Positions 1 through 64,000 of a DNA stretch of 64,000 nucleotides are shown one piece after another (positions within the stretch are counted from its first letter, which is position 1; each line of letters starts with the position of its first letter). The notes under the pieces were generated by a model, which made no database searches, had not been told where the DNA came from, and saw only the letters and a program-made list of their open reading frames with translations. The stretch comes from Serinibacter salmoneus (GTDB taxonomy: Bacteria > Actinomycetota > Actinomycetes > Actinomycetales > Beutenbergiaceae): positions 998,973 through 1,062,972 of the forward strand of contig NZ_PDJD01000001.1 of NCBI RefSeq assembly GCF_002563925.1, given 5' to 3'. The position numbers and the translations under genes are program-made.

Positions 1-996
1 TCGCTGGTGGACGTGGCGAACGAGCGCTTCCCGCGCCCCGATCGGCCCTGGACCGCTGCCGACACCCTCAAGAACGTGGTGCTCGCCGTCACGGCGCCCA
101 CGGGGGAGCGCGAGACGATCGTGGTGGGCCTGCCCGGTGACCGGGACGTGGACCTGAAGCGCCTGGAGGCGGCACTCGCGCCCGCCGAGGTGGAGGCCGC
201 TGGTCCGGATGACTTCGCGCGCCACCCCGAGTTGGTCAAGGGCTACATCGGCCCCGGTGTCATCGGCCCCAACGGTGCGCCGCGGGACGCGGAGGGTCAA
301 GGCGGGGCGGTGCGCTACCTGCTCGACCCGCGCGTGGTGGACGGGACGGCGTGGATCACCGGAGCGGATCGGGCCGATCACCACGTGTTCGGGCTGGTGG
401 CGGGTCGGGACTTCACTGCCGACGGCACGATCGACGTGGCCCAGGTGCGGGAAGGCGATGCGGCGCCGGACGGCTCCGGCCCGCTGGAACTGGCTCGCGG
501 CATCGAGATGGGCCACGTCTTCGACCTGGGGACGAAGTACTCCCAGGCCCTGGGGCTGACCGTGCTGGACGCGAACGGCAAGGCGCGTGTGGTGCACATG
601 GGCTCCTACGGGATCGGGGTCTCCCGTGCCGTGGCCGCACTTGCCGAGATCTACCACGACGACGCCGGGCTGACCTGGCCGGTGGCCGTGGCGCCCGCCC
701 AGGTGCACATCGTGGCGACGGGCAAGGACGAGACGGTGTTCGCCGCTGCGGAGGATCTCGCGCGGTCCGCTCAGGAGGCGGGGCTCGAGGTGCTCCTGGA
801 CGACCGCCGCAAGGTCTCACCCGGTGTGAAGTTCGCGGATGCGGAACTGCTGGGCATGCCGGTGGTCGTGGTCATCGGGCGCGGGCTCGCCTCCGGGGTG
901 ATCGAGGTGCGCGAGCGTGCCTCCGGCGACCGCCGCGAGGTTCCCGTGGCTCAGGCGCTCGGGGCGGTTCAGGAGTCGGTGGCCGCGGCGGGATAG
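1..996 (+). CDS. proS: Prolyl-tRNA synthetase, C-terminal part (5' end outside window)
   Basis: Charges tRNA-Pro with proline in the cytoplasm. The window opens inside the gene: the frame is open from base 1 and ends at TAG 994-996, giving 331 visible codons. The first part is the YbaK-like editing insertion domain of bacterial-type ProRS ([10 protein letters not shown], then [10 protein letters not shown]). Next comes the end of the class II catalytic core (GSYGIGVSR, motif 3 region), then the anticodon-binding domain (VHIVATGK and LLDDRR). The start lies upstream of the window. The last 28 bases overlap the convergent lipoprotein gene. The family call is firm; only the 3' part can be seen. 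Confidence 0.95.
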
Positions 997-2009
997 CCGG
1001 GGAGGGCGGTCAGGTCGAGGGCGGCGCGCGGGGCCACCCGCTGGATCTCCAGCAGACTGGCCAACGCGCCGTCCACCGCGGTTGCGCGCAGCGCGGAGGG
1101 CAGCGGTGCCTGCACCCACAGCGCCACCAGGTCCGACTCGATGGCGGCGGCCGCCGCCGGGGTGGACTGTGCCACGCCGGCGGTGTCGTACAGCGCCGAA
1201 CGGGGATCCTGCGCGGTTCCGGCGAGCCCGCTCGCCACCGCCAGGTCGCTCGCGAGAGCGCGCAGTTCGCGGGCCCGCTCGAGGTAGTCCTCGGAGCCCT
1301 CCTCCGCCCGCGCCGCGAGGTACTCGTACGCGAAGCCGGCGGCGTCCAGGCCGCGGATGAGCTCCTGGGTCCCGGCCACCGATGCCAGGCGCCACGTGGC
1401 GGCCACGACCTGCGGCTGCTGCGGCGCCGGGGCCTCGGCGCCCGTGCTGTGCGCGAGGACCTGCGCGGCCCAGGCACGCCAGACCGCGACGGCGGTGTAC
1501 AGGTCCGCGACCTCGGCGCTCGGCGCTGCCCCGATCGCCTCGCGGGCATCCTGTGCGGCTCGGGAGAGCCCGTCCACGAGGGCCTGCGGCGAGATGTCCT
1601 CGTCGGCGTCCACTGCCTCGCCCGTCTCGCCGCCGTCCGGTCCCGCGCCGGAATCCGCTCCGGTATCGGTCGGCGTGTCGGGCCGTGCCGGCGGCTCCCA
1701 CTGCCCGCCCAGGAGGTCGGCCTGGGCCAGCGCGGCGTCCGCGACCTGAGCGACCTGATCGGCGAGGGCCTCGTCGGCCGTCAGCTCGCCGAGCGCCTCG
1801 GCGAGCTGCGCCGTCGCCAAGGACTGTGCCACCAGCGAGGCGCGCGCCGATTCGGCAGCATCGGCCGTGGGCAGCGGTTGCGGGGGCGTGTCCAGGCGCA
1901 CACCGCAACCGGCGAGGAGGACGGCCGCGCCGAGCGCCACCACCGCGCGGGCGGCCGCGGAACGCGGACGGCGGGTGACGGCATGAGTCGAGGAGGTCGG
2001 ACGAGGCAC
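969..2009 (-). CDS. DUF4439-type lipoprotein (ferritin-like fold), secreted
   Basis: 346 aa. The N-terminus has a basic stretch, a hydrophobic core and the lipobox LLAGC (cysteine near residue 35), so it is exported and lipid-anchored. An Asp/Gly/Pro-rich linker runs over about residues 130-155. The C-terminal half is an Ala-rich helical domain resembling DUF4439, a ferritin-like family of unknown function in actinobacteria; metal ligands are not obvious. The GTG start at 2009 has no clear ribosome binding site. The gene is convergent with proS and overlaps it by 28 bp. It is divergent from rimP, a neighbour arrangement common in this phylum. No biochemical role can be assigned. Confidence 0.75.
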
Positions 2010-2106
2010 ACGGCAACGGTAGTCTTATCCGTCGCGCCGCGTTCGTACCCCACGCGCGGCGACGTGCAGGGACAACAGAGCCGGAAGCGGATGGAGCGAG
2101 CAGGAC

Positions 2107-2598
2107 ATGGCAGCGGATCGAGCACTCGCCCAACGCGTGGACGCGCTGGCACAGGCCGTGGTGGCTCCCCATGATCTCGTGGTGGAGAAGGTCGACGTCC
2201 GGCGGCGCTCCGGCGCGCGCGTGGTCGTGGTCACCCTCGACCTGCGTGAGGGGCCGGGCAGCCTCGACCTGGACCGGCTGGGTGATCTCTCCCGTGAGAT
2301 CTCCGCCGCGCTGGACGGGGCGGATGCCGTCCCCGGCGCCTACACGCTCGAGGTGACGACCCCCGGGGTGGGGCGGCCACTGACACAGCCGCGGCATTTC
2401 TCGCGGGCAACGGGGCGCCTGATCGAGGCGCGCCTGCGCGACGGCGCCCGGGTCCTCGGGCGTGTCAGCGGCGCCGAGCCACAGCCCGATGGCTCGGTAA
2501 CGCTCGAGGTCGCCGGTTCGCCGCGCACGGTGGCCTATGCAGACATTGCCGACGCGACCGTCCAGGTCGAGCTGCGTCGGGTGAAGGAGGACGACTGA
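2107..2598 (+). CDS. rimP: Ribosome maturation factor RimP
   Basis: 163 aa, about the usual family length. RimP binds the pre-30S particle and helps S12/S19 assembly. The N-terminal alpha/beta domain carries [11 protein letters not shown] and a [13 protein letters not shown] segment. The C-terminal SH3-like barrel starts near the family motif [14 protein letters not shown] (about residues 78-92). It is first in the rimP-nusA-ylxR-infB-rbfA transcription unit and its stop overlaps the nusA start (TGATG). The ATG at 2107 follows a weak AGGA. A plausible promoter with TAGTCT near 2021 would give a leader of about 80 nt. Confidence 0.95.
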
Positions 2599-3608
2599 TG
2601 GACATCGACATGGCCACGCTGCGCATGATCGAGCGCGAGCGGGAGATCCCGCTGGACGTGCTCGTGGGTGCGATCGAGCAGGCACTGCTGACCGCGTACG
2701 AGAAGACCCCCGACGCACGCGCCGGTGCCCGGGTCGAGGTCGACAGGTCGAGCGGGCACGTGAGCGTTCTGGTCTCCGAGACGATCGGTGAGGGAGAGGA
2801 GGCGGTCACCCACGAGGTGGACGACACCCCGGCCGGGTTCGGCCGGGTGGCCACCGCCACCGCCCGCAGCGTGATCGTGCAGCGGCTTCGGGACGCCGAG
2901 GACGAGCAGGTGCTCGGCACCTTCAAGGGCTCCCAGATGCAGTTGATCACCGGTGTGGTGCAGCAGGGAGGTCGGCACGGCACCATCCTGGTGGACCTCG
3001 GCGGCGGGGTCGAGGGCGCCCTGCCCCCACACGAGCAGGTGCCCGGAGAGGACCTCCCGCACGGCACCCGCATCAAGGCGTACGTGACGGATGTCTCCCG
3101 CGGCATGCGCGGACCGAACATCACCCTCTCGCGCACGCACCCGAACTTCGTCAAGCGGCTCTTCGAGCACGAGGTTCCCGAGGTCGCCGACGGCAGCGTG
3201 GAGATCATGGCGTTGGCCCGCGAGGCGGGTCACCGCAGCAAGGTGGCCGTGCGCTCGAACGTTGCCGGACTCGGCGCGAAGGGGGCCTGCATCGGCCCAA
3301 TGGGACAGCGGGTGCGCGCCGTCATGGCCGAGCTACGGGGTGAGAAGATCGACATCGTCGACTACGTCGAGGACCCGGCACGCTTCGTCGCGGCGGCGCT
3401 CTCGCCGTCCCGCGTGTCCTCGGTCACGGTGGTGGACCCCGAGGCGCGGACCGCGCGCGTGGTGGTGCCGGACTATCAGCTCTCGCTCGCCATCGGCAAG
3501 GAGGGTCAGAATGCCCGTCTCGCCGCGCGCCTGACCGGCTGGAAGATCGACATCCACTCCGACGCCGAGGGCGAGGCCGACCAGCGTGGCGGCTCCGAGC
3601 GGTCCTGA
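2598..3608 (+). CDS. nusA: Transcription termination/antitermination factor NusA
   Basis: 336 aa, the short actinobacterial form without the extra C-terminal acidic repeats of enterobacterial NusA. It binds RNA polymerase and nascent RNA, and modulates pausing, termination and rRNA antitermination. The NusA N-domain (about 1-125) is followed by an S1 domain (about 130-200, [11 protein letters not shown]) and two KH domains. KH1 contains [16 protein letters not shown]2 contains [21 protein letters not shown]. The start ATG overlaps the rimP stop, indicating translational coupling. Confidence 0.97.
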
Positions 3609-3623
3609 GGCGGGGGTACACTG

Positions 3624-3974
3624 ATGGGCGGGTCCGCGTTCCGGACACCGCGTCCACTGCGCTCTTCTGCCCACCTCAACCCGTCCCAGGACGGTCTCGG
3701 TGGTGCCGGGGTGCGTACGTGCATCGGGTGCAGGGAACGCGGACGTCGTGCCGACCTCGTGCGTCTGATCGCCCGGGGAGAGCGCGTCGTGGTCGATGAG
3801 CGCGCCAGCGCCCCCGGGAGGGGAGCGTGGTTGCACTGTCGATCTGCCTGCCTCGAGCAGGCGGTACGGCGCCGCGCGATCGGACGGGCACTGCGAATGC
3901 AGGGTCCGATCGATGATCACGCGGTGTGGACATGGTTCGGCGCGATCGAGCGCGCCGAGCATCGAGTCGAGTAG
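3624..3974 (+). CDS. ylxR: YlxR/RnpM family RNA-binding protein (DUF448)
   Basis: 116 aa from ATG 3624, or 87 aa if translation begins at the in-frame GTG 3711, just before the conserved RTCIGCRERG motif. The core matches DUF448: Cys-x-x-Cys near the start, RRADLVRLIA, then GRGAWLH and CLEQAVRRRAIGRAL. YlxR sits between nusA and infB in most Gram-positive bacteria. In Bacillus it binds RNase P RNA and was renamed RnpM. The first 29 codons look unlike the family, so the shorter start deserves weight. It probably belongs to the same operon. Confidence 0.9.
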   Translation: MGGSAFRTPRPLRSSAHLNPSQDGLGGAGVRTCIGCRERGRRADLVRLIARGERVVVDERASAPGRGAWLHCRSACLEQAVRRRAIGRALRMQGPIDDHAVWTWFGAIERAEHRVE

Positions 3975-3984
3975 TGAGAGCGGG

Positions 3985-4079
3985 TTGACACGCCGATGGG
4001 CACCCGATGAGTACTCAGTAATGAGCTCGAACCACTGAACGCGGTCCTCCCTCTCCGGGCGGACCGGAGAAGGAGAGTT
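3985..4079 (+). promoter_or_regulatory. infB upstream region: -35-like box, palindrome and hairpin before the start
   Basis: Between ylxR and infB there is a perfect -35 consensus TTGACA (3985-3990), a 10-bp palindrome TGAGTACTCA (4008-4017) in the expected -10 zone, and a hairpin with arms TCTCCGG (4052-4058) and CCGGAGA (4064-4070). The hairpin ends directly before the Shine-Dalgarno AGGAG (4071-4075). This may be an internal promoter with structure that modulates infB translation; no -10 is a good match, so the promoter reading is tentative. Confidence 0.4.
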
Positions 4080-7010
4080 GTGGCAAAGGTCCGAGTCCAC
4101 GAGCTCGCGCGCGAGCTAGGGATCGACAGCAAGACGATGCTGGCCCGGCTGCAGGAGATGGGGGAGTACGCCAAGGCGGCGTCCTCGACCATCGAGGCAC
4201 CGGTCGTGCGTCGTGTCCGCGAGAAGTACCCCGTCGCCGAGACGGAGAAGAAGTCGGCCGCACAGACGGCCAAGAAGCCGGCCGCCGAGACGGAGCAGAA
4301 GCCGGCCAAGAAGCCCGCGCCGAAGCCGGCACCCGAACCCGCCGCCGAGGCTCCCGTAACCCGGGAGCCGAAGGCGGCACAGGAGCCCGCCGCCGAGGCG
4401 ACGCCTGCGCCGAGCTCGCAGGGCCCGGCCGAGGCCCCGGCCCCGTCGGCACCCGCAGCAGACGCCCCCGCGGCCGAGGCCGGCGATGCTCGCCGCGCCC
4501 CGAAGCCCGGTGGCCCCAAGCCCCCGACCCCCGGCCCCAAGCCGGGCGGCCAGCGCTCGGGTGGCTCGAACCGGCCGGGTAACAACCCGTTCGCGTCCTC
4601 GCAGGGCATGCCGCGCCCCGGTGGTGGGGGTGGCGAAGGACGCCGCGGCGGCTCCGCGCGTCCGGGTAACAACCCGTTTGCGTCCTCGCAGGGCATGCCG
4701 CGCCCCGGTGGCAGCGGTGGCAGTGGCGGTCCCCGCCCCGGGCAGCGCCCGGGCGCGCAGGCCGGTCCTGGTGGACCGCGTCCCGGACCCGGCGCAGCCG
4801 GACCCCGCCCGGGTGGCGGCGGCGGCCAGCGCGAGGGTCAGCGTGACGGTCAGCGCTCCGGTGGCGGCCCCCGTCCCGGCGGTCCCCGCCCCTCGCCCGC
4901 CGCGATGCCCGGCCGCAGTGCGGTCGGTCGCCCCGGCGCACCCGCCCGTGGTGGTGGCGGCGGTGGCGGTCGTGGTCGTGGCGGTCAGGGTGGCGGTCCC
5001 GGTGGACCCGGCGGTGGCGGCGGCTTCGGCGGTCGTCCCGGTGGCGGCGGCGGTCGCGGTGGTCGCGGTGGGACGCAGGGTGCGTTCGGTCGCGCCGGCG
5101 GCAAGCCGGTGCGCGCACGCAAGTCGCGCCGCGCGAAGCGCCAGGAGTTCGAGCAGATGTCCGCGCCGTCGGTCGGCGGTGTCCAGGTCCCCCGTGGCGA
5201 CGGCACCACCGAGGTGCGTATTCGCCGCGGAGCGAGCCTGTCGGACTTCGCCGACCGGATCGATGCGAACCCCGCGAGCCTGGTGACCGTGCTGTTCCAC
5301 CTCGGTGAGATGGCCACCGTCACCCAGGCGCTGGACGAGGGCACCTTCGAGGCCCTGGGCGCCGAGCTCGGCTACGTCATCAAGATCGTCTCGCCCGAGG
5401 ACGAGGAGCGCGAGCTGCTCGGCCAGTTCGACATCGACCTGGACGCCGAGGCCGAGGCCGAGGGCGACGAGGACCTGAGCCCGCGTGCACCGGTCGTGAC
5501 CGTGATGGGTCACGTCGACCACGGTAAGACGAAGCTGCTGGACGCCGTCCGCTCCACCGATGTGGTCGCGGGCGAGGCCGGTGGCATCACCCAGCACATC
5601 GGCGCCTACCAGGTCTCGGTGGAGCACGAGGGTGAGCCGCGCAAGATCACCTTCATCGACACCCCGGGTCACGAGGCGTTCACCGCCATGCGTGCCCGTG
5701 GTGCCGACGTCACCGACATCGCGATCCTCGTGGTCGCCGCGGACGACGGCGTGATGCCCCAGACCGTGGAGGCCCTCAACCACGCCCAGGCGGCCGGTGT
5801 GCCGATCGTCGTGGCCGTGAACAAGGTCGACAAGGAGGGGGCGAACCCCGACAAGGTGATGCAGCAGCTCACCGAGTACAACCTTGTGGCCGAGGCCTAC
5901 GGCGGCGACACGATGTTCGTCAACGTCTCGGCGCTGCGCCGCCAGGGCCTGGACGAGCTCCTCGAGGCCGTGCTGCTCACCGCCGACGCCGCCCTGGACC
6001 TGCGGGCCAACCCCGACAAGGACGCCCGCGGTATCGCCATCGAGGCGAACCTGGACAAGGGTCGCGGCGCCGTTGCGACGGTGCTGGTGCAGTCCGGGAC
6101 CCTGCACGTGGGTGACGCGATCGTGGCCGGTACCGCCTACGGACGCGTGCGTGCCATGTTCGGTGACCACGGCGAGAGCCTCAGCGAGGCCATCCCGTCC
6201 ACGCCGGTGCAGGTGCTCGGGCTGTCCTCGGTGCCGCGCGCCGGTGACACCTTCCTGGTGGCGCCGGATGACCGCACCGCCCGTCAGATCGCCGACAAGC
6301 GCGATGCCGCCGACCGTGCCGCCCTGCTGGCCAAGCGCCGTAAGCGCATGAGCCTGGAGGACTTCACCCAGGCCGTGGAGGCCGGCAAGGTCACCACGCT
6401 CAACCTGGTCATCAAGGGTGACGTGTCCGGTGCCGTGGAGGCGCTCGAGGACGCGCTGCTCAAGATCGACGTGGGCGACGAGGTCGACCTGCGGATCATC
6501 CACCGCGGTGTGGGTGCCATCACGCAGAACGACGTCAACCTGGCCACGGTCGACAACGCCGTGGTGATCGGGTTCAACGTGCGGCCGGATGTGCGGGTCT
6601 CCGAGCTCGCCGATCGTGAGGGTGTCGACATCCGGTACTACTCGGTCATCTACCAGGCGATCGAGGACGTGGAGAGCTCCCTCAAGGGCATGCTCAAGCC
6701 GATCTACGAGGAGGTGCAGCTCGGGACGGCGGAGATCCGTCAGATCTTCCGCAGCTCCAAGTTCGGCAACATCGCCGGGTCGATCGTGCGGTCGGGTCTC
6801 ATCCGCCGCAACGCCTCCGCGCGCGTGCTGCGCAACGGTGTCGTCATCGGGGAGGGCGTCAAGATCGAGTCGCTGCGCCGGGAGAAGGACGATGTCACCG
6901 AGGTCCGCGAGGGCTTCGAGTGCGGCATCAGCCTCGGGTCGTTCAACGACCTGCGGGAGGGTGACGTCATCGAGACCTTCGAGAACCGGGAGAAGGAGCG
7001 CTCGGCATGA
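4080..7010 (+). CDS. infB: Translation initiation factor IF-2
   Basis: 976 aa. This GTPase brings fMet-tRNA to the 30S subunit and promotes subunit joining. The GTG start ([14 protein letters not shown]) follows AGGAG by 4 nt. The order is an IF2 N-terminal domain (about 1-55), a long Ala/Pro/Gly/Arg-rich disordered region (about 56-340) with an internal repeat, a second IF2_N module (about 375-430), then the G domain with G1 GHVDHGKT (about residue 476), G3 DTPGHE (about 527) and G4 NKVD (about 580). Domains II-IV follow. The C-domain binds initiator tRNA. The stop overlaps rbfA (ATGA). Large disordered N-terminal regions are typical of actinobacterial IF-2. Confidence 0.98.
4567..4713 (+). 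repeat. Tandem repeat inside infB encoding [18 protein letters not shown]
   Basis: Two in-frame near-identical copies starting near 4571 and 4661 encode [18 protein letters not shown], separated by a Gly/Arg-rich spacer. The flanking 4730-5090 is a low-complexity Gly/Pro/Arg stretch. This is a protein-level repeat in a disordered region, not a mobile repeat. Confidence 0.8.
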
Positions 7011-7477
7011 CCGGGAACACTCGGGCCATCCGCCTGGGTGAGTCGATCAAGACGATCGTCGCGACGATGCTCGAGAAGCGGGTCAAGGACCCGCGACTCG
7101 GGTTCGTCACGGTCACCGACGTGGAGGTCACCCGCGACCTGCAGCACGCCACCGTGTTCTACACGGTGCTCGGCTCACCGGAGGAGGTGACCGCCACGCA
7201 GGCGGCGCTGGAGTCCGCGAAGGGACTGCTGCGCAGCGAGGTCGGGAAGCGGACGGGGGTGCGGTTCACGCCGTCGCTCACCTTCCGGCTCGACTCCGCG
7301 CCGCAGTCCGCCGCGGACATCGCCGAGGCGCTGCGGGTGGCCGCGGCCCGCGACGCCGAGCTGCGCAAGAGTGCCGAGGGTGCCCAGTACGCCGGCGAGG
7401 CCGACCCGTACAAGCAGGCCGGCGATTCGCAGGCCGACGCAGCACAGGCCGACACAGCGCAGGCCGGCGAGGCCTGA
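7007..7477 (+). CDS. rbfA: 30S ribosome-binding factor RbfA
   Basis: 156 aa. RbfA is a KH-fold protein that binds immature 30S subunits near 16S helix 1 and aids late maturation and cold adaptation. The core (about 1-115) has [20 protein letters not shown] and [14 protein letters not shown]-type family segments. The last 40 residues are a repetitive Ala/Gln/Asp tail ([13 protein letters not shown]), probably unstructured. The ATG overlaps the infB stop by four bases. The truB frame runs through its 3' end. Confidence 0.95.
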
Positions 7478-8432
7478 GCTGAGCACGCACGAGCACGAGA
7501 GGCCGTCCGGGGATCCCCCGGACGGCCTCCTCGTGCTGGACAAGCCCGCCGGGTGGACCTCGCACGACGTGGTGGCCCGCTGCCGTCGGCTGCTGGGCAC
7601 CAAGAAGGTCGGCCACGCCGGGACCCTGGACCCGATGGCCACCGGGGTGCTGGTGCTCGGCGTGGGCCGCGCCACCCGGTTGCTCACCTACGTGGTGGGA
7701 GCCGACAAGACCTACGAGGCCACGATCCGTCTCGGCCAGGACACCCTGACCGATGACGCGGAGGGCGAGATCACCGCCGCGCGCGGTGCCTGCGACGTGG
7801 CGCCGCAGGCGGTGCACGACGGCGTGGCCCGGCTTCGCGGGGACATCCAGCAGGTGCCCTCCGCGGTGAGCGCCATCAAGATCCAGGGCAAGCGCAGCTA
7901 CGCCCGGGTGCGGGCCGGCGAGGAGGTCGCGCTCGCCGCCAGGCCCGTGCACATCGCCCAGTTCGCGATCCACACGATCACTCCCGGCGCGGCCGCCGAC
8001 GGCACCGCGGTGCTCGACGTGACCGCCACCGTCACCTGCTCCTCCGGCACCTACATCCGCGCGCTGGCGCGCGACCTCGGTGCCCACCTGGGCTGCGGCG
8101 GCCATCTCACGGCGCTGCGCCGCACCCGCGTGGGCGGGTTCCCGATCGCCGGCGCCCTGCCGCAGGAGGCCATCACCGAGGCGGACCAGGCGCCCTCGCC
8201 GCGGGTGCGCGACGCCGTCGTGCCCAGCGCCGTGGCCGCCGAGCACATCCTGCCGGTGCGGCGCGTGGGGCCCGAGGAGGCCGCCGACCTCGGTCACGGT
8301 CGTTGGCTGGCGCCCACCGGGAGCCCCGAGCCCGTGGCCGCTCTCGGGCCCGGGGGTGAGCTGCTCGCGATCCTGCGCGACGAGGAGCGCCGGGGCGGGC
8401 TGCGCGCGCGCCCCGTCATCGTCTTTGCCTGA
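7371..8432 (+). CDS. truB: tRNA pseudouridine-55 synthase TruB (start uncertain)
   Basis: Makes pseudouridine 55 in the T-loop of tRNAs. The first family-like residues are GLLVLDKPAGWTSHDVV (from about 7521). The catalytic Asp lies in GHAGTLDPMATGVL, followed by the KTYEATIRLGQ strand and a C-terminal domain. Start problem: the only in-frame GTG codons upstream are 7371 and 7380, both deep inside rbfA, and they would add about 50 residues rich in Arg, Pro and Thr that do not look like TruB. A CTG at 7479, two bases after the rbfA stop, would give a normal N-terminus. Function is firm; the start is not. Confidence 0.93.
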   Translation: MPRVPSTPARPTRTSRPAIRRPTQHRPTQRRPARPELSTHEHERPSGDPPDGLLVLDKPAGWTSHDVVARCRRLLGTKKVGHAGTLDPMATGVLVLGVGRATRLLTYVVGADKTYEATIRLGQDTLTDDAEGEITAARGACDVAPQAVHDGVARLRGDIQQVPSAVSAIKIQGKRSYARVRAGEEVALAARPVHIAQFAIHTITPGAAADGTAVLDVTATVTCSSGTYIRALARDLGAHLGCGGHLTALRRTRVGGFPIAGALPQEAITEADQAPSPRVRDAVVPSAVAAEHILPVRRVGPEEAADLGHGRWLAPTGSPEPVAALGPGGELLAILRDEERRGGLRARPVIVFA

Positions 8433-8500
8433 GCGGGCTGCTCTCCTCACCCCCGCGACGTCGTTCAGCGCCCGCCCAGGCGATCTCCAGGATCCGGCGC

Positions 8501-8506
8501 GAGAAT
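8501..8506 (+). promoter_or_regulatory. -10 element (GAGAAT) for a leaderless transcript
   Basis: GAGAAT ends 6 nt before the GTG of the hydrolase gene at 8513, with no Shine-Dalgarno in between. Transcription should start at or next to the start codon. Confidence 0.5.
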
Positions 8507-8512
8507 GACACG

Positions 8513-9238
8513 GTGAGCGATCATCCACCCCTCCTGCCGATCCGCTTCCCGGGCGCCCGCATCGGCGACCTGTGGGCCGTGGCGACGGGGGAGGGACCGC
8601 CCCTGGTCCTCCTGCACGGCAACTCCGAGGACCACCACGTCTTCGACGCCCTGGTGCCGATGCTGGCGTCCCGCTACACCCTCATCGGCCTGGACTCCCG
8701 CGGTCACGGACTCTCCCCGCGCGGTGGCGTGGACCTGCGCATCGCGGACATGGCCGACGATGTGGCCGCCACCCTGCAGGGCCTCGGGCTGGCGGGGGTG
8801 CCGGTGCTCGGATTCTCCGACGGTGGCAACATCGCGCTCGAACTGGCGCTGCGCCACCCGGACCTCGTCGGCGCCCTGGTGCTGGTCGGCGCGAACCTGT
8901 TCCCCGGCGGACTGAAGCCGGTCTCGAAGGTGACCACCGACGTCGCGCACGCCGTGGCGCACACCACGGCGCGCGTGCTGCCCGGGCTGCGCACCCTCTC
9001 GCAGCGGCTCGGTCTCATGGTGACCGACCCGAACATCGACCCGGCGGCGCTCGGGCGGATCGCGGTGCCCGCGCTCGTGGTGGTGGGGGAGCGGGACGTG
9101 ATCCGGCCCGAGCACAGCCGCCTCATCGCCGACTCCCTGGCCCGCGGGGACCTGGTGGAGATCCCCGGTGTGGGCCACATGATCCCGCGCGAGGCGCCGG
9201 GCGAGTTGGCCGCCCTCGTGCGCGGACTCCTCGGCTGA
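8513..9238 (+). CDS. Alpha/beta hydrolase
   Basis: 241 aa, the usual size of a single-domain alpha/beta hydrolase, with no signal peptide. The oxyanion-hole region is LLHGNSED, the nucleophile elbow is GFSDGG (Ser about 104), the acid is in VVGERDVI and the base His is in GVGHMIP. All parts of the catalytic triad are present, so it should be an active esterase/lipase-like enzyme, but the substrate cannot be read. It stands between truB and ribF and appears to have its own leaderless promoter, so it is probably an insertion relative to the conserved order. Confidence 0.85.
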   Translation: MSDHPPLLPIRFPGARIGDLWAVATGEGPPLVLLHGNSEDHHVFDALVPMLASRYTLIGLDSRGHGLSPRGGVDLRIADMADDVAATLQGLGLAGVPVLGFSDGGNIALELALRHPDLVGALVLVGANLFPGGLKPVSKVTTDVAHAVAHTTARVLPGLRTLSQRLGLMVTDPNIDPAALGRIAVPALVVVGERDVIRPEHSRLIADSLARGDLVEIPGVGHMIPREAPGELAALVRGLLG

Positions 9239-9339
9239 CCGCCGAGGCCGTACCGCCTGCGCCCAGCCCGTGCTCTGCGGGCACGGTCTCGGCGCGCGGG
9301 GCACGGACCCGCGGCGTGGGCGCTTCTCGGGACGGGCCG

Positions 9340-9361
9340 GTGCACGGGCATCGCCGTGCAC
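9340..9361 (+). terminator. Hairpin directly before the ribF promoter
   Basis: Arms GTGCACGG (9340-9347) and CCGTGCAC (9354-9361) with a 6-nt loop. No T-run follows. It could end the hydrolase transcript; it also lies only 4 bp before the ribF -10 element. Confidence 0.4.
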
Positions 9362-9365
9362 GCGT

Positions 9366-9371
9366 GAGAAT
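9366..9371 (+). promoter_or_regulatory. -10 element (GAGAAT) for leaderless ribF
   Basis: GAGAAT ends 6 nt before the ribF GTG at 9378. No ribosome binding site is present. The same hexamer and spacing precede the hydrolase gene 865 bp upstream. Confidence 0.5.
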
Positions 9372-9377
9372 GGGGGC

Positions 9378-10370
9378 GTGAAGGTCTGGCACGGAATCGG
9401 CAGGGTCCCCACCGACATCGGCGCAACCGCGGTGACGATCGGCAACTTCGACGGCGTCCACCGCGGCCACCAGGCGGTGCTGCGGGAGGTCGTGGCCCGG
9501 GCGCACGAACGCGGGCTGTGCGCCGTGGCGATGACGTTCGACCCCCACCCCGCTCAGGTGCACCGCCCGGCGCAGGCGCCCGAGCAGATCACCGGCCTCG
9601 CCGATCGGCTGGACCTGATGGCCGCCACCGGCCTGGACGGCGTGCTCGTGGTGGCCTACACCACCGACTTCGCCGCCCAGGGCCCGGAGCAGTTCGTCCG
9701 TCGCTACCTGGTGGAGGCGCTGCACCCCCGGGTGGTCGTGGTGGGCTCCGACGTGCGGTTCGGGGCGGACAACGCCGGCGACGGCGCGACGATGGCCGAG
9801 CTGGGGGAGCGGTACGGGTTCGAGGTGGTGCTGGTCGAGGACGTGCTCGCCGGGGCGGAGCACCATCCGGCTGCCCTGACCCACGGGGTGCTCGAGGAAC
9901 GCCGCTGGTCCTCCACCTGGGCACGCGACCTGCTCGCCGCCGGGCGTCTGGAGGAACTCACCCACGTGCTGGGCCGCTGGCATGCCATGCGGGGCGCCGT
10001 GGTGCACGGCGAGGCGCGCGGCCGGGAACTCGGCTTCCCCACGGCCAACCTCGACCCGGCCTCCTCCGGTGCGGTGCCCGCCGACGGCGTCTATGCCGGC
10101 TGGCTGCGCCGGGACGGCGGCGCGGGGGAGCGGCTGCCGGCCGCCATCTCGGTGGGCACCAACCCCACCTTCGACGGCGAGGTGCGTCAGGTCGAGGCGC
10201 ACGTGATCGGCCGCACCGACCTGGACCTGTACGGTGAGGAGGTCGTGGTGGAGTTCGTCACGCGGCTGCGGCCGACGCTGCGCTACACCGGGGTGGAGGC
10301 GCTCGTGGAGCAGATGCACCGGGACTGTGCCGATGCGCTCGCCGCGCTCGAGGTCGCCACGGTGTCCTGA
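9378..10370 (+). CDS. ribF: Bifunctional riboflavin kinase / FAD synthetase
   Basis: 330 aa. Converts riboflavin to FMN and then FAD. The N-terminal nucleotidyltransferase domain opens with [16 protein letters not shown] (HxGH-like nucleotide-binding motif) and contains [12 protein letters not shown]. The C-terminal flavokinase domain has [12 protein letters not shown] and [10 protein letters not shown], the ATP/riboflavin binding loops. The GTG start at 9378 gives VKVWHGIG. It is preferred over longer starts because of the -10 element 6 nt upstream. No FMN riboswitch is visible before it. Confidence 0.96.
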
Positions 10371-10385
10371 CCCCGCGCAGTGCGA

Positions 10386-10391
10386 TAGGAT
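10386..10391 (+). promoter_or_regulatory. -10 element (TAGGAT) of the rpsO promoter
   Basis: TAGGAT lies 82 nt before the rpsO start in the ribF-rpsO gap. Transcription from about 10398 would give a leader of roughly 75 nt, long enough for S15 feedback, but I cannot define a specific fold. Confidence 0.5.
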
Positions 10392-10473
10392 GGCTGCGCC
10401 GTCAGAACGGCCGCGGATCGACTGCCCCGGTGGACAAGCCCGGGTGCGCCGCGCAACGACCCTAAGGAGAACC

Positions 10474-10743
10474 GTGGCTCTCGACGCCGCCGTGAAGCAG
10501 TCCATCATCAACGAGTACGCGACGCACGAGGGTGACACCGGTTCGCCCGAGGTCCAGATCGCGCTCCTCACGCGCCGCATCAGCGACCTCACCGAGCACA
10601 TGAAGGCGCACAAGCACGACCACCACAGCCGCCGTGGGCTGATGCTGCTGGTCGGTCAGCGCCGCCGTCTGCTCACCTACCTGACCAAGGTCGACATCGA
10701 CCGCTACCGCTCGATCATCGAGCGGGTCGGCATCCGTCGCTGA
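10474..10743 (+). CDS. rpsO: 30S ribosomal protein S15
   Basis: 89 aa, exactly the family length. S15 binds 16S rRNA helices 20-22 early in 30S assembly. The family signatures [33 protein letters not shown] and RRRLLTYL are all present. The GTG start follows a good Shine-Dalgarno AAGGAGA (10464-10470). The rpsO-pnp order is near-universal in bacteria. A strong hairpin follows the stop. Confidence 0.99.
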
Positions 10744-10751
10744 CGACCATC

Positions 10752-10784
10752 GTGTGCCCGGATCCGCTCAGGGTCCGGGCACAC
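10752..10784 (+). terminator. Hairpin after rpsO
   Basis: Perfect 11-bp arms GTGTGCCCGGA (10752-10762) and TCCGGGCACAC (10774-10784) around an 11-nt loop. No T-tract follows. It probably attenuates read-through from rpsO into pnp or stabilises the rpsO 3' end. Confidence 0.65.
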
Positions 10785-10787
10785 ATG

Positions 10788-10808
10788 CATGCGGGCACCG
10801 TCCGCATG
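10788..10808 (+). other. Second hairpin in the pnp leader
   Basis: Arms CATGCGG (10788-10794) and CCGCATG (10802-10808) with a 7-nt loop, directly after the rpsO hairpin. pnp leaders in many bacteria contain stem-loops that RNase III cuts during autocontrol. Whether this one serves that role is inference. Confidence 0.4.
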
Positions 10809-10986
10809 TGCGTCCGCGGCCCGGCCGCGGGCACTGAGGAATAGTCACCGAACACCGCACGCCGTCTCCGCCGTCGGTCCTCGGTAGTGGCCTCCGGGCC
10901 GGTCCTCCCGCGGGAGGGCAGCCGGGCGTGGGCCTCGATCGAAGACCTCCGTCGCTCGGCGTGCACCGACACGAAGGAGGGCACCC

Positions 10987-13224
10987 ATGGAGGGTCCCGA
11001 GATCACGTTCGCCGAGGCCGTCATCGACAACGGCCGCTTCGGCACCCGCACCGTCCGCTTCGAGACCGGCCGCCTGGCCAAGCAGGCCGCCGGTGCCGTG
11101 CTGGCCACGCTGGACGAGGAGACCGTGGTGCTGTCCACCACGACCGCCGGCAAGCACCCGCGCGAGGGCTTCGACTTCTTCCCGCTCACCGTGGACGTCG
11201 AGGAGCGCCAGTACGCCGCCGGGAAGATCCCCGGCTCCTTCTTCCGCCGCGAGGGTCGCCCCTCCACCGAGGCGATCCTGGCCTGCCGCCTGATCGACCG
11301 TCCGCTGCGCCCGCTGTTCGTCAAGGGCCTGCGCAACGAGGTCCAGGTCGTCGAGACCGTCCTGGCGATCCACCCGGACGACGCCTACGACGTGCTGGCG
11401 ATCAACGCCGCCTCCGCCTCCACCCAGATCTCCGGTCTGCCGTTCTCCGGCCCGGTCGGCGGGGTGCGCATCTCCTACATCGAGGGTGAGTGGGTCGCCT
11501 TCCCGCGTTACAGCGAGTCCGCGAAGGCCGTCTTCGAGATGGTCGTGGCCGGCCGCCGCGTCAAGGACGAGCAGGGCAACGACGACGTCGCGATCGCCAT
11601 GATCGAGGCCGAGGCCACCGTCAACGCCTGGAGCCTCATCAAGGAGCAGGGTGCCACCGCGCCCACCGAGGAGATCGTGGCACAGGGCCTGGAGGCCGCG
11701 AAGCCGTTCATCGCCGCCCTCGTGGACGCGCAGGCCGAACTCGCCTCGAAGGCCGCCAAGGAGGTGCGCAGCTTCCCGCTCTTCCCCGACTACGAGGACG
11801 ACGCCCTGGAGGCCATGCGCGCCCAGGTCGCCGAGGGCCTGGAGTCCGCCCTCTCGATCGCCGACAAGCAGGAGCGCGAGACGCGCCTGGACGAGGTCCG
11901 CGACGCCGCCATCGGCGCCCTGCAGGCCGGCTTCGACGGTCGCGAGAAGGAGCTGCACGCCGCCTACCGCGCTCTGACCAAGGCCGCCATCCGCCGTCGC
12001 ATCCTCACCGACGGCTTCCGCATCGACGGCCGCGGGCTGCGCGACATCCGCCCGCTGTCCGCCGAGGTCGAGGTGCTGCCCCGCGTGCACGGCTCCGCCC
12101 TGTTCGAGCGTGGCGAGACCCAGATCATGGGCGTCACCACGCTGAACATGCTCAAGATGGAGCAGCAGCTGGACACCCTGAGCCCGGTGACCCGCAAGCG
12201 CTACATGCACAACTACAACTTCCCGCCCTACTCCACCGGTGAGACCGGTCGCGTGGGCAGCCCCAAGCGCCGCGAGATCGGCCACGGCGCGCTCGCCGAG
12301 CGGGCCCTGGTGCCGGTGCTGCCGGGCCGCGAGGAGTTCCCCTACGCGATCCGTCAGGTCTCCGAGGCCCTCGGGTCCAACGGCTCCACCTCGATGGGTT
12401 CGGTGTGCGCCTCGACCCTGTCCATGCTGAACGCCGGTGTGCCGCTGCGCGCCCCGGTCGCCGGCATCGCGATGGGCCTGGTCTCGGACAACGTGGACGG
12501 GCAGATGCGCTACGCCGCGCTGACCGACATCCTCGGCGCCGAGGACGCCTTCGGCGACATGGACTTCAAGGTCGCCGGTACCCGCGAGTTCGTCACCGCC
12601 ATCCAGTTGGACACCAAGCTCGACGGCATCCCCGCCTCGGTGCTGGCCGGTGCGCTCTCGCAGGCCAAGGAGGCGCGTCTGACCATCCTGGACGTCATGG
12701 CCGAGGCCATCGACACCCCGGACGAGATGGCCGCCACCGCCCCGCGCGTGATCACGGTGCAGGTCCCGGTCGACAAGATCGGCGAGGTCATCGGCCCGAA
12801 GGGCAAGATGATCAACCAGATCCAGGAGGACACGGGCGCCGACATCTCCATCGAGGACGACGGCACCGTGTTCATCGGCGCCACCGACGGCCCGTCGGCG
12901 GAGGCCGCGCGGCAGGCGATCAACGCGATCGCCAACCCGCACATGCCCGAGGTGGGTGAGCGTTTCATCGGCACGGTCGTCAAGACCACCAGTTTCGGGG
13001 CGTTCATCTCCCTCACGCCGGGCAAGGACGGTCTGCTGCACATCAGCCAGATCCGTCGACTCGTGGGCGGCAAGCGCGTGGAGAGCGTGGAGGACGTGCT
13101 CTCCGTGGGTCAGAAGGTGCAGGTCGAGCTCGCCGAGATCGACAACCGCGGCAAGCTCTCGCTGCACGCGGTCATCGACGAGGACGAGAAGGACTCCGCC
13201 GAGCCCGCAGGCGCGGAGGCCTGA
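10987..13224 (+). CDS. pnp: Polyribonucleotide nucleotidyltransferase (PNPase)
   Basis: 745 aa. A phosphorolytic 3'-5' exoribonuclease and RNA-tailing enzyme of the degradosome. Two RNase PH domains flank a helical linker. The first has [21 protein letters not shown]; the second carries [23 protein letters not shown] and [22 protein letters not shown] domain (about 592-655, GKMINQIQ loop) and an S1 domain (about 656-728) end the protein. The ATG at 10987 follows GAAGGAGGGC. The leader of 243 nt carries two hairpins. The M16 peptidase gene begins 3 nt after the stop. Confidence 0.98.
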
Positions 13225-13227
13225 GCC

Positions 13228-14586
13228 ATGCCCCATGACCTCCCGCTCGACCCGGCCGGGAGCGAGTTGGAGGTCAACCTCCCCGGCGGGGCGCTGCTGC
13301 GACGCAGCGTGCTGCCGGGCGGGGTCCGGGTGCTGAGCGAGACCCAGCCGGGAACCCGGTCGGTGTCCCTCAGCGCCACCCTCGCCGTCGGCTCGCGCGA
13401 TGAGCACGACGGCCACCACGGCTCCACCCACTTCCTGGAGCACCTGCTCTTCAAGGGCACCCCCCGCCGCAGCGCCCGGGAGATCGCCGAGGCCTTCGAC
13501 GAGGTCGGTGGCGAGGCCAACGCCGCCACCGGCAAGGAGTCCACCTCCTACTACGCGCGGGTCCTGGACGCCGACGCCGCGATGGCCGGCGACGTGCTGC
13601 TGGACATGGTCACCTCCGCCTCGCTGCGCGAGGAGGACACCGAGATGGAGCGCGGCGTCATCCTCGAGGAGCTCGCCGCCGCCGAGGACGACCCGGCCGA
13701 TGTGGTCCACGAGGCCTTCCACGCCGCCGTGTTCGACCCCCACCCGCTGGGCCGCCCCATCGGGGGCACCCCCGAGACCATCCGCCAGGTGCCGCACGAG
13801 GCCGTGGTGGAGCACTACCGGCGCACCTACCGCAGCGACGAGCTCGTGGTGGCCGCCGCCGGGAACGTGGACCACGACGCCCTGGTGGCCCAGGTGCGCG
13901 CCGGCATCGAGTCCTCACCCTGGGCGGCGATGCCCGGGGCGCGACCCGAGCGGCCCGCGCCCCGCCGCACCGGGGCGCGGATCCCCACCGCGCCGGCCGT
14001 CGCGCGCACCGTGCGCCGCGAGAGCGAACAAGCGCACCTCATCCTCGGCGGGCGCGCGCTCTCGGCGGGTGACGAGCGCCGGTTCGTGCTCGCGGTCCTC
14101 AGCGCCGCGCTCGGGGGCGGCATGTCCTCCCGGCTCTTCCAGGAGGTGCGTGAGCAGCGCGGCCTGGCCTACACCGTCTACACCTTCACCTCCGGGTACA
14201 CCGAGTCCGGCCTGGTGGGAACCTACGTCGGTTGCAGCCCAGCCCGGGTCGCCGAGGTGACCCAGGTCGTGATGCAGGAGTGGCGGGACGTGGCCGAGCG
14301 AGGGATCTCGCCCGAGGAGCTGCGCCGCGCCGTCGGACAGCTGCGGGGCTCGATCGTGCTGGGCCTGGAGGACCCGGGGTCGCGGATGTCGCGGTTGGTG
14401 CGCTCGGAGACCAGCGTGGGTCACTATCTCAGCCTCGAGGAGACCTTCGAGCAGTTGCGGGCGGTCAGCGTGCAGCGCGTGCGCGACCTCGCCGCGGACC
14501 TGCTCGCGGAGCCCACCTCGTTGGTGGTGGTCGGGCCGTACGGTCACGATGTGGCCGGCGAGGTGCTGGCCGACCTGCACCCGTAG
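13228..14586 (+). CDS. M16 family zinc metallopeptidase (PepR-like)
   Basis: 452 aa, one M16A N-half plus the inactive C-half, the size of the mitochondrial-processing-peptidase-like bacterial proteins found next to pnp. The inverted zinc motif HFLEH (His68, Glu71, His72) is intact and the distal Glu lies in the EEDTEMERGVILEEL segment. No signal peptide is seen. The C-half has the family RGLAYTVYTFTSGYTESG strand. It follows pnp by 3 nt and is probably cotranscribed. Substrates are not known for this subgroup. Confidence 0.93.
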   Translation: MPHDLPLDPAGSELEVNLPGGALLRRSVLPGGVRVLSETQPGTRSVSLSATLAVGSRDEHDGHHGSTHFLEHLLFKGTPRRSAREIAEAFDEVGGEANAATGKESTSYYARVLDADAAMAGDVLLDMVTSASLREEDTEMERGVILEELAAAEDDPADVVHEAFHAAVFDPHPLGRPIGGTPETIRQVPHEAVVEHYRRTYRSDELVVAAAGNVDHDALVAQVRAGIESSPWAAMPGARPERPAPRRTGARIPTAPAVARTVRRESEQAHLILGGRALSAGDERRFVLAVLSAALGGGMSSRLFQEVREQRGLAYTVYTFTSGYTESGLVGTYVGCSPARVAEVTQVVMQEWRDVAERGISPEELRRAVGQLRGSIVLGLEDPGSRMSRLVRSETSVGHYLSLEETFEQLRAVSVQRVRDLAADLLAEPTSLVVVGPYGHDVAGEVLADLHP

Positions 14587-14589
14587 GCT
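14584..14589 (+). promoter_or_regulatory. -10 element (TAGGCT) for leaderless dapB, formed on the upstream stop codon
   Basis: TAGGCT ends 6 nt before the dapB GTG. Its first three bases are the TAG stop codon of the M16 peptidase gene. No Shine-Dalgarno is present. Confidence 0.6.
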
Positions 14590-14595
14590 GGGCCC

Positions 14596-15339
14596 GTGAG
14601 TATCGCAGTGGCCGTGCTGGGCGCGGCAGGACGCATGGGTCAGACCACCGTGGCCGCCATCGAGGCGGCCGAGGACCTGGAACTGGTCGCCTCGCTCGAC
14701 ATGGGCGACGACGTCGCGGCCCTGGCCGGGGTGGCGGACGTCGCCGTGGACTTCACGGTCCCCAGCGCCACCGAGGCCAACGTACATGCGCTCATCGACG
14801 CGGGGGTGCACGCCGTGGTGGGCACCACCGGTTGGGACGAGGACGCCCTGGGCCGGGTGCGCGAGCACCTGTCCCGCCGCGCCGACGTGGGCGCGCTGAT
14901 CGCCCCGAACTTCGCCCTCTCCGCCGTGCTCGCGATGAAGTTCGCTGAGATGGCGGCCCCGCTGTTCGCCTCGGCCGAGGTCGTCGAGCTGCACCATCCC
15001 CGCAAGGTGGATGCGCCGTCGGGCACCGCCGCGCACACCGCGCGCGGGATCGCCGCGGCGCGCGCGCGAGCGGGCCTGGGTCCGATGCCGGACGCCACCG
15101 AGATCGATCCCGGTGGCGCGCGCGGCGCGGACATGGACGGCGTCCACGTCCACGCCCTGCGGATGACCGGCCTGGTGGCCCACGAGCAGGTGTTCCTGTC
15201 CAATCCGGGCGAACTGCTCACGATCCGCACCGACTCCTTCGACCGCTCCTCCTTCATGCCCGGTGTGCTGCTCGCGGTGCGCACGGTCGCCGGCCGCCCG
15301 GGCCTCACGCTCGGGCTGGACGGCTACCTGGACCTGTGA
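14596..15339 (+). CDS. dapB: 4-hydroxy-tetrahydrodipicolinate reductase
   Basis: 247 aa. NAD(P)H-dependent second step of the DAP/lysine branch. The nucleotide-binding loop VLGAAGRMGQTT is at the N-terminus. VDFTVPSAT and the GTTGWDE strand follow. The substrate-binding motif ELHHPRKVDAPSGTA carries the catalytic His and Lys. The GTG start at 14596 is supported by the -10 element. The stop overlaps the next gene's GTG (GTGA). dapA lies 1.1 kb downstream and dapF 25 kb away. Confidence 0.97.
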   Translation: MSIAVAVLGAAGRMGQTTVAAIEAAEDLELVASLDMGDDVAALAGVADVAVDFTVPSATEANVHALIDAGVHAVVGTTGWDEDALGRVREHLSRRADVGALIAPNFALSAVLAMKFAEMAAPLFASAEVVELHHPRKVDAPSGTAAHTARGIAAARARAGLGPMPDATEIDPGGARGADMDGVHVHALRMTGLVAHEQVFLSNPGELLTIRTDSFDRSSFMPGVLLAVRTVAGRPGLTLGLDGYLDL

Positions 15340-15785
15340 GGATGCGCTCGCGCTGGATCGCGGGCGCCCTGGTCGCCCTGCTGCTGCTGTACGTGGCGCT
15401 CGTGGCGCGCAGCGCCTACGGGCTGCTGATCTCTGGTGAGGCACTCGGGGTCGGCATCGGCGTGGCGGCGCTGGCGATCCCCGTGCTGACGGTGTGGTTC
15501 CTCGTGCGCGAGATCGCCATGGCGCGCGCGGTGGACCGCCTCGCGGGGATCATGGAGCAGGAGGGCTCCCTCGACCCCGACGACCTCCCGCGCAGCCCCG
15601 GGGGCAGGATCGACCGTGCCGCGGCCACCGAGGCGTTCGCGTCCGTTCGCGCCGATGTGGAGGCGGATCCGCAGGCATGGCGCGGCTGGTTCCGCCTCGC
15701 GTGGGCCTACAACGACGCCGGGGACCGGCGCCGGGCCCGCTCCAGCCTGCGCACCGCGGTGCAGTTGGAGCGCCGCACCCGCTGA
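15336..15785 (+). CDS. Small membrane protein with a TPR-like C-terminal segment
   Basis: 149 aa. Two hydrophobic segments (about 8-30 and 36-57) form an N-terminal hairpin in the membrane. A charged linker leads to a cytoplasmic segment, WFRLAWAYNDAGDRRRARSSLRTAV, which reads like one tetratricopeptide helix pair. The GTG start overlaps the dapB stop, so it is translationally coupled. Similar small proteins sit after dapB in related actinobacteria; thyX takes this position in some others. Function unknown. Confidence 0.75.
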   Translation: MRMRSRWIAGALVALLLLYVALVARSAYGLLISGEALGVGIGVAALAIPVLTVWFLVREIAMARAVDRLAGIMEQEGSLDPDDLPRSPGGRIDRAAATEAFASVRADVEADPQAWRGWFRLAWAYNDAGDRRRARSSLRTAVQLERRTR

Positions 15786-15786
15786 G

Positions 15787-16353
15787 CTACGCCTCGCCGA
15801 GCAGCGCCGTCAGGAGGACCTCGGTGGCCTCGCCGGTCGGCAGGGGCAGGGTGCGTCGCAGCCCGGCCTCCTCCAGCCCGGCGCCGCGCAGGAACGCCAG
15901 GCGCGGTTCGTCGCCCTGCAGCGTCCAGGCCGCCACGTGATGCGCGCCGGCCTCACGCGAGAGGTCCACGACGGCGGCCAGCAGCCGGGAGCCGTGCCCC
16001 TCGCGTCGAGTGGCCGGATCCACCTCCAGGGCGGTGATCTCCGCCGTCCAGCCGCCGTCGGTCTCGGCGACCACGGTGGGGTCGTCCGCCCGGCGGGCCG
16101 GTGTCACCGCGGCGAATCCGACCAGGTGCGGCCCGGCCATGGCGACCAGCACCCGCGTGCGCGCATCCGCCGCGGCGATCGCGCCCGCCCAGGCCTCGCT
16201 CGCCCGCTCGGGATCCACCGCAGCGGCCACCTCCTCGCCCAGCGACCCCGCCCAGGCCGTGCGCTGCACCTCGGCGATGCGCGCGGCGTCGGTCACCACC
16301 GCGGGGCGCACACTGACGTCGGCGGTCGGGCTGGTGGCGTGGGAGGAACTCAT
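15787..16353 (-). CDS. GNAT family N-acetyltransferase
   Basis: 188 aa, a single GNAT domain. The acetyl-CoA loop is RREGHGSRLLAAV (R-x-x-G-x-G/A pattern), preceded by the ITALEVDPATRREG strand; HHVAAWTLQGDEPRLAFLRGAGLEEAG is the usual C-terminal Asn/Tyr-region helix. The substrate cannot be inferred. It lies in inverse orientation between dapB and dapA, convergent with the TPR-like gene (1 nt gap) and divergent from dapA. A CAGACT element 6 nt upstream of the ATG suggests a leaderless transcript. Confidence 0.85.
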   Translation of the reverse strand: MSSSHATSPTADVSVRPAVVTDAARIAEVQRTAWAGSLGEEVAAAVDPERASEAWAGAIAAADARTRVLVAMAGPHLVGFAAVTPARRADDPTVVAETDGGWTAEITALEVDPATRREGHGSRLLAAVVDLSREAGAHHVAAWTLQGDEPRLAFLRGAGLEEAGLRRTLPLPTGEATEVLLTALLGEA

Positions 16354-16359
16354 ACCGGC

Positions 16360-16365
16360 AGTCTG
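16360..16365 (-). promoter_or_regulatory. -10 element (CAGACT) for leaderless GNAT gene
   Basis: On the minus strand CAGACT ends 6 nt before the ATG at 16353; no ribosome binding site intervenes. Confidence 0.45.
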
Positions 16366-16411
16366 TCAGGTCCACGGGGTGGCCGCTGGCGCTCGGGGGC
16401 GGGGATCGCGG

Positions 16412-16417
16412 TAGGTT
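16412..16417 (+). promoter_or_regulatory. -10 element (TAGGTT) for leaderless dapA
   Basis: TAGGTT ends 7 nt before the dapA ATG at 16425. The preceding bases lack a Shine-Dalgarno sequence. Confidence 0.55.
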
Positions 16418-16424
16418 CGGGGGC

Positions 16425-17336
16425 ATGAGCGTGCGCAACTCCTCGGCGATCGAGGCCTTCGGCTCCGTCCTGGTGGCGATGGTGACCCCGATGGACCCCC
16501 GCGGCAGGGTCGATATCGACGCCACCGTGACCCTCGCCGAGAAATTGGTGGCCGACGGCGCCGACGGCCTGGTCCTGTCCGGCACCACGGGGGAGTCCCC
16601 CACCACCCACCAACCGGAGAAGGACGAGGTGGTGCGCGCCGTCGTGGAGGCGGTCGGTGACCGCGCCCGCATCGTGGCGGGCGCCGGCTCGAACGACACC
16701 AAGCACGCCGAGCGGATCGCGGCCGGGGCGCGTGCCTCCGGCGCGCACGGCATCCTCGTGGTCTCCCCGTACTACAACCGGCCCTCCCAGGAGGGCGTCT
16801 ACCGTCACATCGACGCGGTCGTGAACGCGGCCGAACTCCCCGCGATGATCTACGACATCCCGGGTCGCACCGGCGTCGCGATCAGCGACGACACCCTGGA
16901 TCGACTCGCGCAGAACCCGCACGTGCTGGCCGTCAAGGACGCCACCGGGGACGTGCCCGCCGGCTTCGCGCGGATGCGACGCACCGGGCTCGCCTTCTAC
17001 TCGGGCGACGACAGCCTCAACCTCGCCTGGCTGACCCACGGAGCGGTGGGCGTGGTCAGCGTGGTGGGTCACGTCGTCGCTGGCGCGTACGCCGAGATGG
17101 TCCAGCGCATCCGCGAGGGCGACCTCGGCCGCGCGCAGGACCTCGCGGTCGAGCTCGACCCGATCGTGCAAGCCATCATGGGCACCGGCCAGGGGGCCGT
17201 GCTCGCCAAGGCAGCCCTGGAACTCCAGGGCGTCATCCCGCACCGCAGCGTGCGCTCACCGCTGGTGGAGGCAACCGAGGGCGAAATGGCCCTCCTCGCC
17301 GACCAGTTGCGCACCGCGGGGCTCCTCGCGTCCTAG
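16425..17336 (+). CDS. dapA: 4-hydroxy-tetrahydrodipicolinate synthase
   Basis: 303 aa. Condenses pyruvate and aspartate semialdehyde, the first committed DAP step. The TIM barrel shows the pyruvate-binding LSGTTGESPTT motif, the YYNRPSQEGVYRH segment with the catalytic Tyr, and the Schiff-base Lys in HVLAVKDATGD. Length matches the family. The ATG was chosen from the TAGGTT -10 element just upstream. The RNase J gene follows after 40 nt, so cotranscription is possible. Confidence 0.97.
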   Translation: MSVRNSSAIEAFGSVLVAMVTPMDPRGRVDIDATVTLAEKLVADGADGLVLSGTTGESPTTHQPEKDEVVRAVVEAVGDRARIVAGAGSNDTKHAERIAAGARASGAHGILVVSPYYNRPSQEGVYRHIDAVVNAAELPAMIYDIPGRTGVAISDDTLDRLAQNPHVLAVKDATGDVPAGFARMRRTGLAFYSGDDSLNLAWLTHGAVGVVSVVGHVVAGAYAEMVQRIREGDLGRAQDLAVELDPIVQAIMGTGQGAVLAKAALELQGVIPHRSVRSPLVEATEGEMALLADQLRTAGLLAS

Positions 17337-17376
17337 CGACGCCCGGCTGGGGCCGTACGGCCCGGAAGAAGGAATC

Positions 17377-19062
17377 ATGTCCCACCCACATCCCGATCTC
17401 CCGCTCCCGCCGCCGCTGCCCGCGGGCGGCCTGCGGATCATCCCGCTCGGCGGCCTCGGGGAGGTCGGTCGCAACATGGCCGTGCTGGAGTACGACGGCC
17501 GCCTCCTGATCATCGACTGCGGCGTGCTCTTCCCGGAGGACCACCAGCCCGGGGTGGACCTGATCCTCCCGGACTTCTCCGCGATCGAGGACCGGCTCGA
17601 CGACATCGACGCACTCGTCCTCACCCACGGTCACGAGGACCACATCGGGGCCGTCCCCTATCTGCTGAAGCTCCGCGGGGACATCCCCGTGATCGGCTCC
17701 CGGCTCACGCTGGCCTTCCTCTCGGCGAAGCTGAGGGAGCACCGCATCACGCCGGTGCTCCGCCAGGTCGCGGAGGACGACACCCTCAAGGTCGGCAACT
17801 TCGACCTGGAGTTCGTGGCCGTCAACCACTCCATCCCGGACGCGCTCGCGGTGGCCGTGACCACCGGCGCCGGCACGGTGCTGCACACCGGTGACTTCAA
17901 GATGGACCAGCTCCCGCTGGACGGCCGGATCACCGACCTGCGGGCCTTCGCCCGGCTGGGGGAGAAGGGCGTCGACCTGTTCATGGTCGACTCCACCAAC
18001 GCCGAGGTCCCCGGGTTCACCACCGCCGAGGCCGAGATCGGCCCCGTGCTGGAGAACGTGTTCGCCGCGGCGACCGGTCGCCTGGTCGTGGCCAGTTTCT
18101 CCTCCCATGTGCACCGCGTGCAGCAGGTCATCGACGCCGCCTGGGCGAATGACCGCAAGGTCGCGCTGGTGGGCCGCTCGATGGTGCGCAACATGACGAT
18201 CGCCGCCGAGTTGGGCTACCTGACGGTGCCCGAGGGCGTGCTGGTGGACGTCAAGCGCATCGACAACTACCCGCCGCACGAGGTCGTGCTGATGTGCACC
18301 GGCTCCCAGGGTGAGCCGATGGCCGCCCTGTCCCGGATCGCGAACAAGGACCACCGGGTCGAGGTGGGCCCCGGCGACACCGTCGTGTTGGCCTCCTCGC
18401 TGATCCCCGGCAACGAGAACGCGGTCTACCGCGTGATCAACGGCCTGATGCGCCTGGGCGCCCAGGTGGTGCACCAGGGCAACGCCCGGGTGCACGTGTC
18501 CGGGCATGCCAGCGCCGGCGAGCTCCTGTACTGCTACAACATCCTGCGGCCGCGCAACGTGATGCCGGTGCACGGTGAGATCCGCCATCTCGTGGCCAAC
18601 GGCGCGCTGGCGGTCAAGACCGGGGTCGAGGCCAACCGTGTGGTGCTCGCCGAGGACGGCGTGGTGGTGGACCTCGTGGACGGGCGCGCCAAGATCGTGG
18701 GCGCCGTGCCGTGCGGGTACGTGTACGTGGACGGGTCCTCGATCGGTGAGATCGACGAGTCGGACCTGAAGGACCGGCGCATCCTGTCCGAGGAGGGCTT
18801 CATCTCCGTGTTCGCGGTGGTGGACTCCTCCTCGGGCACCATCGTGGCCGGGCCCCAGATCCACGCCCGCGGGTTGGCCGAGAGCGACGAGGTGCTCAGC
18901 AACGTGGTGCCGCAGGCACGTGATGCCCTCGCGCAGGCGCTCGGCGAGGGCTCGGTCGACTCCCACCAGTTGCAGCAGGTGCTGCGTCGGGTCGTGGGCC
19001 GGTGGGCCGGGACACGGCTGAAGCGTCGCCCGATGATCATCCCTGTGGTGGTCGTCACCTGA
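17377..19062 (+). CDS. rnj: Ribonuclease J
   Basis: 561 aa. Metallo-beta-lactamase ribonuclease with endonuclease and 5'-3' exonuclease activity, a main RNA-decay enzyme in actinobacteria. The zinc motif is LTHGHEDHIGA (about residues 82-92). The beta-CASP domain holds VASFSSHVHRVQQ and the GSQGEP loop. The later VSGHASAGEL and MPVHGE motifs complete the active site. The C-terminal domain ends with RRPMIIPVVV-like residues. The ATG follows GAAGAAGGAAT. The dapA-rnj-ftsK order is conserved in the phylum. Confidence 0.97.
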   Translation: MSHPHPDLPLPPPLPAGGLRIIPLGGLGEVGRNMAVLEYDGRLLIIDCGVLFPEDHQPGVDLILPDFSAIEDRLDDIDALVLTHGHEDHIGAVPYLLKLRGDIPVIGSRLTLAFLSAKLREHRITPVLRQVAEDDTLKVGNFDLEFVAVNHSIPDALAVAVTTGAGTVLHTGDFKMDQLPLDGRITDLRAFARLGEKGVDLFMVDSTNAEVPGFTTAEAEIGPVLENVFAAATGRLVVASFSSHVHRVQQVIDAAWANDRKVALVGRSMVRNMTIAAELGYLTVPEGVLVDVKRIDNYPPHEVVLMCTGSQGEPMAALSRIANKDHRVEVGPGDTVVLASSLIPGNENAVYRVINGLMRLGAQVVHQGNARVHVSGHASAGELLYCYNILRPRNVMPVHGEIRHLVANGALAVKTGVEANRVVLAEDGVVVDLVDGRAKIVGAVPCGYVYVDGSSIGEIDESDLKDRRILSEEGFISVFAVVDSSSGTIVAGPQIHARGLAESDEVLSNVVPQARDALAQALGEGSVDSHQLQQVLRRVVGRWAGTRLKRRPMIIPVVVVT

Positions 19063-19126
19063 GGCCACGCGTGTGTCACTCCCGGGGGTGCGTGGTTCGC
19101 TGTGATTGAGTGGCGTTGACCCGTGT

Positions 19127-19149
19127 GCCCGCGGCGCACAGCCGCGGGC
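19127..19149 (+). terminator. Hairpin between rnj and ftsK
   Basis: Perfect 9-bp arms GCCCGCGGC (19127-19135) and GCCGCGGGC (19141-19149), 5-nt loop, no T-run. It lies about 25 nt before the ftsK start, so it may be a leader structure rather than a terminator. Confidence 0.4.
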
Positions 19150-19173
19150 GCCACGCACTCACCAGGAGGAACC

Positions 19174-22100
19174 ATGGCCGACAAGCGACCGTCCCCCGGG
19201 CGGACCGCGTCGGCGGCTCGTGCATCACAGCGCTCGTCCGGCTCGACCTCACGCACGGCGACCACGACGCGGGCCGCGGCGACCACCAAGACGACCGCGA
19301 AGAAGACCGGGTCCTCCACCTCGACGCGCACGGGTGCGAACAAGGCCGGTGCGGGGAAGTCCTCGTCCGGCCGTTCCTCCTCGCGCACCACGACCCAGCC
19401 GACCCGCCCGCCGTGGCCCATCCGCGCCGTGCGCGGGGTGTGGATGGGCGTGGCGCACGGCATCGGCGGTCTGGCACGCTCCATCGGCTCCGGCGCCCGC
19501 GGGATCGACCCGGCGGTGCGACGCGACGGGCTTGCCCTGCTCCTGGTGGGCCTCGCGATCGCGGTCGCGGCAACCGAGTGGTTCGCTCTGAGCGGGTCGG
19601 GCGCGGACGTGATCCACATGATCGCGGCCGGTGCCGTGGGTTACCTCGCGGTGGTGGTGCCCGTCCTGCTGGTGGTCCTGGCCGTGCGGCTGATGCGCCA
19701 CCCCGACCGCGGCGCCGACAACGGTCGCGTCTCGATCGGGTGGGGCTTCCTTGCCTTCGCCGCCAGCGGACTGCTCGCGGTCGCATTCGACCTGCCTGAG
19801 ATCACCGACGGGTGGGCCGGCCTGCGCGGTGCGGGCGGGCTCCTGGGATGGGTCGCGGCCAACCCGCTCTCCAGCGCGCTCTCGGTGTGGGTGGCAGTGC
19901 CCGTGCTCGTACTGGTGGCGTTCTTCGGGATCCTGGTGATCACCGCGACCCCGGTACGCGCGATCCCGGACCGACTGCGGGAACTGACCGGTCGGGCGAG
20001 CGTGGACGAGGAGCGCGACGCGGAGGACTGGTCACAGGAGGAGGACGAGGACCACCGCAGCCAGGGCCTGGCCACGCCGCCACCGGGCCGGCGCTCCGGT
20101 GCCCGCTCCGGTGCCCGCTCCGGCAAGGACGATGCGGCGACGGACGTGTTCGACGTGGACGACGAGCCGCGGTCGGACCGGTCCCGGTCGAACCCCGAGG
20201 ACCCCTACGACCTGGCGGCGCGGGAGGCCCTGGAGGGGGCACGGCGCGGCCGGAAGAAGCGGCGCGGCAAGCGTGAGGACCCGCCCTCGCAGGATGAGCC
20301 CTCCGAGGAGACGACTCGCCCGCGCGGGATGCCGACCCTGGACTCGGTGGAGGGGGCGTACGAGGGCTCCGCGTCCGTGGAGTACGACGCGGACCATGGC
20401 CCGCAGCGTCCCAGCACAGCGGGCGGGACCGCGATGCCGACCCCGGGTCGCTCCCACTCCGCGGCCGCGGACCCGGCGAACCCGCCGATCGTCGACCCCG
20501 TCGCACAGGCCGTGGCCTTCAGCGAGGACGTCGCCGTGCCCGGTGAGCACGACGCGGACACCGAACCGATCGCGCTCGCGGCACCCGCGCACGGCGCGAT
20601 GCTCGGGGCAGGTCAGCAGGACGAGTTGGACCCGGCCTTGAGCTACGTGTTGCCGAACGCGGAGATGCTCGTGGAGGGCGCTCCGCACAAGACCCGCAGC
20701 GCTGCCAACGACCGCGTGGTCGAGGCGTTGACCGACGTGCTGGAGCAGTTCGGCGTCTCGGCCACGGTCACGGGCTTCACCCGGGGGCCCACGGTGACCC
20801 GCTACGAGGTGGAACTGGGCGCCGGCACCAAGGTGGAGCGGGTCACCGCGCTCAGCAAGAACATCTCCTATGCGGTCGCGAGCGCGGATGTCCGCATCCT
20901 CTCGCCGATCCCCGGCAAGTCCGCGATCGGGATCGAGATCCCGAACTCCGACCGCGAGGTGGTGGTGCTCGGGGACGTGCTGCGCTCCGCCGTCGCGCGC
21001 CGTGACGAGCACCCGATGATCATGGGCGTCGGGAAGGACGTGGAGGGTGGCTACGTGGTCGCCAACCTCGCCAAGATGCCCCACCTCCTGGTCGCCGGCG
21101 CCACCGGGGCCGGGAAGTCCAGCTTCGTGAACTCCATGATCGTCTCGATCATGATGCGCTCCACGCCGGAGCAGGTCCGGATGATCCTCGTGGACCCCAA
21201 GCGGGTCGAGCTGACGATGTACGAGGGCATCCCGCACCTGATCACCCCGATCATCACCAACCCGAAGAAGGCCGCCGAGGCCCTGGACTGGGTGGTGCGG
21301 GAGATGGACGCCCGGTACGACGACCTGGCGAACTACGGCTACAAGCATGTCGACGACTTCAACCGCGCCATCCGCTCCGGCAAGGTGCAGCCGCCCCCGG
21401 GCAGCGAGCGGGTGCTGGTGCCTTACCCCTACCTCCTGGTGGTGGTCGACGAGCTCGCCGACCTGATGATGGTGGCCCCGCGGGACGTGGAGGCCTCGAT
21501 CCAACGCATCACGCAGCTCGCCCGTGCCGCCGGTATCCACCTGGTGCTCGCCACCCAGCGCCCGAGCGTCGACGTCGTGACCGGCCTGATCAAGGCCAAC
21601 GTGCCCAGCCGACTGGCGTTCGCGACCTCCTCGCTCGCGGACTCCCGTGTGGTGCTGGACCAGCCGGGCGCCGAGAAGCTCATCGGGCAGGGCGACGCAC
21701 TCTTCCTGCCGATGGGTGCCGCGAAGCCGATGCGCGTGCAGGGCGCCTGGGTCACCGAGTCCGAGGTGGAGCAGGTCGTGGCCCACGTCAAGGGCCAGCT
21801 CGAACCGACCTACCGCGAGGACGTGGCCGTGGAGGCCACGAAGAAGCAGATCGACGAGGACATCGGTGACGACCTCGACGTGCTGCTGCAGGCCGCCGAG
21901 CTCGTGGTGACCACGCAGTTCGGGTCCACCTCGATGCTGCAGCGCAAGCTGCGGGTCGGGTTCGCGAAGGCGGGCCGGCTGATGGACCTGCTGGAGTCCC
22001 GCGAGATCGTGGGCCCCTCGGAGGGCTCCAAGGCCCGTGATGTGCTCGTGCAGCCGGACGACCTGCCCGCCACGCTGGCGATGCTGCGCGGTGAGGACGC

Positions 22101-22257
22101 GCCGAGCCGGCCGGCGTCCTCGGGAGCGAACAATGGCGCCGCCGAGGGCCCGCGGGACCTGGTGGCCGAGGACCTCGCCTCCCGGCCGCAGGCCGAGCCG
22201 TGGGACGACGACGAGGACGACCAGGACGAGGACGCCTGGAGTTTGACGGGCCGATGA
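19174..22257 (+). CDS. ftsK: DNA translocase FtsK/SpoIIIE
   Basis: 1027 aa from ATG 19174, which follows CAGGAGGAACC. It pumps DNA at the septum and links chromosome segregation to division. A Ser/Thr/Lys/Arg-rich N-tail (about 1-85) is followed by four hydrophobic segments (about 110-275). A long acidic, Pro/Arg-rich linker (about 285-490) connects to the motor, with Walker [11 protein letters not shown] (about 641) and Walker [10 protein letters not shown] (about 755). The C-terminal gamma winged helix (about 905-975, [20 protein letters not shown]) reads KOPS-type DNA signals. An Asp/Glu-rich tail ends the protein. Confidence 0.97.
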
Positions 22258-22260
22258 GGA

Positions 22261-22312
22261 CCACCGGAGGCCAGGTGTCGGGTGGTCGGCCGAGCCGCTC
22301 GGCCCCCGGTGG
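22261..22312 (+). terminator. Nested inverted repeats after ftsK
   Basis: Inner arms GGCCGAG (22288-22294) / CTCGGCC (22298-22304) and outer arms CCACCGG (22261-22267) / CCGGTGG (22306-22312). No T-run. It sits directly before the pgsA -10 element. Confidence 0.5.
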
Positions 22313-22314
22313 CC

Positions 22315-22320
22315 TAGGGT
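22315..22320 (+). promoter_or_regulatory. -10 element (TAGGGT) for leaderless pgsA
   Basis: TAGGGT ends 7 nt before GTG 22328, and supports that codon over the in-frame GTG 22319, which overlaps the hexamer. Confidence 0.55.
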
Positions 22321-22327
22321 GGCTCAG

Positions 22328-22909
22328 GTGAACGACGACGGCGCGAGGCTCAGCACACAGGTGTGGAACCTGCCCAATGCGCTGACGATGGGCCGGATCG
22401 CGCTGGTCCCGGTCTTCGTCGTGCTGCTGCTGGGGGACTCGACCGCGTCCCGCTGGTGGGCCCTGGTGGTCTTCGTCGTCGCCTCGATCACCGATCAGTT
22501 GGACGGCCACATCGCCCGTTCGCGCGGCCTGGTGACGGCGTTCGGCACGATCGCGGATCCGATCGCGGACAAGGCGCTCACGCTGAGCGCCTTCCTCATG
22601 CTGTCGGTGGCGGGGGTGATCCCGTGGTGGGTCACGGTGCTGATCGCGATCCGTGAGCTCGGGATCACCGCATTGCGCAGTGTGCTCGCGCGCCGCAGCA
22701 TCATCCCCGCCTCCATGGGCGGCAAGGTGAAGACGGTGCTGCAGATGCTCGCGATCGTGATCCTGCTGGTGCCGTGGTCCTCGCTCAGCGAGTCCCTGGC
22801 GTGGATGACGACGGTGGGTCTCGTGGTGCTGTACGCCGCCCTGGTCGTCACCCTCGCCACGGGCATCGACTACGTGGTGCGGGGCATCCGTATCGCCCGC
22901 AGCCGCTGA
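22328..22909 (+). CDS. pgsA: CDP-diacylglycerol--glycerol-3-phosphate 3-phosphatidyltransferase (PgsA type)
   Basis: 193 aa. A membrane CDP-alcohol phosphotransferase that makes phosphatidylglycerophosphate. The signature D-G-x2-A-R-x8-G-x3-D-x3-D is intact: LDGHIARSRG and FGTIADPIADKAL. About five or six hydrophobic segments span the length. The position between ftsK and cinA is the standard place of this paralogue in actinobacteria. GTG 22328 is preferred from the -10 element. Close paralogues make other phospholipids, so the exact acceptor is inferred from family and location. Confidence 0.93.
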   Translation: MNDDGARLSTQVWNLPNALTMGRIALVPVFVVLLLGDSTASRWWALVVFVVASITDQLDGHIARSRGLVTAFGTIADPIADKALTLSAFLMLSVAGVIPWWVTVLIAIRELGITALRSVLARRSIIPASMGGKVKTVLQMLAIVILLVPWSSLSESLAWMTTVGLVVLYAALVVTLATGIDYVVRGIRIARSR

Positions 22910-22921
22910 CCCACGTCGCTC

Positions 22922-23455
22922 ATGGGAGGACATGCGGCATCCCCGGTGGCCCGTGCTCTGGTGGCGCACGCGCACCAGCGGGCGTGGACGATCGCCACGG
23001 CGGAGTCGCTGACCGCGGGGCTCGTGGTGGACGCGCTGGTGCGGGTGCCCGGGGCGTCCGCGGTGGTGCGGGGCGGCGTTGCCGCCTATCACGCCGAGGT
23101 GAAGACGAACGTGCTCGGGGTTCCCGCCGAGGTGATCGCTCGGCGCGGGGTCACCTCCCGCGAGGTGGCCCTCGCGATGGCGCACGGTGTCGTGGCATTG
23201 ACCGCGAGCGACGTCGGCATCGCCACCACCGGGGTGGCCGGGCCCGGTCCGGAGCAGGGCGTGCCCGCGGGAACCGTCACGGTGGCCGCGGTGACACCGG
23301 CGGGGCAGTGGGTGCGGTCGTGGCGGGTGGCTGGAACCCGGGAATGCACGCGGCGCGCGGCGCGGGATCTTGCGCTCGCCCTGGCACTGGGGGCCCTCGG
23401 GAACAACCACCGCCCGATGGGCGTTACACCATGCGATGACAAAGAACAGCGGTGA
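22922..23455 (+). CDS. cinA: CinA C-terminal domain protein (nicotinamide-nucleotide amidase type)
   Basis: 177 aa, only the CinA C-terminal/PncC domain without the N-terminal MoaB-like half. It probably deamidates nicotinamide mononucleotide, recycling NAD breakdown products. Family motifs are [11 protein letters not shown], the [17 protein letters not shown] segment and [18 protein letters not shown]. It starts 12 nt after pgsA, so both are likely cotranscribed. The ClgR-like gene follows after 178 nt, as in mycobacteria and corynebacteria. Confidence 0.92.
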
Positions 23456-23502
23456 TCCGACCCGGCCCACTCGTGGTGCGGCGGTGGGGGGCGTACGCCC
23501 CA

Positions 23503-23535
23503 TGTCACACCGGCGACCCATGGTTGTCACACCGG
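23503..23535 (+). promoter_or_regulatory. Direct repeat TGTCACACCGG before the ClgR-like gene
   Basis: Two identical 11-mers at 23503-23513 and 23525-23535, 22 bp apart (two helical turns), lie in the 178-bp gap before the regulator. TACGGT (23541-23546) follows and could be the -10. The spacing suits a dimeric or cooperative DNA-binding protein; the binder is unknown. Confidence 0.4.
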
Positions 23536-23633
23536 GAAGGTACGGTGATGGTGTCGCGACGAAGTCTCGGAGCACAGCCTCCGTGGCATCGGCCGGCGGG
23601 ACCGGAGATGACGGGAAGCGGGAGGGACAGCCG

Positions 23634-23948
23634 ATGGTGCTACTACGACGTGAGCTCGGCGATGTCCTTCGGGGCGTGCGCCTGTCTCAGGGAAAGACGT
23701 TGCGCGAGGTCTCCGCACAGGCCCGGGTCTCCCTCGGGTACCTCTCCGAGATCGAGCGCGGGCAGAAGGAAGCCAGTTCGGAACTGCTGAGTTCCGTGTG
23801 CGAGGCCCTGGATGTGCCACTGTGGTCGGTGCTGCGTGAGATCAGCGATCGGATCGCGGTCGCCGAGGGCGCCCGGATCCCGGACACCGTGCCCGTGGAA
23901 CTCGAGGCCGCCGTCCGCCGCCGCACCCTGGTTGCCGGCAGCCACTGA
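23634..23948 (+). CDS. clgR: ClgR-like helix-turn-helix transcriptional regulator
   Basis: 104 aa. An XRE/Cro-type HTH covers about residues 5-62 ([20 protein letters not shown], then [21 protein letters not shown]). In Corynebacterium, Mycobacterium and Streptomyces ClgR activates clp protease and other stress genes, and it sits after pgsA-cinA as here. A C-terminal Ala tail is absent; the protein ends in GSH, so ClpP-mediated turnover as in Streptomyces cannot be assumed. The ATG follows GGAGGGACAGCC. Confidence 0.87.
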
Positions 23949-23962
23949 CACCCGCTCGCAGC

Positions 23963-24002
23963 GCGCGGGCCGTCGCCACCTCGTGTGGTGCACGGCCCGC
24001 GC
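23963..24002. terminator. Bidirectional terminator-like hairpin
   Basis: Arms GCGCGGGCCGT (23963-23973) and ACGGCCCGCGC (23992-24002), with a further CCAC/GTGG pairing inside. It lies between the convergent ends of the ClgR-like and nei genes. No U-tract on either side. Confidence 0.65.
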
Positions 24003-24013
24003 GTTCTGCATGG

Positions 24014-24796
24014 TCAGGAGGGTTGGCACCTCGGGCAGTAGAAGGCCGGACGTTGCATCGGGGCTGCCCCGACCTCGCCCACCCGGATCCTCTCGCCGCA
24101 TCGTCGGCACGGGAGCCCGAGGCGCCCGTGCACGGCGACCGGGCGCGCACCTGGTTCGCCGGGCGCCGCGGTGGCATCCGCCGCGCTCTGCATGAGGTGA
24201 CGGGCGGTGGTCGCCAGGTCCACGACGTCGGGCACCTCCTGGACCGGGCGCCACGGGGAGATCCGGTGCCGGAAGAGCGTCTCCGCCATGTAGATGGTCC
24301 CGAGTCCCGCGAGCACGCGCTGGTCGAGCAGCACTGCGCCGATCGCGCGGTCGGGGTCGGACCGAGCGCGCTGCCGAACCCGGTCAGCGTGCTCGGGAAA
24401 CCTCGGGGCGAGAACGTCCGGGCCGAGGTCGGCGAGCAGCCGTGGTTCATCGCGGGTCGCCAGCAGGTCCATCATGCCCAGCCGCATCCCGAGGCAGGTC
24501 CAGTGGCGGGTGGCGAGCAACGCCCGCACATCGCCTCGGTCTCCTCGCGCGGCGGGGCTCCCGGTGCGCTCGATGCGCCACATCCCCTCCATGCGCAGGT
24601 GGGAGTGCAGGGTGCGTCCGTCCGAGAGGCGGGTCAGGAGGTGCTTGCCGTAGGTCACGGTTCCGAGACTGTGCAGACCGACGAGATCCACCCCGGCGAT
24701 GCTCGGCCAGCGCAGGTCGGATCTGGTGATCTCCTCCCCGCTAAGGGCGAGGGTCAGGCGCCGGGCGACCCGGAGCACCACATCACCCTCGGGCAT
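24014..24796 (-). CDS. nei: Formamidopyrimidine-DNA glycosylase family, endonuclease VIII-like (Nei2)
   Basis: 260 aa. Base-excision repair glycosylase/AP lyase for oxidised bases. The N-terminus MPEGD places the catalytic Pro2 and Glu3. The helix-two-turn-helix region is DQRVLAGLGTIYMAETLFRH with the conserved Asn position replaced by Thr. The C-terminal zinc finger has CRRCGERI and YCPRCQ (four Cys). The ATG overlaps the lhr stop by one base (TGATG on the minus strand), so it is coupled to lhr, matching the lhr-nei pair of mycobacteria. Confidence 0.9.
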   Translation of the reverse strand: MPEGDVVLRVARRLTLALSGEEITRSDLRWPSIAGVDLVGLHSLGTVTYGKHLLTRLSDGRTLHSHLRMEGMWRIERTGSPAARGDRGDVRALLATRHWTCLGMRLGMMDLLATRDEPRLLADLGPDVLAPRFPEHADRVRQRARSDPDRAIGAVLLDQRVLAGLGTIYMAETLFRHRISPWRPVQEVPDVVDLATTARHLMQSAADATAAPGEPGARPVAVHGRLGLPCRRCGERIRVGEVGAAPMQRPAFYCPRCQPS

Positions 24797-27700
24797 CAGG
24801 CACCGCCGTCTGTGGCACGGGCCTGCCCGCCGCCGCCCTGTCCGCCGCCGCCCTGTCCGCCGGTGTCCTGCGAGCCGGTGTCCTGGGAGCGAGGTGCCCG
24901 CAGCCCGGACGGGCCCGGCACGAACCCGGCGGAGACGAGCGCGCGACGCGCGGTGCCGGTGCTCGCCGCGGCGGAGTCGCCGTCCATCCGCCGGATGGTG
25001 ACGCGGACGGCGCGCGAGGCCAGCGACCGCCCGAGCTGCGTGGCCGCGGCGGTGATCACCTCCTCCTCGTGGGTGAAGGTGAGGAGACTCCCGCCGCCGC
25101 GTTCCAGGAAGAGCACGAGTCGGCCGTCCACCAGCACCACGTCCGCACCCGCCACCCGGCGAGCGCGCCCCGACCCGTGTTCGGGCCACGGCAGCAGGGA
25201 GCCGTAGGGGTTGGCGGGGTCCTGGGCGGCGATCACCACCGCACCCGTGGAGCGCTGGGCGTCGGCGCGCAGCCGATCGATGCACTCCGGCAGGGCGAAC
25301 TGGGAGGCGCCCTGGCCCTCCACGAGGTAGCCGCGGCGCAGACCACCGGCTTCCTCCAGGCGCACGAGTGAGGGGTAGAGGGCGCTGTAGCCACCCGGCA
25401 CGCCTTCGGCCCCGGCCGCACCGCGCAGCAGCACACCGTGGCGCTGCACCATCGTGGCGACACGGGCCGCGAGCGCGGTGGCGGGGTCGATCTGATCGCG
25501 TTCCACCGCGCTCCACCTCCCGGCGGCGGTCGGCGGCGTCGCGATCCGCTCCGGCCTGCCATGTCCCGGTGTGCGCCCGCCATCCAGCGCGCTCGGGGCG
25601 AGCAACGCCCGGCGGGAGAGCCGCCGGCGCGCCGGGGCGCTACGGGTGGGCGCGCGCGTGGCGGAGGCGCGGGCGCGCAGCGGGGCGAGCGAGTCGTTGC
25701 TGACCTGCCCCGCCTCCACGAGTTCCCATAGGGCACGCTCCACGTCGGGGGCACTGGTATCAGGCGCCTCCTGGCGAACCGCCTGAACGATGTCGCGGAA
25801 GAATCGTCCGCCACCGTTCAGCGCATCCAGCACCGCCACGGCGAGCGGGTCGGTCACCTCGCGCGGCTCGGGCGCGAGGGCGGCGACCGCATCGGAGGGG
25901 AGCAGGGTGACGGCCGGCGCGGGTGAGGCCGAGGTGGCCTGCGGGTCGGCGACCCACACGACCTCACCGGAGGTCGTCAGGTCGTCCAGGAGGTCGCCGC
26001 GGTAGTCCACCACGCGGGCCGGTAGCACCGAGGACTCCAGGTCGGCGAGGTCGAACGCGACCCCGGCGAGTTGATCGACGGCCTCGAGTACGCCGTCGAC
26101 CCCCCGCAGAGCGCCGAACCGGTGCCATCGCGGCGCGAAGGTCCCGAGGGCCTCGGCGGGGACGGCCTCCACCTCGGCGCGCGCGGCCGTGAGGGATCGG
26201 CGGCGCATGCGTCGCACCACCTCGACGTCGCACAACTGCTGGGAGCCGGGCCGTCCCGAGTACCACGGCACGGGGTGGTCCGGCGCCGGGGTCCCGGGTC
26301 GGATCCGGCCGGCCTGCAGGGTGCCGTCCTCCAGGAGGGCTCGTACCGCGGAGGTCAGCGCCCCGGGCGCGAGCGCGAACCGCTCGGCGAGGTCGGTCAG
26401 CAGGAACGGCCCGTGACTGCGCGCGTGACGCCGCACCAGGTCCCCCAGGGGATCGGTGACGGCCTCGAGCACCGCGCCCGGCAGGCCCATCGGGAGGGCG
26501 ATGCCGAGCGCATCCCGCAGCCTCGCGGCATCCTCGACCACCGCCCACTGCTCCACGCCGGCCACCCGCACCGCCATGATCCGTCGCTGCGCCTCGAGTT
26601 CGCTCAGCCAGGCCTGTGCTCGTGCCACGACCTCCGCAGCAGGTTGGTCAGCAGGCTCGGCAGCGGCAGCGGGGGCGGCGGCGCGGGCCGGACCGGGCTC
26701 ATCCCCTGATCCCTCGTTCTCGGCGTCGGTGTCGGTGTCGGTGCCGGTCTCTGGGTCGTCGGTGGCCGCGAGGCGGCGGGCGACCTCGCGGGTCGTGATC
26801 GGCCCGAGCCTGCGCACCGCGTCGGCGACGCCCTCGACGTCGCGGATGCCGGCGGTCAGGAGAGCGACCTGGCGCTCCACCTGGTCGACCGCCTCGGGGT
26901 CGAGGAGATCGGCGAGATCGCTCGCCTGCGCGCCCAGCAATTCCGCCAGGAGTTCGGGGTCCAATGTGAGCGCGGCGGCACGGCGATCGGCCAGGGGGGC
27001 GTCGCCGTCGTACAGGTAGGCGCCCACGTAGCGCATCAGCAAGGACCGAGCGAACGGCGAGGGCGCGGGCGTGGTGACCTCGACCACGCGGATCTCGCGC
27101 CGGGAGATGCGCGCCATCAGATCGGCGAGCGCATCGGTGTCGAAGTCGTCCTGGATGCTCTCCCGGACGGCCTCGAGCACGATCGGGAAGTCGGGGTACT
27201 GCGCGGCGACGGCGAGCAGCTGGCTCGCGCGCTGTCGTTGCTGCCACAGCGGCGAGCGGCCCTGGGCCCGGCGGCGGGGGAGCAGCAGCGCACGCGCGGC
27301 GGCCTCGCGGAACCGTCCCGCGAAGTGCGCGGAGGAACCGATCCCGGCCACCACGGCGTCGCGCACCTCGCCCGGGTCGAGCAGGAGGTCGGCCAGGTCG
27401 ATGTGGGCGGAGACCACGCCGTCCCGACCGCGGGCGGAGGGTTCGGGTGCCGGGATCGGCTCCCAGGTCTCCAGCACGTCGCCGGTGTCCGGCAGCCGCA
27501 GCACGATCCCGTCGTCGGCGGGCATCACCCCGATCTGCGTGCCCAGGCGCTCGCGCAACCTCTCGGCGATGACCAGGGCCCACGGCGCGTGGACCTTGGC
27601 GCCGTAGGGGGAGTGGATGACCACCCGCCAGTCCCCGAGATCGTCCTTGAAGCGCTCGATGACGATGGTCTCGTCGGTGGGCAGCAGGTCGGTCGCCGTG

Positions 27701-29943
27701 AGCTGCTCACGCAGGTAGGCGGCCGTGTTGTCCCGCGTCCACGCGCTCGCCTCCCACTCGGCGACGGCGGCGGTGATCCCCCGTGGGTCCTGGAGGGTCT
27801 CCCGGATCCGCCGCCCGAGGTGCTCCCCGAGCTCGGCGTCCCGGCCGGGGGCATCACCCTTCCAGAACGGCAGCCTGCCCGGAAGCCCGGGGGCGGGGGA
27901 GACCAGCACCCGGTCGGGTGTGATCTGCTCGATCCGCCACGTGCTCGTGCCGAGGGTGAAGGTGTCCCCGACGCGGGACTCGAACACCATCTCCTCGTCG
28001 AGCTCACCGACGCGACGGCCGCCTCGCGCCGCTGCCTCCTGCGATCCCGCGGCCAGGAACACCCCGTACAGGCCGCGGTCGGGGATGGTCCCACCGGACG
28101 TGACGGCCAGACGCTGGGCGCCCGGGCGGGCGGTGAGGGTGTCGGTCACCCGGTCCCACACGAGGCGGGGGCGCAGGGAGGCGAAGTCCTCGCTCGGGTA
28201 CCGGCCGGCCAGCATGTCCAGGACCGCCTCGAGGGTGGCTGTCCCCAGGCCCTGGTACGGGCTCGCGCGCCGGATGAGGGCAGCGAGCTCGCCGAGGGTC
28301 CACTCGCGGTCGGCGCACATGGCCACGATCTGCTGCGCCAGCACGTCCAGCGGCTGCTCGGGCGGGTGCACCTCCTCGATCTGACCGGAGCGAGCCCGTT
28401 CGGCCAGTACCGCGGCGGGCAGGAGCTCGCCACGGTGCACGGGGATGACCACGGCTCGCGAGACGGCGCCGACCTGGTGCCCGGCGCGGCCGAGGCGTTG
28501 CACCAGGCTCGAGACCGCGTGCGGGGCGCCGACCTGCACCACCACGTCGATCGACCCCATATCGATCCCGAGCTCGAGCGAGGAGGTCGCCACCACCGCC
28601 GGCAGCAGGCCGCTCTTGAGCTCCTCCTCGATGGCGCGCCGCTCCTCCAGCGACACCGAGCCGTGGTGGGCGCGGGCGATCCGACCGGGAACGCCCAGGG
28701 AGGTACCGGACTGCCCGGGTGCCTGCGCGGCCCAGGTTGCGCCGTCGTTCAGCGGCGTTGCCTGCTCGAGTGCCGGTGACTGCCCGGGCGTGTGTGCCTG
28801 GGCAGGCGGGTCCCCACCCGAGGAAGGCGCTGCGGTGCGGCGCTCCCACTCCTCGTTCAACCGGGCGGTCAGCCGCTCGGCTCCCCGACGGGAGTCGGTG
28901 AAGACCAGCGTGGTGCGGTGCGCGGCGATGATGTCGACCACCTGGCGGGTGACGTGTGGCCAGATCGAGGGCGTCGACTCCGAGCGTGACCCGCCGTCAA
29001 GGCCGGAGGATGGCGACGGGATGGCGCCGCCCGTCTCCGGCTCGCTGGGCAACCGGCCCGCGGCCGATCCGGCCAGCCACGGTCCGGGTGGGGCATCGAC
29101 CGCCTCCTGCGCCGCCGGAGCCGGGGCGTCGTCGGCGAGCCGGGTCAGGTCCGGGACGGAGGTCTCCAGGTCGATGCGGATCTCCTTGGCGATCCGCGGT
29201 GCGACGATCTCCAGGTGCCTGCCGCCCTCCGGCAGCGGTCGGGTGCCCGTCAGGAACCGCCCGACCGTCTCCAGGGGGCGCACGGTCGCGGAGAGCCCGA
29301 CGCGCTGGGCCGGGGCGGGCAGGAGCGCGTCCAGACGTTCCAGGCTGAGGGCGAGGTGTGCGCCACGCTTGCTGCCGGCCATCACGTGCACCTCGTCCAG
29401 GATCACCGTCTCCACCCCGGCGAGGCTCTCGCGCGCCGCCGAGGTCAGCATGAGGAACAGCGACTCCGGCGTGGTGATGAGGATGTCCGGGGGATGGGCC
29501 ACCAGGGCCCGACGCTGCGAGGCGGGGGTGTCGCCGGTGCGCATGCCCACCCGGATCTCCGGGGAGGGCAGTCCGAGGCGCGCGGCCGTGCGGGAGATGC
29601 CGATCAGGGGTGAGCGCAGGTTGCGTTCCACGTCCGCGGCCAGGGCCTTGAGCGGCGAGATGTACAGCACGCGGCAGCGCGGCCGGTCCTCCGTCGTGGG
29701 GTCGGTGCGCAGTCGGTCCAGGGCCCAGAGGAACGCGGCGAGCGTCTTGCCCGACCCGGTCGGCGCCACGACCAGGGCATGGCCGCCCCCGGCCACGGCC
29801 CGCCAGGCACCGGCCTGCGCCGCTGTCGGTGCGGCGAAGCTCTCCGCGAACCACGTGGCGGTCGACTCGCTGAAGAGACCGAGCACGTCCGCGGCGCTCG
29901 CCGACCCCCTCGGGTCGGGTCTCTGCGGCGTCGGTGAGGTCAT
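24796..29943 (-). CDS. lhr: Large ATP-dependent helicase Lhr
   Basis: 1715 aa. A superfamily 2 DNA/RNA-DNA helicase; mycobacterial Lhr is a 3'-5' translocase induced by DNA damage. Walker A is VVAPTGSGKTLAAFLWAL (near residue 60), Walker B/DExH is ILDEVHVMAGSKRGAHL, motif III LSATVRPL, and motif VI VQRLGRAGHQVG. A Pro/Ala-rich insertion between the RecA-like domains (about 310-430) looks disordered. Winged-helix and beta-barrel parts and the long C-terminal Lhr domain follow. A CACAAT element 6 nt before the ATG suggests a leaderless transcript. It is divergent from the DUF3046 gene. Confidence 0.96.
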   Translation of the reverse strand: MTSPTPQRPDPRGSASAADVLGLFSESTATWFAESFAAPTAAQAGAWRAVAGGGHALVVAPTGSGKTLAAFLWALDRLRTDPTTEDRPRCRVLYISPLKALAADVERNLRSPLIGISRTAARLGLPSPEIRVGMRTGDTPASQRRALVAHPPDILITTPESLFLMLTSAARESLAGVETVILDEVHVMAGSKRGAHLALSLERLDALLPAPAQRVGLSATVRPLETVGRFLTGTRPLPEGGRHLEIVAPRIAKEIRIDLETSVPDLTRLADDAPAPAAQEAVDAPPGPWLAGSAAGRLPSEPETGGAIPSPSSGLDGGSRSESTPSIWPHVTRQVVDIIAAHRTTLVFTDSRRGAERLTARLNEEWERRTAAPSSGGDPPAQAHTPGQSPALEQATPLNDGATWAAQAPGQSGTSLGVPGRIARAHHGSVSLEERRAIEEELKSGLLPAVVATSSLELGIDMGSIDVVVQVGAPHAVSSLVQRLGRAGHQVGAVSRAVVIPVHRGELLPAAVLAERARSGQIEEVHPPEQPLDVLAQQIVAMCADREWTLGELAALIRRASPYQGLGTATLEAVLDMLAGRYPSEDFASLRPRLVWDRVTDTLTARPGAQRLAVTSGGTIPDRGLYGVFLAAGSQEAAARGGRRVGELDEEMVFESRVGDTFTLGTSTWRIEQITPDRVLVSPAPGLPGRLPFWKGDAPGRDAELGEHLGRRIRETLQDPRGITAAVAEWEASAWTRDNTAAYLREQLTATDLLPTDETIVIERFKDDLGDWRVVIHSPYGAKVHAPWALVIAERLRERLGTQIGVMPADDGIVLRLPDTGDVLETWEPIPAPEPSARGRDGVVSAHIDLADLLLDPGEVRDAVVAGIGSSAHFAGRFREAAARALLLPRRRAQGRSPLWQQRQRASQLLAVAAQYPDFPIVLEAVRESIQDDFDTDALADLMARISRREIRVVEVTTPAPSPFARSLLMRYVGAYLYDGDAPLADRRAAALTLDPELLAELLGAQASDLADLLDPEAVDQVERQVALLTAGIRDVEGVADAVRRLGPITTREVARRLAATDDPETGTDTDTDAENEGSGDEPGPARAAAPAAAAEPADQPAAEVVARAQAWLSELEAQRRIMAVRVAGVEQWAVVEDAARLRDALGIALPMGLPGAVLEAVTDPLGDLVRRHARSHGPFLLTDLAERFALAPGALTSAVRALLEDGTLQAGRIRPGTPAPDHPVPWYSGRPGSQQLCDVEVVRRMRRRSLTAARAEVEAVPAEALGTFAPRWHRFGALRGVDGVLEAVDQLAGVAFDLADLESSVLPARVVDYRGDLLDDLTTSGEVVWVADPQATSASPAPAVTLLPSDAVAALAPEPREVTDPLAVAVLDALNGGGRFFRDIVQAVRQEAPDTSAPDVERALWELVEAGQVSNDSLAPLRARASATRAPTRSAPARRRLSRRALLAPSALDGGRTPGHGRPERIATPPTAAGRWSAVERDQIDPATALAARVATMVQRHGVLLRGAAGAEGVPGGYSALYPSLVRLEEAGGLRRGYLVEGQGASQFALPECIDRLRADAQRSTGAVVIAAQDPANPYGSLLPWPEHGSGRARRVAGADVVLVDGRLVLFLERGGGSLLTFTHEEEVITAAATQLGRSLASRAVRVTIRRMDGDSAAASTGTARRALVSAGFVPGPSGLRAPRSQDTGSQDTGGQGGGGQGGGGQARATDGGA

Positions 29944-29949
29944 GCGCCC

Positions 29950-29955
29950 ATTGTG
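29950..29955 (-). promoter_or_regulatory. -10 element (CACAAT) for leaderless lhr
   Basis: On the minus strand CACAAT ends 6 nt before the lhr ATG at 29943. The opposite-strand -10 of the DUF3046 gene starts only 20 bp away. Confidence 0.5.
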
Positions 29956-29975
29956 GCGTGGCCCCCTGACATCGT

Positions 29976-29981
29976 TAGGCT
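29976..29981 (+). promoter_or_regulatory. -10 element (TAGGCT) for leaderless DUF3046 gene
   Basis: TAGGCT ends 6 nt before GTG 29988 with no Shine-Dalgarno between. Confidence 0.55.
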
Positions 29982-29987
29982 GCCGGG

Positions 29988-30239
29988 GTGCGGCACTCGG
30001 AGTTCTGGTCGGTGATGGACGACGTGTTCGGGCCTGTCTATGCGCGCAGCCTCGCCTCCGACCTCGTGATCGGTGGCCTCGACGGACGTACCGCGCAGCA
30101 GGCCCTGGACGGCGGTGAGCCGCCGCGCGCCGTGTGGGAGGCGGTCTGCGAGGCCACCGGCCAGGACGAGGCCGTGCGCTACCTGCACCGTCAGGACCCG
30201 CAGGGGCGGCGCCCGGGCCGTTCCCGCCCCCGGGGCTGA
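29988..30239 (+). CDS. DUF3046 small protein
   Basis: 83 aa, no signal peptide or membrane segment. It matches the actinobacterial DUF3046 family, usually found just before recA: HSEFWSVMDDVFGPVYARSL, then a WEAVCEATG motif. The basic C-terminus is RRPGRSRPRG. The role is unknown. The GTG start is set by the -10 element 6 nt upstream. Confidence 0.85.
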   Translation: MRHSEFWSVMDDVFGPVYARSLASDLVIGGLDGRTAQQALDGGEPPRAVWEAVCEATGQDEAVRYLHRQDPQGRRPGRSRPRG

Positions 30240-30623
30240 GCTCGTCGCACGGGCTCGAGCAGGCGTTCGAGCAGGGGCTCGATCGCCTCGGGCGCCGCGT
30301 CGCCGCCGATCACGCTAGCGCCAGGTGCGGTGGGCGGTCTGACGCGGTGAGTCGGCGGCCGGGGCCCTGGGCGCAGGTGCGCGGTGAGGTCAATGTGACC
30401 CGGGCGGCGTGTCGATGTCGGTATCGAACACGCGTACGATCTAGAGTTGTCCACGGGTGAGCGTCCGTGGCCGGGTTCTCCACAGGAAAGCACGGTCGGG
30501 ACGCGATGTCAGTGGCCGGACATACTCTCGCCCCAGGTTCTCTCGGAGAGGGAGTGCCTGCACAGGCCAGCACTATCCGATACCCGTCCCCGCACTGGGG
30601 ATGCGCACCACAGGAGGCCCGCG
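30240..30623 (+). promoter_or_regulatory. recA upstream region (384 bp without a gene): LexA box, promoter and long leader
   Basis: A 16-bp LexA box TCGAACACGCGTACGA lies at 30424-30439. It overlaps a TACGAT -10 hexamer (30435-30440). Transcription from about 30447 would give a leader of roughly 177 nt. TACTCT near 30522 could be a second -10, as dual recA promoters are known in mycobacteria. 30240-30300 contains three near-repeats of CTCGAGCAGG-like sequence that I cannot assign. The leader ends with the Shine-Dalgarno CAGGAGG. Confidence 0.75.
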
Positions 30624-31682
30624 ATGGCGGTTCAGTCAGGGAAGAAGCCGGACAAGGCGAAGGCGCTCGAGGCCGCGGTCGGTCAGATCGAGCGGCAGTA
30701 CGGCAAGGGCTCGGTGATGCAGCTGGGGCAGGACACCCGCCCCCCGGTGGAGGTCATCCCCACCAGCTCCATCGCGCTGGACATCGCGCTCGGGATCGGT
30801 GGACTGCCGCGCGGCCGCATCATCGAGGTCTACGGGCCGGAGAGCTCGGGTAAGACCACGGTGGCACTGCACGCCGTCGCGAACGCCCAGAAGGCCGGCG
30901 GGATCGCCGCGTTCATCGACGCCGAGCACGCACTCGACCCGGAGTACGCCAAGAAGCTCGGTGTCGACACCGATGTGCTGTACGTCTCCCAGCCGGACAC
31001 CGGCGAGCAGGCACTCGAGATCGCCGACTCCCTCATCCGCTCCGGGGCGCTCGACATCATCGTGATCGACTCGGTCGCGGCGCTCGTGCCGAAGGCGGAG
31101 ATCGAGGGCGAGATGGGGGACAGCCACGTCGGCCTGCAGGCACGCCTGATGTCGCAGGCGCTGCGCAAGCTCACCGGCGCACTCTCGGCCTCCGGCACCA
31201 CCGCGATCTTCATCAACCAGCTGCGAGAGAAGATCGGCGTGTTCTTCGGCAGCCCGGAGACCACGACCGGCGGTAAGGCGCTGAAGTTCTACGCCTCCGT
31301 GCGTCTGGACGTGCGCCGCATCGAGACCCTCAAGGAGGGCACGCAGCCGGTCGGCAACCGCACCCGGGTGAAGGTCGTCAAGAACAAGATGGCGCCGCCT
31401 TTCAAGCAGGCGGAGTTTGACATCCTCTACGGCCACGGCATCTCCCGGGAGGGCGGCCTGATCGACCTCGGTGTCGAGGAGGGCTTCGTGCGCAAGTCCG
31501 GCGCTTGGTTCACCTACGAGGGTGACCAACTCGGTCAGGGTAAGGAGAACGCCCGCAAGTTCCTCATCGACAACCCCGAACTGGCCGACGAGATCGAGAC
31601 CCGCATCAAGGAGAAGCTGGGCATCGGCATCGCGGTCCCGGCAGACGCCTCGGAGCTCGACGAGGCCCCCGTCGACTTCTGA
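30624..31682 (+). CDS. recA: Recombinase RecA
   Basis: 352 aa. Forms filaments on single-stranded DNA, drives strand exchange and activates LexA self-cleavage. Walker A is GPESSGKTT (about residue 72), Walker B is [14 protein letters not shown], and loop L2 is [18 protein letters not shown]. No intein is present. The ATG ([11 protein letters not shown]) follows CAGGAGGCCCGCG. An acidic C-tail ends in DEAPVDF. recX follows after 3 nt. The LexA box upstream makes it SOS-induced. Confidence 0.99.
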
Positions 31683-31685
31683 TCG

Positions 31686-32468
31686 ATGGCCGGCGCTCGG
31701 AGATTCTCTGCGCGCGGTAACCGCGCGGACGATCATGACCGGGAGATCGGCGCGTCGGGACCGGGGTCAGACGACCTCGGGACCGACCGAGACGGCGCGG
31801 ACCAGGTGATCGCTGACCAGGCGAGCCCGGGCCGGGTGATCGCTGACAAGGCGAGCGCTGATGAGACGAGCGCTGATGATCGCGCTCGCCGCCGCACTCG
31901 ACGCCGGGGGAGAGGGTACGCACCCGAACCCCCGGCGTCGGGCGCCGCCGCTCAGGACGCCGAAGCCGACCAGGAGCAGGTCGCCCGCACGATTGCACTG
32001 CGCCAGTTGGCGGGGATGCCGCGCTCCCGCGCTCAACTCGCCGAGGCGATGGCGCGCAAGGACGTGCCCGAGGACGTCACCGAGAAGGTGCTGGACAGAC
32101 TCGAGGACGTCGGCCTGGTGGACGACGCCGAGTACGCCGCGATGCTGGTGCGCAGCAAGCATGCCGACCGGGGGCTCGGCCGTCGTGCGCTGGCGCACGA
32201 ACTGCAGCGCAAGGGCATCGACCAGGAGGTCGCCCAGGAGGCGCTGGCGAGCGTGGGGCCGGAGGAGGAGGAGCGAGTTGCGCGAGAACTGGTGCGCAAG
32301 CGCGTCCGCGCCACCATCGGCCTCGAGCATGACAAACGTGTGCGTCGCATCGTTGGGATGCTCGCGCGCAAGGGCTACGGTGCCGGGCTTGCCTACCGGT
32401 TGGTGTCGGAGGAGTTGTCAGCGGAGGCACCGGAGGCGGCCGACATGCCGCTGGACCCCTTCGATTGA
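31686..32468 (+). CDS. recX: Regulatory protein RecX
   Basis: 260 aa. Binds and restrains RecA filaments. The three-helix RecX repeats occupy about residues 97-245: ALRQLAGMPRSRAQLAEAM, VLDRLEDVGLVDDAEYAAML and the GLGRRALAHELQRKGI segment. The first 95 residues are a charged, repetitive extension (two copies of VIADxAS, 30 nt apart in the DNA), unlike the core and probably disordered; a later start cannot be excluded. It is cotranscribed with recA. Confidence 0.93.
   Translation: MAGARRFSARGNRADDHDREIGASGPGSDDLGTDRDGADQVIADQASPGRVIADKASADETSADDRARRRTRRRGRGYAPEPPASGAAAQDAEADQEQVARTIALRQLAGMPRSRAQLAEAMARKDVPEDVTEKVLDRLEDVGLVDDAEYAAMLVRSKHADRGLGRRALAHELQRKGIDQEVAQEALASVGPEEEERVARELVRKRVRATIGLEHDKRVRRIVGMLARKGYGAGLAYRLVSEELSAEAPEAADMPLDPFD
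31806..31856 (+). repeat. 30-bp tandem repeat in the recX 5' part
   Basis: Near-identical 21-mers at 31806-31826 and 31836-31856 (TGATCGCTGAC then AGGCGAGC, one base different), period 30 bp, so 10 codons per unit. Further degenerate GAGCGCTGATGA copies follow to about 31880. Confidence 0.75.
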
Positions 32469-32890
32469 TCGATCCCACTGGCTGGCATCGCGTCTACCTG
32501 AATCTCGCCGACCGTCGTCGAGTGGGTGCTTGCGCACGCGAGTCTTCGCCGAACGTGCGGTTGCGCACGCGAGTCTTCGTCGAGTGGGTGCTTGCGCAGC
32601 GTCGGCTTGCGTGAACTCGGCGCAACAGCACGCTCGGCGGGGAGATGCTGGCGCGCGGCGGCGCAACAGCACGCTCGGCGCAGGGATAGCGTCGGTCAGT
32701 TCGCCGAACGTGCGGTTGCGCACGCGAGTCTTCGTCGAGCGGGTGCTTGCGCAGCGTCGGCTTGCGTGAACTCGGCGCAACAGCACGCTCGGCGGGGGGA
32801 TGCTGGCGCGCTGCGGCGCAACGGCACGCTCGGTGCGCGCGGGTCGGCGCAACGGCACGTTCGGCGCACCGGGTGGGCTGCGCACGCGAA
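32469..32890. repeat. Array of inverted and direct repeats between recX and gluD
   Basis: This gene-free region (476 bp to 32944) carries seven copies of a 21-bp unit. Two are in the form CGCCGAACGTGCGGTTGCGC (from 32547 and 32702). Five are in the opposite orientation, core GCGCAACAGCACGCTCGGC or variants (units at 32619-32639, 32660-32680, 32774-32794, 32815-32835, 32846-32866). On a larger scale 32546-32678 is repeated at 32701-32833 (155-bp period, about 4 differences in 133 bp). TTGCGCACGCGAGTCTTCG also recurs (32530, 32561, 32716). The layout resembles REP/BIME-type extragenic palindromes at convergent gene ends. Confidence 0.85.
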
Positions 32891-32918
32891 GGGCCGGGCA
32901 CCCAGCGGTGCCCGGCCC
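32891..32918. terminator. Terminator hairpin after gluD (and facing recX)
   Basis: Perfect 12-bp arms GGGCCGGGCACC (32891-32902) and GGTGCCCGGCCC (32907-32918), loop CAGC. It lies 27 bp from the gluD stop on the minus strand. No U-tract; on the minus strand the sequence TTCGCG follows. Confidence 0.75.
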
Positions 32919-32944
32919 TCCGGTGCGTCTCGAGGAGTCGGGGC

Positions 32945-33820
32945 TCAGGCCTTCGCCTTCTCCTCGATCTCCTCCTGGACGTCCGCATCCGGTGCGTGCA
33001 CCGGGGCCGCGGTCCGCGAGGACAGCCGCTTCGCCACGTAGTCTGCGAGCTTCGTCAGCATCCAGTTCAGCAGGATGAAGATCAGCGCCGCCACGATGAG
33101 CGCCTGCAGCATGTTGCCGTTGCCCGAGCCGTACAGGCGGGACATGAACAGCAACTCGTTGTAGGTCACCCAGGAGCCCAGCGCCGAGTCCTTGAGGATC
33201 ACGACGAACTGGGAGACGAGGGAGGGCAGCATGGCGATCAGTGCCTGGGGGAGTTCCACCAGCCGCAGCGACTTGGAGTGCGTCATCCCGATCGCTGCCG
33301 CGGCCTCCCGCTGTCCCTTCGGGAGCCCGAACACGCCGGAGCGCACGAGCTCGGCGATCACGGAACCGTTGTACAGGGTCAGCGCCAGCACCACGGCCAC
33401 CAGCGGCACCGTGTTGGGGTCGAAGGTCTGCGCGTACCCGAAGCCGAGCCAGAAGGCCACCATCATGATCAGCACGGGCACGGCGCGGAAGAACTCCACC
33501 ACGATGCCGCTGATCCAGCGCAGTGGCGCGATGGTCGTGAGGCGACCCAGCCCGAACACGATCCCGAAGAGCATCGAGAACACGATGGACAACGCCGCCG
33601 CGATCAACGTGTTGCGCAGGCCGGGGATGAGGAAGTTCATCCAGGCGTTCGCGGTGAACATCGAGGTCCACCGATCGGCCTCGAGCTGACCGGTCTGCCC
33701 GAAGCGGATCAGCACCAGGACGGCGATCCCGATGACCACGATCGCCCCGACGATGTTGACGATGACCATGTTGCGCCGGCCCTTGGGGCCCGGCGCGTCG
33801 AAGAGGACCTGTGCGCTCAT
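32945..33820 (-). CDS. gluD: Glutamate-type ABC transporter permease (GluD-like)
   Basis: 291 aa. Inner-membrane permease of a polar amino acid importer. After a short cytoplasmic N-terminus come several hydrophobic segments: about 25-45, 75-100, 115-135, 150-170, 240-265. The EAA loop is GLPKGQREAAAAIGMTHSKS, which contacts the ATPase. A charged tail ends the protein. The ATG overlaps the gluC stop by four bases. The gene order gluA-gluB-gluC-gluD matches the Corynebacterium glutamate uptake operon; specificity is inferred from order and family. Confidence 0.9.
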   Translation of the reverse strand: MSAQVLFDAPGPKGRRNMVIVNIVGAIVVIGIAVLVLIRFGQTGQLEADRWTSMFTANAWMNFLIPGLRNTLIAAALSIVFSMLFGIVFGLGRLTTIAPLRWISGIVVEFFRAVPVLIMMVAFWLGFGYAQTFDPNTVPLVAVVLALTLYNGSVIAELVRSGVFGLPKGQREAAAAIGMTHSKSLRLVELPQALIAMLPSLVSQFVVILKDSALGSWVTYNELLFMSRLYGSGNGNMLQALIVAALIFILLNWMLTKLADYVAKRLSSRTAAPVHAPDADVQEEIEEKAKA

Positions 33821-34503
33821 CGTGCCACCGCCAGCTTCCGGGACAGGGTGGTGGTGACCACGCCGACCGGGACCACGAGGATCACGTAGCCGACCGCGAA
33901 GATCATGAAGATCAGGACCACCATGTTGCCGTTGAACTCGATCATCGTGCGCATCACACTGGAGGTCTCGGTCGCGACACTGCCGACGGCGGCCACGGTC
34001 GAGTTCTTGATCAGTGCGATGAGGGTGTTGCCCAGGGGTGCCACAGCGCCGCGGAATGCCTGCGGGAAGATCACCAGACGGGCGGCCGTGAGGAACGGGA
34101 GCCCGATGGCTCGCGCGGCCTCGGCCTGACCCAGGGGGACCGTGTTGACCCCGGAGCGCAGGGCCTCGCACACGAAGGCCGCGTGGTACACGGCCAGCCC
34201 GATGCAGGCGAAGATGAAGAAGTTGAGGTCGAAGTTGTCCGCGAATGTGATCTGGAGCTGTCCCCACACACCGAGCACACCCATCGTGATGATGATCGTC
34301 AGTGGGGTATTACGCACCAGGGTCACGTAGGTCAGGCCGGCCCACTGCAGGGAGGGCGCGGGGGAGACCCGCATGAGGGCGAGCACGGTGCCCAGGATCA
34401 TGGCGCCGATGGCAGCCCAGAAGGTCAGTTGGATGTTCACCCAGAACGATCCGACGACGTCGTAATTGCTGAAGAGGTACCCGATCTGTTCGAACAGGTT
34501 CAT
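33817..34503 (-). CDS. gluC: Glutamate-type ABC transporter permease (GluC-like)
   Basis: 228 aa, HisM/GlnP family. About five hydrophobic segments are seen. The EAA loop is VPLGQAEAARAIGLPFLTA. It pairs with GluD to form the membrane channel. The ATG at 34503 lies 81 nt after the gluB stop, and that gap contains a strong hairpin that should separate the expression of binding protein and permeases. The 3' end overlaps gluD by four bases. Confidence 0.92.
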   Translation of the reverse strand: MNLFEQIGYLFSNYDVVGSFWVNIQLTFWAAIGAMILGTVLALMRVSPAPSLQWAGLTYVTLVRNTPLTIIITMGVLGVWGQLQITFADNFDLNFFIFACIGLAVYHAAFVCEALRSGVNTVPLGQAEAARAIGLPFLTAARLVIFPQAFRGAVAPLGNTLIALIKNSTVAAVGSVATETSSVMRTMIEFNGNMVVLIFMIFAVGYVILVVPVGVVTTTLSRKLAVAR

Positions 34504-34540
34504 ATGGTCTCCCCCCGAGAGCGAATGGGCCGGTGGAAAC

Positions 34541-34578
34541 GACGGCCGGTCCGCGCGTTGCGGCGCGGACCGGCCGTC
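34541..34578 (-). terminator. Strong hairpin between gluB and gluC (attenuator or 3' stabiliser)
   Basis: Perfect 16-bp arms: on the plus strand GACGGCCGGTCCGCGC (34541-34556) and GCGCGGACCGGCCGTC (34563-34578), loop of 6. It begins 6 nt after the gluB stop and sits inside the operon. No T-run. Likely partial terminator or mRNA stabiliser raising binding protein over permease. Confidence 0.75.
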
Positions 34579-34584
34579 ATCGAC

Positions 34585-35472
34585 TCAGCAGCCGCGCAGC
34601 GTCGGCGGGTTGAGGTCGGCGTTCGGGGTGTACCCGGTGCCCTCGGTGTTGGCGGAGACGAACGACTCCCAGTCACCGGAGTCGATCATCGCGGTGACGG
34701 CCTCGTTGATGGCCTCGCACTGGTCGGAGCCCTCGGGGATGCCGATGCCGTAGTTCTCCTCGGAGAACGGGTTGCCGACCACCTTGAACTTGCCCTGGTT
34801 CGCCGGTGTGGCGGCCAGGCCGGCGAGGATGATGTCGTCGGTGGTGACGGCGTCGACCTGCCCGGACTCCAGCACGGTCACACAGTCGGCGTAGCCGGCC
34901 TGCTCCACGAGCTGGACGTCCTCGGCGTAGTCCTCCTTGATGCGCTCGGCGGAGGTGGAGCCGGTCACCGAGCAGAGGTTCTTCCCGTTGAGGTCCTCCG
35001 GGCCGGTGATCGAGTCGTCGTCCGCGCGCACGAGCAGGTCCTGGCCGGCCACGTAGTACGGGCCGGCGAAGTCGACGACCTCGTCGCGGTCGTCCGTGAT
35101 CGAGTAGGTCGCGAAGATCATGTCGACCTGGCCGGTCTGCAGCAGGTTCTCGCGCTGCGCGGACGGCGCGGAGACCCACTCGATCTGGTCGGGGGTGTAG
35201 CCCAGGGACTCCGCCACGTAGGTGGCCACGTCCACGTCGAAGCCGGTGTACTCGCTGCCCTCCTGGTAGCCGAGGCCGGGCTGGTCGAACTTGATGCCGA
35301 TGCGGATCGTGTCGCCGCCGCCCTCGCCGCCGGTGTCCTCGCTCTCCTCCGAGGTCGTGTCGGCGTCGCCACCGGCGTCCGTGTCGGTGTCGCTGCTGTC
35401 GCTCGAGCAGGCGGCGAGCGTCAGCGCGGCCGCCGCTGCGACCGCTGCGATCGTCACTCGGGTGTTGCGCAT
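34585..35472 (-). CDS. gluB: Glutamate-type ABC transporter substrate-binding lipoprotein (GluB-like)
   Basis: 295 aa. The signal peptide (about 1-22) ends in the lipobox LAACSS, so the mature protein is lipid-anchored outside the membrane. An acidic Asp/Ser/Gly linker (about 24-60) precedes a family 3 solute-binding domain: GYTGFDVD-like start (EYTGFDVDVATYVAESLG), SITDDRDEVVDFAGPYY and VTTDDIILAG. The ATG at 35472 follows GAAGGAGC. Downstream is the 16-bp hairpin; the gap to gluA (127 nt) has another stem. Confidence 0.93.
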   Translation of the reverse strand: MRNTRVTIAAVAAAAALTLAACSSDSSDTDTDAGGDADTTSEESEDTGGEGGGDTIRIGIKFDQPGLGYQEGSEYTGFDVDVATYVAESLGYTPDQIEWVSAPSAQRENLLQTGQVDMIFATYSITDDRDEVVDFAGPYYVAGQDLLVRADDDSITGPEDLNGKNLCSVTGSTSAERIKEDYAEDVQLVEQAGYADCVTVLESGQVDAVTTDDIILAGLAATPANQGKFKVVGNPFSEENYGIGIPEGSDQCEAINEAVTAMIDSGDWESFVSANTEGTGYTPNADLNPPTLRGC

Positions 35473-35566
35473 GGTGTGTGCTCCTTCGTGTGCCAATCGG
35501 GGAGGTCCCCCGAACGGGTTCGGCGTCGGTGACGCCTGCGGAGGCCGAGGTACGGCACCCGCGTCC

Positions 35567-35591
35567 ATGGGCTCCCGGTTCGGGACCCCAT
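35567..35591 (-). other. Hairpin between gluA and gluB
   Basis: Plus-strand arms ATGGG (35567-35571) / CCCAT (87-91) with inner CCCG/CGGG pairing across a 2-nt mismatch on each side. It directly follows the gluA stop. Possibly an mRNA processing or stability element. Confidence 0.4.
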
Positions 35592-35599
35592 CGAGGTGG

Positions 35600-36346
35600 T
35601 CAGTGGGTCAGGATCTTGCCGAGGAAGTCGCGTGCGCGCTCGGACTGCGGGTTGGTGAAGAAGGACTCCGGGTCGGCCTCCTCCACGATCTGCCCGTCGG
35701 CCATGAACACGACGCGGTCCGCCGCCTTGCGAGCGAAGCCCATCTCGTGGGTGACCACGATCATCGTCATGCCCTCCTTGGCGAGGGAGACCATGACGTC
35801 GAGCACCTCGTTGACCATCTCGGGGTCGAGGGCGGAGGTCGGCTCGTCGAACAGGATCACCTTGGGCTTCATCGCCAGGGCGCGGGCGATCGCCACGCGC
35901 TGCTGCTGGCCACCGGAGAGCTGCGCGGGCATCTTGTGGGCCTGGTTCGCCACGCCCACCCGGTCCAGGAGCGCCATGGCCTCCTCGTTCGCGGCGGCCT
36001 TCTTCAGCTTGCGCACCTTGATCGGCCCGAGGGTGACGTTCTCCAGGATCGTCTTGTGCGCGAACAGGTTGAAGGACTGGAAGACCATGCCGACGTCGGA
36101 GCGCAGCCGCGCGAGCGCCTTGCCCTCCTGCGGGAGCGGCTGCCCGTCCAACTCGATGACCCCGTCATCGATCGTCTCCAGGCGGTTGATGGCCCGGCAC
36201 AGGGTCGACTTCCCGGAGCCGGACGGTCCGATGACGACGATCACCTCGCCGCGGTCGACCTCGAGGTTGATGTCCTGGAGCACGTGCAACTCGCCGAAAT
36301 GCTTGTTGACGGCGGCCAGGCGCACCAGAGGTTGCGTATCGCTCAT
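35600..36346 (-). CDS. gluA: Glutamate-type ABC transporter ATP-binding protein (GluA-like)
   Basis: 248 aa, the usual size for GlnQ/HisP-like ATPases. Walker [10 protein letters not shown] (about residue 40), Q-loop FQSFNLF, signature LSGGQQQR, Walker [14 protein letters not shown] and the H-loop VVTHEMGF are all present. It powers glutamate uptake through GluC/GluD. It is first in the operon, and the 248-bp gap to miaB holds both divergent promoters. On the minus strand TACGTT near 36407 is a possible -10. No corynebacterial AmtR box is seen. Confidence 0.94.
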
Positions 36347-36580
36347 CGTGTTCCCCCTGAGTCGGTGCCCGAAGCAGGCACTGGCTGGTGTGTCATCCCA
36401 GGAACGTAGTCCGCAATTGTTGCGCGTTGGTTAGCGGGCGTGTCACAGCTTCACAACGATTCGGTCACGACCGGACGATATCGGGCGGTGACCAGCGGTA
36501 ACGGGCCGTTCGATGAGTCGTGTACGACCGTCACGACGACCCTCGTGCACGGGCACCGCCGCGCCCGAAGGGCGGTTTCG

Positions 36581-36586
36581 TAGGAT
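36581..36586 (+). promoter_or_regulatory. -10 element (TAGGAT) for leaderless miaB
   Basis: TAGGAT ends 8 nt before GTG 36595, and supports that start over longer in-frame options. Confidence 0.55.
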
Positions 36587-36594
36587 GGGTCGCC

Positions 36595-38223
36595 GTGAGC
36601 ACCACCCTCCCCGCGCCCGACGCCGCGCCCACCGCTGCGAGCCCTGCCGCACCCGACCCCGCCGCGGGCGCGCTAGGCGATGCCGACGCCCACCCGCGCC
36701 GCTACGTCATCCGCACCCTGGGGTGCCAGATGAACGTGCACGACTCCGAGCGCATGGCCGGCCTCCTGGACGGCATGGGCATGGTCCCCGCCCACCAGGG
36801 GACCGTCGGCAGCGACGTCGTCGCGGAGGCCAAGCACGCCGACGTCGTGGTGATCAACACCTGCGCGGTGCGGGAGAACGCTGCCACCCGCCTGTACGGC
36901 AACCTCGGCAGGCTCGCCGCGCTCAAGCGCGAACGCCCAGGCCTGCAGATCGCCGTCGGCGGCTGCATGGCGCAGCAGGACCGGGACCGGATCGTGGAGA
37001 AGGCGCCCTGGGTCGACGTCGTGTTCGGCACCCACAACATCGACGCCCTGCCGGTGCTGCTGGAGCGTGCCCGCCACAACGAGGAGGCGCAGGTCGAGAT
37101 CCACGAGTCCCTGCAGGTCTTCCCCTCCACCCTGCCCACGCGCCGCGAGAGCGTCTACGCCGGATGGGTCTCCATCTCGGTGGGCTGCAACAACACCTGC
37201 ACGTTCTGCATCGTGCCGCACCTGCGCGGCAAGGAACGCGACCGCCGCCCGGGGGATGTGCTCGCCGAGGTCCGCTCGCTCGTGGACGCCGGGGCCCTGG
37301 AGGTGACCCTGCTGGGGCAGAACGTCAACTCCTACGGCGTCTCCTTCGGGGAGCGGGACGCGTTCGCTCGTCTGCTGCGCGCCTGCGGCCAGGTCGAGGG
37401 CCTGGAGCGCGTCCGGTTCACCAGCCCACACCCGGCCGCCTTCACCGATGACGTCATCGCGGCCATGGCCGAGACGCCGAACGTGATGCCGAGCCTGCAC
37501 ATGCCGCTGCAGTCCGGTTCCGATCGGATCCTGCGCGCCATGCGCCGCTCCTACCGCAGCGCGAAGTTCCTGGGCATCCTGGAGAAGGTGCGGGCCGTCA
37601 TGCCCGACGCCGCCATCACCACCGACATCATCGTCGGCTTCCCCGGGGAGACCGAGGAGGACTTCGCCGAGACGCTGCGGGTGGTGGAGGCCTCGCGGTT
37701 CTCCGCCGCCTTCACCTTCCAGTACTCCCCGCGCCCCGGCACCCCGGCCGCCGACCTGCCCGACCAGGTGCCCGCCGAGGTGGTGGCGGAGCGGTACGGA
37801 CGGCTGATCGCGCTGCAGGAGCGCATCAGCGCGGAGGAGAACGCCGCCCTCATCGGCCGCGAGATCGAGGTGCTCGTCGCGGAGCAGGACGGTCGCAAGG
37901 ACTCCGCCTCCGGCCGGATCTCCGGCCGCGCGCGGGACAACCGCCTGGTGCACATGGGTCTGGGGGCCGTGCCCGACGGCGCCGCGCACCTGGCCGAGCG
38001 ACCCCGCCCGGGTGATGTGGTCACCACGCGGGTCACCGCCTCGGCGCCGCACCACCTCATTGCGGACGGCGCGCCGATCAGGATCCGGCGCACGGCCGCC
38101 GGGGACGCGTGGCAGCGCCGGGAAGAGGGCGGCGACTCGTGCACACCCAGCCCCGGGGCAGCGAGCACTGCGGCGCCAACCGGACCGGTCTCCCTCGGGA
38201 TCCCCGTGCGCCGGGGCGTCTGA
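36595..38223 (+). CDS. miaB: tRNA-2-methylthio-N6-dimethylallyladenosine synthase MiaB
   Basis: 542 aa. Adds the 2-methylthio group to i6A37 in tRNAs; works after MiaA, encoded 1 kb downstream. The UPF0004 domain has its three cluster cysteines in [16 protein letters not shown] and GGCMAQQD. The radical SAM motif is CNNTCTFC (C-x3-C-x2-C, about residues 198-205). A TRAM RNA-binding domain follows (about 430-500). An unusual 45-residue Ser/Pro/Arg tail follows the TRAM domain and looks disordered. The start (VSTTLPAPD) is fixed by the -10 element. Confidence 0.96.
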
Positions 38224-38258
38224 CCTCCGCCGACGCCACCGACTGCACCGCCCCTGTC

Positions 38259-38684
38259 TCAGGGCGCTGGGACAGAGCTCGCCAGGGCTCGCAGCGCGGT
38301 GCGGGTCACCTCCACCGCGATCTCCACGTGCTCGTCCAACTGCGTGGTGGTCATGCCCTCCGCGATCGGTATCGCCATGTGCGCGCGCACGGTGACGCCC
38401 GTCTGCTCGCTGTCGTGGCTGCGAACGACCGCGAGGGTGGGGATCGCTCGGTCGCGATTCCAGTCATTGACCAGGTGGGCGAGGGCCGCACCCGCTGAGG
38501 CCGGCAGGGTCCGGGACCACCGGGTCGAGACCACCAGGTCGGTCGGCGTCACCGCGATGCGGTAGGCGTGCCCCTCGACTTGACCCTTGACACCGTCCGG
38601 TTCGTCTCGGACGTACTCCCCGCGCGCCGAGGCCACGGCACGCACGTGCTCCAGCGTGATCGCGCGCGTGGGGTCCCCGTTCAC
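38259..38684 (-). CDS. YbjN-fold protein, second of a tandem pair
   Basis: 141 aa. A YbjN/type III secretion chaperone-like domain: DLVVSTRWSRTL, then HLVNDWNRDRAIPTLAVV and LDEHVEIAVEVTRTAL. It has no signal peptide or membrane segment. Its GTG overlaps the upstream paralogue's stop (GTGA), so the two are coupled. It resembles that neighbour in the W-N and QLD-x-H positions, which suggests an old duplication. YbjN proteins are poorly understood; roles in stress response and motility have been proposed in enterobacteria. Convergent with miaB. Confidence 0.8.
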   Translation of the reverse strand: MNGDPTRAITLEHVRAVASARGEYVRDEPDGVKGQVEGHAYRIAVTPTDLVVSTRWSRTLPASAGAALAHLVNDWNRDRAIPTLAVVRSHDSEQTGVTVRAHMAIPIAEGMTTTQLDEHVEIAVEVTRTALRALASSVPAP

Positions 38685-39229
38685 GCCTCGTCCGCCAGGA
38701 TCGGGTCGGGGAAGTGCTCGTCCAGGGAGTCGAACACCAGGCTCCCGGAACTCAGGCTCAGGCTCAGATGGTTGTCGAGTTGGGCGTCGCTCAGGCCGGC
38801 GGTGACCGGGAGCGCCGTCTCGGCCAGCACGTGAACCCGGCCGTCGTCCCCGACGCGTAGGTAGCACTTCGGCCGCACGTTCGTGGCGTTCCAGCGGTTG
38901 GCGAACTCCAGCAGGTCCGTACGGCGGGGGATCCCGCCCTGCCGTGCCCACCGGCCACGGACCAGCAGCAACCGCTCGTGGACGAGGGTGAAGGTGAAGA
39001 GTCGATACCCCCACAGGCCACAGAGTTCGCCCTGCTCGTCGCGCAGGTATCGGTAGTCCAGGCGCGTGAGTGCCTGTGCGATGCGCTCGGTCGTCATGGG
39101 CCGGACGATGGCGTTGCGGGAGGGCGGCTCGCCGGACCCGGCAGGTGCGTGCTGCCCGGGCGGGACATGCTCGGGTGCGCCGCGGGCACCCTGGATCGCG
39201 CGACGGAACCTGCTCCAGCCTCGGACCAC
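38681..39229 (-). CDS. YbjN-fold protein, first of a tandem pair
   Basis: 182 aa from GTG 39229. The YbjN-like domain covers about residues 45-175 (WGYRLFTFTLVHERLLLVRG, EFANRWNATNVRPKCYL, SDAQLDNHLSLSLSS). The first 44 residues are basic and Gly/Pro-rich. An internal ATG (39097, MTTERIAQAL) would give only the domain, but a TAGACT -10 element 6 nt before 39229 favours the longer form. Tandem YbjN pairs with one stop/start overlap may act as a heterodimer; this is inference. Confidence 0.8.
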   Translation of the reverse strand: MVRGWSRFRRAIQGARGAPEHVPPGQHAPAGSGEPPSRNAIVRPMTTERIAQALTRLDYRYLRDEQGELCGLWGYRLFTFTLVHERLLLVRGRWARQGGIPRRTDLLEFANRWNATNVRPKCYLRVGDDGRVHVLAETALPVTAGLSDAQLDNHLSLSLSSGSLVFDSLDEHFPDPILADEA

Positions 39230-39262
39230 GCACCCAGTCTACGGCGGGTAGCGTCGGTGCCC
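39230..39262. promoter_or_regulatory. Compact divergent leaderless promoters: YbjN pair / miaA
   Basis: In a 33-bp gap, TAGACT on the minus strand (39236-39241) ends 6 nt before GTG 39229, and TAGCGT on the plus strand (39249-39254) ends 8 nt before miaA GTG 39263. The two -10 elements are 7 bp apart, so each -35 region must lie inside the other gene's transcribed part. Confidence 0.55.
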
Positions 39263-40186
39263 GTGTCAGTCGTACTCGCCCTCGTGGGCGCCACCGCCAC
39301 CGGCAAGAGTGCCGCGGCCCTCGCCCTCGCGCAGCGTCACGACCTCGAGGTGATCAATGCCGACGCCATGCAGCTCTACCGCGGCATGGACATCGGGACC
39401 GCCAAGACGCCCCCCGCGCAGCGGGCGGGCGTGCCGCACCACCTCCTGGACATCCTGGAGGTGACGCAGGAGGCCGCCGTGGCGGACTATCAGGTGCTGG
39501 CTCGGCGGTGCATCGCCGAGGTGATCGCCCGCGGGCGCACCCCGGTGCTCGTGGGCGGCTCCGGCCTGTACCTGCGCGCCACCCTGGACCACCTGGAGTT
39601 CCCGGCGACCGACCCGGCCGTGCGGGCCCGGTGGGAGGAACGCGGCGAGCGCGAGGGGCCCGGCATGCTGCACGCCGAGCTGGAACGTCTCGATCCCGCC
39701 TCCGCCGAGCGGATCGGCAGCCGCAACACCAGGCGCCTGGTGCGCGCCCTGGAGGTCATCGAGCTCACCGGTCGGCCGTACTCGGCCACGCTGCCGACCT
39801 ATACCTACGCGGACCTGGGCGTCGACGCCGTCGTGCAGGTCGGCCTGCGGGTGCCGCGCGAGCAGCTGCTGGAGCGCATCGCCTCGCGGGCCGAGGCCAT
39901 GTTCGACTCGGGTCTGCTGGCCGAGACCGAGCACCTGCGCGAACTCGGCCTGGAGCGCGGCGTGACTGCCTCGCGCGCCGTCGGCTACGCGCAGGCCCTC
40001 GCGGTCCTGGACGGCCGACTCACCCGCGCGGAGGGCATCGAGCAGACCAGCATCGCCACCCGCCAGGTGGCACGCCGCCAGGTCAGTTGGTTCGGGCGGG
40101 ACCCGCGCATCACCTGGCTGGAGGGCACGGCGGGCCTGGACGCCCAAGTCGCCGGGATCGAGCGCGCCGTAGGCTGGACGTCATGA
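39263..40186 (+). CDS. miaA: tRNA dimethylallyltransferase MiaA
   Basis: 307 aa. Adds dimethylallyl to N6 of A37 in tRNAs, the substrate for MiaB. Walker A is GATATGKSAAALAL near the N-terminus. The NADAMQLYRGMDIGTAKT motif and the later TRRLVRALEV and SRAVGYAQA helices match the family. The GTG 39263 (VSVVLALVG) puts the P-loop at the standard distance and follows a TAGCGT -10. The 3' end overlaps dapF by four bases. Confidence 0.97.
   Translation: MSVVLALVGATATGKSAAALALAQRHDLEVINADAMQLYRGMDIGTAKTPPAQRAGVPHHLLDILEVTQEAAVADYQVLARRCIAEVIARGRTPVLVGGSGLYLRATLDHLEFPATDPAVRARWEERGEREGPGMLHAELERLDPASAERIGSRNTRRLVRALEVIELTGRPYSATLPTYTYADLGVDAVVQVGLRVPREQLLERIASRAEAMFDSGLLAETEHLRELGLERGVTASRAVGYAQALAVLDGRLTRAEGIEQTSIATRQVARRQVSWFGRDPRITWLEGTAGLDAQVAGIERAVGWTS
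40170..40175 (+). promoter_or_regulatory. -10 element (TAGGCT) for dapF inside the miaA end
   Basis: TAGGCT ends 7 nt before the dapF ATG 40183 and lies in the last miaA codons, so dapF may have its own leaderless transcript besides read-through. Confidence 0.5.
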
Positions 40187-41094
40187 CGCTTCGCGGCCAG
40201 CGCCTGACCAAGGGACACGGAACCGGCAACGACTTCCTGCTGTTCACCGACCCCGACGCCGAGATCGCCGTGAACGCGCAGGAGGTGGCGGCGCTGTGCT
40301 CGCGGCACCACGGCGTGGGGGCCGACGGCGTGATCCGGGTGGCGCGCACCGCGGCGCTCGCGGCCGGCGAGAGCGTCGCGGCGCGCCTGGCGACCGACCA
40401 CCCCGAGGCGGAGTGGTTCATGGACTACCGCAATGCCGATGGCTCGCTCGCGGAGATGTGCGGCAACGGCGTGCGGGTCTTCGTGCGCTACCTGATCGCC
40501 GAGGGCCTCGTGACACTCGGCGACGGGGAGATCCTCGCGATCGGCACCCGCGCCGGGGTGAAGTGGGTCAAGCGCGACGGCGAGGAGTTCGCCGTGGCGA
40601 TGGGGCTGTGGAGCGCGCCCGGGGGCGAGGAGGCGCTGCGCCTGGGGGCCGACGCCGCGGTCGAGGTCGACGGCATCGAGGGCGCACGCCCGGGGCTGTC
40701 GATCGCGATGCCCAATCCGCACGTGGTGCTGGCGGTCGCGAGCGAGGAGGAGGTCGCTGCGGCGAACCTGCTGCGCACGCCTCGGGTGCAGCCCGTCCCC
40801 ACCGATGGGACCAACGTGGAGATCGTGCACCCGATGGGCGAGACCGAGACGCCCGACGGCCTGGTCGGGGTGCTGCGGATGCGGGTCCACGAGCGGGGGT
40901 CCGGTGAGACGCAGTCCTGCGGCACCGGGGCGTGTGCCGCCGCCATCGCGGCCCGGGTGTGGATGGGCGAGGGTGCGCCGGAGCGCTGGATCGTGCACGT
41001 GCCTGGTGGCACGGTGCGGGTGCGGATCTGGCCGGATGCGCAGGTCGAGCTCGCGGGCCCCGCCGAGCTGGTCGCCGACGTCACGCTGCGCTGA
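40183..41094 (+). CDS. dapF: Diaminopimelate epimerase
   Basis: 303 aa. Interconverts LL- and meso-DAP, supplying lysine and cell-wall precursor. The two catalytic cysteines lie in EMCGNGVRVF and SCGTGACAAAI. The N-terminus has KGHGTGNDF, and VEIVHPMG is conserved. The ATG overlaps the miaA stop. meso-DAP made here would fit a DAP-type peptidoglycan or simply lysine synthesis; the window cannot tell which. Confidence 0.97.
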   Translation: MTLRGQRLTKGHGTGNDFLLFTDPDAEIAVNAQEVAALCSRHHGVGADGVIRVARTAALAAGESVAARLATDHPEAEWFMDYRNADGSLAEMCGNGVRVFVRYLIAEGLVTLGDGEILAIGTRAGVKWVKRDGEEFAVAMGLWSAPGGEEALRLGADAAVEVDGIEGARPGLSIAMPNPHVVLAVASEEEVAAANLLRTPRVQPVPTDGTNVEIVHPMGETETPDGLVGVLRMRVHERGSGETQSCGTGACAAAIAARVWMGEGAPERWIVHVPGGTVRVRIWPDAQVELAGPAELVADVTLR

Positions 41095-41130
41095 TCGGGC
41101 AGGGTGCGCCGCGCCCGAGCGGGCCGTGCC

Positions 41131-41745
41131 TCAGGCGGCGGGATGAGTCCGTGGCCGCACGCGCAGCACCCGGAAGCCCTTCTCGCTGGCCACCCGCTCA
41201 CAGGGCATCGCCAGCGACTCCTGGATCCACCGGGCGAGGGAGTCCGAGCCCAGGTTCCGGGCCACCACGAGGTGCGCCTCGCCGTCGGGCCGCAACCGGG
41301 CGAGCCACCCCTTGAGCATGCCGTGCAGCACCTGCTTGCCCACCCGCACCGGCGGATTCGACCAGATCGCGGCGAAGGTGACGTCGCGGGGCATCGCATC
41401 CGGCGTCACCGTGCGCACCCCGCTCAGCCCATGGGCGGCGGCGTTGCGCGCGGTCAGGTCCAGTGCCCGCTCGTTCACATCCATCGCCCACACCCGGGAG
41501 GCCGGCGAGGCCTGGGCCATGGCCAGGGTGATCGGCCCCCAGCCGCACCCCAGGTCCAGCAGATCGCCCGTGGGTGGCTCGGGCACGTGGTCCAGGAGTA
41601 CCCGGGTCCCGGTGTCCAGGTGCTGGGGGGAGAACACCCCGCCGGCGGTCACCACCTCCAGGGCGTGGCCGCGCAGGGTCACCTCGACGGTGCGCAGCTC
41701 GGCGGGGGAGGCTGGCTGTGCGGTGAAGTAGTGGTCTCCGGTCAT
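41131..41745 (-). CDS. Class I SAM-dependent methyltransferase, RsmC-like
   Basis: 204 aa. The SAM loop is LDLGCGWGPITLAMA, followed by DVNERALDLTARNA. The catalytic SNPPVRVGK motif (N-P-P-x) marks an N-methyltransferase acting on guanine or adenine in RNA or on protein, as in the small-domain RsmC/RlmG group. The length equals the single domain of that group. The ATG 41745 (MTGDHYFTAQP) is chosen because TAGGCT lies 7 nt upstream. It is convergent with dapF and divergent from hflX. The target base is unknown. Confidence 0.88.
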   Translation of the reverse strand: MTGDHYFTAQPASPAELRTVEVTLRGHALEVVTAGGVFSPQHLDTGTRVLLDHVPEPPTGDLLDLGCGWGPITLAMAQASPASRVWAMDVNERALDLTARNAAAHGLSGVRTVTPDAMPRDVTFAAIWSNPPVRVGKQVLHGMLKGWLARLRPDGEAHLVVARNLGSDSLARWIQESLAMPCERVASEKGFRVLRVRPRTHPAA

Positions 41746-41752
41746 CGCCCTC

Positions 41753-41758
41753 AGCCTA
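41753..41758 (-). promoter_or_regulatory. -10 element (TAGGCT) for leaderless methyltransferase gene
   Basis: Minus-strand TAGGCT ends 7 nt before ATG 41745. Confidence 0.55.
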
Positions 41759-41821
41759 GGGGTTGCGCTCCTGGGGAAATCCGTGGAACTGCGCGGCGTG
41801 GCGTGGGACGATAGCGGCCTC

Positions 41822-43312
41822 ATGGAACCAGACACCACCAAGCGCTCCGACCGCGACGAGGCGGCACGCGTCGTCGAGCGCATCCTTGCCCGGGCGGGCA
41901 CCGCCGTCATGTCGGGCGACGTCTCCGCCTCCGACGCCGACGGCGAGCAGTTCGATCGCGAGGAGCGCGCGGCGCTGCGCCGCGTGGCCGGGCTCTCGAC
42001 GGAACTGCAGGACGTCACCGAGGTCGAGTACCGCAGCCTGCGCCTGGAGCGCGTGGTGCTGGTCGGCATGTATTCCGACGACGCCGAGATGGCGGAGATC
42101 TCGCTGCGCGAGCTCGCGGCGCTCGCCGAGACCGCCGGCTCCCAGGTGCTGGACGGCCTGCTGCAACGCCGCCGGACCCCCGACCCTGGCACCTACCTGG
42201 GCTCCGGCAAGGCGAGCGAACTCGCCGGGATCGTTGCCTCCACCGGCGCCGACACCGTGGTGATCGACGGCGAACTCGCCCCCTCCCAACGCCGCGCCCT
42301 GGAGGACGTGGTGAAGGTGAAGGTGGTCGACCGCACCGCCCTGATCCTGGACATCTTCGCCCAGCACGCCAAGTCCCGGGAGGGCAAGGCGCAGGTGGAG
42401 CTGGCGCAGCTGGAGTACCTGCTGCCGCGGCTGCGCGGCTGGGGTGAGTCGATGTCCCGGCAGGCGGGTGGTCAGGTCGGCGGCGCCGGCGCCGGGATGG
42501 GCTCACGCGGCCCCGGTGAGACCAAGATCGAGCTGGACCGCCGTCGCATCCGCAACCGGATGGCGAAGCTGCGCCGCGAGATCGCCGCCATGGCACCCTC
42601 GCGCGCCGCCAAGCGCGCCCAGCGCAACGCCTCCTCGGTGCCCGCCGTCGCCATCGCCGGCTACACCAACGCCGGGAAGTCCTCGCTGCTGAACCGGCTC
42701 ACCGGGGCCGGCGCCCTCGTGGAGAACGCTCTGTTCGCCACCCTGGACCCCACGGTGCGCCGGGCGAGCACCCCCGATGGCCGGCCGTTCACGATCGCCG
42801 ACACCGTCGGGTTCGTGCGCGCCCTGCCGCACCAGCTCGTCGAGGCCTTCCGCTCCACCCTGGAGGAGGTGGGCGACGCGGATTTGCTGCTGCACGTGGT
42901 GGACGCGGCCCACCCGGACCCGGAGGGGCAGATCACCGCGGTGCGCACCGTGCTCGCCGAGATCGAGACCCTCGCGCAGATCCCCGAGATCATCGTGCTG
43001 AACAAGGCAGACATCGCCGATCCCGGCGTGCTCGCGCGACTGCACGCCATCGCCCCCCACGTGGTGGCGGTCTCCGCACACACCGGCCGGGGCGTCGCTG
43101 AACTGCGCGACCTCATCGCCGACCTCCTCCCGTTGCCGGCGGTGGAGGTGGACCTCGTGGTCCCCTACACCCGCGGCGACCTGGTCAGCCGGGTGCACGA
43201 GGGCGGCCAGATCCTGCACGAGGAGCACACCGCCGAGGGCACGCGCCTGCACGCGCGGGTCGATCACGCGCTCGCCGCCGCGCTGCGCGGGGAGACCTCC
43301 GCGGCATCGTGA
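41822..43312 (+). CDS. hflX: GTPase HflX
   Basis: 496 aa. Ribosome-splitting GTPase that rescues stalled ribosomes under stress. The N-terminal HflX domain has GSGKASELAGI and QVELAQLEYLLPRLRG. A Gly-rich loop (GGQVGGAGAGMGSRGPGETK) links to the G domain with G1 GYTNAGKSSLLNRL, G3 DTVGFV and G4 NKAD. The ATG 41822 (MEPDTTKRSD) is preferred over 41783; GACGAT (41807-41812) could be its -10. The stop overlaps the helicase GTG by four bases. Confidence 0.95.
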   Translation: MEPDTTKRSDRDEAARVVERILARAGTAVMSGDVSASDADGEQFDREERAALRRVAGLSTELQDVTEVEYRSLRLERVVLVGMYSDDAEMAEISLRELAALAETAGSQVLDGLLQRRRTPDPGTYLGSGKASELAGIVASTGADTVVIDGELAPSQRRALEDVVKVKVVDRTALILDIFAQHAKSREGKAQVELAQLEYLLPRLRGWGESMSRQAGGQVGGAGAGMGSRGPGETKIELDRRRIRNRMAKLRREIAAMAPSRAAKRAQRNASSVPAVAIAGYTNAGKSSLLNRLTGAGALVENALFATLDPTVRRASTPDGRPFTIADTVGFVRALPHQLVEAFRSTLEEVGDADLLLHVVDAAHPDPEGQITAVRTVLAEIETLAQIPEIIVLNKADIADPGVLARLHAIAPHVVAVSAHTGRGVAELRDLIADLLPLPAVEVDLVVPYTRGDLVSRVHEGGQILHEEHTAEGTRLHARVDHALAAALRGETSAAS

Positions 43313-45393
43313 CGCTCGAGCAGGACTCCGCACGCCGCGACCGTCCCGACACCGCGGAGGGGCGCGCGGGCCCCGGGGAACCTCATGGCGAGGGCGAGTC
43401 CCCCGAGGCCGAGGGCGCGGAGGGAGCGAGCACCGAGGAGCGCGAGGCGCTGCGTGCGCTGGACGCGGTGGTCGCCGCGACCGGGGGGCAGCAGCGACCC
43501 GGCCAGCGCACGATGGCGCGGGCCGTGGCGCGTGCTCTGGACGGTGAGCGGCCCCTGCTCGTGGAGGCCGGGACCGGCACCGGGAAGTCCTTCGCCTACC
43601 TCGCTCCGGCGCTGCGCCACGCCGTCGTGCACCAGGAGCGGGTGGTGGTCTCCACCGCCACCCTCGCGCTCCAGCGACAGGTGCTCGCGAAGGACCTCCC
43701 GCGGGTGGTCGATGCCCTGGCCGCGGACCTGCCGCGCGAGCCGCAGGTGGCGCTGCTGAAGGGGTGGCACAACTACGTCTGCCGCCACAAACTCGCCGGC
43801 GGGTATCCCACCGAGGACGACGCGTTGTTCGCGCTCGAGCGGGGCGCCGAGCACCCCGGGGCCGAGCCCGGTGAGGGCCTGGGGGACCAGGTGGTGCGGG
43901 TCCGGGAGTGGGCCGAGACCACTGAGACCGGTGACCGTGACGAGCTCGTGCCCGGCGTCACCGACCGCGCCTGGCGTCAGGTGTCCGTGCCGGCCATGGA
44001 CTGCCTCGGCACCCGCTGCCCGCTGCTGGAGGAGTGCTTCCCGGAGGCCGCACGCCGTGCCTCCCGGGAGGCCGACGTGGTGGTCACCAACCACGCCATG
44101 CTCGGGATCGCGGCCTCCGGCTCGACCGGGGTGCTGCCCGAGCACGACGTCCTCGTGGTCGACGAGGCGCACGAGTTGGTCGCCCGGTCCCGTGCCGCCG
44201 CCACCGCGGAGCTCTCCGCGGCCGCCGTGGAGCGGGTGGCGCGCTCCGCGCGCCGCGGCGCGGGGGTGGTGCTGGAGGACCTGGACGCGGCCGCCGTCGC
44301 GCTCGCCCAGGTGATGCGGGAGGTGCCGCCCGGCCGGCTGAAGGACGGCGCGGACGAGATCCTGCTCGGCGTGGTGACCCAGCTGGGCGCGGCGTGCCGC
44401 GAGGGCCTGCGCGCCACCAAACCGGGGGAGGGCGCGCCACCTTCCGGAGGTCTGACCGCTGCGCGCAGTGCGCTCACCGCGCTCGTGGAGGTCTGTGACC
44501 GCCTGCTGTCGGATTCCGTGGCCACCCGACGCGACGTGCTGTGGTGCACCGAGCGGGAGGACGGCTCCCGGAGACTGTGGATCGCGCCCCTGGAGGTGGC
44601 GCCCCTGGTGGCCGAGAACCTGCTCGCCGACCATCACGCCGTGCTCACCTCCGCGACCCTGCGCGTGGGGGGTGAGTTCACCTCCTTCGCCCACGACATC
44701 GGCCTCCACCAGGGCCAGGACTACGCCAGCCTCGAGGTCCCCGCCCCGTTCGACTACCGCAAGCAGGCCATCCGGTACATCGCCGGGCACCTCCCGCCGC
44801 CGGCGTCGGGGATCTCCGATGCGGCGCTGGCGGAACTCACCGAACTCCTCGTCGCCGGCGGTGGGGGCGCGCTCGGATTGTTCTCCTCGCGGCGAGCGGC
44901 GGAGCGCGCCGCCGAGCACGTGCGAGCCACCACTGACCTCGAGGTGCTCTGCCAGGGCGAGGACGTGCTGCCCACCCTGGTCTCCCGGTTCGCCGCGGAC
45001 CCTGCCGTGAGCCTGTTCGGCACGCTCTCGCTGTGGCAGGGCGTGGACGTGCCGGGGCCGAGCAATCGCCTCGTGATCATCGACCGGATCCCGTTCCCGA
45101 GACCGGACGACCCGATCATCCAGGCTCTCTCGGAGGCCGCCACGGCACGGGGAGCCAACGACTTCATGGCGGTCTCGGCGACCCATGCGGCGCTGCTGCT
45201 CGCGCAGGGCGTCGGGCGCCTGATCCGCGCGACCAGTGACCGCGGCGTGGTGGCGATCCTGGACTCGCGCCTCGCACGTGCCCGCTACGCGCCGTTCCTC
45301 CTGCGTTCCTTGCCGGACATGTGGCCGACGACCGATCCGGCGCTGGTGCGCTCCGCGCTGGCGCGTCTAGCGGGTGAGACCACCCCCGTGTGA
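43309..45393 (+). CDS. DinG/XPD-type ATP-dependent DNA helicase
   Basis: 694 aa. A 5'-3' superfamily 2 helicase. Walker A is VEAGTGTGKSFAYL. Cysteines at CRHKLAGG, DCLGTRCPLLEECF fit the four-Cys iron-sulfur cluster of XPD/DinG proteins. The DEAH box is VVDEAHELV, and the C-terminal QGVDVPGPSNRLVIIDRIPF and AQGVGRLIR motifs complete the helicase. An acidic N-tail of about 40 residues precedes it. The GTG overlaps the hflX stop. No LexA box is visible upstream, so SOS induction is not shown. Confidence 0.92.
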   Translation: MTLEQDSARRDRPDTAEGRAGPGEPHGEGESPEAEGAEGASTEEREALRALDAVVAATGGQQRPGQRTMARAVARALDGERPLLVEAGTGTGKSFAYLAPALRHAVVHQERVVVSTATLALQRQVLAKDLPRVVDALAADLPREPQVALLKGWHNYVCRHKLAGGYPTEDDALFALERGAEHPGAEPGEGLGDQVVRVREWAETTETGDRDELVPGVTDRAWRQVSVPAMDCLGTRCPLLEECFPEAARRASREADVVVTNHAMLGIAASGSTGVLPEHDVLVVDEAHELVARSRAAATAELSAAAVERVARSARRGAGVVLEDLDAAAVALAQVMREVPPGRLKDGADEILLGVVTQLGAACREGLRATKPGEGAPPSGGLTAARSALTALVEVCDRLLSDSVATRRDVLWCTEREDGSRRLWIAPLEVAPLVAENLLADHHAVLTSATLRVGGEFTSFAHDIGLHQGQDYASLEVPAPFDYRKQAIRYIAGHLPPPASGISDAALAELTELLVAGGGGALGLFSSRRAAERAAEHVRATTDLEVLCQGEDVLPTLVSRFAADPAVSLFGTLSLWQGVDVPGPSNRLVIIDRIPFPRPDDPIIQALSEAATARGANDFMAVSATHAALLLAQGVGRLIRATSDRGVVAILDSRLARARYAPFLLRSLPDMWPTTDPALVRSALARLAGETTPV

Positions 45394-45407
45394 GGGCCCC
45401 CTGGCCC

Positions 45408-45413
45408 TAGGAT
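45408..45413 (+). promoter_or_regulatory. -10 element (TAGGAT) for leaderless ldh
   Basis: TAGGAT ends 6 nt before ATG 45420, with no Shine-Dalgarno. Confidence 0.6.
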
Positions 45414-45419
45414 CGGGGT

Positions 45420-46397
45420 ATGACCGAGACGCCAGTCCCCACCGCCCGGCCATCCTCCACCGTCGCCATCATCGGCGCAGGCTCCGTGGGCGCCACCCTC
45501 GCCTACGCGGCACTCGTGCGCGGCGCTGCCCGCAACGTGGTGCTCTACGACATCAACAAGGCGAAGGTCGAGGCCGAGGCCGCCGACATCGGCCACGGCA
45601 TCGAGTTCATCTCCCAGGCCACCATCGAGGGCAGTGATGACATCGAGATCTGCCGGGATGCGGACCTCGTCGTGTTCACCGCCGGCGCCAAGCAGCATCC
45701 CGGCCAGAGCCGGATGGATCTCGCGGCCAACACCGTGGGACTGGTGAAGAAGGTGCTGCCCTCGGTGATGGAGGTGGCGCCGAACGCGATGCACATGATG
45801 GTGACCAACCCCGTGGACGTGGTCACCTACGCGGCACAGCAGATCACCGGGCTCCCACCGAGCCACGTCTTCGGTTCCGGCACCGTGCTGGACTCCTCCC
45901 GATTGCGCTACCTGATCGCCCGGGAGTGCAAGGTGGCCGTCCAGAGCGTGCACGCCTACGTGCTCGGTGAGCACGGCGACAGCGAGGTGCCGATGTGGAG
46001 CTCGGCGTCCATCGGCGGTGTGCCGCTGCTGGACTGGCTCGGGGAGGACGGCGAGCCCTTGTTCACCGACGCTGTGCGCAGCCGCATCGGTCGTGACGTG
46101 GTGCACGCTGCCTACCAGATCATCGAGGGCAAGGGGGCGACGAACTACGCGGTGGGCCTCGCCGTCACCCGCATCATCGAGGCAGTGCTGCGCAACGAGC
46201 ACCGCGTGCTCCCGGTCTCCACCCGCATCGACGACGACTTCCTCGGGATCCATGACGTGTGCCTGTCGATGCCCACCGTGGTCGACGCCGGTGGCGCCGT
46301 GCGGCGCCTGGGCATCCCGATGAGCCAGCACGAGATGGCACGTGTGCAGGCGAGCGGCCGCAGCATCCGTGAGGCGGCGCGTAGCCTCGGGTTCTGA
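45420..46397 (+). CDS. ldh: L-lactate dehydrogenase
   Basis: 325 aa. Interconverts pyruvate and lactate with NAD(H). The NAD loop is IIGAGSVGATLAYA. Gln of the specificity loop is in AGAKQHPGQSR (Gln at the lactate-type position, not the Arg of malate dehydrogenase). The catalytic His is in VLGEHGDSEV, and the substrate Arg lies in SSRLRYL. MVTNPVDVVTY is conserved. It is monocistronic: own -10 upstream, strong terminator downstream. Confidence 0.97.
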   Translation: MTETPVPTARPSSTVAIIGAGSVGATLAYAALVRGAARNVVLYDINKAKVEAEAADIGHGIEFISQATIEGSDDIEICRDADLVVFTAGAKQHPGQSRMDLAANTVGLVKKVLPSVMEVAPNAMHMMVTNPVDVVTYAAQQITGLPPSHVFGSGTVLDSSRLRYLIARECKVAVQSVHAYVLGEHGDSEVPMWSSASIGGVPLLDWLGEDGEPLFTDAVRSRIGRDVVHAAYQIIEGKGATNYAVGLAVTRIIEAVLRNEHRVLPVSTRIDDDFLGIHDVCLSMPTVVDAGGAVRRLGIPMSQHEMARVQASGRSIREAARSLGF

Positions 46398-46412
46398 ACG
46401 TCCGCCTGTCAC

Positions 46413-46453
46413 GCGAAGGGCCGCCGCATCCAGGAGATGCGGCGGCCCTTCGC
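46413..46453. terminator. Bidirectional terminator between ldh and lexA
   Basis: Perfect 17-bp arms GCGAAGGGCCGCCGCAT (46413-46429) and ATGCGGCGGCCCTTCGC (46437-46453) around a 7-nt loop, centred between the convergent stops of ldh and lexA. No long T-run. Confidence 0.85.
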
Positions 46454-46460
46454 TGTTCGA

Positions 46461-47216
46461 TCAGAGGCTGCGCAGCACGGCGACCACGCGCCCCAGGATC
46501 TGGGCGTTGCGGCCGTCGATCGGGGAGAACGCGGGGTTCGCGGGCATCAGCCAAAGTTCGTCCGACGTGCGCCTGAGCGTCTTCACGGTGGCCTCACCGT
46601 CGATCATCGCGGCCACGATCTCGCCGTTCTCGGCATCGCGTTGCTCGCGGATCACCACCCAGTCGCCGTCGCAGATCGCGGCCTCGATCATCGACTCGCC
46701 GACCACCTGGAGCAGGAAGAGCGTGCCGTCGCCCACGATGCGGCGGGGGAGGGCCACCACATCCTCCACGCTCTGCTCGGCCAGGATCGGCCCGCCCGCG
46801 GCGATGCGGCCCACCAAGGGCACGTAGGAGGTGTCGGAGGAGGGCGGTTCGGGCAGCACCACGGGGGCGACCTGAGCGCCGGCCTGGTCCTGGTTCTTGC
46901 GCAGGGGAATGGTGCGGGCCGTGGCCGCGGCCGCCGCGGCGGCGTCCGAGCGGGGGGTGATGCCCGGAGCGGCGGAGACCGTCTCGGGCAGCGCCACCAC
47001 CTCCATGGCCCGCGGCCGGTGCGGGTCACGCCGGAGGTAGCCCTTCGTCTCCAACTGCTGGAGCTGATGCTTCACGCTCGAGGGTGAGGTCAGGCCGACC
47101 GCCTCGCCGATCTCCCGCATGCTCGGGGGATACCCGCGCTCGGTGATGCTGGCGGAGATGACATCGAGTACCGCACGTTGGCGGACGGTCAGCACTCGCG
47201 TCTCGCGTATCGACAT
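46461..47216 (-). CDS. lexA: SOS repressor LexA
   Basis: 251 aa. Represses the SOS regulon until RecA filaments trigger self-cleavage. The winged-helix domain is about residues 1-70 ([34 protein letters not shown]). A long Ala-rich linker (about 82-125) is typical of actinobacterial LexA. Cleavage site Ala-Gly is in VGRIAAGGP. The catalytic Ser is in VVGESMIEA and the Lys in [10 protein letters not shown]. The ATG 47216 (MSIRETRVL) follows GGGAG; longer in-frame starts lack support. It is divergent from the LysM gene, both under LexA-box-like sites. Confidence 0.97.
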
Positions 47217-47307
47217 GGTCTCGTCTCCCGGTTCCGGCGGCAACGGCGCCCTCGAAGGCTGGATGTCAGTCCTCGGTGCTGTGGTGTCCCTGTGACCCAC
47301 TGCTCAC

Positions 47308-47313
47308 AGCCTA
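47308..47313 (-). promoter_or_regulatory. -10 element (TAGGCT) of the lexA promoter
   Basis: Minus-strand TAGGCT lies about 92 nt before the lexA ATG; the -35 position falls in the LexA half-box at 47334-47349. Confidence 0.5.
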
Positions 47314-47333
47314 CGGCCTCGAGGGTGAATTGG

Positions 47334-47404
47334 TGCGACACCTGTTCGAATCGGGGTGTCGACATTCGGCGGGTCGCGCGGTACGGTATCGAACAACCGT
47401 ACGA
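47334..47404. promoter_or_regulatory. LexA-box-like sites in the lexA / LysM divergent region
   Basis: TCGAACAACCGTACGA (47389-47404) differs from the actinobacterial box TCGAAC-N4-GTTCGA at one base. TGCGACACCTGTTCGA (47334-47349) has a perfect right half and a degenerate left half, and overlaps the lexA -35 zone. A third GTTCGA half-site is at 47414-47419. Together they should let LexA repress both genes. Confidence 0.75.
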
Positions 47405-47432
47405 CGTACAGACGTTCGAAGGGAGTCGGGAC

Positions 47433-47837
47433 ATGACGACGATGACGATGGCGACGGTCACCGCGGTGCCCCCCGCTCCGGCGCGCGGCGCCGGGGCGAG
47501 CATCCGGCATGGTGCACGGGCAAGTCGTCCGGGAGCCTCGGCCCCGGCAGCCATGCGCCTGACCCGGCGTGGCCGTGCGGTCTTCGCCTCGTTGGGCGTG
47601 GCGCTCGCCCTGGCCGTCGGTGCGGTCGCGGGGGTTGCCGTGGCGGCCACGGACGGCGATGCGATGGTCACCCAGGTTCACACGGTCAGCGCCGGGGAGT
47701 CCCTGTGGAGCATCGCCGCGGGGCACACTCAGCCCGGGCAGGATGTGCGCGAGACGATCTCGATGCTGACGGAGCTGAACGACCTGGCGAGCGTGGACCT
47801 GATGGCAGGCCAGCAACTGCAGGTACCGGCTCCCTGA
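47433..47837 (+). CDS. LysM-domain membrane protein, ChiZ/DivS-like SOS cell-division inhibitor candidate
   Basis: 134 aa. A basic cytoplasmic N-terminus is followed by a single transmembrane segment (about residues 47-68, [20 protein letters not shown]). The extracellular part is one LysM domain (about 85-131, [15 protein letters not shown] to MAGQQLQVP). This is the gene divergent from lexA in M. tuberculosis (Rv2719c/ChiZ) and, by position, DivS in Corynebacterium; these block division during DNA damage. Here the same place, size and LexA box support that role, but it is inferred. The ATG follows GAAGGGAG. Confidence 0.8.
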
Positions 47838-47908
47838 GCGGCCGGGTGCGCGTGTCAGAATGGGCGCCGGTCGCGGCATCGCGGCCGACCAGCCGGACGG
47901 AGACCCAC

Positions 47909-48361
47909 GTGCACTGCCCTTTCTGTCGTCACACGGACACGCGGGTGGTGGACTCGCGCGCGAGCGAGGACGGTTCGTCCATTCGGCGGCGCCGGCAGTG
48001 TCCGCAGTGTCATCGACGCTTCAGCACCGTGGAGGCCACGAGCCTGTCGGTGGTGAAGCGCTCGGGAGTCGTGGAGCCGTTCAGCCGGGAGAAGGTCGTC
48101 TCCGGGGTCCGTAAGGCGTGTCAGGGCCGTCCCGTCGGGGAGGACAGTCTCGCGTTGCTGGCCCAGCGCGTGGAGGAGTCCCTGCGTGCCTCGGGAGCCG
48201 CGGAGATCGATGCGCACGATATCGGCCTGGCGATCCTCGGTCCGCTGCGCGAACTCGATGAGGTCGCCTACCTGCGCTTTGCCTCCGTCTACCAGGACTT
48301 CGGTTCGCTCGCCGATTTCGAGGCGGCGATCGCTACCCTACGGGCCGAGGGCCGCGGCTGA
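47909..48361 (+). CDS. nrdR: Transcriptional repressor NrdR
   Basis: 150 aa, family length. Zinc/ATP-cone repressor of ribonucleotide reductase genes. The zinc ribbon has HCPFCRH and [11 protein letters not shown]; the ATP cone covers about residues 49-139 ([41 protein letters not shown]). The GTG 47909 follows CGGAGAC. The lexA / LysM / nrdR arrangement is conserved in actinobacteria. No NrdR box pair is seen in the window. Confidence 0.96.
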
Positions 48362-48382
48362 CGCGGCCCGGCCGTCCGGCGC

Positions 48383-49585
48383 TCAACCGCGGTGGACGAC
48401 GGCGCGGATCGTGGTGGGCAGCGCTTCCAGCTCGGCGACGATCGCGGCGGGCTCCTCGCCGGCGATGTCCGTGACGGCGTACCCGATCTCCCCCCAGGTT
48501 CCCAGAACCTGGTACTCCACATTCGCTCCGTGCTTGGCAAGTGCGTCGTTCAGCGACGCCATGACGCCGGGGACGTTGGAGTGCAACAGCGCGATCCGGT
48601 GCGTACCCACCCGGGGGTGGTCGAGCACCAGGCCCGGCACGTTCACCGAGAGGTAGGTGGCGCCCGCGCGGGCGTAGTCCCGCAGCTTGCCGGCCACGAA
48701 CACGCCGATGTCGTGCTGGGCCTCCTCGGTGGATCCGCCGATGTGCGGCGTGAGGATCACGTTCGCGAGCCCGCGCAGTTCGCTGTCGAACGGATCACCC
48801 TTCGAACGGGGCTCCTCCGGGAAGACATCGACGGCCGCTCCCGCGAGCGAGCCGTCCAGGACCCGCTCGCGCAGCACCGAGTAGTCCACGAGGAAGCCGC
48901 GTGAGAGGTTGAGGAAGATCGCGCCGGTGCGCATCGCGGCGAACTGCTGGGCGCCGAACATTCCCGCATTGCCCGGACGGCCGTCCACGTGCAACGTCAC
49001 GATGTCTGCCTGCTCGAGCAGCTCCTCGAGCGAGGACATGCGCCGGGCATTGCCCAGTGCGAGCTTCTCCGCGGTGTCGTAGAACACCACGTGCATACCC
49101 AGGGCCTCGGCCACCACGGAGAGCTGCGTGCCGATGTTCCCGTACCCGACGATGCCCAGGGTTCGTCCGCGCACCTCGTGCGCCCCGGTCGCGGACTTGT
49201 TCCACAGGCCCGCGTGCAGGGAGGAGTTCTGAACGGTCAGGCGCCGGGTGAGCGCGATGATCTCGCCCACCGCGAGCTCCACCACGGACCGGGTGTTGGA
49301 GAACGGCGCATTGAAGACGGCCACGCCGCGGCGCGCAGCAGCGGCGAGATCGATCTGGTTGGTGCCGATGCAGAAGGCCCCCACGGCGTCCAGGGTGCTG
49401 TTCGCGAGTACCCGCTCGGTGACCTGCGTCTTGGACCGGATGCCCAGTACCGAGACGCCGTCGAGCGCCGCGATCAGATCGTCCTCGTCCAGGGCTGCGG
49501 TGCGTGTGGTCACCTCGTAACCGGCGTCCGTGAGGATCTCGGTCGCCAGCGGGTGGATGTTCTCCAGCAGTAGGGCTCGGGGCAC
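48383..49585 (-). CDS. serA: D-3-phosphoglycerate dehydrogenase, short ACT-containing form
   Basis: 400 aa. First step of serine synthesis. The NAD-binding loop is VGYGNIGTQ, the catalytic residues lie in NLSRGFLVD, DVFPEEP and HIGGSTEEAQ, and a C-terminal ACT domain (about 330-400, HSNVPGVMASLNDALAKHG) can bind serine. This is the short E. coli-like type rather than the longer type with an intervening domain. The GTG 49585 (VPRALLLENIHP) follows a CACAAT element by 6 nt, so the transcript may be leaderless. Convergent with nrdR. Confidence 0.92.
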   Translation of the reverse strand: MPRALLLENIHPLATEILTDAGYEVTTRTAALDEDDLIAALDGVSVLGIRSKTQVTERVLANSTLDAVGAFCIGTNQIDLAAAARRGVAVFNAPFSNTRSVVELAVGEIIALTRRLTVQNSSLHAGLWNKSATGAHEVRGRTLGIVGYGNIGTQLSVVAEALGMHVVFYDTAEKLALGNARRMSSLEELLEQADIVTLHVDGRPGNAGMFGAQQFAAMRTGAIFLNLSRGFLVDYSVLRERVLDGSLAGAAVDVFPEEPRSKGDPFDSELRGLANVILTPHIGGSTEEAQHDIGVFVAGKLRDYARAGATYLSVNVPGLVLDHPRVGTHRIALLHSNVPGVMASLNDALAKHGANVEYQVLGTWGEIGYAVTDIAGEEPAAIVAELEALPTTIRAVVHRG

Positions 49586-49591
49586 CCCTGC

Positions 49592-49597
49592 ATTGTG
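49592..49597 (-). promoter_or_regulatory. -10 element (CACAAT) for leaderless serA
   Basis: Minus-strand CACAAT ends 6 nt before GTG 49585; the same hexamer and spacing precede lhr. Confidence 0.5.
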
Positions 49598-49685
49598 TCC
49601 CCGATGCGGGCGCCGCCCAAATCGTTCCCACGATGTGTCACGCGAGGGTTGTGTGCTCGCGGCGGGCCCGATCACCGCACCGCGG

Positions 49686-51938
49686 TTACGGCACGGCGGT
49701 GCGCAGCGCCTCGGGAACGGCTCCGAGCAGGGAGAGGCTTCGCGTGGGACGGGTCATCGTGACGTAGGCATCGCCGGGCGACATCGTGGCGACGTCGATC
49801 GCCACCACCGAGTCGAACTCCAGCCCCTTGCTGCCTCGTGGATCCAGTACGAGCAACGCGTCGGTGAGGTCGGCGTGGGCGGGCACCGCGAGGCGCGCCC
49901 GCAAGGCCTGGAGCTGGTCGCTCGGGGCGATGACCGCACACGTGCCTCCTCGCGTGGCCGCCGCAGCGATCTCCTCCTCCAACGTGCCCGCGGTGATCCG
50001 CAGGGCGCCGGCGACGTCTCTCGCCGAGGTCACCGCGGCCCGTGCAGCGGCGCGCCGGGGCGCCATCGCCTCCAGGACAACCCCAGCGGCGTCCATCACG
50101 CTGCGCGGGGTGCGGTAGTTGATGGTGAGTTCGGCCAGGCGCCACGTGCCGATGCGGTCGAAGACCTCCCCCCAGGTGGAGGCCCCGGCCGCCGAGGACG
50201 TCTGCCCGGTATCGCCCACCACCGTGAAGGAGTGGCTCGGGCAACGGCGCACCAGGGCGCGCCAGGCCATCGGGGAGAGTTCCTGTGCCTCGTCCACCAC
50301 CACATGCCCGTAGGTCCAGCTGCGGTCCGCGGCGGCGCGTTCCGCCGTCGTCATCCAGGCGCCCTCCTCACCCATCCGTTCGGCGAGCGTCTCGGCCGAG
50401 ACCATGGCCGAGGCATCGGAGCCGGCGAGGGTCTGCGAGAGGGTGTCGCGTGCATAGGCCAACTCGGCGGCGCGGTCCGCGGCCTGTCGGTCCGCGCGCT
50501 GCTGCGCCTGCGGGTCGATGTCCTCGCCGATGAGCTCCGCGGCCTCGTCCAGCAGGGGTACGTCGGCCTCGGTCCAGGGCGCCGAACGCTCCCGGTACAA
50601 CAGGTCGCGATCCGCCTGGGACATCCCCGGCGCGGCCTGCGCCAGCCGATCGGGCCGAGCCCACAGGTCGGCGATCAGGCGCTTGGCGCTCAACGGCATC
50701 CACGCGAGGTTCAGGGCGATGCGCACCTCGCGGTCGGCACGGATCTCCTCGGAGACCTCGGCGCGTTCCGGGGCAGTGAGTTCGCTGCCCACGGCGCGCT
50801 CGTACTGCGTCGTCAGCGTGGACAGCATGGTGCGGACGAAGACCACCCTGGCCTCGTTGTGGACCTGATGCGAGCGCCGAGCCCGCGTCCGGGCGGAGAG
50901 GATGTCCTCCGGGCGGATCACCAGGTCGACCGACCCGATCCGCACGGTCGTCTCCGTCTGCGGCACGCGCTGGCGAGCGCGCACCGCACGGGCGACCACG
51001 TCGGCCATCTCCAGGCGCCCCTTGACCTGAGCGACGGCGTCGTCCTCGAGTGCGGTCGCCCGGATTCCCGGGAGCAGCGCGGACATCGTGGTGGAGACCA
51101 CCCCGGTCTCTCCGAGCGCAGGAAGGACGCGCTCGATGTAACGCAGGAACGTGCGGGACGGGCCGATCAGCAGCACACCGGAGCGGGCCAGACGCTCCCG
51201 CTTGGCGTAGAGCAGGTAGGCGGCGCGGTGCAGCGCCACAGCCGTCTTCCCCGTGCCCGGGCCGCCCTGGACCACGAGGATCCCCTCGGCATCCGCCCGG
51301 ATGGCCTCGTCCTGTTCGGACTGGATCGTGGCGACGATGTCGTGCATCCGGCCGGTGCGGTGGGCGTTGAGCGAGGCCAGGAGCGCTCCCTCGCCCGCGA
51401 GCTGAGCGCGCGCGTCGTCGTCGAGCGCGTCGGCATCGAGCAGATCGTCCTCGACCCCCACGACGCTGCGGCCGCGGGTCGCGAGGTGGCGCCGTCGCAC
51501 CACGTCTCCCGGGCGGGCCGCTGTGGCCTGGTAGAAGGGCCGCGCGGCGGGCGCGCGCCAATCGGTCAGGATGGGGGAGTGGTCGACGTCCGAGACGCCG
51601 ATACGGCCCACGTAGCGGGGGGAGGAGTCGGTGCGCAGGTCCAACCGTCCGAAGACCAGACGGTCCTGGACCGCCCGATAGGTGGCGAGCCGGTCGGCGT
51701 ACATCGTGGCGAAGGAGTCCCGCTCGGAGCGTGCCTGATGGGTGCCGGAGGCCCGCGTGGCACGGACCTCCCGCAGGCTCGACTCGGCTTGCTCGGTCAA
51801 CTCGTCCAGGCGCGAGTAGATGGCGCTCACGGCAGCCTGCTCGACCGGGAACGTGGCTGACGCGGAATCGGCGCCGGTACCGTGCCCGGCGTGCAGTGTG
51901 CTGTCGGTGTCCGTGTGAGTGCTCGACTCCACCCGCAT
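49686..51938 (-). CDS. helD: UvrD-family helicase-like protein HelD (RNA polymerase recycling factor)
   Basis: 750 aa. HelD proteins wedge into the RNA polymerase channels and release stalled enzyme; some actinobacterial types (HelR) protect from rifampicin. The N-terminal coiled-coil arm spans about residues 25-80. Walker A is VQGGPGTGKTAVALHRAAYL, Walker B VVDEAQELSPMAW, and the later GDTGQTS, LTINYRTPRS and GLEFDSVV motifs are UvrD-like. The ATG 51938 abuts GAGGGAGG; GTG 51932 has better spacing to it, and ATG 51971 is also in frame. Rifampicin relevance cannot be read from the sequence. Confidence 0.9.
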   Translation of the reverse strand: MRVESSTHTDTDSTLHAGHGTGADSASATFPVEQAAVSAIYSRLDELTEQAESSLREVRATRASGTHQARSERDSFATMYADRLATYRAVQDRLVFGRLDLRTDSSPRYVGRIGVSDVDHSPILTDWRAPAARPFYQATAARPGDVVRRRHLATRGRSVVGVEDDLLDADALDDDARAQLAGEGALLASLNAHRTGRMHDIVATIQSEQDEAIRADAEGILVVQGGPGTGKTAVALHRAAYLLYAKRERLARSGVLLIGPSRTFLRYIERVLPALGETGVVSTTMSALLPGIRATALEDDAVAQVKGRLEMADVVARAVRARQRVPQTETTVRIGSVDLVIRPEDILSARTRARRSHQVHNEARVVFVRTMLSTLTTQYERAVGSELTAPERAEVSEEIRADREVRIALNLAWMPLSAKRLIADLWARPDRLAQAAPGMSQADRDLLYRERSAPWTEADVPLLDEAAELIGEDIDPQAQQRADRQAADRAAELAYARDTLSQTLAGSDASAMVSAETLAERMGEEGAWMTTAERAAADRSWTYGHVVVDEAQELSPMAWRALVRRCPSHSFTVVGDTGQTSSAAGASTWGEVFDRIGTWRLAELTINYRTPRSVMDAAGVVLEAMAPRRAAARAAVTSARDVAGALRITAGTLEEEIAAAATRGGTCAVIAPSDQLQALRARLAVPAHADLTDALLVLDPRGSKGLEFDSVVAIDVATMSPGDAYVTMTRPTRSLSLLGAVPEALRTAVP

Positions 51939-52082
51939 CCTCCCTCGTGGCGTGTCAGGCAGGCTGACCATTATTCCACCGACGTCCTGCACTCGTGCGT
52001 GAGGCTTCCGCGGCGCGGGAATGAGGTGGTCGAGCGCCTCGTTGAGATGATCAGAGACATGGATGCGGTAGGAGGAAGTGCA

Positions 52083-53144
52083 ATGGATCCGCAGCAGTTG
52101 TACCGGTGGGACCTCGCGGGGCGCCCGGGCGCCGAGCCACGGCCGGAGTCCGAGGGCGCGCACCTGGCCGAGGAGGCGCCGGCGCCATCGGCCCAGTCGG
52201 ACACCCCGCCCGCGGGCGCGCCGGACGTGGTGGCGGGAGTCGTGGGCGGCATCGAGGACGTGGGGCGCCGCCCTGGCAGCGTGGAGGAGATCAGCGCCAC
52301 CGTGATGGTGCACGCTCTGCGGGGCTCGGTGGACGCCGGCCACGCCGGGGCCCTGGTGGCCCATCACCTCCTGGAGTCCCATCCCACGACCCGGGTGCTG
52401 ACCTTCGACATGGACGGGCTGATGGACTACCGCTCGCGGCGCCCGAGCATGACCTTCGAGAAGGGTGCCTTCACGGACTACTCCGAACCGGCCCTCGTGC
52501 TGGACCTGGTCGGCACACCCTCGGGGGATCTGCTCCTGCTGCACGGTCCGGAGCCGGACCTGCACTGGGAGGCATTCACCCGAGCCGTGCGCGACATCAC
52601 CACCACCTTGGGCGTGACCACCACCGTGGGGGTCCACGGCATCCCGATGGGGGTACCGCACACCCGCCCGATCTCGGTGACCTCCCACGCGACCTCACCC
52701 CACCTGATCGAGGCCGAGCCCGACGTGTTCGGCACGGTGCAGGTGCCGGGAAGCGCCGCCTCGCTGCTGGAGTACCGGTTCGGCCAGTGGGGGAAGGACG
52801 CACTCGGCTACGCCGTCCACGTGCCGCACTATCTCGCGCAGAGCGAGTACCCCGCGGCAGCGGTGGAGTTGTTGCGGCGGGTCTCGGCGGTCTCGGGCGT
52901 GGACCTGGACACCCGTGCCCTGGAGGAGTCCGCGGCGTCGGTGCTGGCAGAGATCACGAAGCAGATCGAGGACTCCTCGGAGGTAGCGGCCGTGGTGCAG
53001 GCGCTGGAGAACCAGTACGACGCGTTCGTGCAGGCCCAGGGTCGCAGCCTGCTGGACCCGGGCGAGATGCCCAGCGCAGACGAGCTCGGGGCGCAGTTCG
53101 AGGCGTTTCTGGCCGAGGTGGACCGAAAGGGCGACGAGGGGTGA
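52083..53144 (+). CDS. PAC2 family protein (proteasome assembly chaperone-like)
   Basis: 353 aa. The PAC2 domain covers about residues 70-290: VMVHALRGSVDAGHAGALV, FDMDGLMDYRSRRPSM, GPEPDLHWEAF, GVTTTVGVHGIPMGVPHTRP and HVPHYLAQSEYP. The C-terminal helical part (about 295-353) has a LENQYDAFVQAQG stretch. The first 65 residues are acidic and disordered. The ATG follows TAGGAGGAAG. PAC2 proteins are widespread in actinobacteria, with unknown function. It is divergent from helD, and no proteasome gene is in the window. Confidence 0.87.
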   Translation: MDPQQLYRWDLAGRPGAEPRPESEGAHLAEEAPAPSAQSDTPPAGAPDVVAGVVGGIEDVGRRPGSVEEISATVMVHALRGSVDAGHAGALVAHHLLESHPTTRVLTFDMDGLMDYRSRRPSMTFEKGAFTDYSEPALVLDLVGTPSGDLLLLHGPEPDLHWEAFTRAVRDITTTLGVTTTVGVHGIPMGVPHTRPISVTSHATSPHLIEAEPDVFGTVQVPGSAASLLEYRFGQWGKDALGYAVHVPHYLAQSEYPAAAVELLRRVSAVSGVDLDTRALEESAASVLAEITKQIEDSSEVAAVVQALENQYDAFVQAQGRSLLDPGEMPSADELGAQFEAFLAEVDRKGDEG

Positions 53145-53339
53145 GAGCGGCGCGAGGTGAGGTGCCGGCTCCCGTACACACACGCATCGCCACAGTGGCG
53201 ACGAACCTGGGTCCTCTGCCACAATAGAGGCGTTGCACGGCTTCTCTCTGTCGAATGTTCTTCGGGCACGGCGTGGGGATCATGGCAGCACCGCAGCCCG
53301 GCACACGGCCGGGAAGTACGAGTCCCCGGAAGGACAAAG
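53145..53339 (+). promoter_or_regulatory. Cold-shock gene promoter and leader
   Basis: CACAAT near 53220 is a likely -10, framed by CCTCT and AGAGG which could pair. A start near 53232 would give a leader of about 110 nt. This fits the long structured leaders of cold-shock mRNAs. The Shine-Dalgarno GGAAGGAC ends before ATG 53340. Confidence 0.5.
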
Positions 53340-53543
53340 ATGGCACAGGGAACCGTTAAGTGGTTCAACGCTGAGAAGGGATACGGGTTCATCGCCCAGG
53401 ACGGCGGCGGGGCCGACGTCTTCGTCCACTACTCGGCAATCCAGTCGGATGGCTACCGCAGCCTCGAAGAGGCGCAGCGGGTCGAGTTCGAGATCACGCA
53501 GGGCCCCAAGGGCCCGCAGGCGGAGAGCGTTCGTCCTCTCTGA
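53340..53543 (+). CDS. cspA: Cold-shock protein (CspA family)
   Basis: 67 aa, single OB-fold nucleic-acid-binding domain. RNP1 is KGYGFI and RNP2 is VFVHYS; the N-terminus is [14 protein letters not shown]. It binds single-stranded RNA/DNA and acts as an RNA chaperone. The ATG has a good upstream Shine-Dalgarno, and a strong hairpin follows. Confidence 0.97.
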
Positions 53544-53561
53544 CCGATAGGTCTCTCATCG

Positions 53562-53594
53562 GTGCGGCCCATCCCTTCGCGGGGTGGGCCGCAC
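53562..53594 (+). terminator. Terminator hairpin after the cold-shock gene
   Basis: Arms GTGCGGCCCATCCC (53562-53575) and GGGGTGGGCCGCAC (53581-53594), one G-T wobble, loop TTCGC. No T-run. Also faces the convergent spermidine-synthase-like gene. Confidence 0.8.
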
Positions 53595-53649
53595 TGCTGT
53601 GCCGGCACCGGATCCCCGCCGCCGGTACCGCATCGGGTCCGGGTGCCCC

Positions 53650-54534
53650 CTACCTCGTGCCGGTGCGGTGGTCCGAGGGCGACTCGGCCACGAACTCCTC
53701 GGGGAGCGCCAGGGGATCCGGCTCGTCCTGGAGCGGGAGCGCCGTTCCGGCGAACTCGCGGCACGCCCTGCCCTCGAGCAGCCGAACCGGGGCGGGCAGT
53801 GCGAGCAGGTCACGCTGCAGGCGCTGGGAGTCGATGGGGGCGTCGGATGCCAGGACGACCAGGTTCCCGAACCGCCGGCCCTTGAGGATCGGGGGCTCCA
53901 CCGCGAGCATGACGTGCCGGAAGGTCGCCAGGGCGGTCGCGACCTCCCGCCGTGCGACTGGCAACGGTGGGGAGTCCACGAGGTTGCCCAGGTAGAGGCC
54001 CCCGGGCTGCAGCACCCGACGCACCTCGCCGAGGAACCCGCTCGTCGTCAGGGACCGCGGCACGCGAGCCCCGGCGAACGCGTCCCGGATGATGATGTCG
54101 ACCGCGTCCTCGCGCATGGCGCTGACCGCGGCCCTGGCCTCGTCCACGCGGATTCGCACCAGTGGGGAGCGCGGGACGTCGAACCACTCGCGTGCGAGCC
54201 GCGCCAGTTCGCCGTCGAGCTCGACCACCACCTGGCGTGAGCGTGGCTCCTCCGTGGCCAGCGCGCGGGCGAACGCACACGCGGCACCGCCCAGGTGAAG
54301 GATGCGCGAGGCGGGCTTCTCCCGCAGGCGCTCGCGAATCGCCAGGCGCATCTGCTGCATGTACTCGAACTCCAGGTGCCCTGGATCCTCGAGGTCGACG
54401 AAGCTGGACTCCACCCCGTTGACGTACACCATGAAGGCGCTGGGGCGGTCCGGATCCGGGAGGAGTTCGAGCGTGCCGGTGTCGATCTCGACGGGATCGA
54501 GCGGAAGGGAGCCGGGCAGCGAACGGCGTCTCAC
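53650..54534 (-). CDS. Spermidine synthase-like protein
   Basis: 294 aa from GTG 54534. A class I Rossmann fold of the polyamine aminopropyltransferase type: ILHLGGAACAFARAL, VVVELDGELARLAREWF, DIIIRDAFAGARVPRSL and the GLYLGNLVD strand. The usual spermidine-synthase D-x-x-D/P-x-G-P substrate motif is replaced by DAFAGARVP, so true aminopropyl transfer is doubtful; this is a common actinobacterial subgroup of unknown role. A TATGAT -10 (plus-strand ATCATA, 54541-54546) ends 6 nt upstream of GTG, favouring it over 54585. Confidence 0.82.
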   Translation of the reverse strand: MRRRSLPGSLPLDPVEIDTGTLELLPDPDRPSAFMVYVNGVESSFVDLEDPGHLEFEYMQQMRLAIRERLREKPASRILHLGGAACAFARALATEEPRSRQVVVELDGELARLAREWFDVPRSPLVRIRVDEARAAVSAMREDAVDIIIRDAFAGARVPRSLTTSGFLGEVRRVLQPGGLYLGNLVDSPPLPVARREVATALATFRHVMLAVEPPILKGRRFGNLVVLASDAPIDSQRLQRDLLALPAPVRLLEGRACREFAGTALPLQDEPDPLALPEEFVAESPSDHRTGTR

Positions 54535-54540
54535 CCCGCC

Positions 54541-54546
54541 ATCATA
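54541..54546 (-). promoter_or_regulatory. -10 element (TATGAT) for leaderless spermidine-synthase-like gene
   Basis: Near-consensus TATGAT on the minus strand ends 6 nt before GTG 54534. Confidence 0.6.
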
Positions 54547-54599
54547 CGAACCCTGCCGGAGGCGCCGAGGTGCGTGTGTGGTCACGGGCTTGACGGCGA

Positions 54600-54615
54600 T
54601 CGAACGACTGTTCGA
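54600..54615 (+). promoter_or_regulatory. LexA box before dinB
   Basis: TCGAACGACTGTTCGA is a perfect match to the actinobacterial SOS box TCGAAC-N4-GTTCGA. It overlaps the likely -10 GATCAT (54614-54619), which ends 5 nt before the dinB GTG 54625. LexA bound here would block the promoter directly. Confidence 0.85.
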
Positions 54616-54624
54616 TCATGGGGT

Positions 54625-55848
54625 GTGCCCGAGACGCCGTGGGGCTCGGACGACGCCGGAGCCCCGATCCTTCACCTCGACATGGATGCGTTCTTCGCGT
54701 CCGTGGAGTTGATCGAGCGACCCGAGCTGCGAGGTCGGCCCGTGATCGTGGGCGGTGGGGAGCGTGGCGTGGTGCTCGCCGCGACCTATGAGGCGCGTGC
54801 CTTCGGTATCCGCTCCGGTATGCCGATGGCCACGGCTCGGGCGCGGTGCCGCCAGGCGATCGTCGTGCAGCCGCGCCGCGAGGCCTATCGTCGCGCCTCG
54901 GCTCGCGTCATGGGGGTCCTTGCCGATGTGACGCCCGAGCTCGAACAGCTCTCGGTGGACGAGGCATTCCTGGACGTCTCCGGCGCGCGCCGTCGTCTCG
55001 GGTCCCCGTTGGAGATCGCGCGAGCGCTGCGGGAGCGGATCAGGCGTGAGCTCGGGTTGGTGGCGTCGGTGGGGCTCGCGGCCTCACCTGTCGTCGCGAA
55101 GATCGCCTCGGCCCGGGCGAAGCCGGACGGTGTGCTCCTGGTCCCGGCCGAGGCGACCGTCCCGTTCCTGCACTCCCTGGAGGTCACCTCGCTGTGGGGG
55201 GTGGGTGAGGCGACCCGGCGCGCTCTGGCGGAACTCGGCGTGCGCACCGTGGAGGAACTGGCCCACACACCGCGGGAGATGCTCACCTCGAGGCTGGGAA
55301 GGGCACAGGGCATGCGCCTGCATGCGCTGGCCTGGGGGCAGGATGACCGCCGTCTGGTGACCTCGCGTGTGGAGCGTTCGATCTCCTCCGAGCACACCTT
55401 CCCCCGGGACCTGCGTGACCTGGAGGGCGTCGCACGAACGGTGCTGCAGCAGAGCCATGAGGTCGCGCGGCGGCTGCGCGAGGGTGGTCTGCTGGCGCAG
55501 GGCGTGACGGTGAAGGTGCGCGCCGGCGACTTCACCACGCTCACCCGCAGCCGCCGGCTGGAGGTGGCCACGGACGTGGCGACGCAGGTGCATGCCGCCG
55601 CGCGCGCCCTCCTGGCCTCGGTCGGGATGCCTCCCAGCGGGGTGCGCCTGGTCGGGGTGCGGGCCGATGACCTCGTACCCGCCCGTGGGCACGCGGTGCA
55701 GGGAGCGCTCGGGGAGGATCCCGTGGCGCATCGGGATGTTGAGGCGGTGTTGGACGGTTTGTCGCGTCGTTTCGGTGCCGGCTCAGCGGGGCCGGCAAGT
55801 CTGCTGTCCCGTTCGGGTACCAGCACGGCCCGTGGGGACATATCCTAG
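54625..55848 (+). CDS. dinB: DNA polymerase IV (DinB)
   Basis: 407 aa. Y-family translesion polymerase. Catalytic carboxylates lie in HLDMDAFFASVE and SVDEAFLDVS; the palm and fingers have VLAATYEARAFGIRSGMP and VGLAASPVVAKIASARAKPDG. A helix-hairpin-helix thumb (TSLWGVGEATRRALAELG) and a little-finger domain follow. The C-terminus lacks an evident QxxLxLF-type clamp motif. GTG 54625 (VPETPWGSDD) is selected because the LexA box and -10 lie directly upstream. Confidence 0.95.
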   Translation: MPETPWGSDDAGAPILHLDMDAFFASVELIERPELRGRPVIVGGGERGVVLAATYEARAFGIRSGMPMATARARCRQAIVVQPRREAYRRASARVMGVLADVTPELEQLSVDEAFLDVSGARRRLGSPLEIARALRERIRRELGLVASVGLAASPVVAKIASARAKPDGVLLVPAEATVPFLHSLEVTSLWGVGEATRRALAELGVRTVEELAHTPREMLTSRLGRAQGMRLHALAWGQDDRRLVTSRVERSISSEHTFPRDLRDLEGVARTVLQQSHEVARRLREGGLLAQGVTVKVRAGDFTTLTRSRRLEVATDVATQVHAAARALLASVGMPPSGVRLVGVRADDLVPARGHAVQGALGEDPVAHRDVEAVLDGLSRRFGAGSAGPASLLSRSGTSTARGDIS

Positions 55849-55876
55849 GGGTATCGGATGTGCCGAGGAGGACGTC

Positions 55877-56245
55877 ATGCCGCTTTCGGAGTACGAGCAG
55901 CGAGTGCTCGCTCAGATGGAGCAGCAGCTCAGTTCTGACGACCCCAAGCTTGCGCAGAGTTTCGCGGGCAAGGGTCGCCAGACCTCACGCGTGGTGCTGG
56001 GGGTGCTGGGGCTCGCTGCGGGTCTTGGCGTGCTGCTGGTGGGGGTGTCCCAGCACTGGACCTGGCTGGGGCTCGTGGGATTCCTGTTGATGTTCGCCGG
56101 GGCGCTGATCGCGCTGTCGTCCGGTGGCCGCGGCAAGGGTGTCACCAAGGGCGGTGAGGCCGCGCCTGCCGCCAAGGCCCAGCGCAGTAGTTTCATGACC
56201 AAGTTGGACGAGCGGTGGGATCGCCGTCGCGACGAGGGTCGCTGA
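55877..56245 (+). CDS. DUF3040 membrane protein
   Basis: 122 aa. The DUF3040 N-terminus is MPLSEYEQRVLAQMEQQL with a following DDPKLAQSF. Two transmembrane segments (about 38-58 and 62-82) are followed by a Lys/Arg/Gly-rich cytoplasmic tail. This small actinobacterial family is regularly found near dinB and mraZ; its function is unknown. The ATG follows GAGGAGG. TATCCT (55843-55848) overlaps the dinB stop and could be its own -10. Confidence 0.87.
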   Translation: MPLSEYEQRVLAQMEQQLSSDDPKLAQSFAGKGRQTSRVVLGVLGLAAGLGVLLVGVSQHWTWLGLVGFLLMFAGALIALSSGGRGKGVTKGGEAAPAAKAQRSSFMTKLDERWDRRRDEGR

Positions 56246-56269
56246 CGCCCGTCCCCGACTGGTTCCATC

Positions 56270-56313
56270 ACGCGTGAGGCGCGTACCTCGATCGAGGTGC
56301 GCGCCTCACGCGT
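56270..56313. terminator. 44-bp near-perfect palindrome after the DUF3040 gene
   Basis: Two 22-nt arms with no spacer and one mismatch; outer parts are ACGCGTGAGGCGCG (56270-56283) and CGCGCCTCACGCGT (56300-56313). TTCTCTCCTC follows. As RNA it forms a long hairpin and probably terminates the dinB-DUF3040 transcript. Confidence 0.7.
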
Positions 56314-56663
56314 TCTCTCCTCACGGACCGGCGCCGAGCGTTCGCCTCGCACGTGAGGTGACCGACGCCGTCATCCACACGCGCTGACGCGGGCGGGCCG
56401 GCGCCGCCATCGCGCTCTGCGCTCCGCTTCACCCCACATCCCTCCCCAGATCCCTCTCCGCTTCCCTCCCCATGGTGGACCGGCGGGCTCTCGCATGCCC
56501 GCCACCGTGCGGTCCGTGGCGGCCCCGGGCCCCGTGCCGCGTCCGAACCGACTCCACGGGCCGCTCCCCACACAGTGCCGTGCCGAATCCCTCCACTCTG
56601 CTGAAGCGCCTCTGACCTGCGGCGATGTCTCCTCTCAGGGGTGCGATGGCCCGAGGGTATGGC

Positions 56664-56703
56664 TATCGTGGAGGAAAGTGGAGTATCGTGGAGGAAGGCG
56701 GAG
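56664..56703 (+). promoter_or_regulatory. mraZ operator: four direct repeats GTGGAG with 10-bp period
   Basis: GTGGAG at 56668, 56678 and 56688 and GCGGAG at 56698 form four boxes with exact 10-bp spacing, the arrangement bound by MraZ rings upstream of dcw clusters. Two TATCGT hexamers (56664-56669, 56684-56689) match TAnnnT and overlap the boxes, so MraZ binding would cover the promoter and give autorepression. Confidence 0.85.
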
Positions 56704-56741
56704 CGAACAGGGGTCTCCGCGGGCCTGGGAGGAGGTCGCCA

Positions 56742-57170
56742 ATGCTCATCGGCACCTTCACCCCCAAGCTCGACGACAAGGGGCGGCTGATCCTTCCAGC
56801 CAAGTTCCGTGAGCAGATGGCGGGAGGGCTCGTCGTGACACGTGGGCACGAGCGCTGCCTGTTCGTCTTCCCGATGGCGGAGTTCGCCTCCTTGCACAGC
56901 AAGTTGGCCGATGCTCCGCTCACCTCCCGTCAGGCGCGTGACTTCAACCGTGTGCTGCTCTCCGGGGCGCATGACGAGATCCCGGACAAGCAGGGGCGGA
57001 TCACGATCCCTCCTGTGCTGCGGCAGTGGGCGAGCCTGGGGCGCGACCTGGCTGTCGTCGGGACGGGCAACAAGCTCGAGGTCTGGGACTCCGCCGCCTG
57101 GGAGGACTACCTCGTCGGGGCCTCCGAGGCGTTCGAGGATGCGGCCGAGGAGGTGGTCCCGGGCTACTGA
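56742..57170 (+). CDS. mraZ: Transcriptional regulator MraZ
   Basis: 142 aa. Two SpoVT/AbrB-like swapped-hairpin domains: [20 protein letters not shown] and [16 protein letters not shown]. It forms dodecameric rings that bind the repeat operator upstream and control the dcw operon. The ATG 56742 follows GGGAGGAGG and is followed by the standard [12 protein letters not shown]-terminus. An acidic C-terminal tail is present. Confidence 0.96.
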
Positions 57171-57352
57171 CGCCCGTCGCAACCATGTCTGGGTTGTCGT
57201 CCGTGGTCTCCCGCCGACGCGTCTGGCGCACTTCCCCGGTGCCAGAACCGGAGGGAGTCCACGACCGACAACCACCCACCACCCGTCCACCAGCCACAGG
57301 CCACCGACAGGCACCGACACCACTGCCGGCACTACCGACGAACGGACCCCGT

Positions 57353-58351
57353 ATGACTGAGCGCTCCGCCGAGGACCTCCACGTCCCCGTGCTCGCTCAG
57401 CGTTGCGTGGACCTGCTGGCTCCCGCGCTCGGCGATCCCGGCGCGATCATGATCGATGCCACCCTCGGCATGGGCGGGCACACCGAGGCAGCGCTGAGTC
57501 AGGTGCCCGGCCTCACCGTGATCGGGATCGATCGGGACACCGACGCCCTCGACCTCGCCTCGCGCCGCCTCGCGCCGTTCGGTGACCGGTTCGTGCCCGT
57601 GCATGCCACCTACGACGAGATCGACGAGGTTGCCGCCGAGCATGCCCCGGGCGGGGTGCAGGGAGTCCTGATGGACCTGGGCGTCTCCTCGCTGCAGTTG
57701 GACGACGACGAGCGCGGCTTCTCCTACTCGCGGCCTGCCCTGCTGGACATGCGGATGGACGCCACGACGGGCCCGACGGCGGCCGATCTCCTCGCCGAGT
57801 CCGAGGAACGAGAGCTGGTACACATCCTGCGCACCTACGGTGAGGAGCGCTCGGCGCACCGGATTGCTCGCGCGATCGTCTCGGCCCGCCAGGCGACGCC
57901 GATCACCACCTCCGATCAGCTCGCTGAGATCGTGAAGCGTTCAGTCCCGTACGCCCAGCAGAAGTCCGGGGGGCACCCCGCCAAGCGGACCTTCCAGGCG
58001 CTGCGGATCGCGGTCAACCGGGAGCTGGACATCCTCGCCGACGCGCTGCCGCGCGCCGTGGAGTCGCTCGCGGTGGGTGGCCGCATCGTCGTGGAGGCCT
58101 ACCACTCCCTCGAGGACCGCCTCGTCAAGCGCGAACTCGCCCGCGGCGCACTCAGCAGCGCACCGCGGGAGTGGCCGATCGAGCCACCCACCCATCGCCC
58201 CTACCTGGAGCTGCTGGTGCGGGGCGCCGAGAAGGCCGATGACGCCGAGGTCGCCCGCAACCCGCGATCGGCGTCCGTGCGCCTGCGCGCCGCCGAACGC
58301 ATCCGTCCCACCCCCGATCACATGAAGAGCGACCCGAGGAGGCAGTCATGA
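57353..58351 (+). CDS. rsmH: 16S rRNA m4C1402 methyltransferase RsmH (MraW)
   Basis: 332 aa. Methylates N4 of C1402 in 16S rRNA. The SAM loop is IDATLGMGGHTEA. LMDLGVSSLQLDDDERGFSY, the MRMDATTGPTAADLL segment and RTFQALRIAVNREL are family signatures. The ATG 57353 has no good Shine-Dalgarno. The 182-nt gap after mraZ has no readable promoter. The stop overlaps ftsL (ATGA). Confidence 0.97.
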   Translation: MTERSAEDLHVPVLAQRCVDLLAPALGDPGAIMIDATLGMGGHTEAALSQVPGLTVIGIDRDTDALDLASRRLAPFGDRFVPVHATYDEIDEVAAEHAPGGVQGVLMDLGVSSLQLDDDERGFSYSRPALLDMRMDATTGPTAADLLAESEERELVHILRTYGEERSAHRIARAIVSARQATPITTSDQLAEIVKRSVPYAQQKSGGHPAKRTFQALRIAVNRELDILADALPRAVESLAVGGRIVVEAYHSLEDRLVKRELARGALSSAPREWPIEPPTHRPYLELLVRGAEKADDAEVARNPRSASVRLRAAERIRPTPDHMKSDPRRQS

Positions 58352-58722
58352 GCGTGGCACCCCTGCGCACCGCAGCGCCGAGGCCGACCGTGCGCCGTCG
58401 ACCTCCCCTCCAGGTGGTGCGGGGGGCCAAGCACGAGGGGTCCCGGGCACCGTTCCTCGGGCTGTGTGCGGCGATCCTCATCGCCGCGCTGCTCGGGGCC
58501 CTTGCCATCAACACGGTGATGGCCGCGACCTCGCACGCGATGAGCGCGAAGCAGGCCCAGGTCACCGAGCTCACCGCCGAGGTGGACGCGCTGCGCTCGG
58601 AACTGGAACTGGTGCGGGCACCTGCCTCGGTGATGGCCCGTGCGGAGCGCCTGGGCCTGACCCCGAGCGAGGGGATCCAGTACGTGCGGCTCGCCGACGG
58701 ACGCGTGGTCGGGGGCGAGTAG
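58348..58722 (+). CDS. ftsL: Cell division protein FtsL-like
   Basis: 124 aa. A bitopic membrane protein: basic cytoplasmic N-terminus, a transmembrane segment (about 36-57, FLGLCAAILIAALLGALAI), then a periplasm-side coiled coil (about 65-95, SAKQAQVTELTAEVDALRSE). Size, topology and place between rsmH and ftsI identify it; sequence is poorly conserved in this family. It works with FtsQ and DivIC-like proteins to recruit and activate FtsWI. The ATG overlaps the rsmH stop. Confidence 0.87.
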   Translation: MSVAPLRTAAPRPTVRRRPPLQVVRGAKHEGSRAPFLGLCAAILIAALLGALAINTVMAATSHAMSAKQAQVTELTAEVDALRSELELVRAPASVMARAERLGLTPSEGIQYVRLADGRVVGGE

Positions 58723-58780
58723 CGCCCAGGGCGGCGTGTCCGCCCGTCCTTCCTGTGATCGAGTTGGGAGCATCTGAGCC

Positions 58781-60586
58781 ATGAGCCGCAGCGCCAGAGG
58801 TACCGCACCCCGCGTCGGCTCCCCGCACACCCGCCAGCGCGCGATGCTCTGGGGCGTGCTGATCGTGCTCGCGCTCTTCGGCGCCCGGCTCGTGCAGGTG
58901 CAGGTGATCCAGAGCGAGGCGCTCGCCGCCGAGGCCCGCGCGACCCGCGAGCGCACCTACACCCTGGCGGCGCAGCGCGGCGACATCGTGGACTCGACCG
59001 GCGTGACCTTCGCGACCTCCCAGATCCGCTACGACGTCGAGGTGGACCAGCGCCAGATCCCCGCCTTCGTGGTGCTCGATGAGGACGGCGAGATCGCCTC
59101 GCGCGGTGCCGTCGCGGCGGCCGATCTCCTGGCGCCCCTGTTGGACCGCGACCCGCACGAGCTCGGTGCGCAACTGACGGGGGACCGCGGCTACCTGCTG
59201 CTGGCCTCCGAGGTCACGCCGGAGGTGCGCGAGAGCATCGAGGCGCTCGGCATCAACGGCCTGACCACGCGTGAGTCGACCACCCGGGTCTATCCGGCGG
59301 GTACCACGGCCGGCAGCATCATCGGGTGGCTCAACGCCGACGACGAGGGTGCGGCCGGCCTGGAGTACAGCCTGAACGAGCAACTCACCGGGACCGACGG
59401 CGAGCGCACGGTCGAGATCGGACGCCGCGGCGAGATCATCCCCTCGGCCGCACAGTCCACCACGGCAGCCCAGGACGGTCTGACCGTCCACACCTCCATC
59501 AACTCCGATGTGCAGTACCAGTGCCAGGAGGTCATGGACCGGTACACGAAGGAGTCGCAGGCGAGTTGGAGCGCGGCGGTCGTGGTCGAGGTCGACACGG
59601 GCCGCATCATCGCGCTGTGCGATTCCGCGCAGATCGACCCCAACGACCCGGAGGGCTACGCCACCATCAACTCCGTGCAGTACTCCTACGAACCGGGGTC
59701 GACGGGGAAGATCCTCACCATGGCCGCGGCGCTGAACGAGGGTGTGGTCACGCCGGAGACGGTGTTCGACATCCCGTACCAGTTCACCACCCCCAACGGG
59801 CAGACGTTCAAGGACTTCGCGCCGCACCCGGACCGGGAGATGACGGCGGCGGGCATCCTCGCGGTCTCCTCCAATACCGGGACCGTGCAGATCGGTGACC
59901 TGATGAGCGATGAGACCCGCGCCGAGTACATGGAGGCGTTCGGTTGGCACGAGCCGACCGGGGTGGAGCTCGCGGGGGAGTCCGGCGGGCTGAACATGGA
60001 CCCCGCCAACTGGGACGGCCGTACCCGCTACGCCACGATGTTCGGTCAGGGCATCGGGGTGAACCTGCTGCAGAACGTCGGCGTGATCGCCACCCTCGCC
60101 AACGACGGCGTGCGCATGCCGCTGCACCTGGTGGACGGCTACTCCGGAAGCGACGGCGTGCTCGAACCCGCCGAGATCGCAGAGGGTGTGGAGGTGGTCA
60201 CCCCGCAGACCGCGCAGGAGATGGTCACGATCCTCGAGGGTGTCGTCGCCAACGACGGCGCCACCGGGACCAAGGCGGCCGTCCCCGGCTACCGGGTGGC
60301 GGGGAAGACCGGCACCGCGGAGGTACCCGACGACACCGGCGCGCTCACCGAGACGGCCGCGAGTTTCGTCGGGACCATCCCCGCGGACGACCCGAAGTTG
60401 GCCATCGGTGTGGTCGTCTACCGTGCCCAGATCAACGAGTACGGCGGGCTCGTCGCGGCCCCCGCGTTCAACGAGATCGCGAGTTTCGCCGTCGAACGCC
60501 TCGGGATCGCGCCGTCCGCCTCCGACGCCGAGTTGTATCCGGTCTACGGCGCGGACGATCCCTATCTCGACGAGACCGACGGGTAG
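58781..60586 (+). CDS. ftsI: Class B penicillin-binding protein FtsI (PBP3-like)
   Basis: 601 aa. Septal peptidoglycan transpeptidase. A short cytoplasmic tail and a transmembrane anchor (about 24-42) precede the pedestal/dimerisation domain (RGDIVDSTGVTFATS). The transpeptidase domain has the active Ser in PGSTGKILTM (about residues 305-313), S-x-N as VSSNTG, and KTGTAEV (about 508). The ATG follows a weak GGGAGC. The TAG stop is also the first half of the murE -10 element. Confidence 0.95.
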   Translation: MSRSARGTAPRVGSPHTRQRAMLWGVLIVLALFGARLVQVQVIQSEALAAEARATRERTYTLAAQRGDIVDSTGVTFATSQIRYDVEVDQRQIPAFVVLDEDGEIASRGAVAAADLLAPLLDRDPHELGAQLTGDRGYLLLASEVTPEVRESIEALGINGLTTRESTTRVYPAGTTAGSIIGWLNADDEGAAGLEYSLNEQLTGTDGERTVEIGRRGEIIPSAAQSTTAAQDGLTVHTSINSDVQYQCQEVMDRYTKESQASWSAAVVVEVDTGRIIALCDSAQIDPNDPEGYATINSVQYSYEPGSTGKILTMAAALNEGVVTPETVFDIPYQFTTPNGQTFKDFAPHPDREMTAAGILAVSSNTGTVQIGDLMSDETRAEYMEAFGWHEPTGVELAGESGGLNMDPANWDGRTRYATMFGQGIGVNLLQNVGVIATLANDGVRMPLHLVDGYSGSDGVLEPAEIAEGVEVVTPQTAQEMVTILEGVVANDGATGTKAAVPGYRVAGKTGTAEVPDDTGALTETAASFVGTIPADDPKLAIGVVVYRAQINEYGGLVAAPAFNEIASFAVERLGIAPSASDAELYPVYGADDPYLDETDG

Positions 60587-60589
60587 ATT
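60584..60589 (+). promoter_or_regulatory. -10 element (TAGATT) for leaderless murE, formed on the ftsI stop codon
   Basis: TAGATT ends 8 nt before the murE GTG 60598; its TAG is the ftsI stop. No Shine-Dalgarno precedes murE. Confidence 0.55.
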
Positions 60590-60597
60590 GGCCCCCC

Positions 60598-62190
60598 GTG
60601 ACCACGACCCCGACGCATCCCAGGCCGGCTGACCTCCCTCCCCGGGCGCTGAGCGACCTGGCCGACGCGCACGCCCTCGTGCGTGATGAGCGCAGCCCGT
60701 CGCCGCAGGGCGTGCAGGTGAGCGGCGTGACCCTCGCCACGGCCTCGGCGCACCCGGGTGATCTGTTCGTGGCGGTGCCGGGCTTGCGTTCCCACGGCGC
60801 CCGGTACGCCGACCAGGCCCGGCACGCGGGCGTCGTCGCGATCGTCACCGACCAGGCCGGTGCCGACCTCATCGCGCAGGACGGCGGGCTCGCGATCCCC
60901 GTGCTGTGTCACCCCGAACCGCGCGCCATCGCCGCGGCCCTGGCCGCGGATGTGTATCGCGAGCCGTGGCGGGAGATGACGACCACGGGGGTGACGGGGA
61001 CCAACGGCAAGACCACCACCACCTTCCTGCTCGCGGAGATCCTCGCGAACCTCGGGCGGCGCGCGGGTCTGATCGGCACGGTGGAGACCCGGGTGGGCGG
61101 TGTGGCGGAGCCCTCGCGGCTGACCACACCGGAGGCGCCCGATGTGATCGGGATGCTCGCGGCCATGCGGGCGGCGGGCGACACCGACCTGGTGATGGAG
61201 GTCTCCTCCCACGCCATTGCGCTGCACCGGGTGGACGCCCTGCCGTTCGACGTCGTCGGGTTCACCCACCTGACCGCCGACCACCTGGACTTCCACGGTG
61301 ACCTGGAGAGCTACTTCGGTGTGAAGGCGCAGCTGTTCACCCCGGCGCACGCGCGGCGCGGCGTGGTCTGCGTGGACGAGGAGTGGGGACGGCGACTGGC
61401 GGCCGAGGCGACCATCCCGGTGGTCACGCTCGCCACGCTCGAGCACCCGGACGCGACCGGCTCCGATGGCGCGATCGACCCGGACTGGCGGGTGGCCGAG
61501 CGGTCGCTGCGGGACCAGGGCTCCCGTTTCGCCCTGCTGGGCCCTCGTGGCGAGCGGATCGAGGTGGACCTCAGCCTGCCGGGCGACTTCAACGTGTCCA
61601 ACGCCGCGCTCGCGGTGGTGCTCGCGCTGACCGCCGGTGCGGACCTCGAGGCGGTCCGTGGGGCTGCGGCGCACCTGACGGGTGGCGTTCCCGGCCGCAT
61701 GGAGGTGGTCGGCACCAGCCCCCGGTGCGTGGTGGACTTCGCGCACAACGCCGATGCTCTCACCCGCGCGATCCGCACCCTGCGCCAGACCACGGCCGGT
61801 CGGCTGTGGGTGGTCTTCGGCGCCACGGGAGACCGCGACCCGAGCAAGCGCGAGGAGATGGGCCGCACGGCTGCGCGTGAGGCGGACGTCGTGGTGGTGA
61901 CCGACGACGATCCGCACGGTGAGGACGCCGCGCGCATCCGCGCCGCGGTGCTGCGGGGCGCTCGCGGCGAGGCCGAGTCGGATGCGGCTCGGGCGGCGCA
62001 GGTCCTGGAGATCGCGCCCCGGGCCGCGGCGATCGAGCATGCCGTGATCCAGGCTGCGCCCGAGGACACCGTGCTGATCGCGGGACGCGGGCACGAGACG
62101 ATCCAGGAGGTCGCGGGGGTGGATCTCGACCTCGACGATCGTCATGAGGTGCGGGTGGCACTGACCCGCAGGAAGGGACCCGACGCGTGA
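60598..62190 (+). CDS. murE: UDP-N-acetylmuramoyl-tripeptide synthetase MurE
   Basis: 530 aa. Adds the third residue of the peptidoglycan stem. The N-terminal domain has GVTLATASAHPGDLFVAVPG; the ATP loop is TGTNGKTTTTFLLAEI; HLTADHLDFHG and the C-terminal DFAHNADALTRAI follow. The DAP-selecting motif DNPR is replaced around VTDDDPHGED (D-D-P-x), so the third residue may be lysine or another diamino acid rather than meso-DAP; this is inference. The GTG 60598 follows the TAGATT element. The stop overlaps the murF GTG. Confidence 0.95.
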   Translation: MTTTPTHPRPADLPPRALSDLADAHALVRDERSPSPQGVQVSGVTLATASAHPGDLFVAVPGLRSHGARYADQARHAGVVAIVTDQAGADLIAQDGGLAIPVLCHPEPRAIAAALAADVYREPWREMTTTGVTGTNGKTTTTFLLAEILANLGRRAGLIGTVETRVGGVAEPSRLTTPEAPDVIGMLAAMRAAGDTDLVMEVSSHAIALHRVDALPFDVVGFTHLTADHLDFHGDLESYFGVKAQLFTPAHARRGVVCVDEEWGRRLAAEATIPVVTLATLEHPDATGSDGAIDPDWRVAERSLRDQGSRFALLGPRGERIEVDLSLPGDFNVSNAALAVVLALTAGADLEAVRGAAAHLTGGVPGRMEVVGTSPRCVVDFAHNADALTRAIRTLRQTTAGRLWVVFGATGDRDPSKREEMGRTAAREADVVVVTDDDPHGEDAARIRAAVLRGARGEAESDAARAAQVLEIAPRAAAIEHAVIQAAPEDTVLIAGRGHETIQEVAGVDLDLDDRHEVRVALTRRKGPDA

Positions 62191-63596
62191 AGTTCTCGAT
62201 GGAGCAGGTGGCCCAGGCCACCGGTGGACGCCTGGTGGGCGAGGGCGGCGCGGAGGTGACGGCCGTGGCCATCGACTCGCGCGCCGTGCGTGCGGGCGAC
62301 CTGTACGTGGCCCTGCCCGGTGCGCGGGTGGACGGCCATGCCTTCGTCGACGCCGCACGCGCCGCCGGTGCCACGGGATCGCTCACCACCCGCGACCTCG
62401 GCGAGCAGGCAGGTCCGCACGTGGTGGTCGAGGACGCGCAGACGGCCCTCGGGGACCTGGCCCGCGCGGACCTGCTGCGCCGGCAGGCGCAGGGTGGCAC
62501 GCCGGACGTGGTGGCCATCACCGGCTCGGTCGGCAAGACCACCACCAAGGACCTGGTGCAGGACGTGCTCGGTGCGCTCGGCCACGTCTACGCCACCCGC
62601 GGCAGCCTCAACAACGAGATCGGGCTGCCCCGCACCGTGCTCGACTCCCCGCAGGACACTCGGGTCCTCGTGGCCGAGATGGGTGCCGACGCGCCAGGGA
62701 ACCTCACCTACCTCACCAGCATCGCCCCACCCCGCGTGGCCGTCGTCCTCGCGGTGGGCCGGGCGCACCTGGAGGGTTTCGGCAGCATCGAGGGGGTGCA
62801 GCGCGCCAAGGCCGAACTGGTGCAGGCGCTGCGGCCCGGCGGGCTTGCCGTGCTCAACCACGACGACGCCCGGGTGCTGGCGATGCGAGCGGACGCCGAG
62901 CTGGTGGGTGCCGGCGTGGTGACCTACTCCGCCAGCGGCCGTCCGGAGGCGCAGGTGCGCGCCGAGAACACGCGCGTCCTGGACACAGGGCAGGCCTCGT
63001 TCGACCTGTGCACCCCGCAGGGGCGGGCGTCGGTCACTCTCGCGCTCATCGGCGGGCACCACGTGGCCAACGCGCTGGCGGCCGCCGCGGTGGCGCTCGA
63101 ACTCGGCATGAGTGTGCAGCAGGTGGCCGAGGCGCTGGCCGTGGCCGGTCCCCGCAGCCCGCATCGTATGGCCCGGCACGACCTCGCCGGCGGCGTGACC
63201 CTGATCGACGACTCCTACAACGCCAATCCCGAGTCCATGCGGGCGGCACTGCGCGCCCTGGTCGCCCTCGCCCGCGGTCGGCGCAGCGTGGCGGTGCTCG
63301 GGGAGATGCGTGAACTGGGGGAGTCCTCGCGCGATGAGCACGATGCCTTGGGTAGGTTGGCCGTGCGGCTGGACGTCGACAAGCTCCTCGTGGTGGGGCA
63401 GGGCGCCCGTCCGCTGTACACCGGGGCCCTGCTGGAGGGCTCCTTCGGCGAGGAGGCGCACTTCGTGACCGATCCCGACCAGGCGGAGGCGTGGCTCCGT
63501 GACACCCTCGAACCGGGTGACGTGGTGCTCCTGAAGGCCTCCAACGGCGCCGGGCTGCACGCCCTGGCGGATCGGCTCGTGGGGGGTGGGGCATGA
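62187..63596 (+). CDS. murF: UDP-N-acetylmuramoyl-tripeptide--D-alanyl-D-alanine ligase MurF
   Basis: 469 aa. Adds D-Ala-D-Ala to the UDP-MurNAc-tripeptide. The N-terminal domain has AIDSRAVRAGDLYVALPG. The ATP loop is ITGSVGKTTTKDLV. The central domain carries RGSLNNEIGLP and MGADAPGNLTYLT; the C-terminal domain has IDDSYNANPESMRAAL. The GTG overlaps the murE stop (GTGA) and the stop overlaps mraY (ATGA). Confidence 0.97.
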   Translation: MKFSMEQVAQATGGRLVGEGGAEVTAVAIDSRAVRAGDLYVALPGARVDGHAFVDAARAAGATGSLTTRDLGEQAGPHVVVEDAQTALGDLARADLLRRQAQGGTPDVVAITGSVGKTTTKDLVQDVLGALGHVYATRGSLNNEIGLPRTVLDSPQDTRVLVAEMGADAPGNLTYLTSIAPPRVAVVLAVGRAHLEGFGSIEGVQRAKAELVQALRPGGLAVLNHDDARVLAMRADAELVGAGVVTYSASGRPEAQVRAENTRVLDTGQASFDLCTPQGRASVTLALIGGHHVANALAAAAVALELGMSVQQVAEALAVAGPRSPHRMARHDLAGGVTLIDDSYNANPESMRAALRALVALARGRRSVAVLGEMRELGESSRDEHDALGRLAVRLDVDKLLVVGQGARPLYTGALLEGSFGEEAHFVTDPDQAEAWLRDTLEPGDVVLLKASNGAGLHALADRLVGGGA

Positions 63597-64000
63597 TCCC
63601 GGTCGCCGTAGCAGGATCGGTGGCGCTGTTCGTCTCGCTGCTGGGCACACCCCTGTTCATCCGTTACCTCGTGCGCAAGCAGTACGGGCAGTTCATCCGC
63701 CAGGACGGGCCGACGACGCACCACACCAAGCGCGGCACACCCACCATGGGTGGGGTGGTGATCATCGTGGCCACCCTCGTGGGCTATCTCGCCGCGGCGA
63801 TCGTCTCCTTCTCGCGCACGGGCTCCCTGCCCAGCGCCTCCGCGCTGCTGCTGCTCTTCCTGATGGTGGGGCTCGGCGCCGTCGGGTTCGCCGACGACTT
63901 CACCAAGATCTCCCGGCAACGCTCGCTCGGACTCTCGCCGATGGCGAAGATCCTGGGACAGGGCGGGGTGGGCATCGTCTTCTCGATCCTCGTCCTGCAG
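63593..64000 (+). CDS. mraY: Phospho-MurNAc-pentapeptide transferase MraY, N-terminal part (cut by window end)
   Basis: 136 residues are visible. An integral membrane enzyme that makes lipid I. The first transmembrane segment (about 3-24) is followed by HHTKRGTPTMGGVVII, the MraY signature, and by the catalytic GFADDFTKI pair of aspartates at about residues 99-100. The ATG overlaps the murF stop. The 3' part lies outside the window. Confidence 0.97.
   Translation, partial: MIPVAVAGSVALFVSLLGTPLFIRYLVRKQYGQFIRQDGPTTHHTKRGTPTMGGVVIIVATLVGYLAAAIVSFSRTGSLPSASALLLLFLMVGLGAVGFADDFTKISRQRSLGLSPMAKILGQGGVGIVFSILVLQ

Follow-up and report, generated by a model that had tools for sequence, protein, structure and literature searches.

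On balance, the array of short repeats beside recX in the window, the whole 64,000-nucleotide stretch of Serinibacter salmoneus DNA analysed here, probably belongs to a non-autonomous family of miniature repeats of the REP, REPIN and BIME kind that forms part of an actinobacterial clan. The family is dispersed, is built on a pair of fixed geometry, has been amplified locally, lies at gene ends and has related pairs in other genomes.

Seven copies of GCGCAACNGCACGNTCGGCG with zero or one mismatch span positions 32547-32866, and a search of the whole window at up to three mismatches returned eight matches, one of them a stray at 18186, against a mean of 0.61 and a maximum of 3 in the shuffled window. 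The seven copies in both orientations reported in the initial annotation are thus confirmed, with the unit taken here as 20 bp. With three diverged units recognised by a weight matrix, the gap between recX and a permease gene holds ten 20-bp units, which read from left to right as three minus, two plus, two minus and three plus; an eleventh matrix match, far off at 12294 and inside a gene, is left out of the unit counts. Units are classed as type B when they carry A at position 11 and as type A when they carry any other base. The array opens with a diverged A-type unit at 32516-32535 (-, weight matrix) and a B-type unit at 32547-32566 (-, GCGCAACNGCACGNTCGGCG search and weight matrix), followed by an unstranded 62-bp head-to-head module at 32578-32639 (covariance model E 1e-14), in which an A-type left arm (32578-32597, -) is joined through a 22-bp centre to a B-type right arm (32620-32639, +, weight matrix). 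Two further B-type units, at 32661-32680 (+) and 32702-32721 (-), both found by the search and the matrix, precede a second unstranded module at 32733-32794 (E 1.2e-15), with an A-type left arm at 32733-32752 (-), a 22-bp centre and a B-type right arm at 32775-32794 (+, weight matrix). Two B-type units found by both methods, at 32816-32835 and 32847-32866 (both +), close the array.

A block of 137 nt is present twice, at 32545-32681 and 32700-32836 (strand not applicable), the copies being 96% identical and 155 bp apart; of the 133-bp block with about four changes described initially, the 155-bp distance stands, while the block is longer and slightly more changed. Tandem Repeats Finder (TRF) reports a period of 155, 1.9 copies and 97% matches for the array. 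Because the unit steps of 31, 42, 41 and 41 add up to the 155-bp offset, the duplication is a copied piece of the array. On the left, an ORF directly after recA that matches RecX models ends at 32468 (+), with a best E of 2e-58, yet under the curated cut-off of each listed model; on the right, a polar-amino-acid ABC permease gene, which exceeds the cut-off of HEQRo_perm_3TM only, ends at 32945 (-). The flanks are convergent, as first described, and a RecX-like ORF does follow recA, but the name gluD for the permease is no more than plausible. At positions 32887-32922 a terminator-like 16-bp stem with a 4-nt loop separates the array from the stop codon of the permease gene, and elsewhere in the window TATCGTGGAGGAAAGCGGAG, a 20-bp direct repeat, occurs in two copies at 56664-56703.

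The possibility, raised at the outset, that the unit is confined to this one locus proved false: the GCGCAACNGCACGNTCGGCG 20-mer at up to two mismatches has 102 matches in the 3.27-Mb chromosome, and the reversed pattern has 0. A covariance model built from 41 nonredundant 62-bp pairs recovers, from 150 scored candidates and with four weak matches excluded, at least 66 head-to-head modules at 51 loci of the genome, spread at 1 to 7 loci per tenth of the chromosome, and the whole-genome search therefore bears out a high-copy dispersed family. Its geometry was measured in a sample comprising the window and 36 stretches around matches, in which 183 units with a matrix score of at least 13 fall into 44 arrays; L233 and L238 were excluded, as neither gave an array of at least two units at the matrix threshold. 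Each of the 44 arrays contains the basic element, a 62-bp head-to-head pair in which two 20-bp arms flank a 22-bp centre; in seven arrays the pair stands alone, and 34 have same-orientation steps. Arrays of the family also carry duplicated blocks comparable to the 155-bp one in the window. The start-to-start distance is exactly 42 bp in 56 of 58 head-to-head pairs, and 49 of 51 same-orientation steps measure 31 or 32 bp. The unit consensus has the ends GCGCAA and TCGGCG, the conserved arm ends are GC..AA and CGYTCGGCG, and the centres differ between module copies. Adjacent tandem units are more similar than random pairs (17.80 versus 16.36 of 20), also at variable positions alone (agreement 0.824 versus 0.696), and their spacers are likewise more alike, a likeness of the kind that local duplication would give.

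The genome also contains another repeat family, whose 22-bp unit starts CTGCAGAACCNCCTCG and forms tandem and inverted arrays (G000:C1:300001-700000, L211-L230), with examples at L212:10011-10193, L213:8815-8899 and L230:8595-8710. At up to two mismatches, 400 kb contain 52 such units, ten of which fall within called genes, against 6 for the reversed control, and arrays of at least two units occupy six convergent and five unidirectional gaps. An 18-bp tandem repeat (six codons) at L223:10210-10543 is probably coding and is unrelated to the 62-bp element.

The placement of the 62-bp family was examined relative to genes. In 464 kb of contiguous sequence, a simple gene caller leaves 50 of the 56 unit matches outside genes, and the six within them stand singly and score low, from 13.5 to 15.7. 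Flanking genes were called on both sides of 49 arrays, one further array being set aside for want of a gene call on its left; of the 49, 21 lie in convergent, 22 in unidirectional and 6 in divergent gaps, compared with 59, 287 and 59 among 405 background gaps, an enrichment in convergent gaps (21/49 versus 59/405) with p 1.6e-6. The median distance from array to gene 3' end is 37 bp, with 36 of 56 within 50 bp, and to gene 5' end 78 bp, with 8 of 31 within 50 bp. Closeness to 3' ends speaks for an explanation that we consider unlikely, though deserving of weight, namely that selection at gene ends keeps the modules as hairpins that terminate transcription in both directions or form mRNA 3' ends, their shared sequence reflecting a recognition factor. 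Against it, six of the 49 arrays sit between divergent genes, a common sequence across the genome is not required of terminators, and the permease has its own hairpin at 32887-32922; moreover, separate hairpins are similarly common at 3'-end flanks beside arrays (9/55) and in array-free gaps (11/57).

The two arms of a pair are preferentially of unlike type. An A and a B arm are combined in 45 of 58 head-to-head pairs, where 29.1 are expected and duplicated modules are counted repeatedly; among the 41 nonredundant modules, 30 unite the two types (expected 20.7, p 0.004). Both units are of type B in 37 of 51 same-orientation steps. The complementarity of the arms in 30 A/B pairs is 0.720, below the 0.743 obtained with right arms shuffled; standard pairs fill 78.7% of arm cells in S. 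salmoneus modules versus 79.9% after shuffling, and these modules have no arm covariation (score 0.071 versus 0.084 shuffled), which again tells against selected terminator hairpins. The whole 62-bp module folds better than shuffled sequence, with z about -3, a point in favour of that explanation, and the centre, counted with wobble on one strand, pairs at 0.603 versus 0.548 shuffled (p 0.011), positions c1 and c3 pairing above the shuffled level. The initial idea that opposed units pair is thus borne out only in part for S. salmoneus, whereas the arms of Sediminihabitans luteus covary.

Arms that retain their consensus and not their pairing, together with the strict 31- and 42-bp steps, would suit a different function, in which the units are duplex sites for a putative DNA-binding protein, phased at three and four helical turns, and the bound protein would organise gene ends or the chromosome. 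This reading is decidedly doubtful. Outer tandem units keep the conserved columns at 97% (0.973), also where the spacers have diverged, which is slightly below the 99% (0.994) of paired arms, and a decayed unit at the next step is found at just 4 of 78 array ends (control 0 of 312), the latter in its favour; both the conservation and the array-end figures are biased, since the units themselves were found by the matrix. Furthermore, duplication alone also yields fixed steps, and no binding protein is known.

Movement of the array by a RAYT-type transposase, as the initial annotation proposed, finds little in these genomes to sustain it. A strict REP family that a RAYT (Y1) enzyme mobilises would agree with the overall architecture, but we regard it as highly improbable: PF01797 (Y1_Tnp), for which the positive control gave matches in E. 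coli and four other genomes, has no match in the single-contig, 100%-complete S. salmoneus genome or in that of S. luteus, and among ten element-bearing genomes, S. salmoneus included, it matches in G001 only, while the unit consensus has no GTAG end. A RAYT could, however, have been lost after the element had spread. A Pfam scan of ten proteins, eight of them encoded by genes between two arrays, revealed no transposase and left two without a family; the eight genes are metabolic, transport-related or without family.

Related elements were sought in 58 relatives, all from outside the genus. The unit pattern has 0 to 7 matches per genome there, versus 100 here, and the covariance model at E<=0.01 has matches in 20 of the 58, with at least five in 7 genomes and a single one in 12; a decoy with permuted stem pairs (one permutation, run without a positive control) has 0 matches in 59 genomes, S. 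salmoneus among them. The search of relatives that had been recommended thus uncovers diverged related pairs in other genera. Twenty loci, taken from the best matches rather than at random, have in common the 62-bp layout and outer GCCGARC-type ends, and nearly all are near-perfect hairpins; 14 copies from other genera fold with a mean z of -9.5. At least 19 intergenic pairs occur in S. luteus (Cellulomonadaceae), and like those of S. salmoneus they have 20-bp arms with ends GC..AA and TCGGC, a start-to-start distance of 43 or 42 bp and an intergenic position. Unlike them, they have the middle GTTG, form near-perfect covarying hairpins and show no tandem extension in the 19 pairs. The covariation of their arms, in 17 aligned pairs of which two rows represent a second subfamily, is reached in score by 0 of 500 shuffles, and the pairs fold with z about -8. 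These covarying arms and stable hairpins favour a role at RNA 3' ends, an explanation that is weakened by the absent covariation in S. salmoneus and the similar frequency of separate hairpins beside arrays and in array-free gaps, and weakened least for S. luteus.

In model-free surveys of 400 kb, the strong inverted repeats that have GCCGARC arms number 5 of 19 in G021, 7 of 36 in G031, 3 of 36 in G000, and none of 25 in G002. A degenerate pair pattern run against the GTDB collection, in which the source genome is possibly masked, matched one locus, in S. luteus, and the exact head-to-head pattern, run on 396 genomes of the order including S. salmoneus, matched elsewhere only in G378, at an unrelated palindrome. 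No empty site was seen in 400 kb of three relatives, nor an adjacent orthologous gap. The tsaE-tsaB gap carries an element in both S. salmoneus (L035:2031-2155) and S. luteus (L092:1501-1563), an agreement as compatible with retention or function as with chance, and two further elements, from other genera, lie next to relatives of genes found beside arrays in S. salmoneus (L147/L045 and L135/L062). At L138 and L139 (contigs C56 and C201 of G052) the contigs stop at or just past the hairpin, so that these elements may cause breaks in draft assemblies and be undercounted there. In G031, longer hairpins ending GACGGCCCGTCC (L161:11844, L164:8830 and L155:11833) are possibly another hairpin family.

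Several other identities were considered. A CRISPR or a coding tandem repeat is ruled out because the 31-bp step is not a multiple of 3, the units lie in both orientations and the site is intergenic, and integron attC-like sites, judged by their general features, were dropped, as the genes around the copies are of housekeeping type and the obligatory pair has the opposite orientation. Rfam gave only sub-gathering matches, with nothing above the gathering score, for window positions 32000-33400 and 17 loci, and positions 32500-32900 were unmatched in plasmid and phage collections, where short diverged copies would escape.

Comparison with known repeats places the element close to REPs without assigning it to a described group. 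The main text of one REP survey (PMC3733652), which draws mainly on Proteobacteria, describes REPs as short repeats scattered mostly outside genes in head-to-head dimers, many of them heterodimers, and situated near the 3' ends of genes, in convergent or unidirectional gaps; it describes the CGTC REPs as lacking a known dedicated transposase and the dimers' preference for unlike partners as unexplained, and the words actinobacter, Streptomyces, Mycobacterium, Frankia and Nocardi are absent from that text. With the GTAG and CGTC REPs, as portrayed there, the S. salmoneus element shares head-to-head dimers, heterodimer preference and gene-end placement; it differs in that the palindrome seen is the 62-bp pair and not each unit, and in that units additionally lie head-to-tail at 31-32 bp. 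It differs also in its consensus, which lacks a terminal GTAG or CGTC tag, the 26 of 183 units with A at position 18 being a minority that reads CGTCG on the opposite strand. In REPINs, the copied unit consists of two inverted short sequences around a spacer. The S. salmoneus pair likewise has inverted short sequences flanking a spacer, but no RAYT was found, its arms are of different type and its centre varies. Enterobacterial BIMEs, in the account that passages of PMC2817692 give, share mosaic arrays of opposed, regularly spaced units of two kinds, and differ, as do RAYT-linked REPs, in that no RAYT was found here. The element behaves like a REPIN or BIME, but since its consensus lacks the tag and a cognate Y1 transposase was not found in the genome, we file it under neither the GTAG/CGTC superfamilies nor the RAYT systems. 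A literature search of titles and abstract openings in open-licence papers returned no actinobacterial family of such repeats. The REP-like character proposed initially is supported: the units are scattered through the genome, lie between genes and form head-to-head pairs as well as tandem runs, 21 of 49 arrays occupy convergent gaps, and other genera have diverged relatives of the family.

For the favoured miniature repeat family, we propose that the pair is copied in trans by an enzyme that is not a Y1/RAYT transposase and that recognises the conserved ends of the arms, GC..AA and CGYTCGGCG, either as a folded single strand or as a duplex. Copies would persist where they are least harmful, beside stop codons, and arrays would then lengthen through slippage or unequal recombination. 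The pair is a nearly perfect hairpin in the relatives, while the S. salmoneus arms have diverged into two types, A and B, whose middle is mismatched, and by analogy with REP heterodimers, for which PMC3733652 offers the idea in its main text, the mismatch may guard the pair from hairpin-cleaving nucleases. Any influence on supercoiling or on the 3' ends of RNAs would be a by-product. Besides the shared element in the tsaE-tsaB gap, two observations sit less easily with copying: the 97% column conservation of outer tandem units fits selection on each unit, and the variable centres are unlike a simple transposon. It is conceivable, if rather improbable, that a hairpin element became helically phased duplex recognition arrays bound by a putative gene-end-organising protein, a reading that draws on arms without covariation, on pairing below the shuffled level and on a recognition sequence kept at three- and four-turn spacing; if it were true, the second family, at 22-bp (about two-turn) steps, would be a parallel case.

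The REP families known best are linked to RAYT transposases. An actinobacterial clan that spans genera, keeps a fixed geometry and gives no Y1 match in nine of ten genomes examined is a place to seek another copying enzyme, and the preference of REP dimers for unlike partners becomes testable by setting the covarying pairs of S. luteus against the A/B pairs of S. salmoneus.
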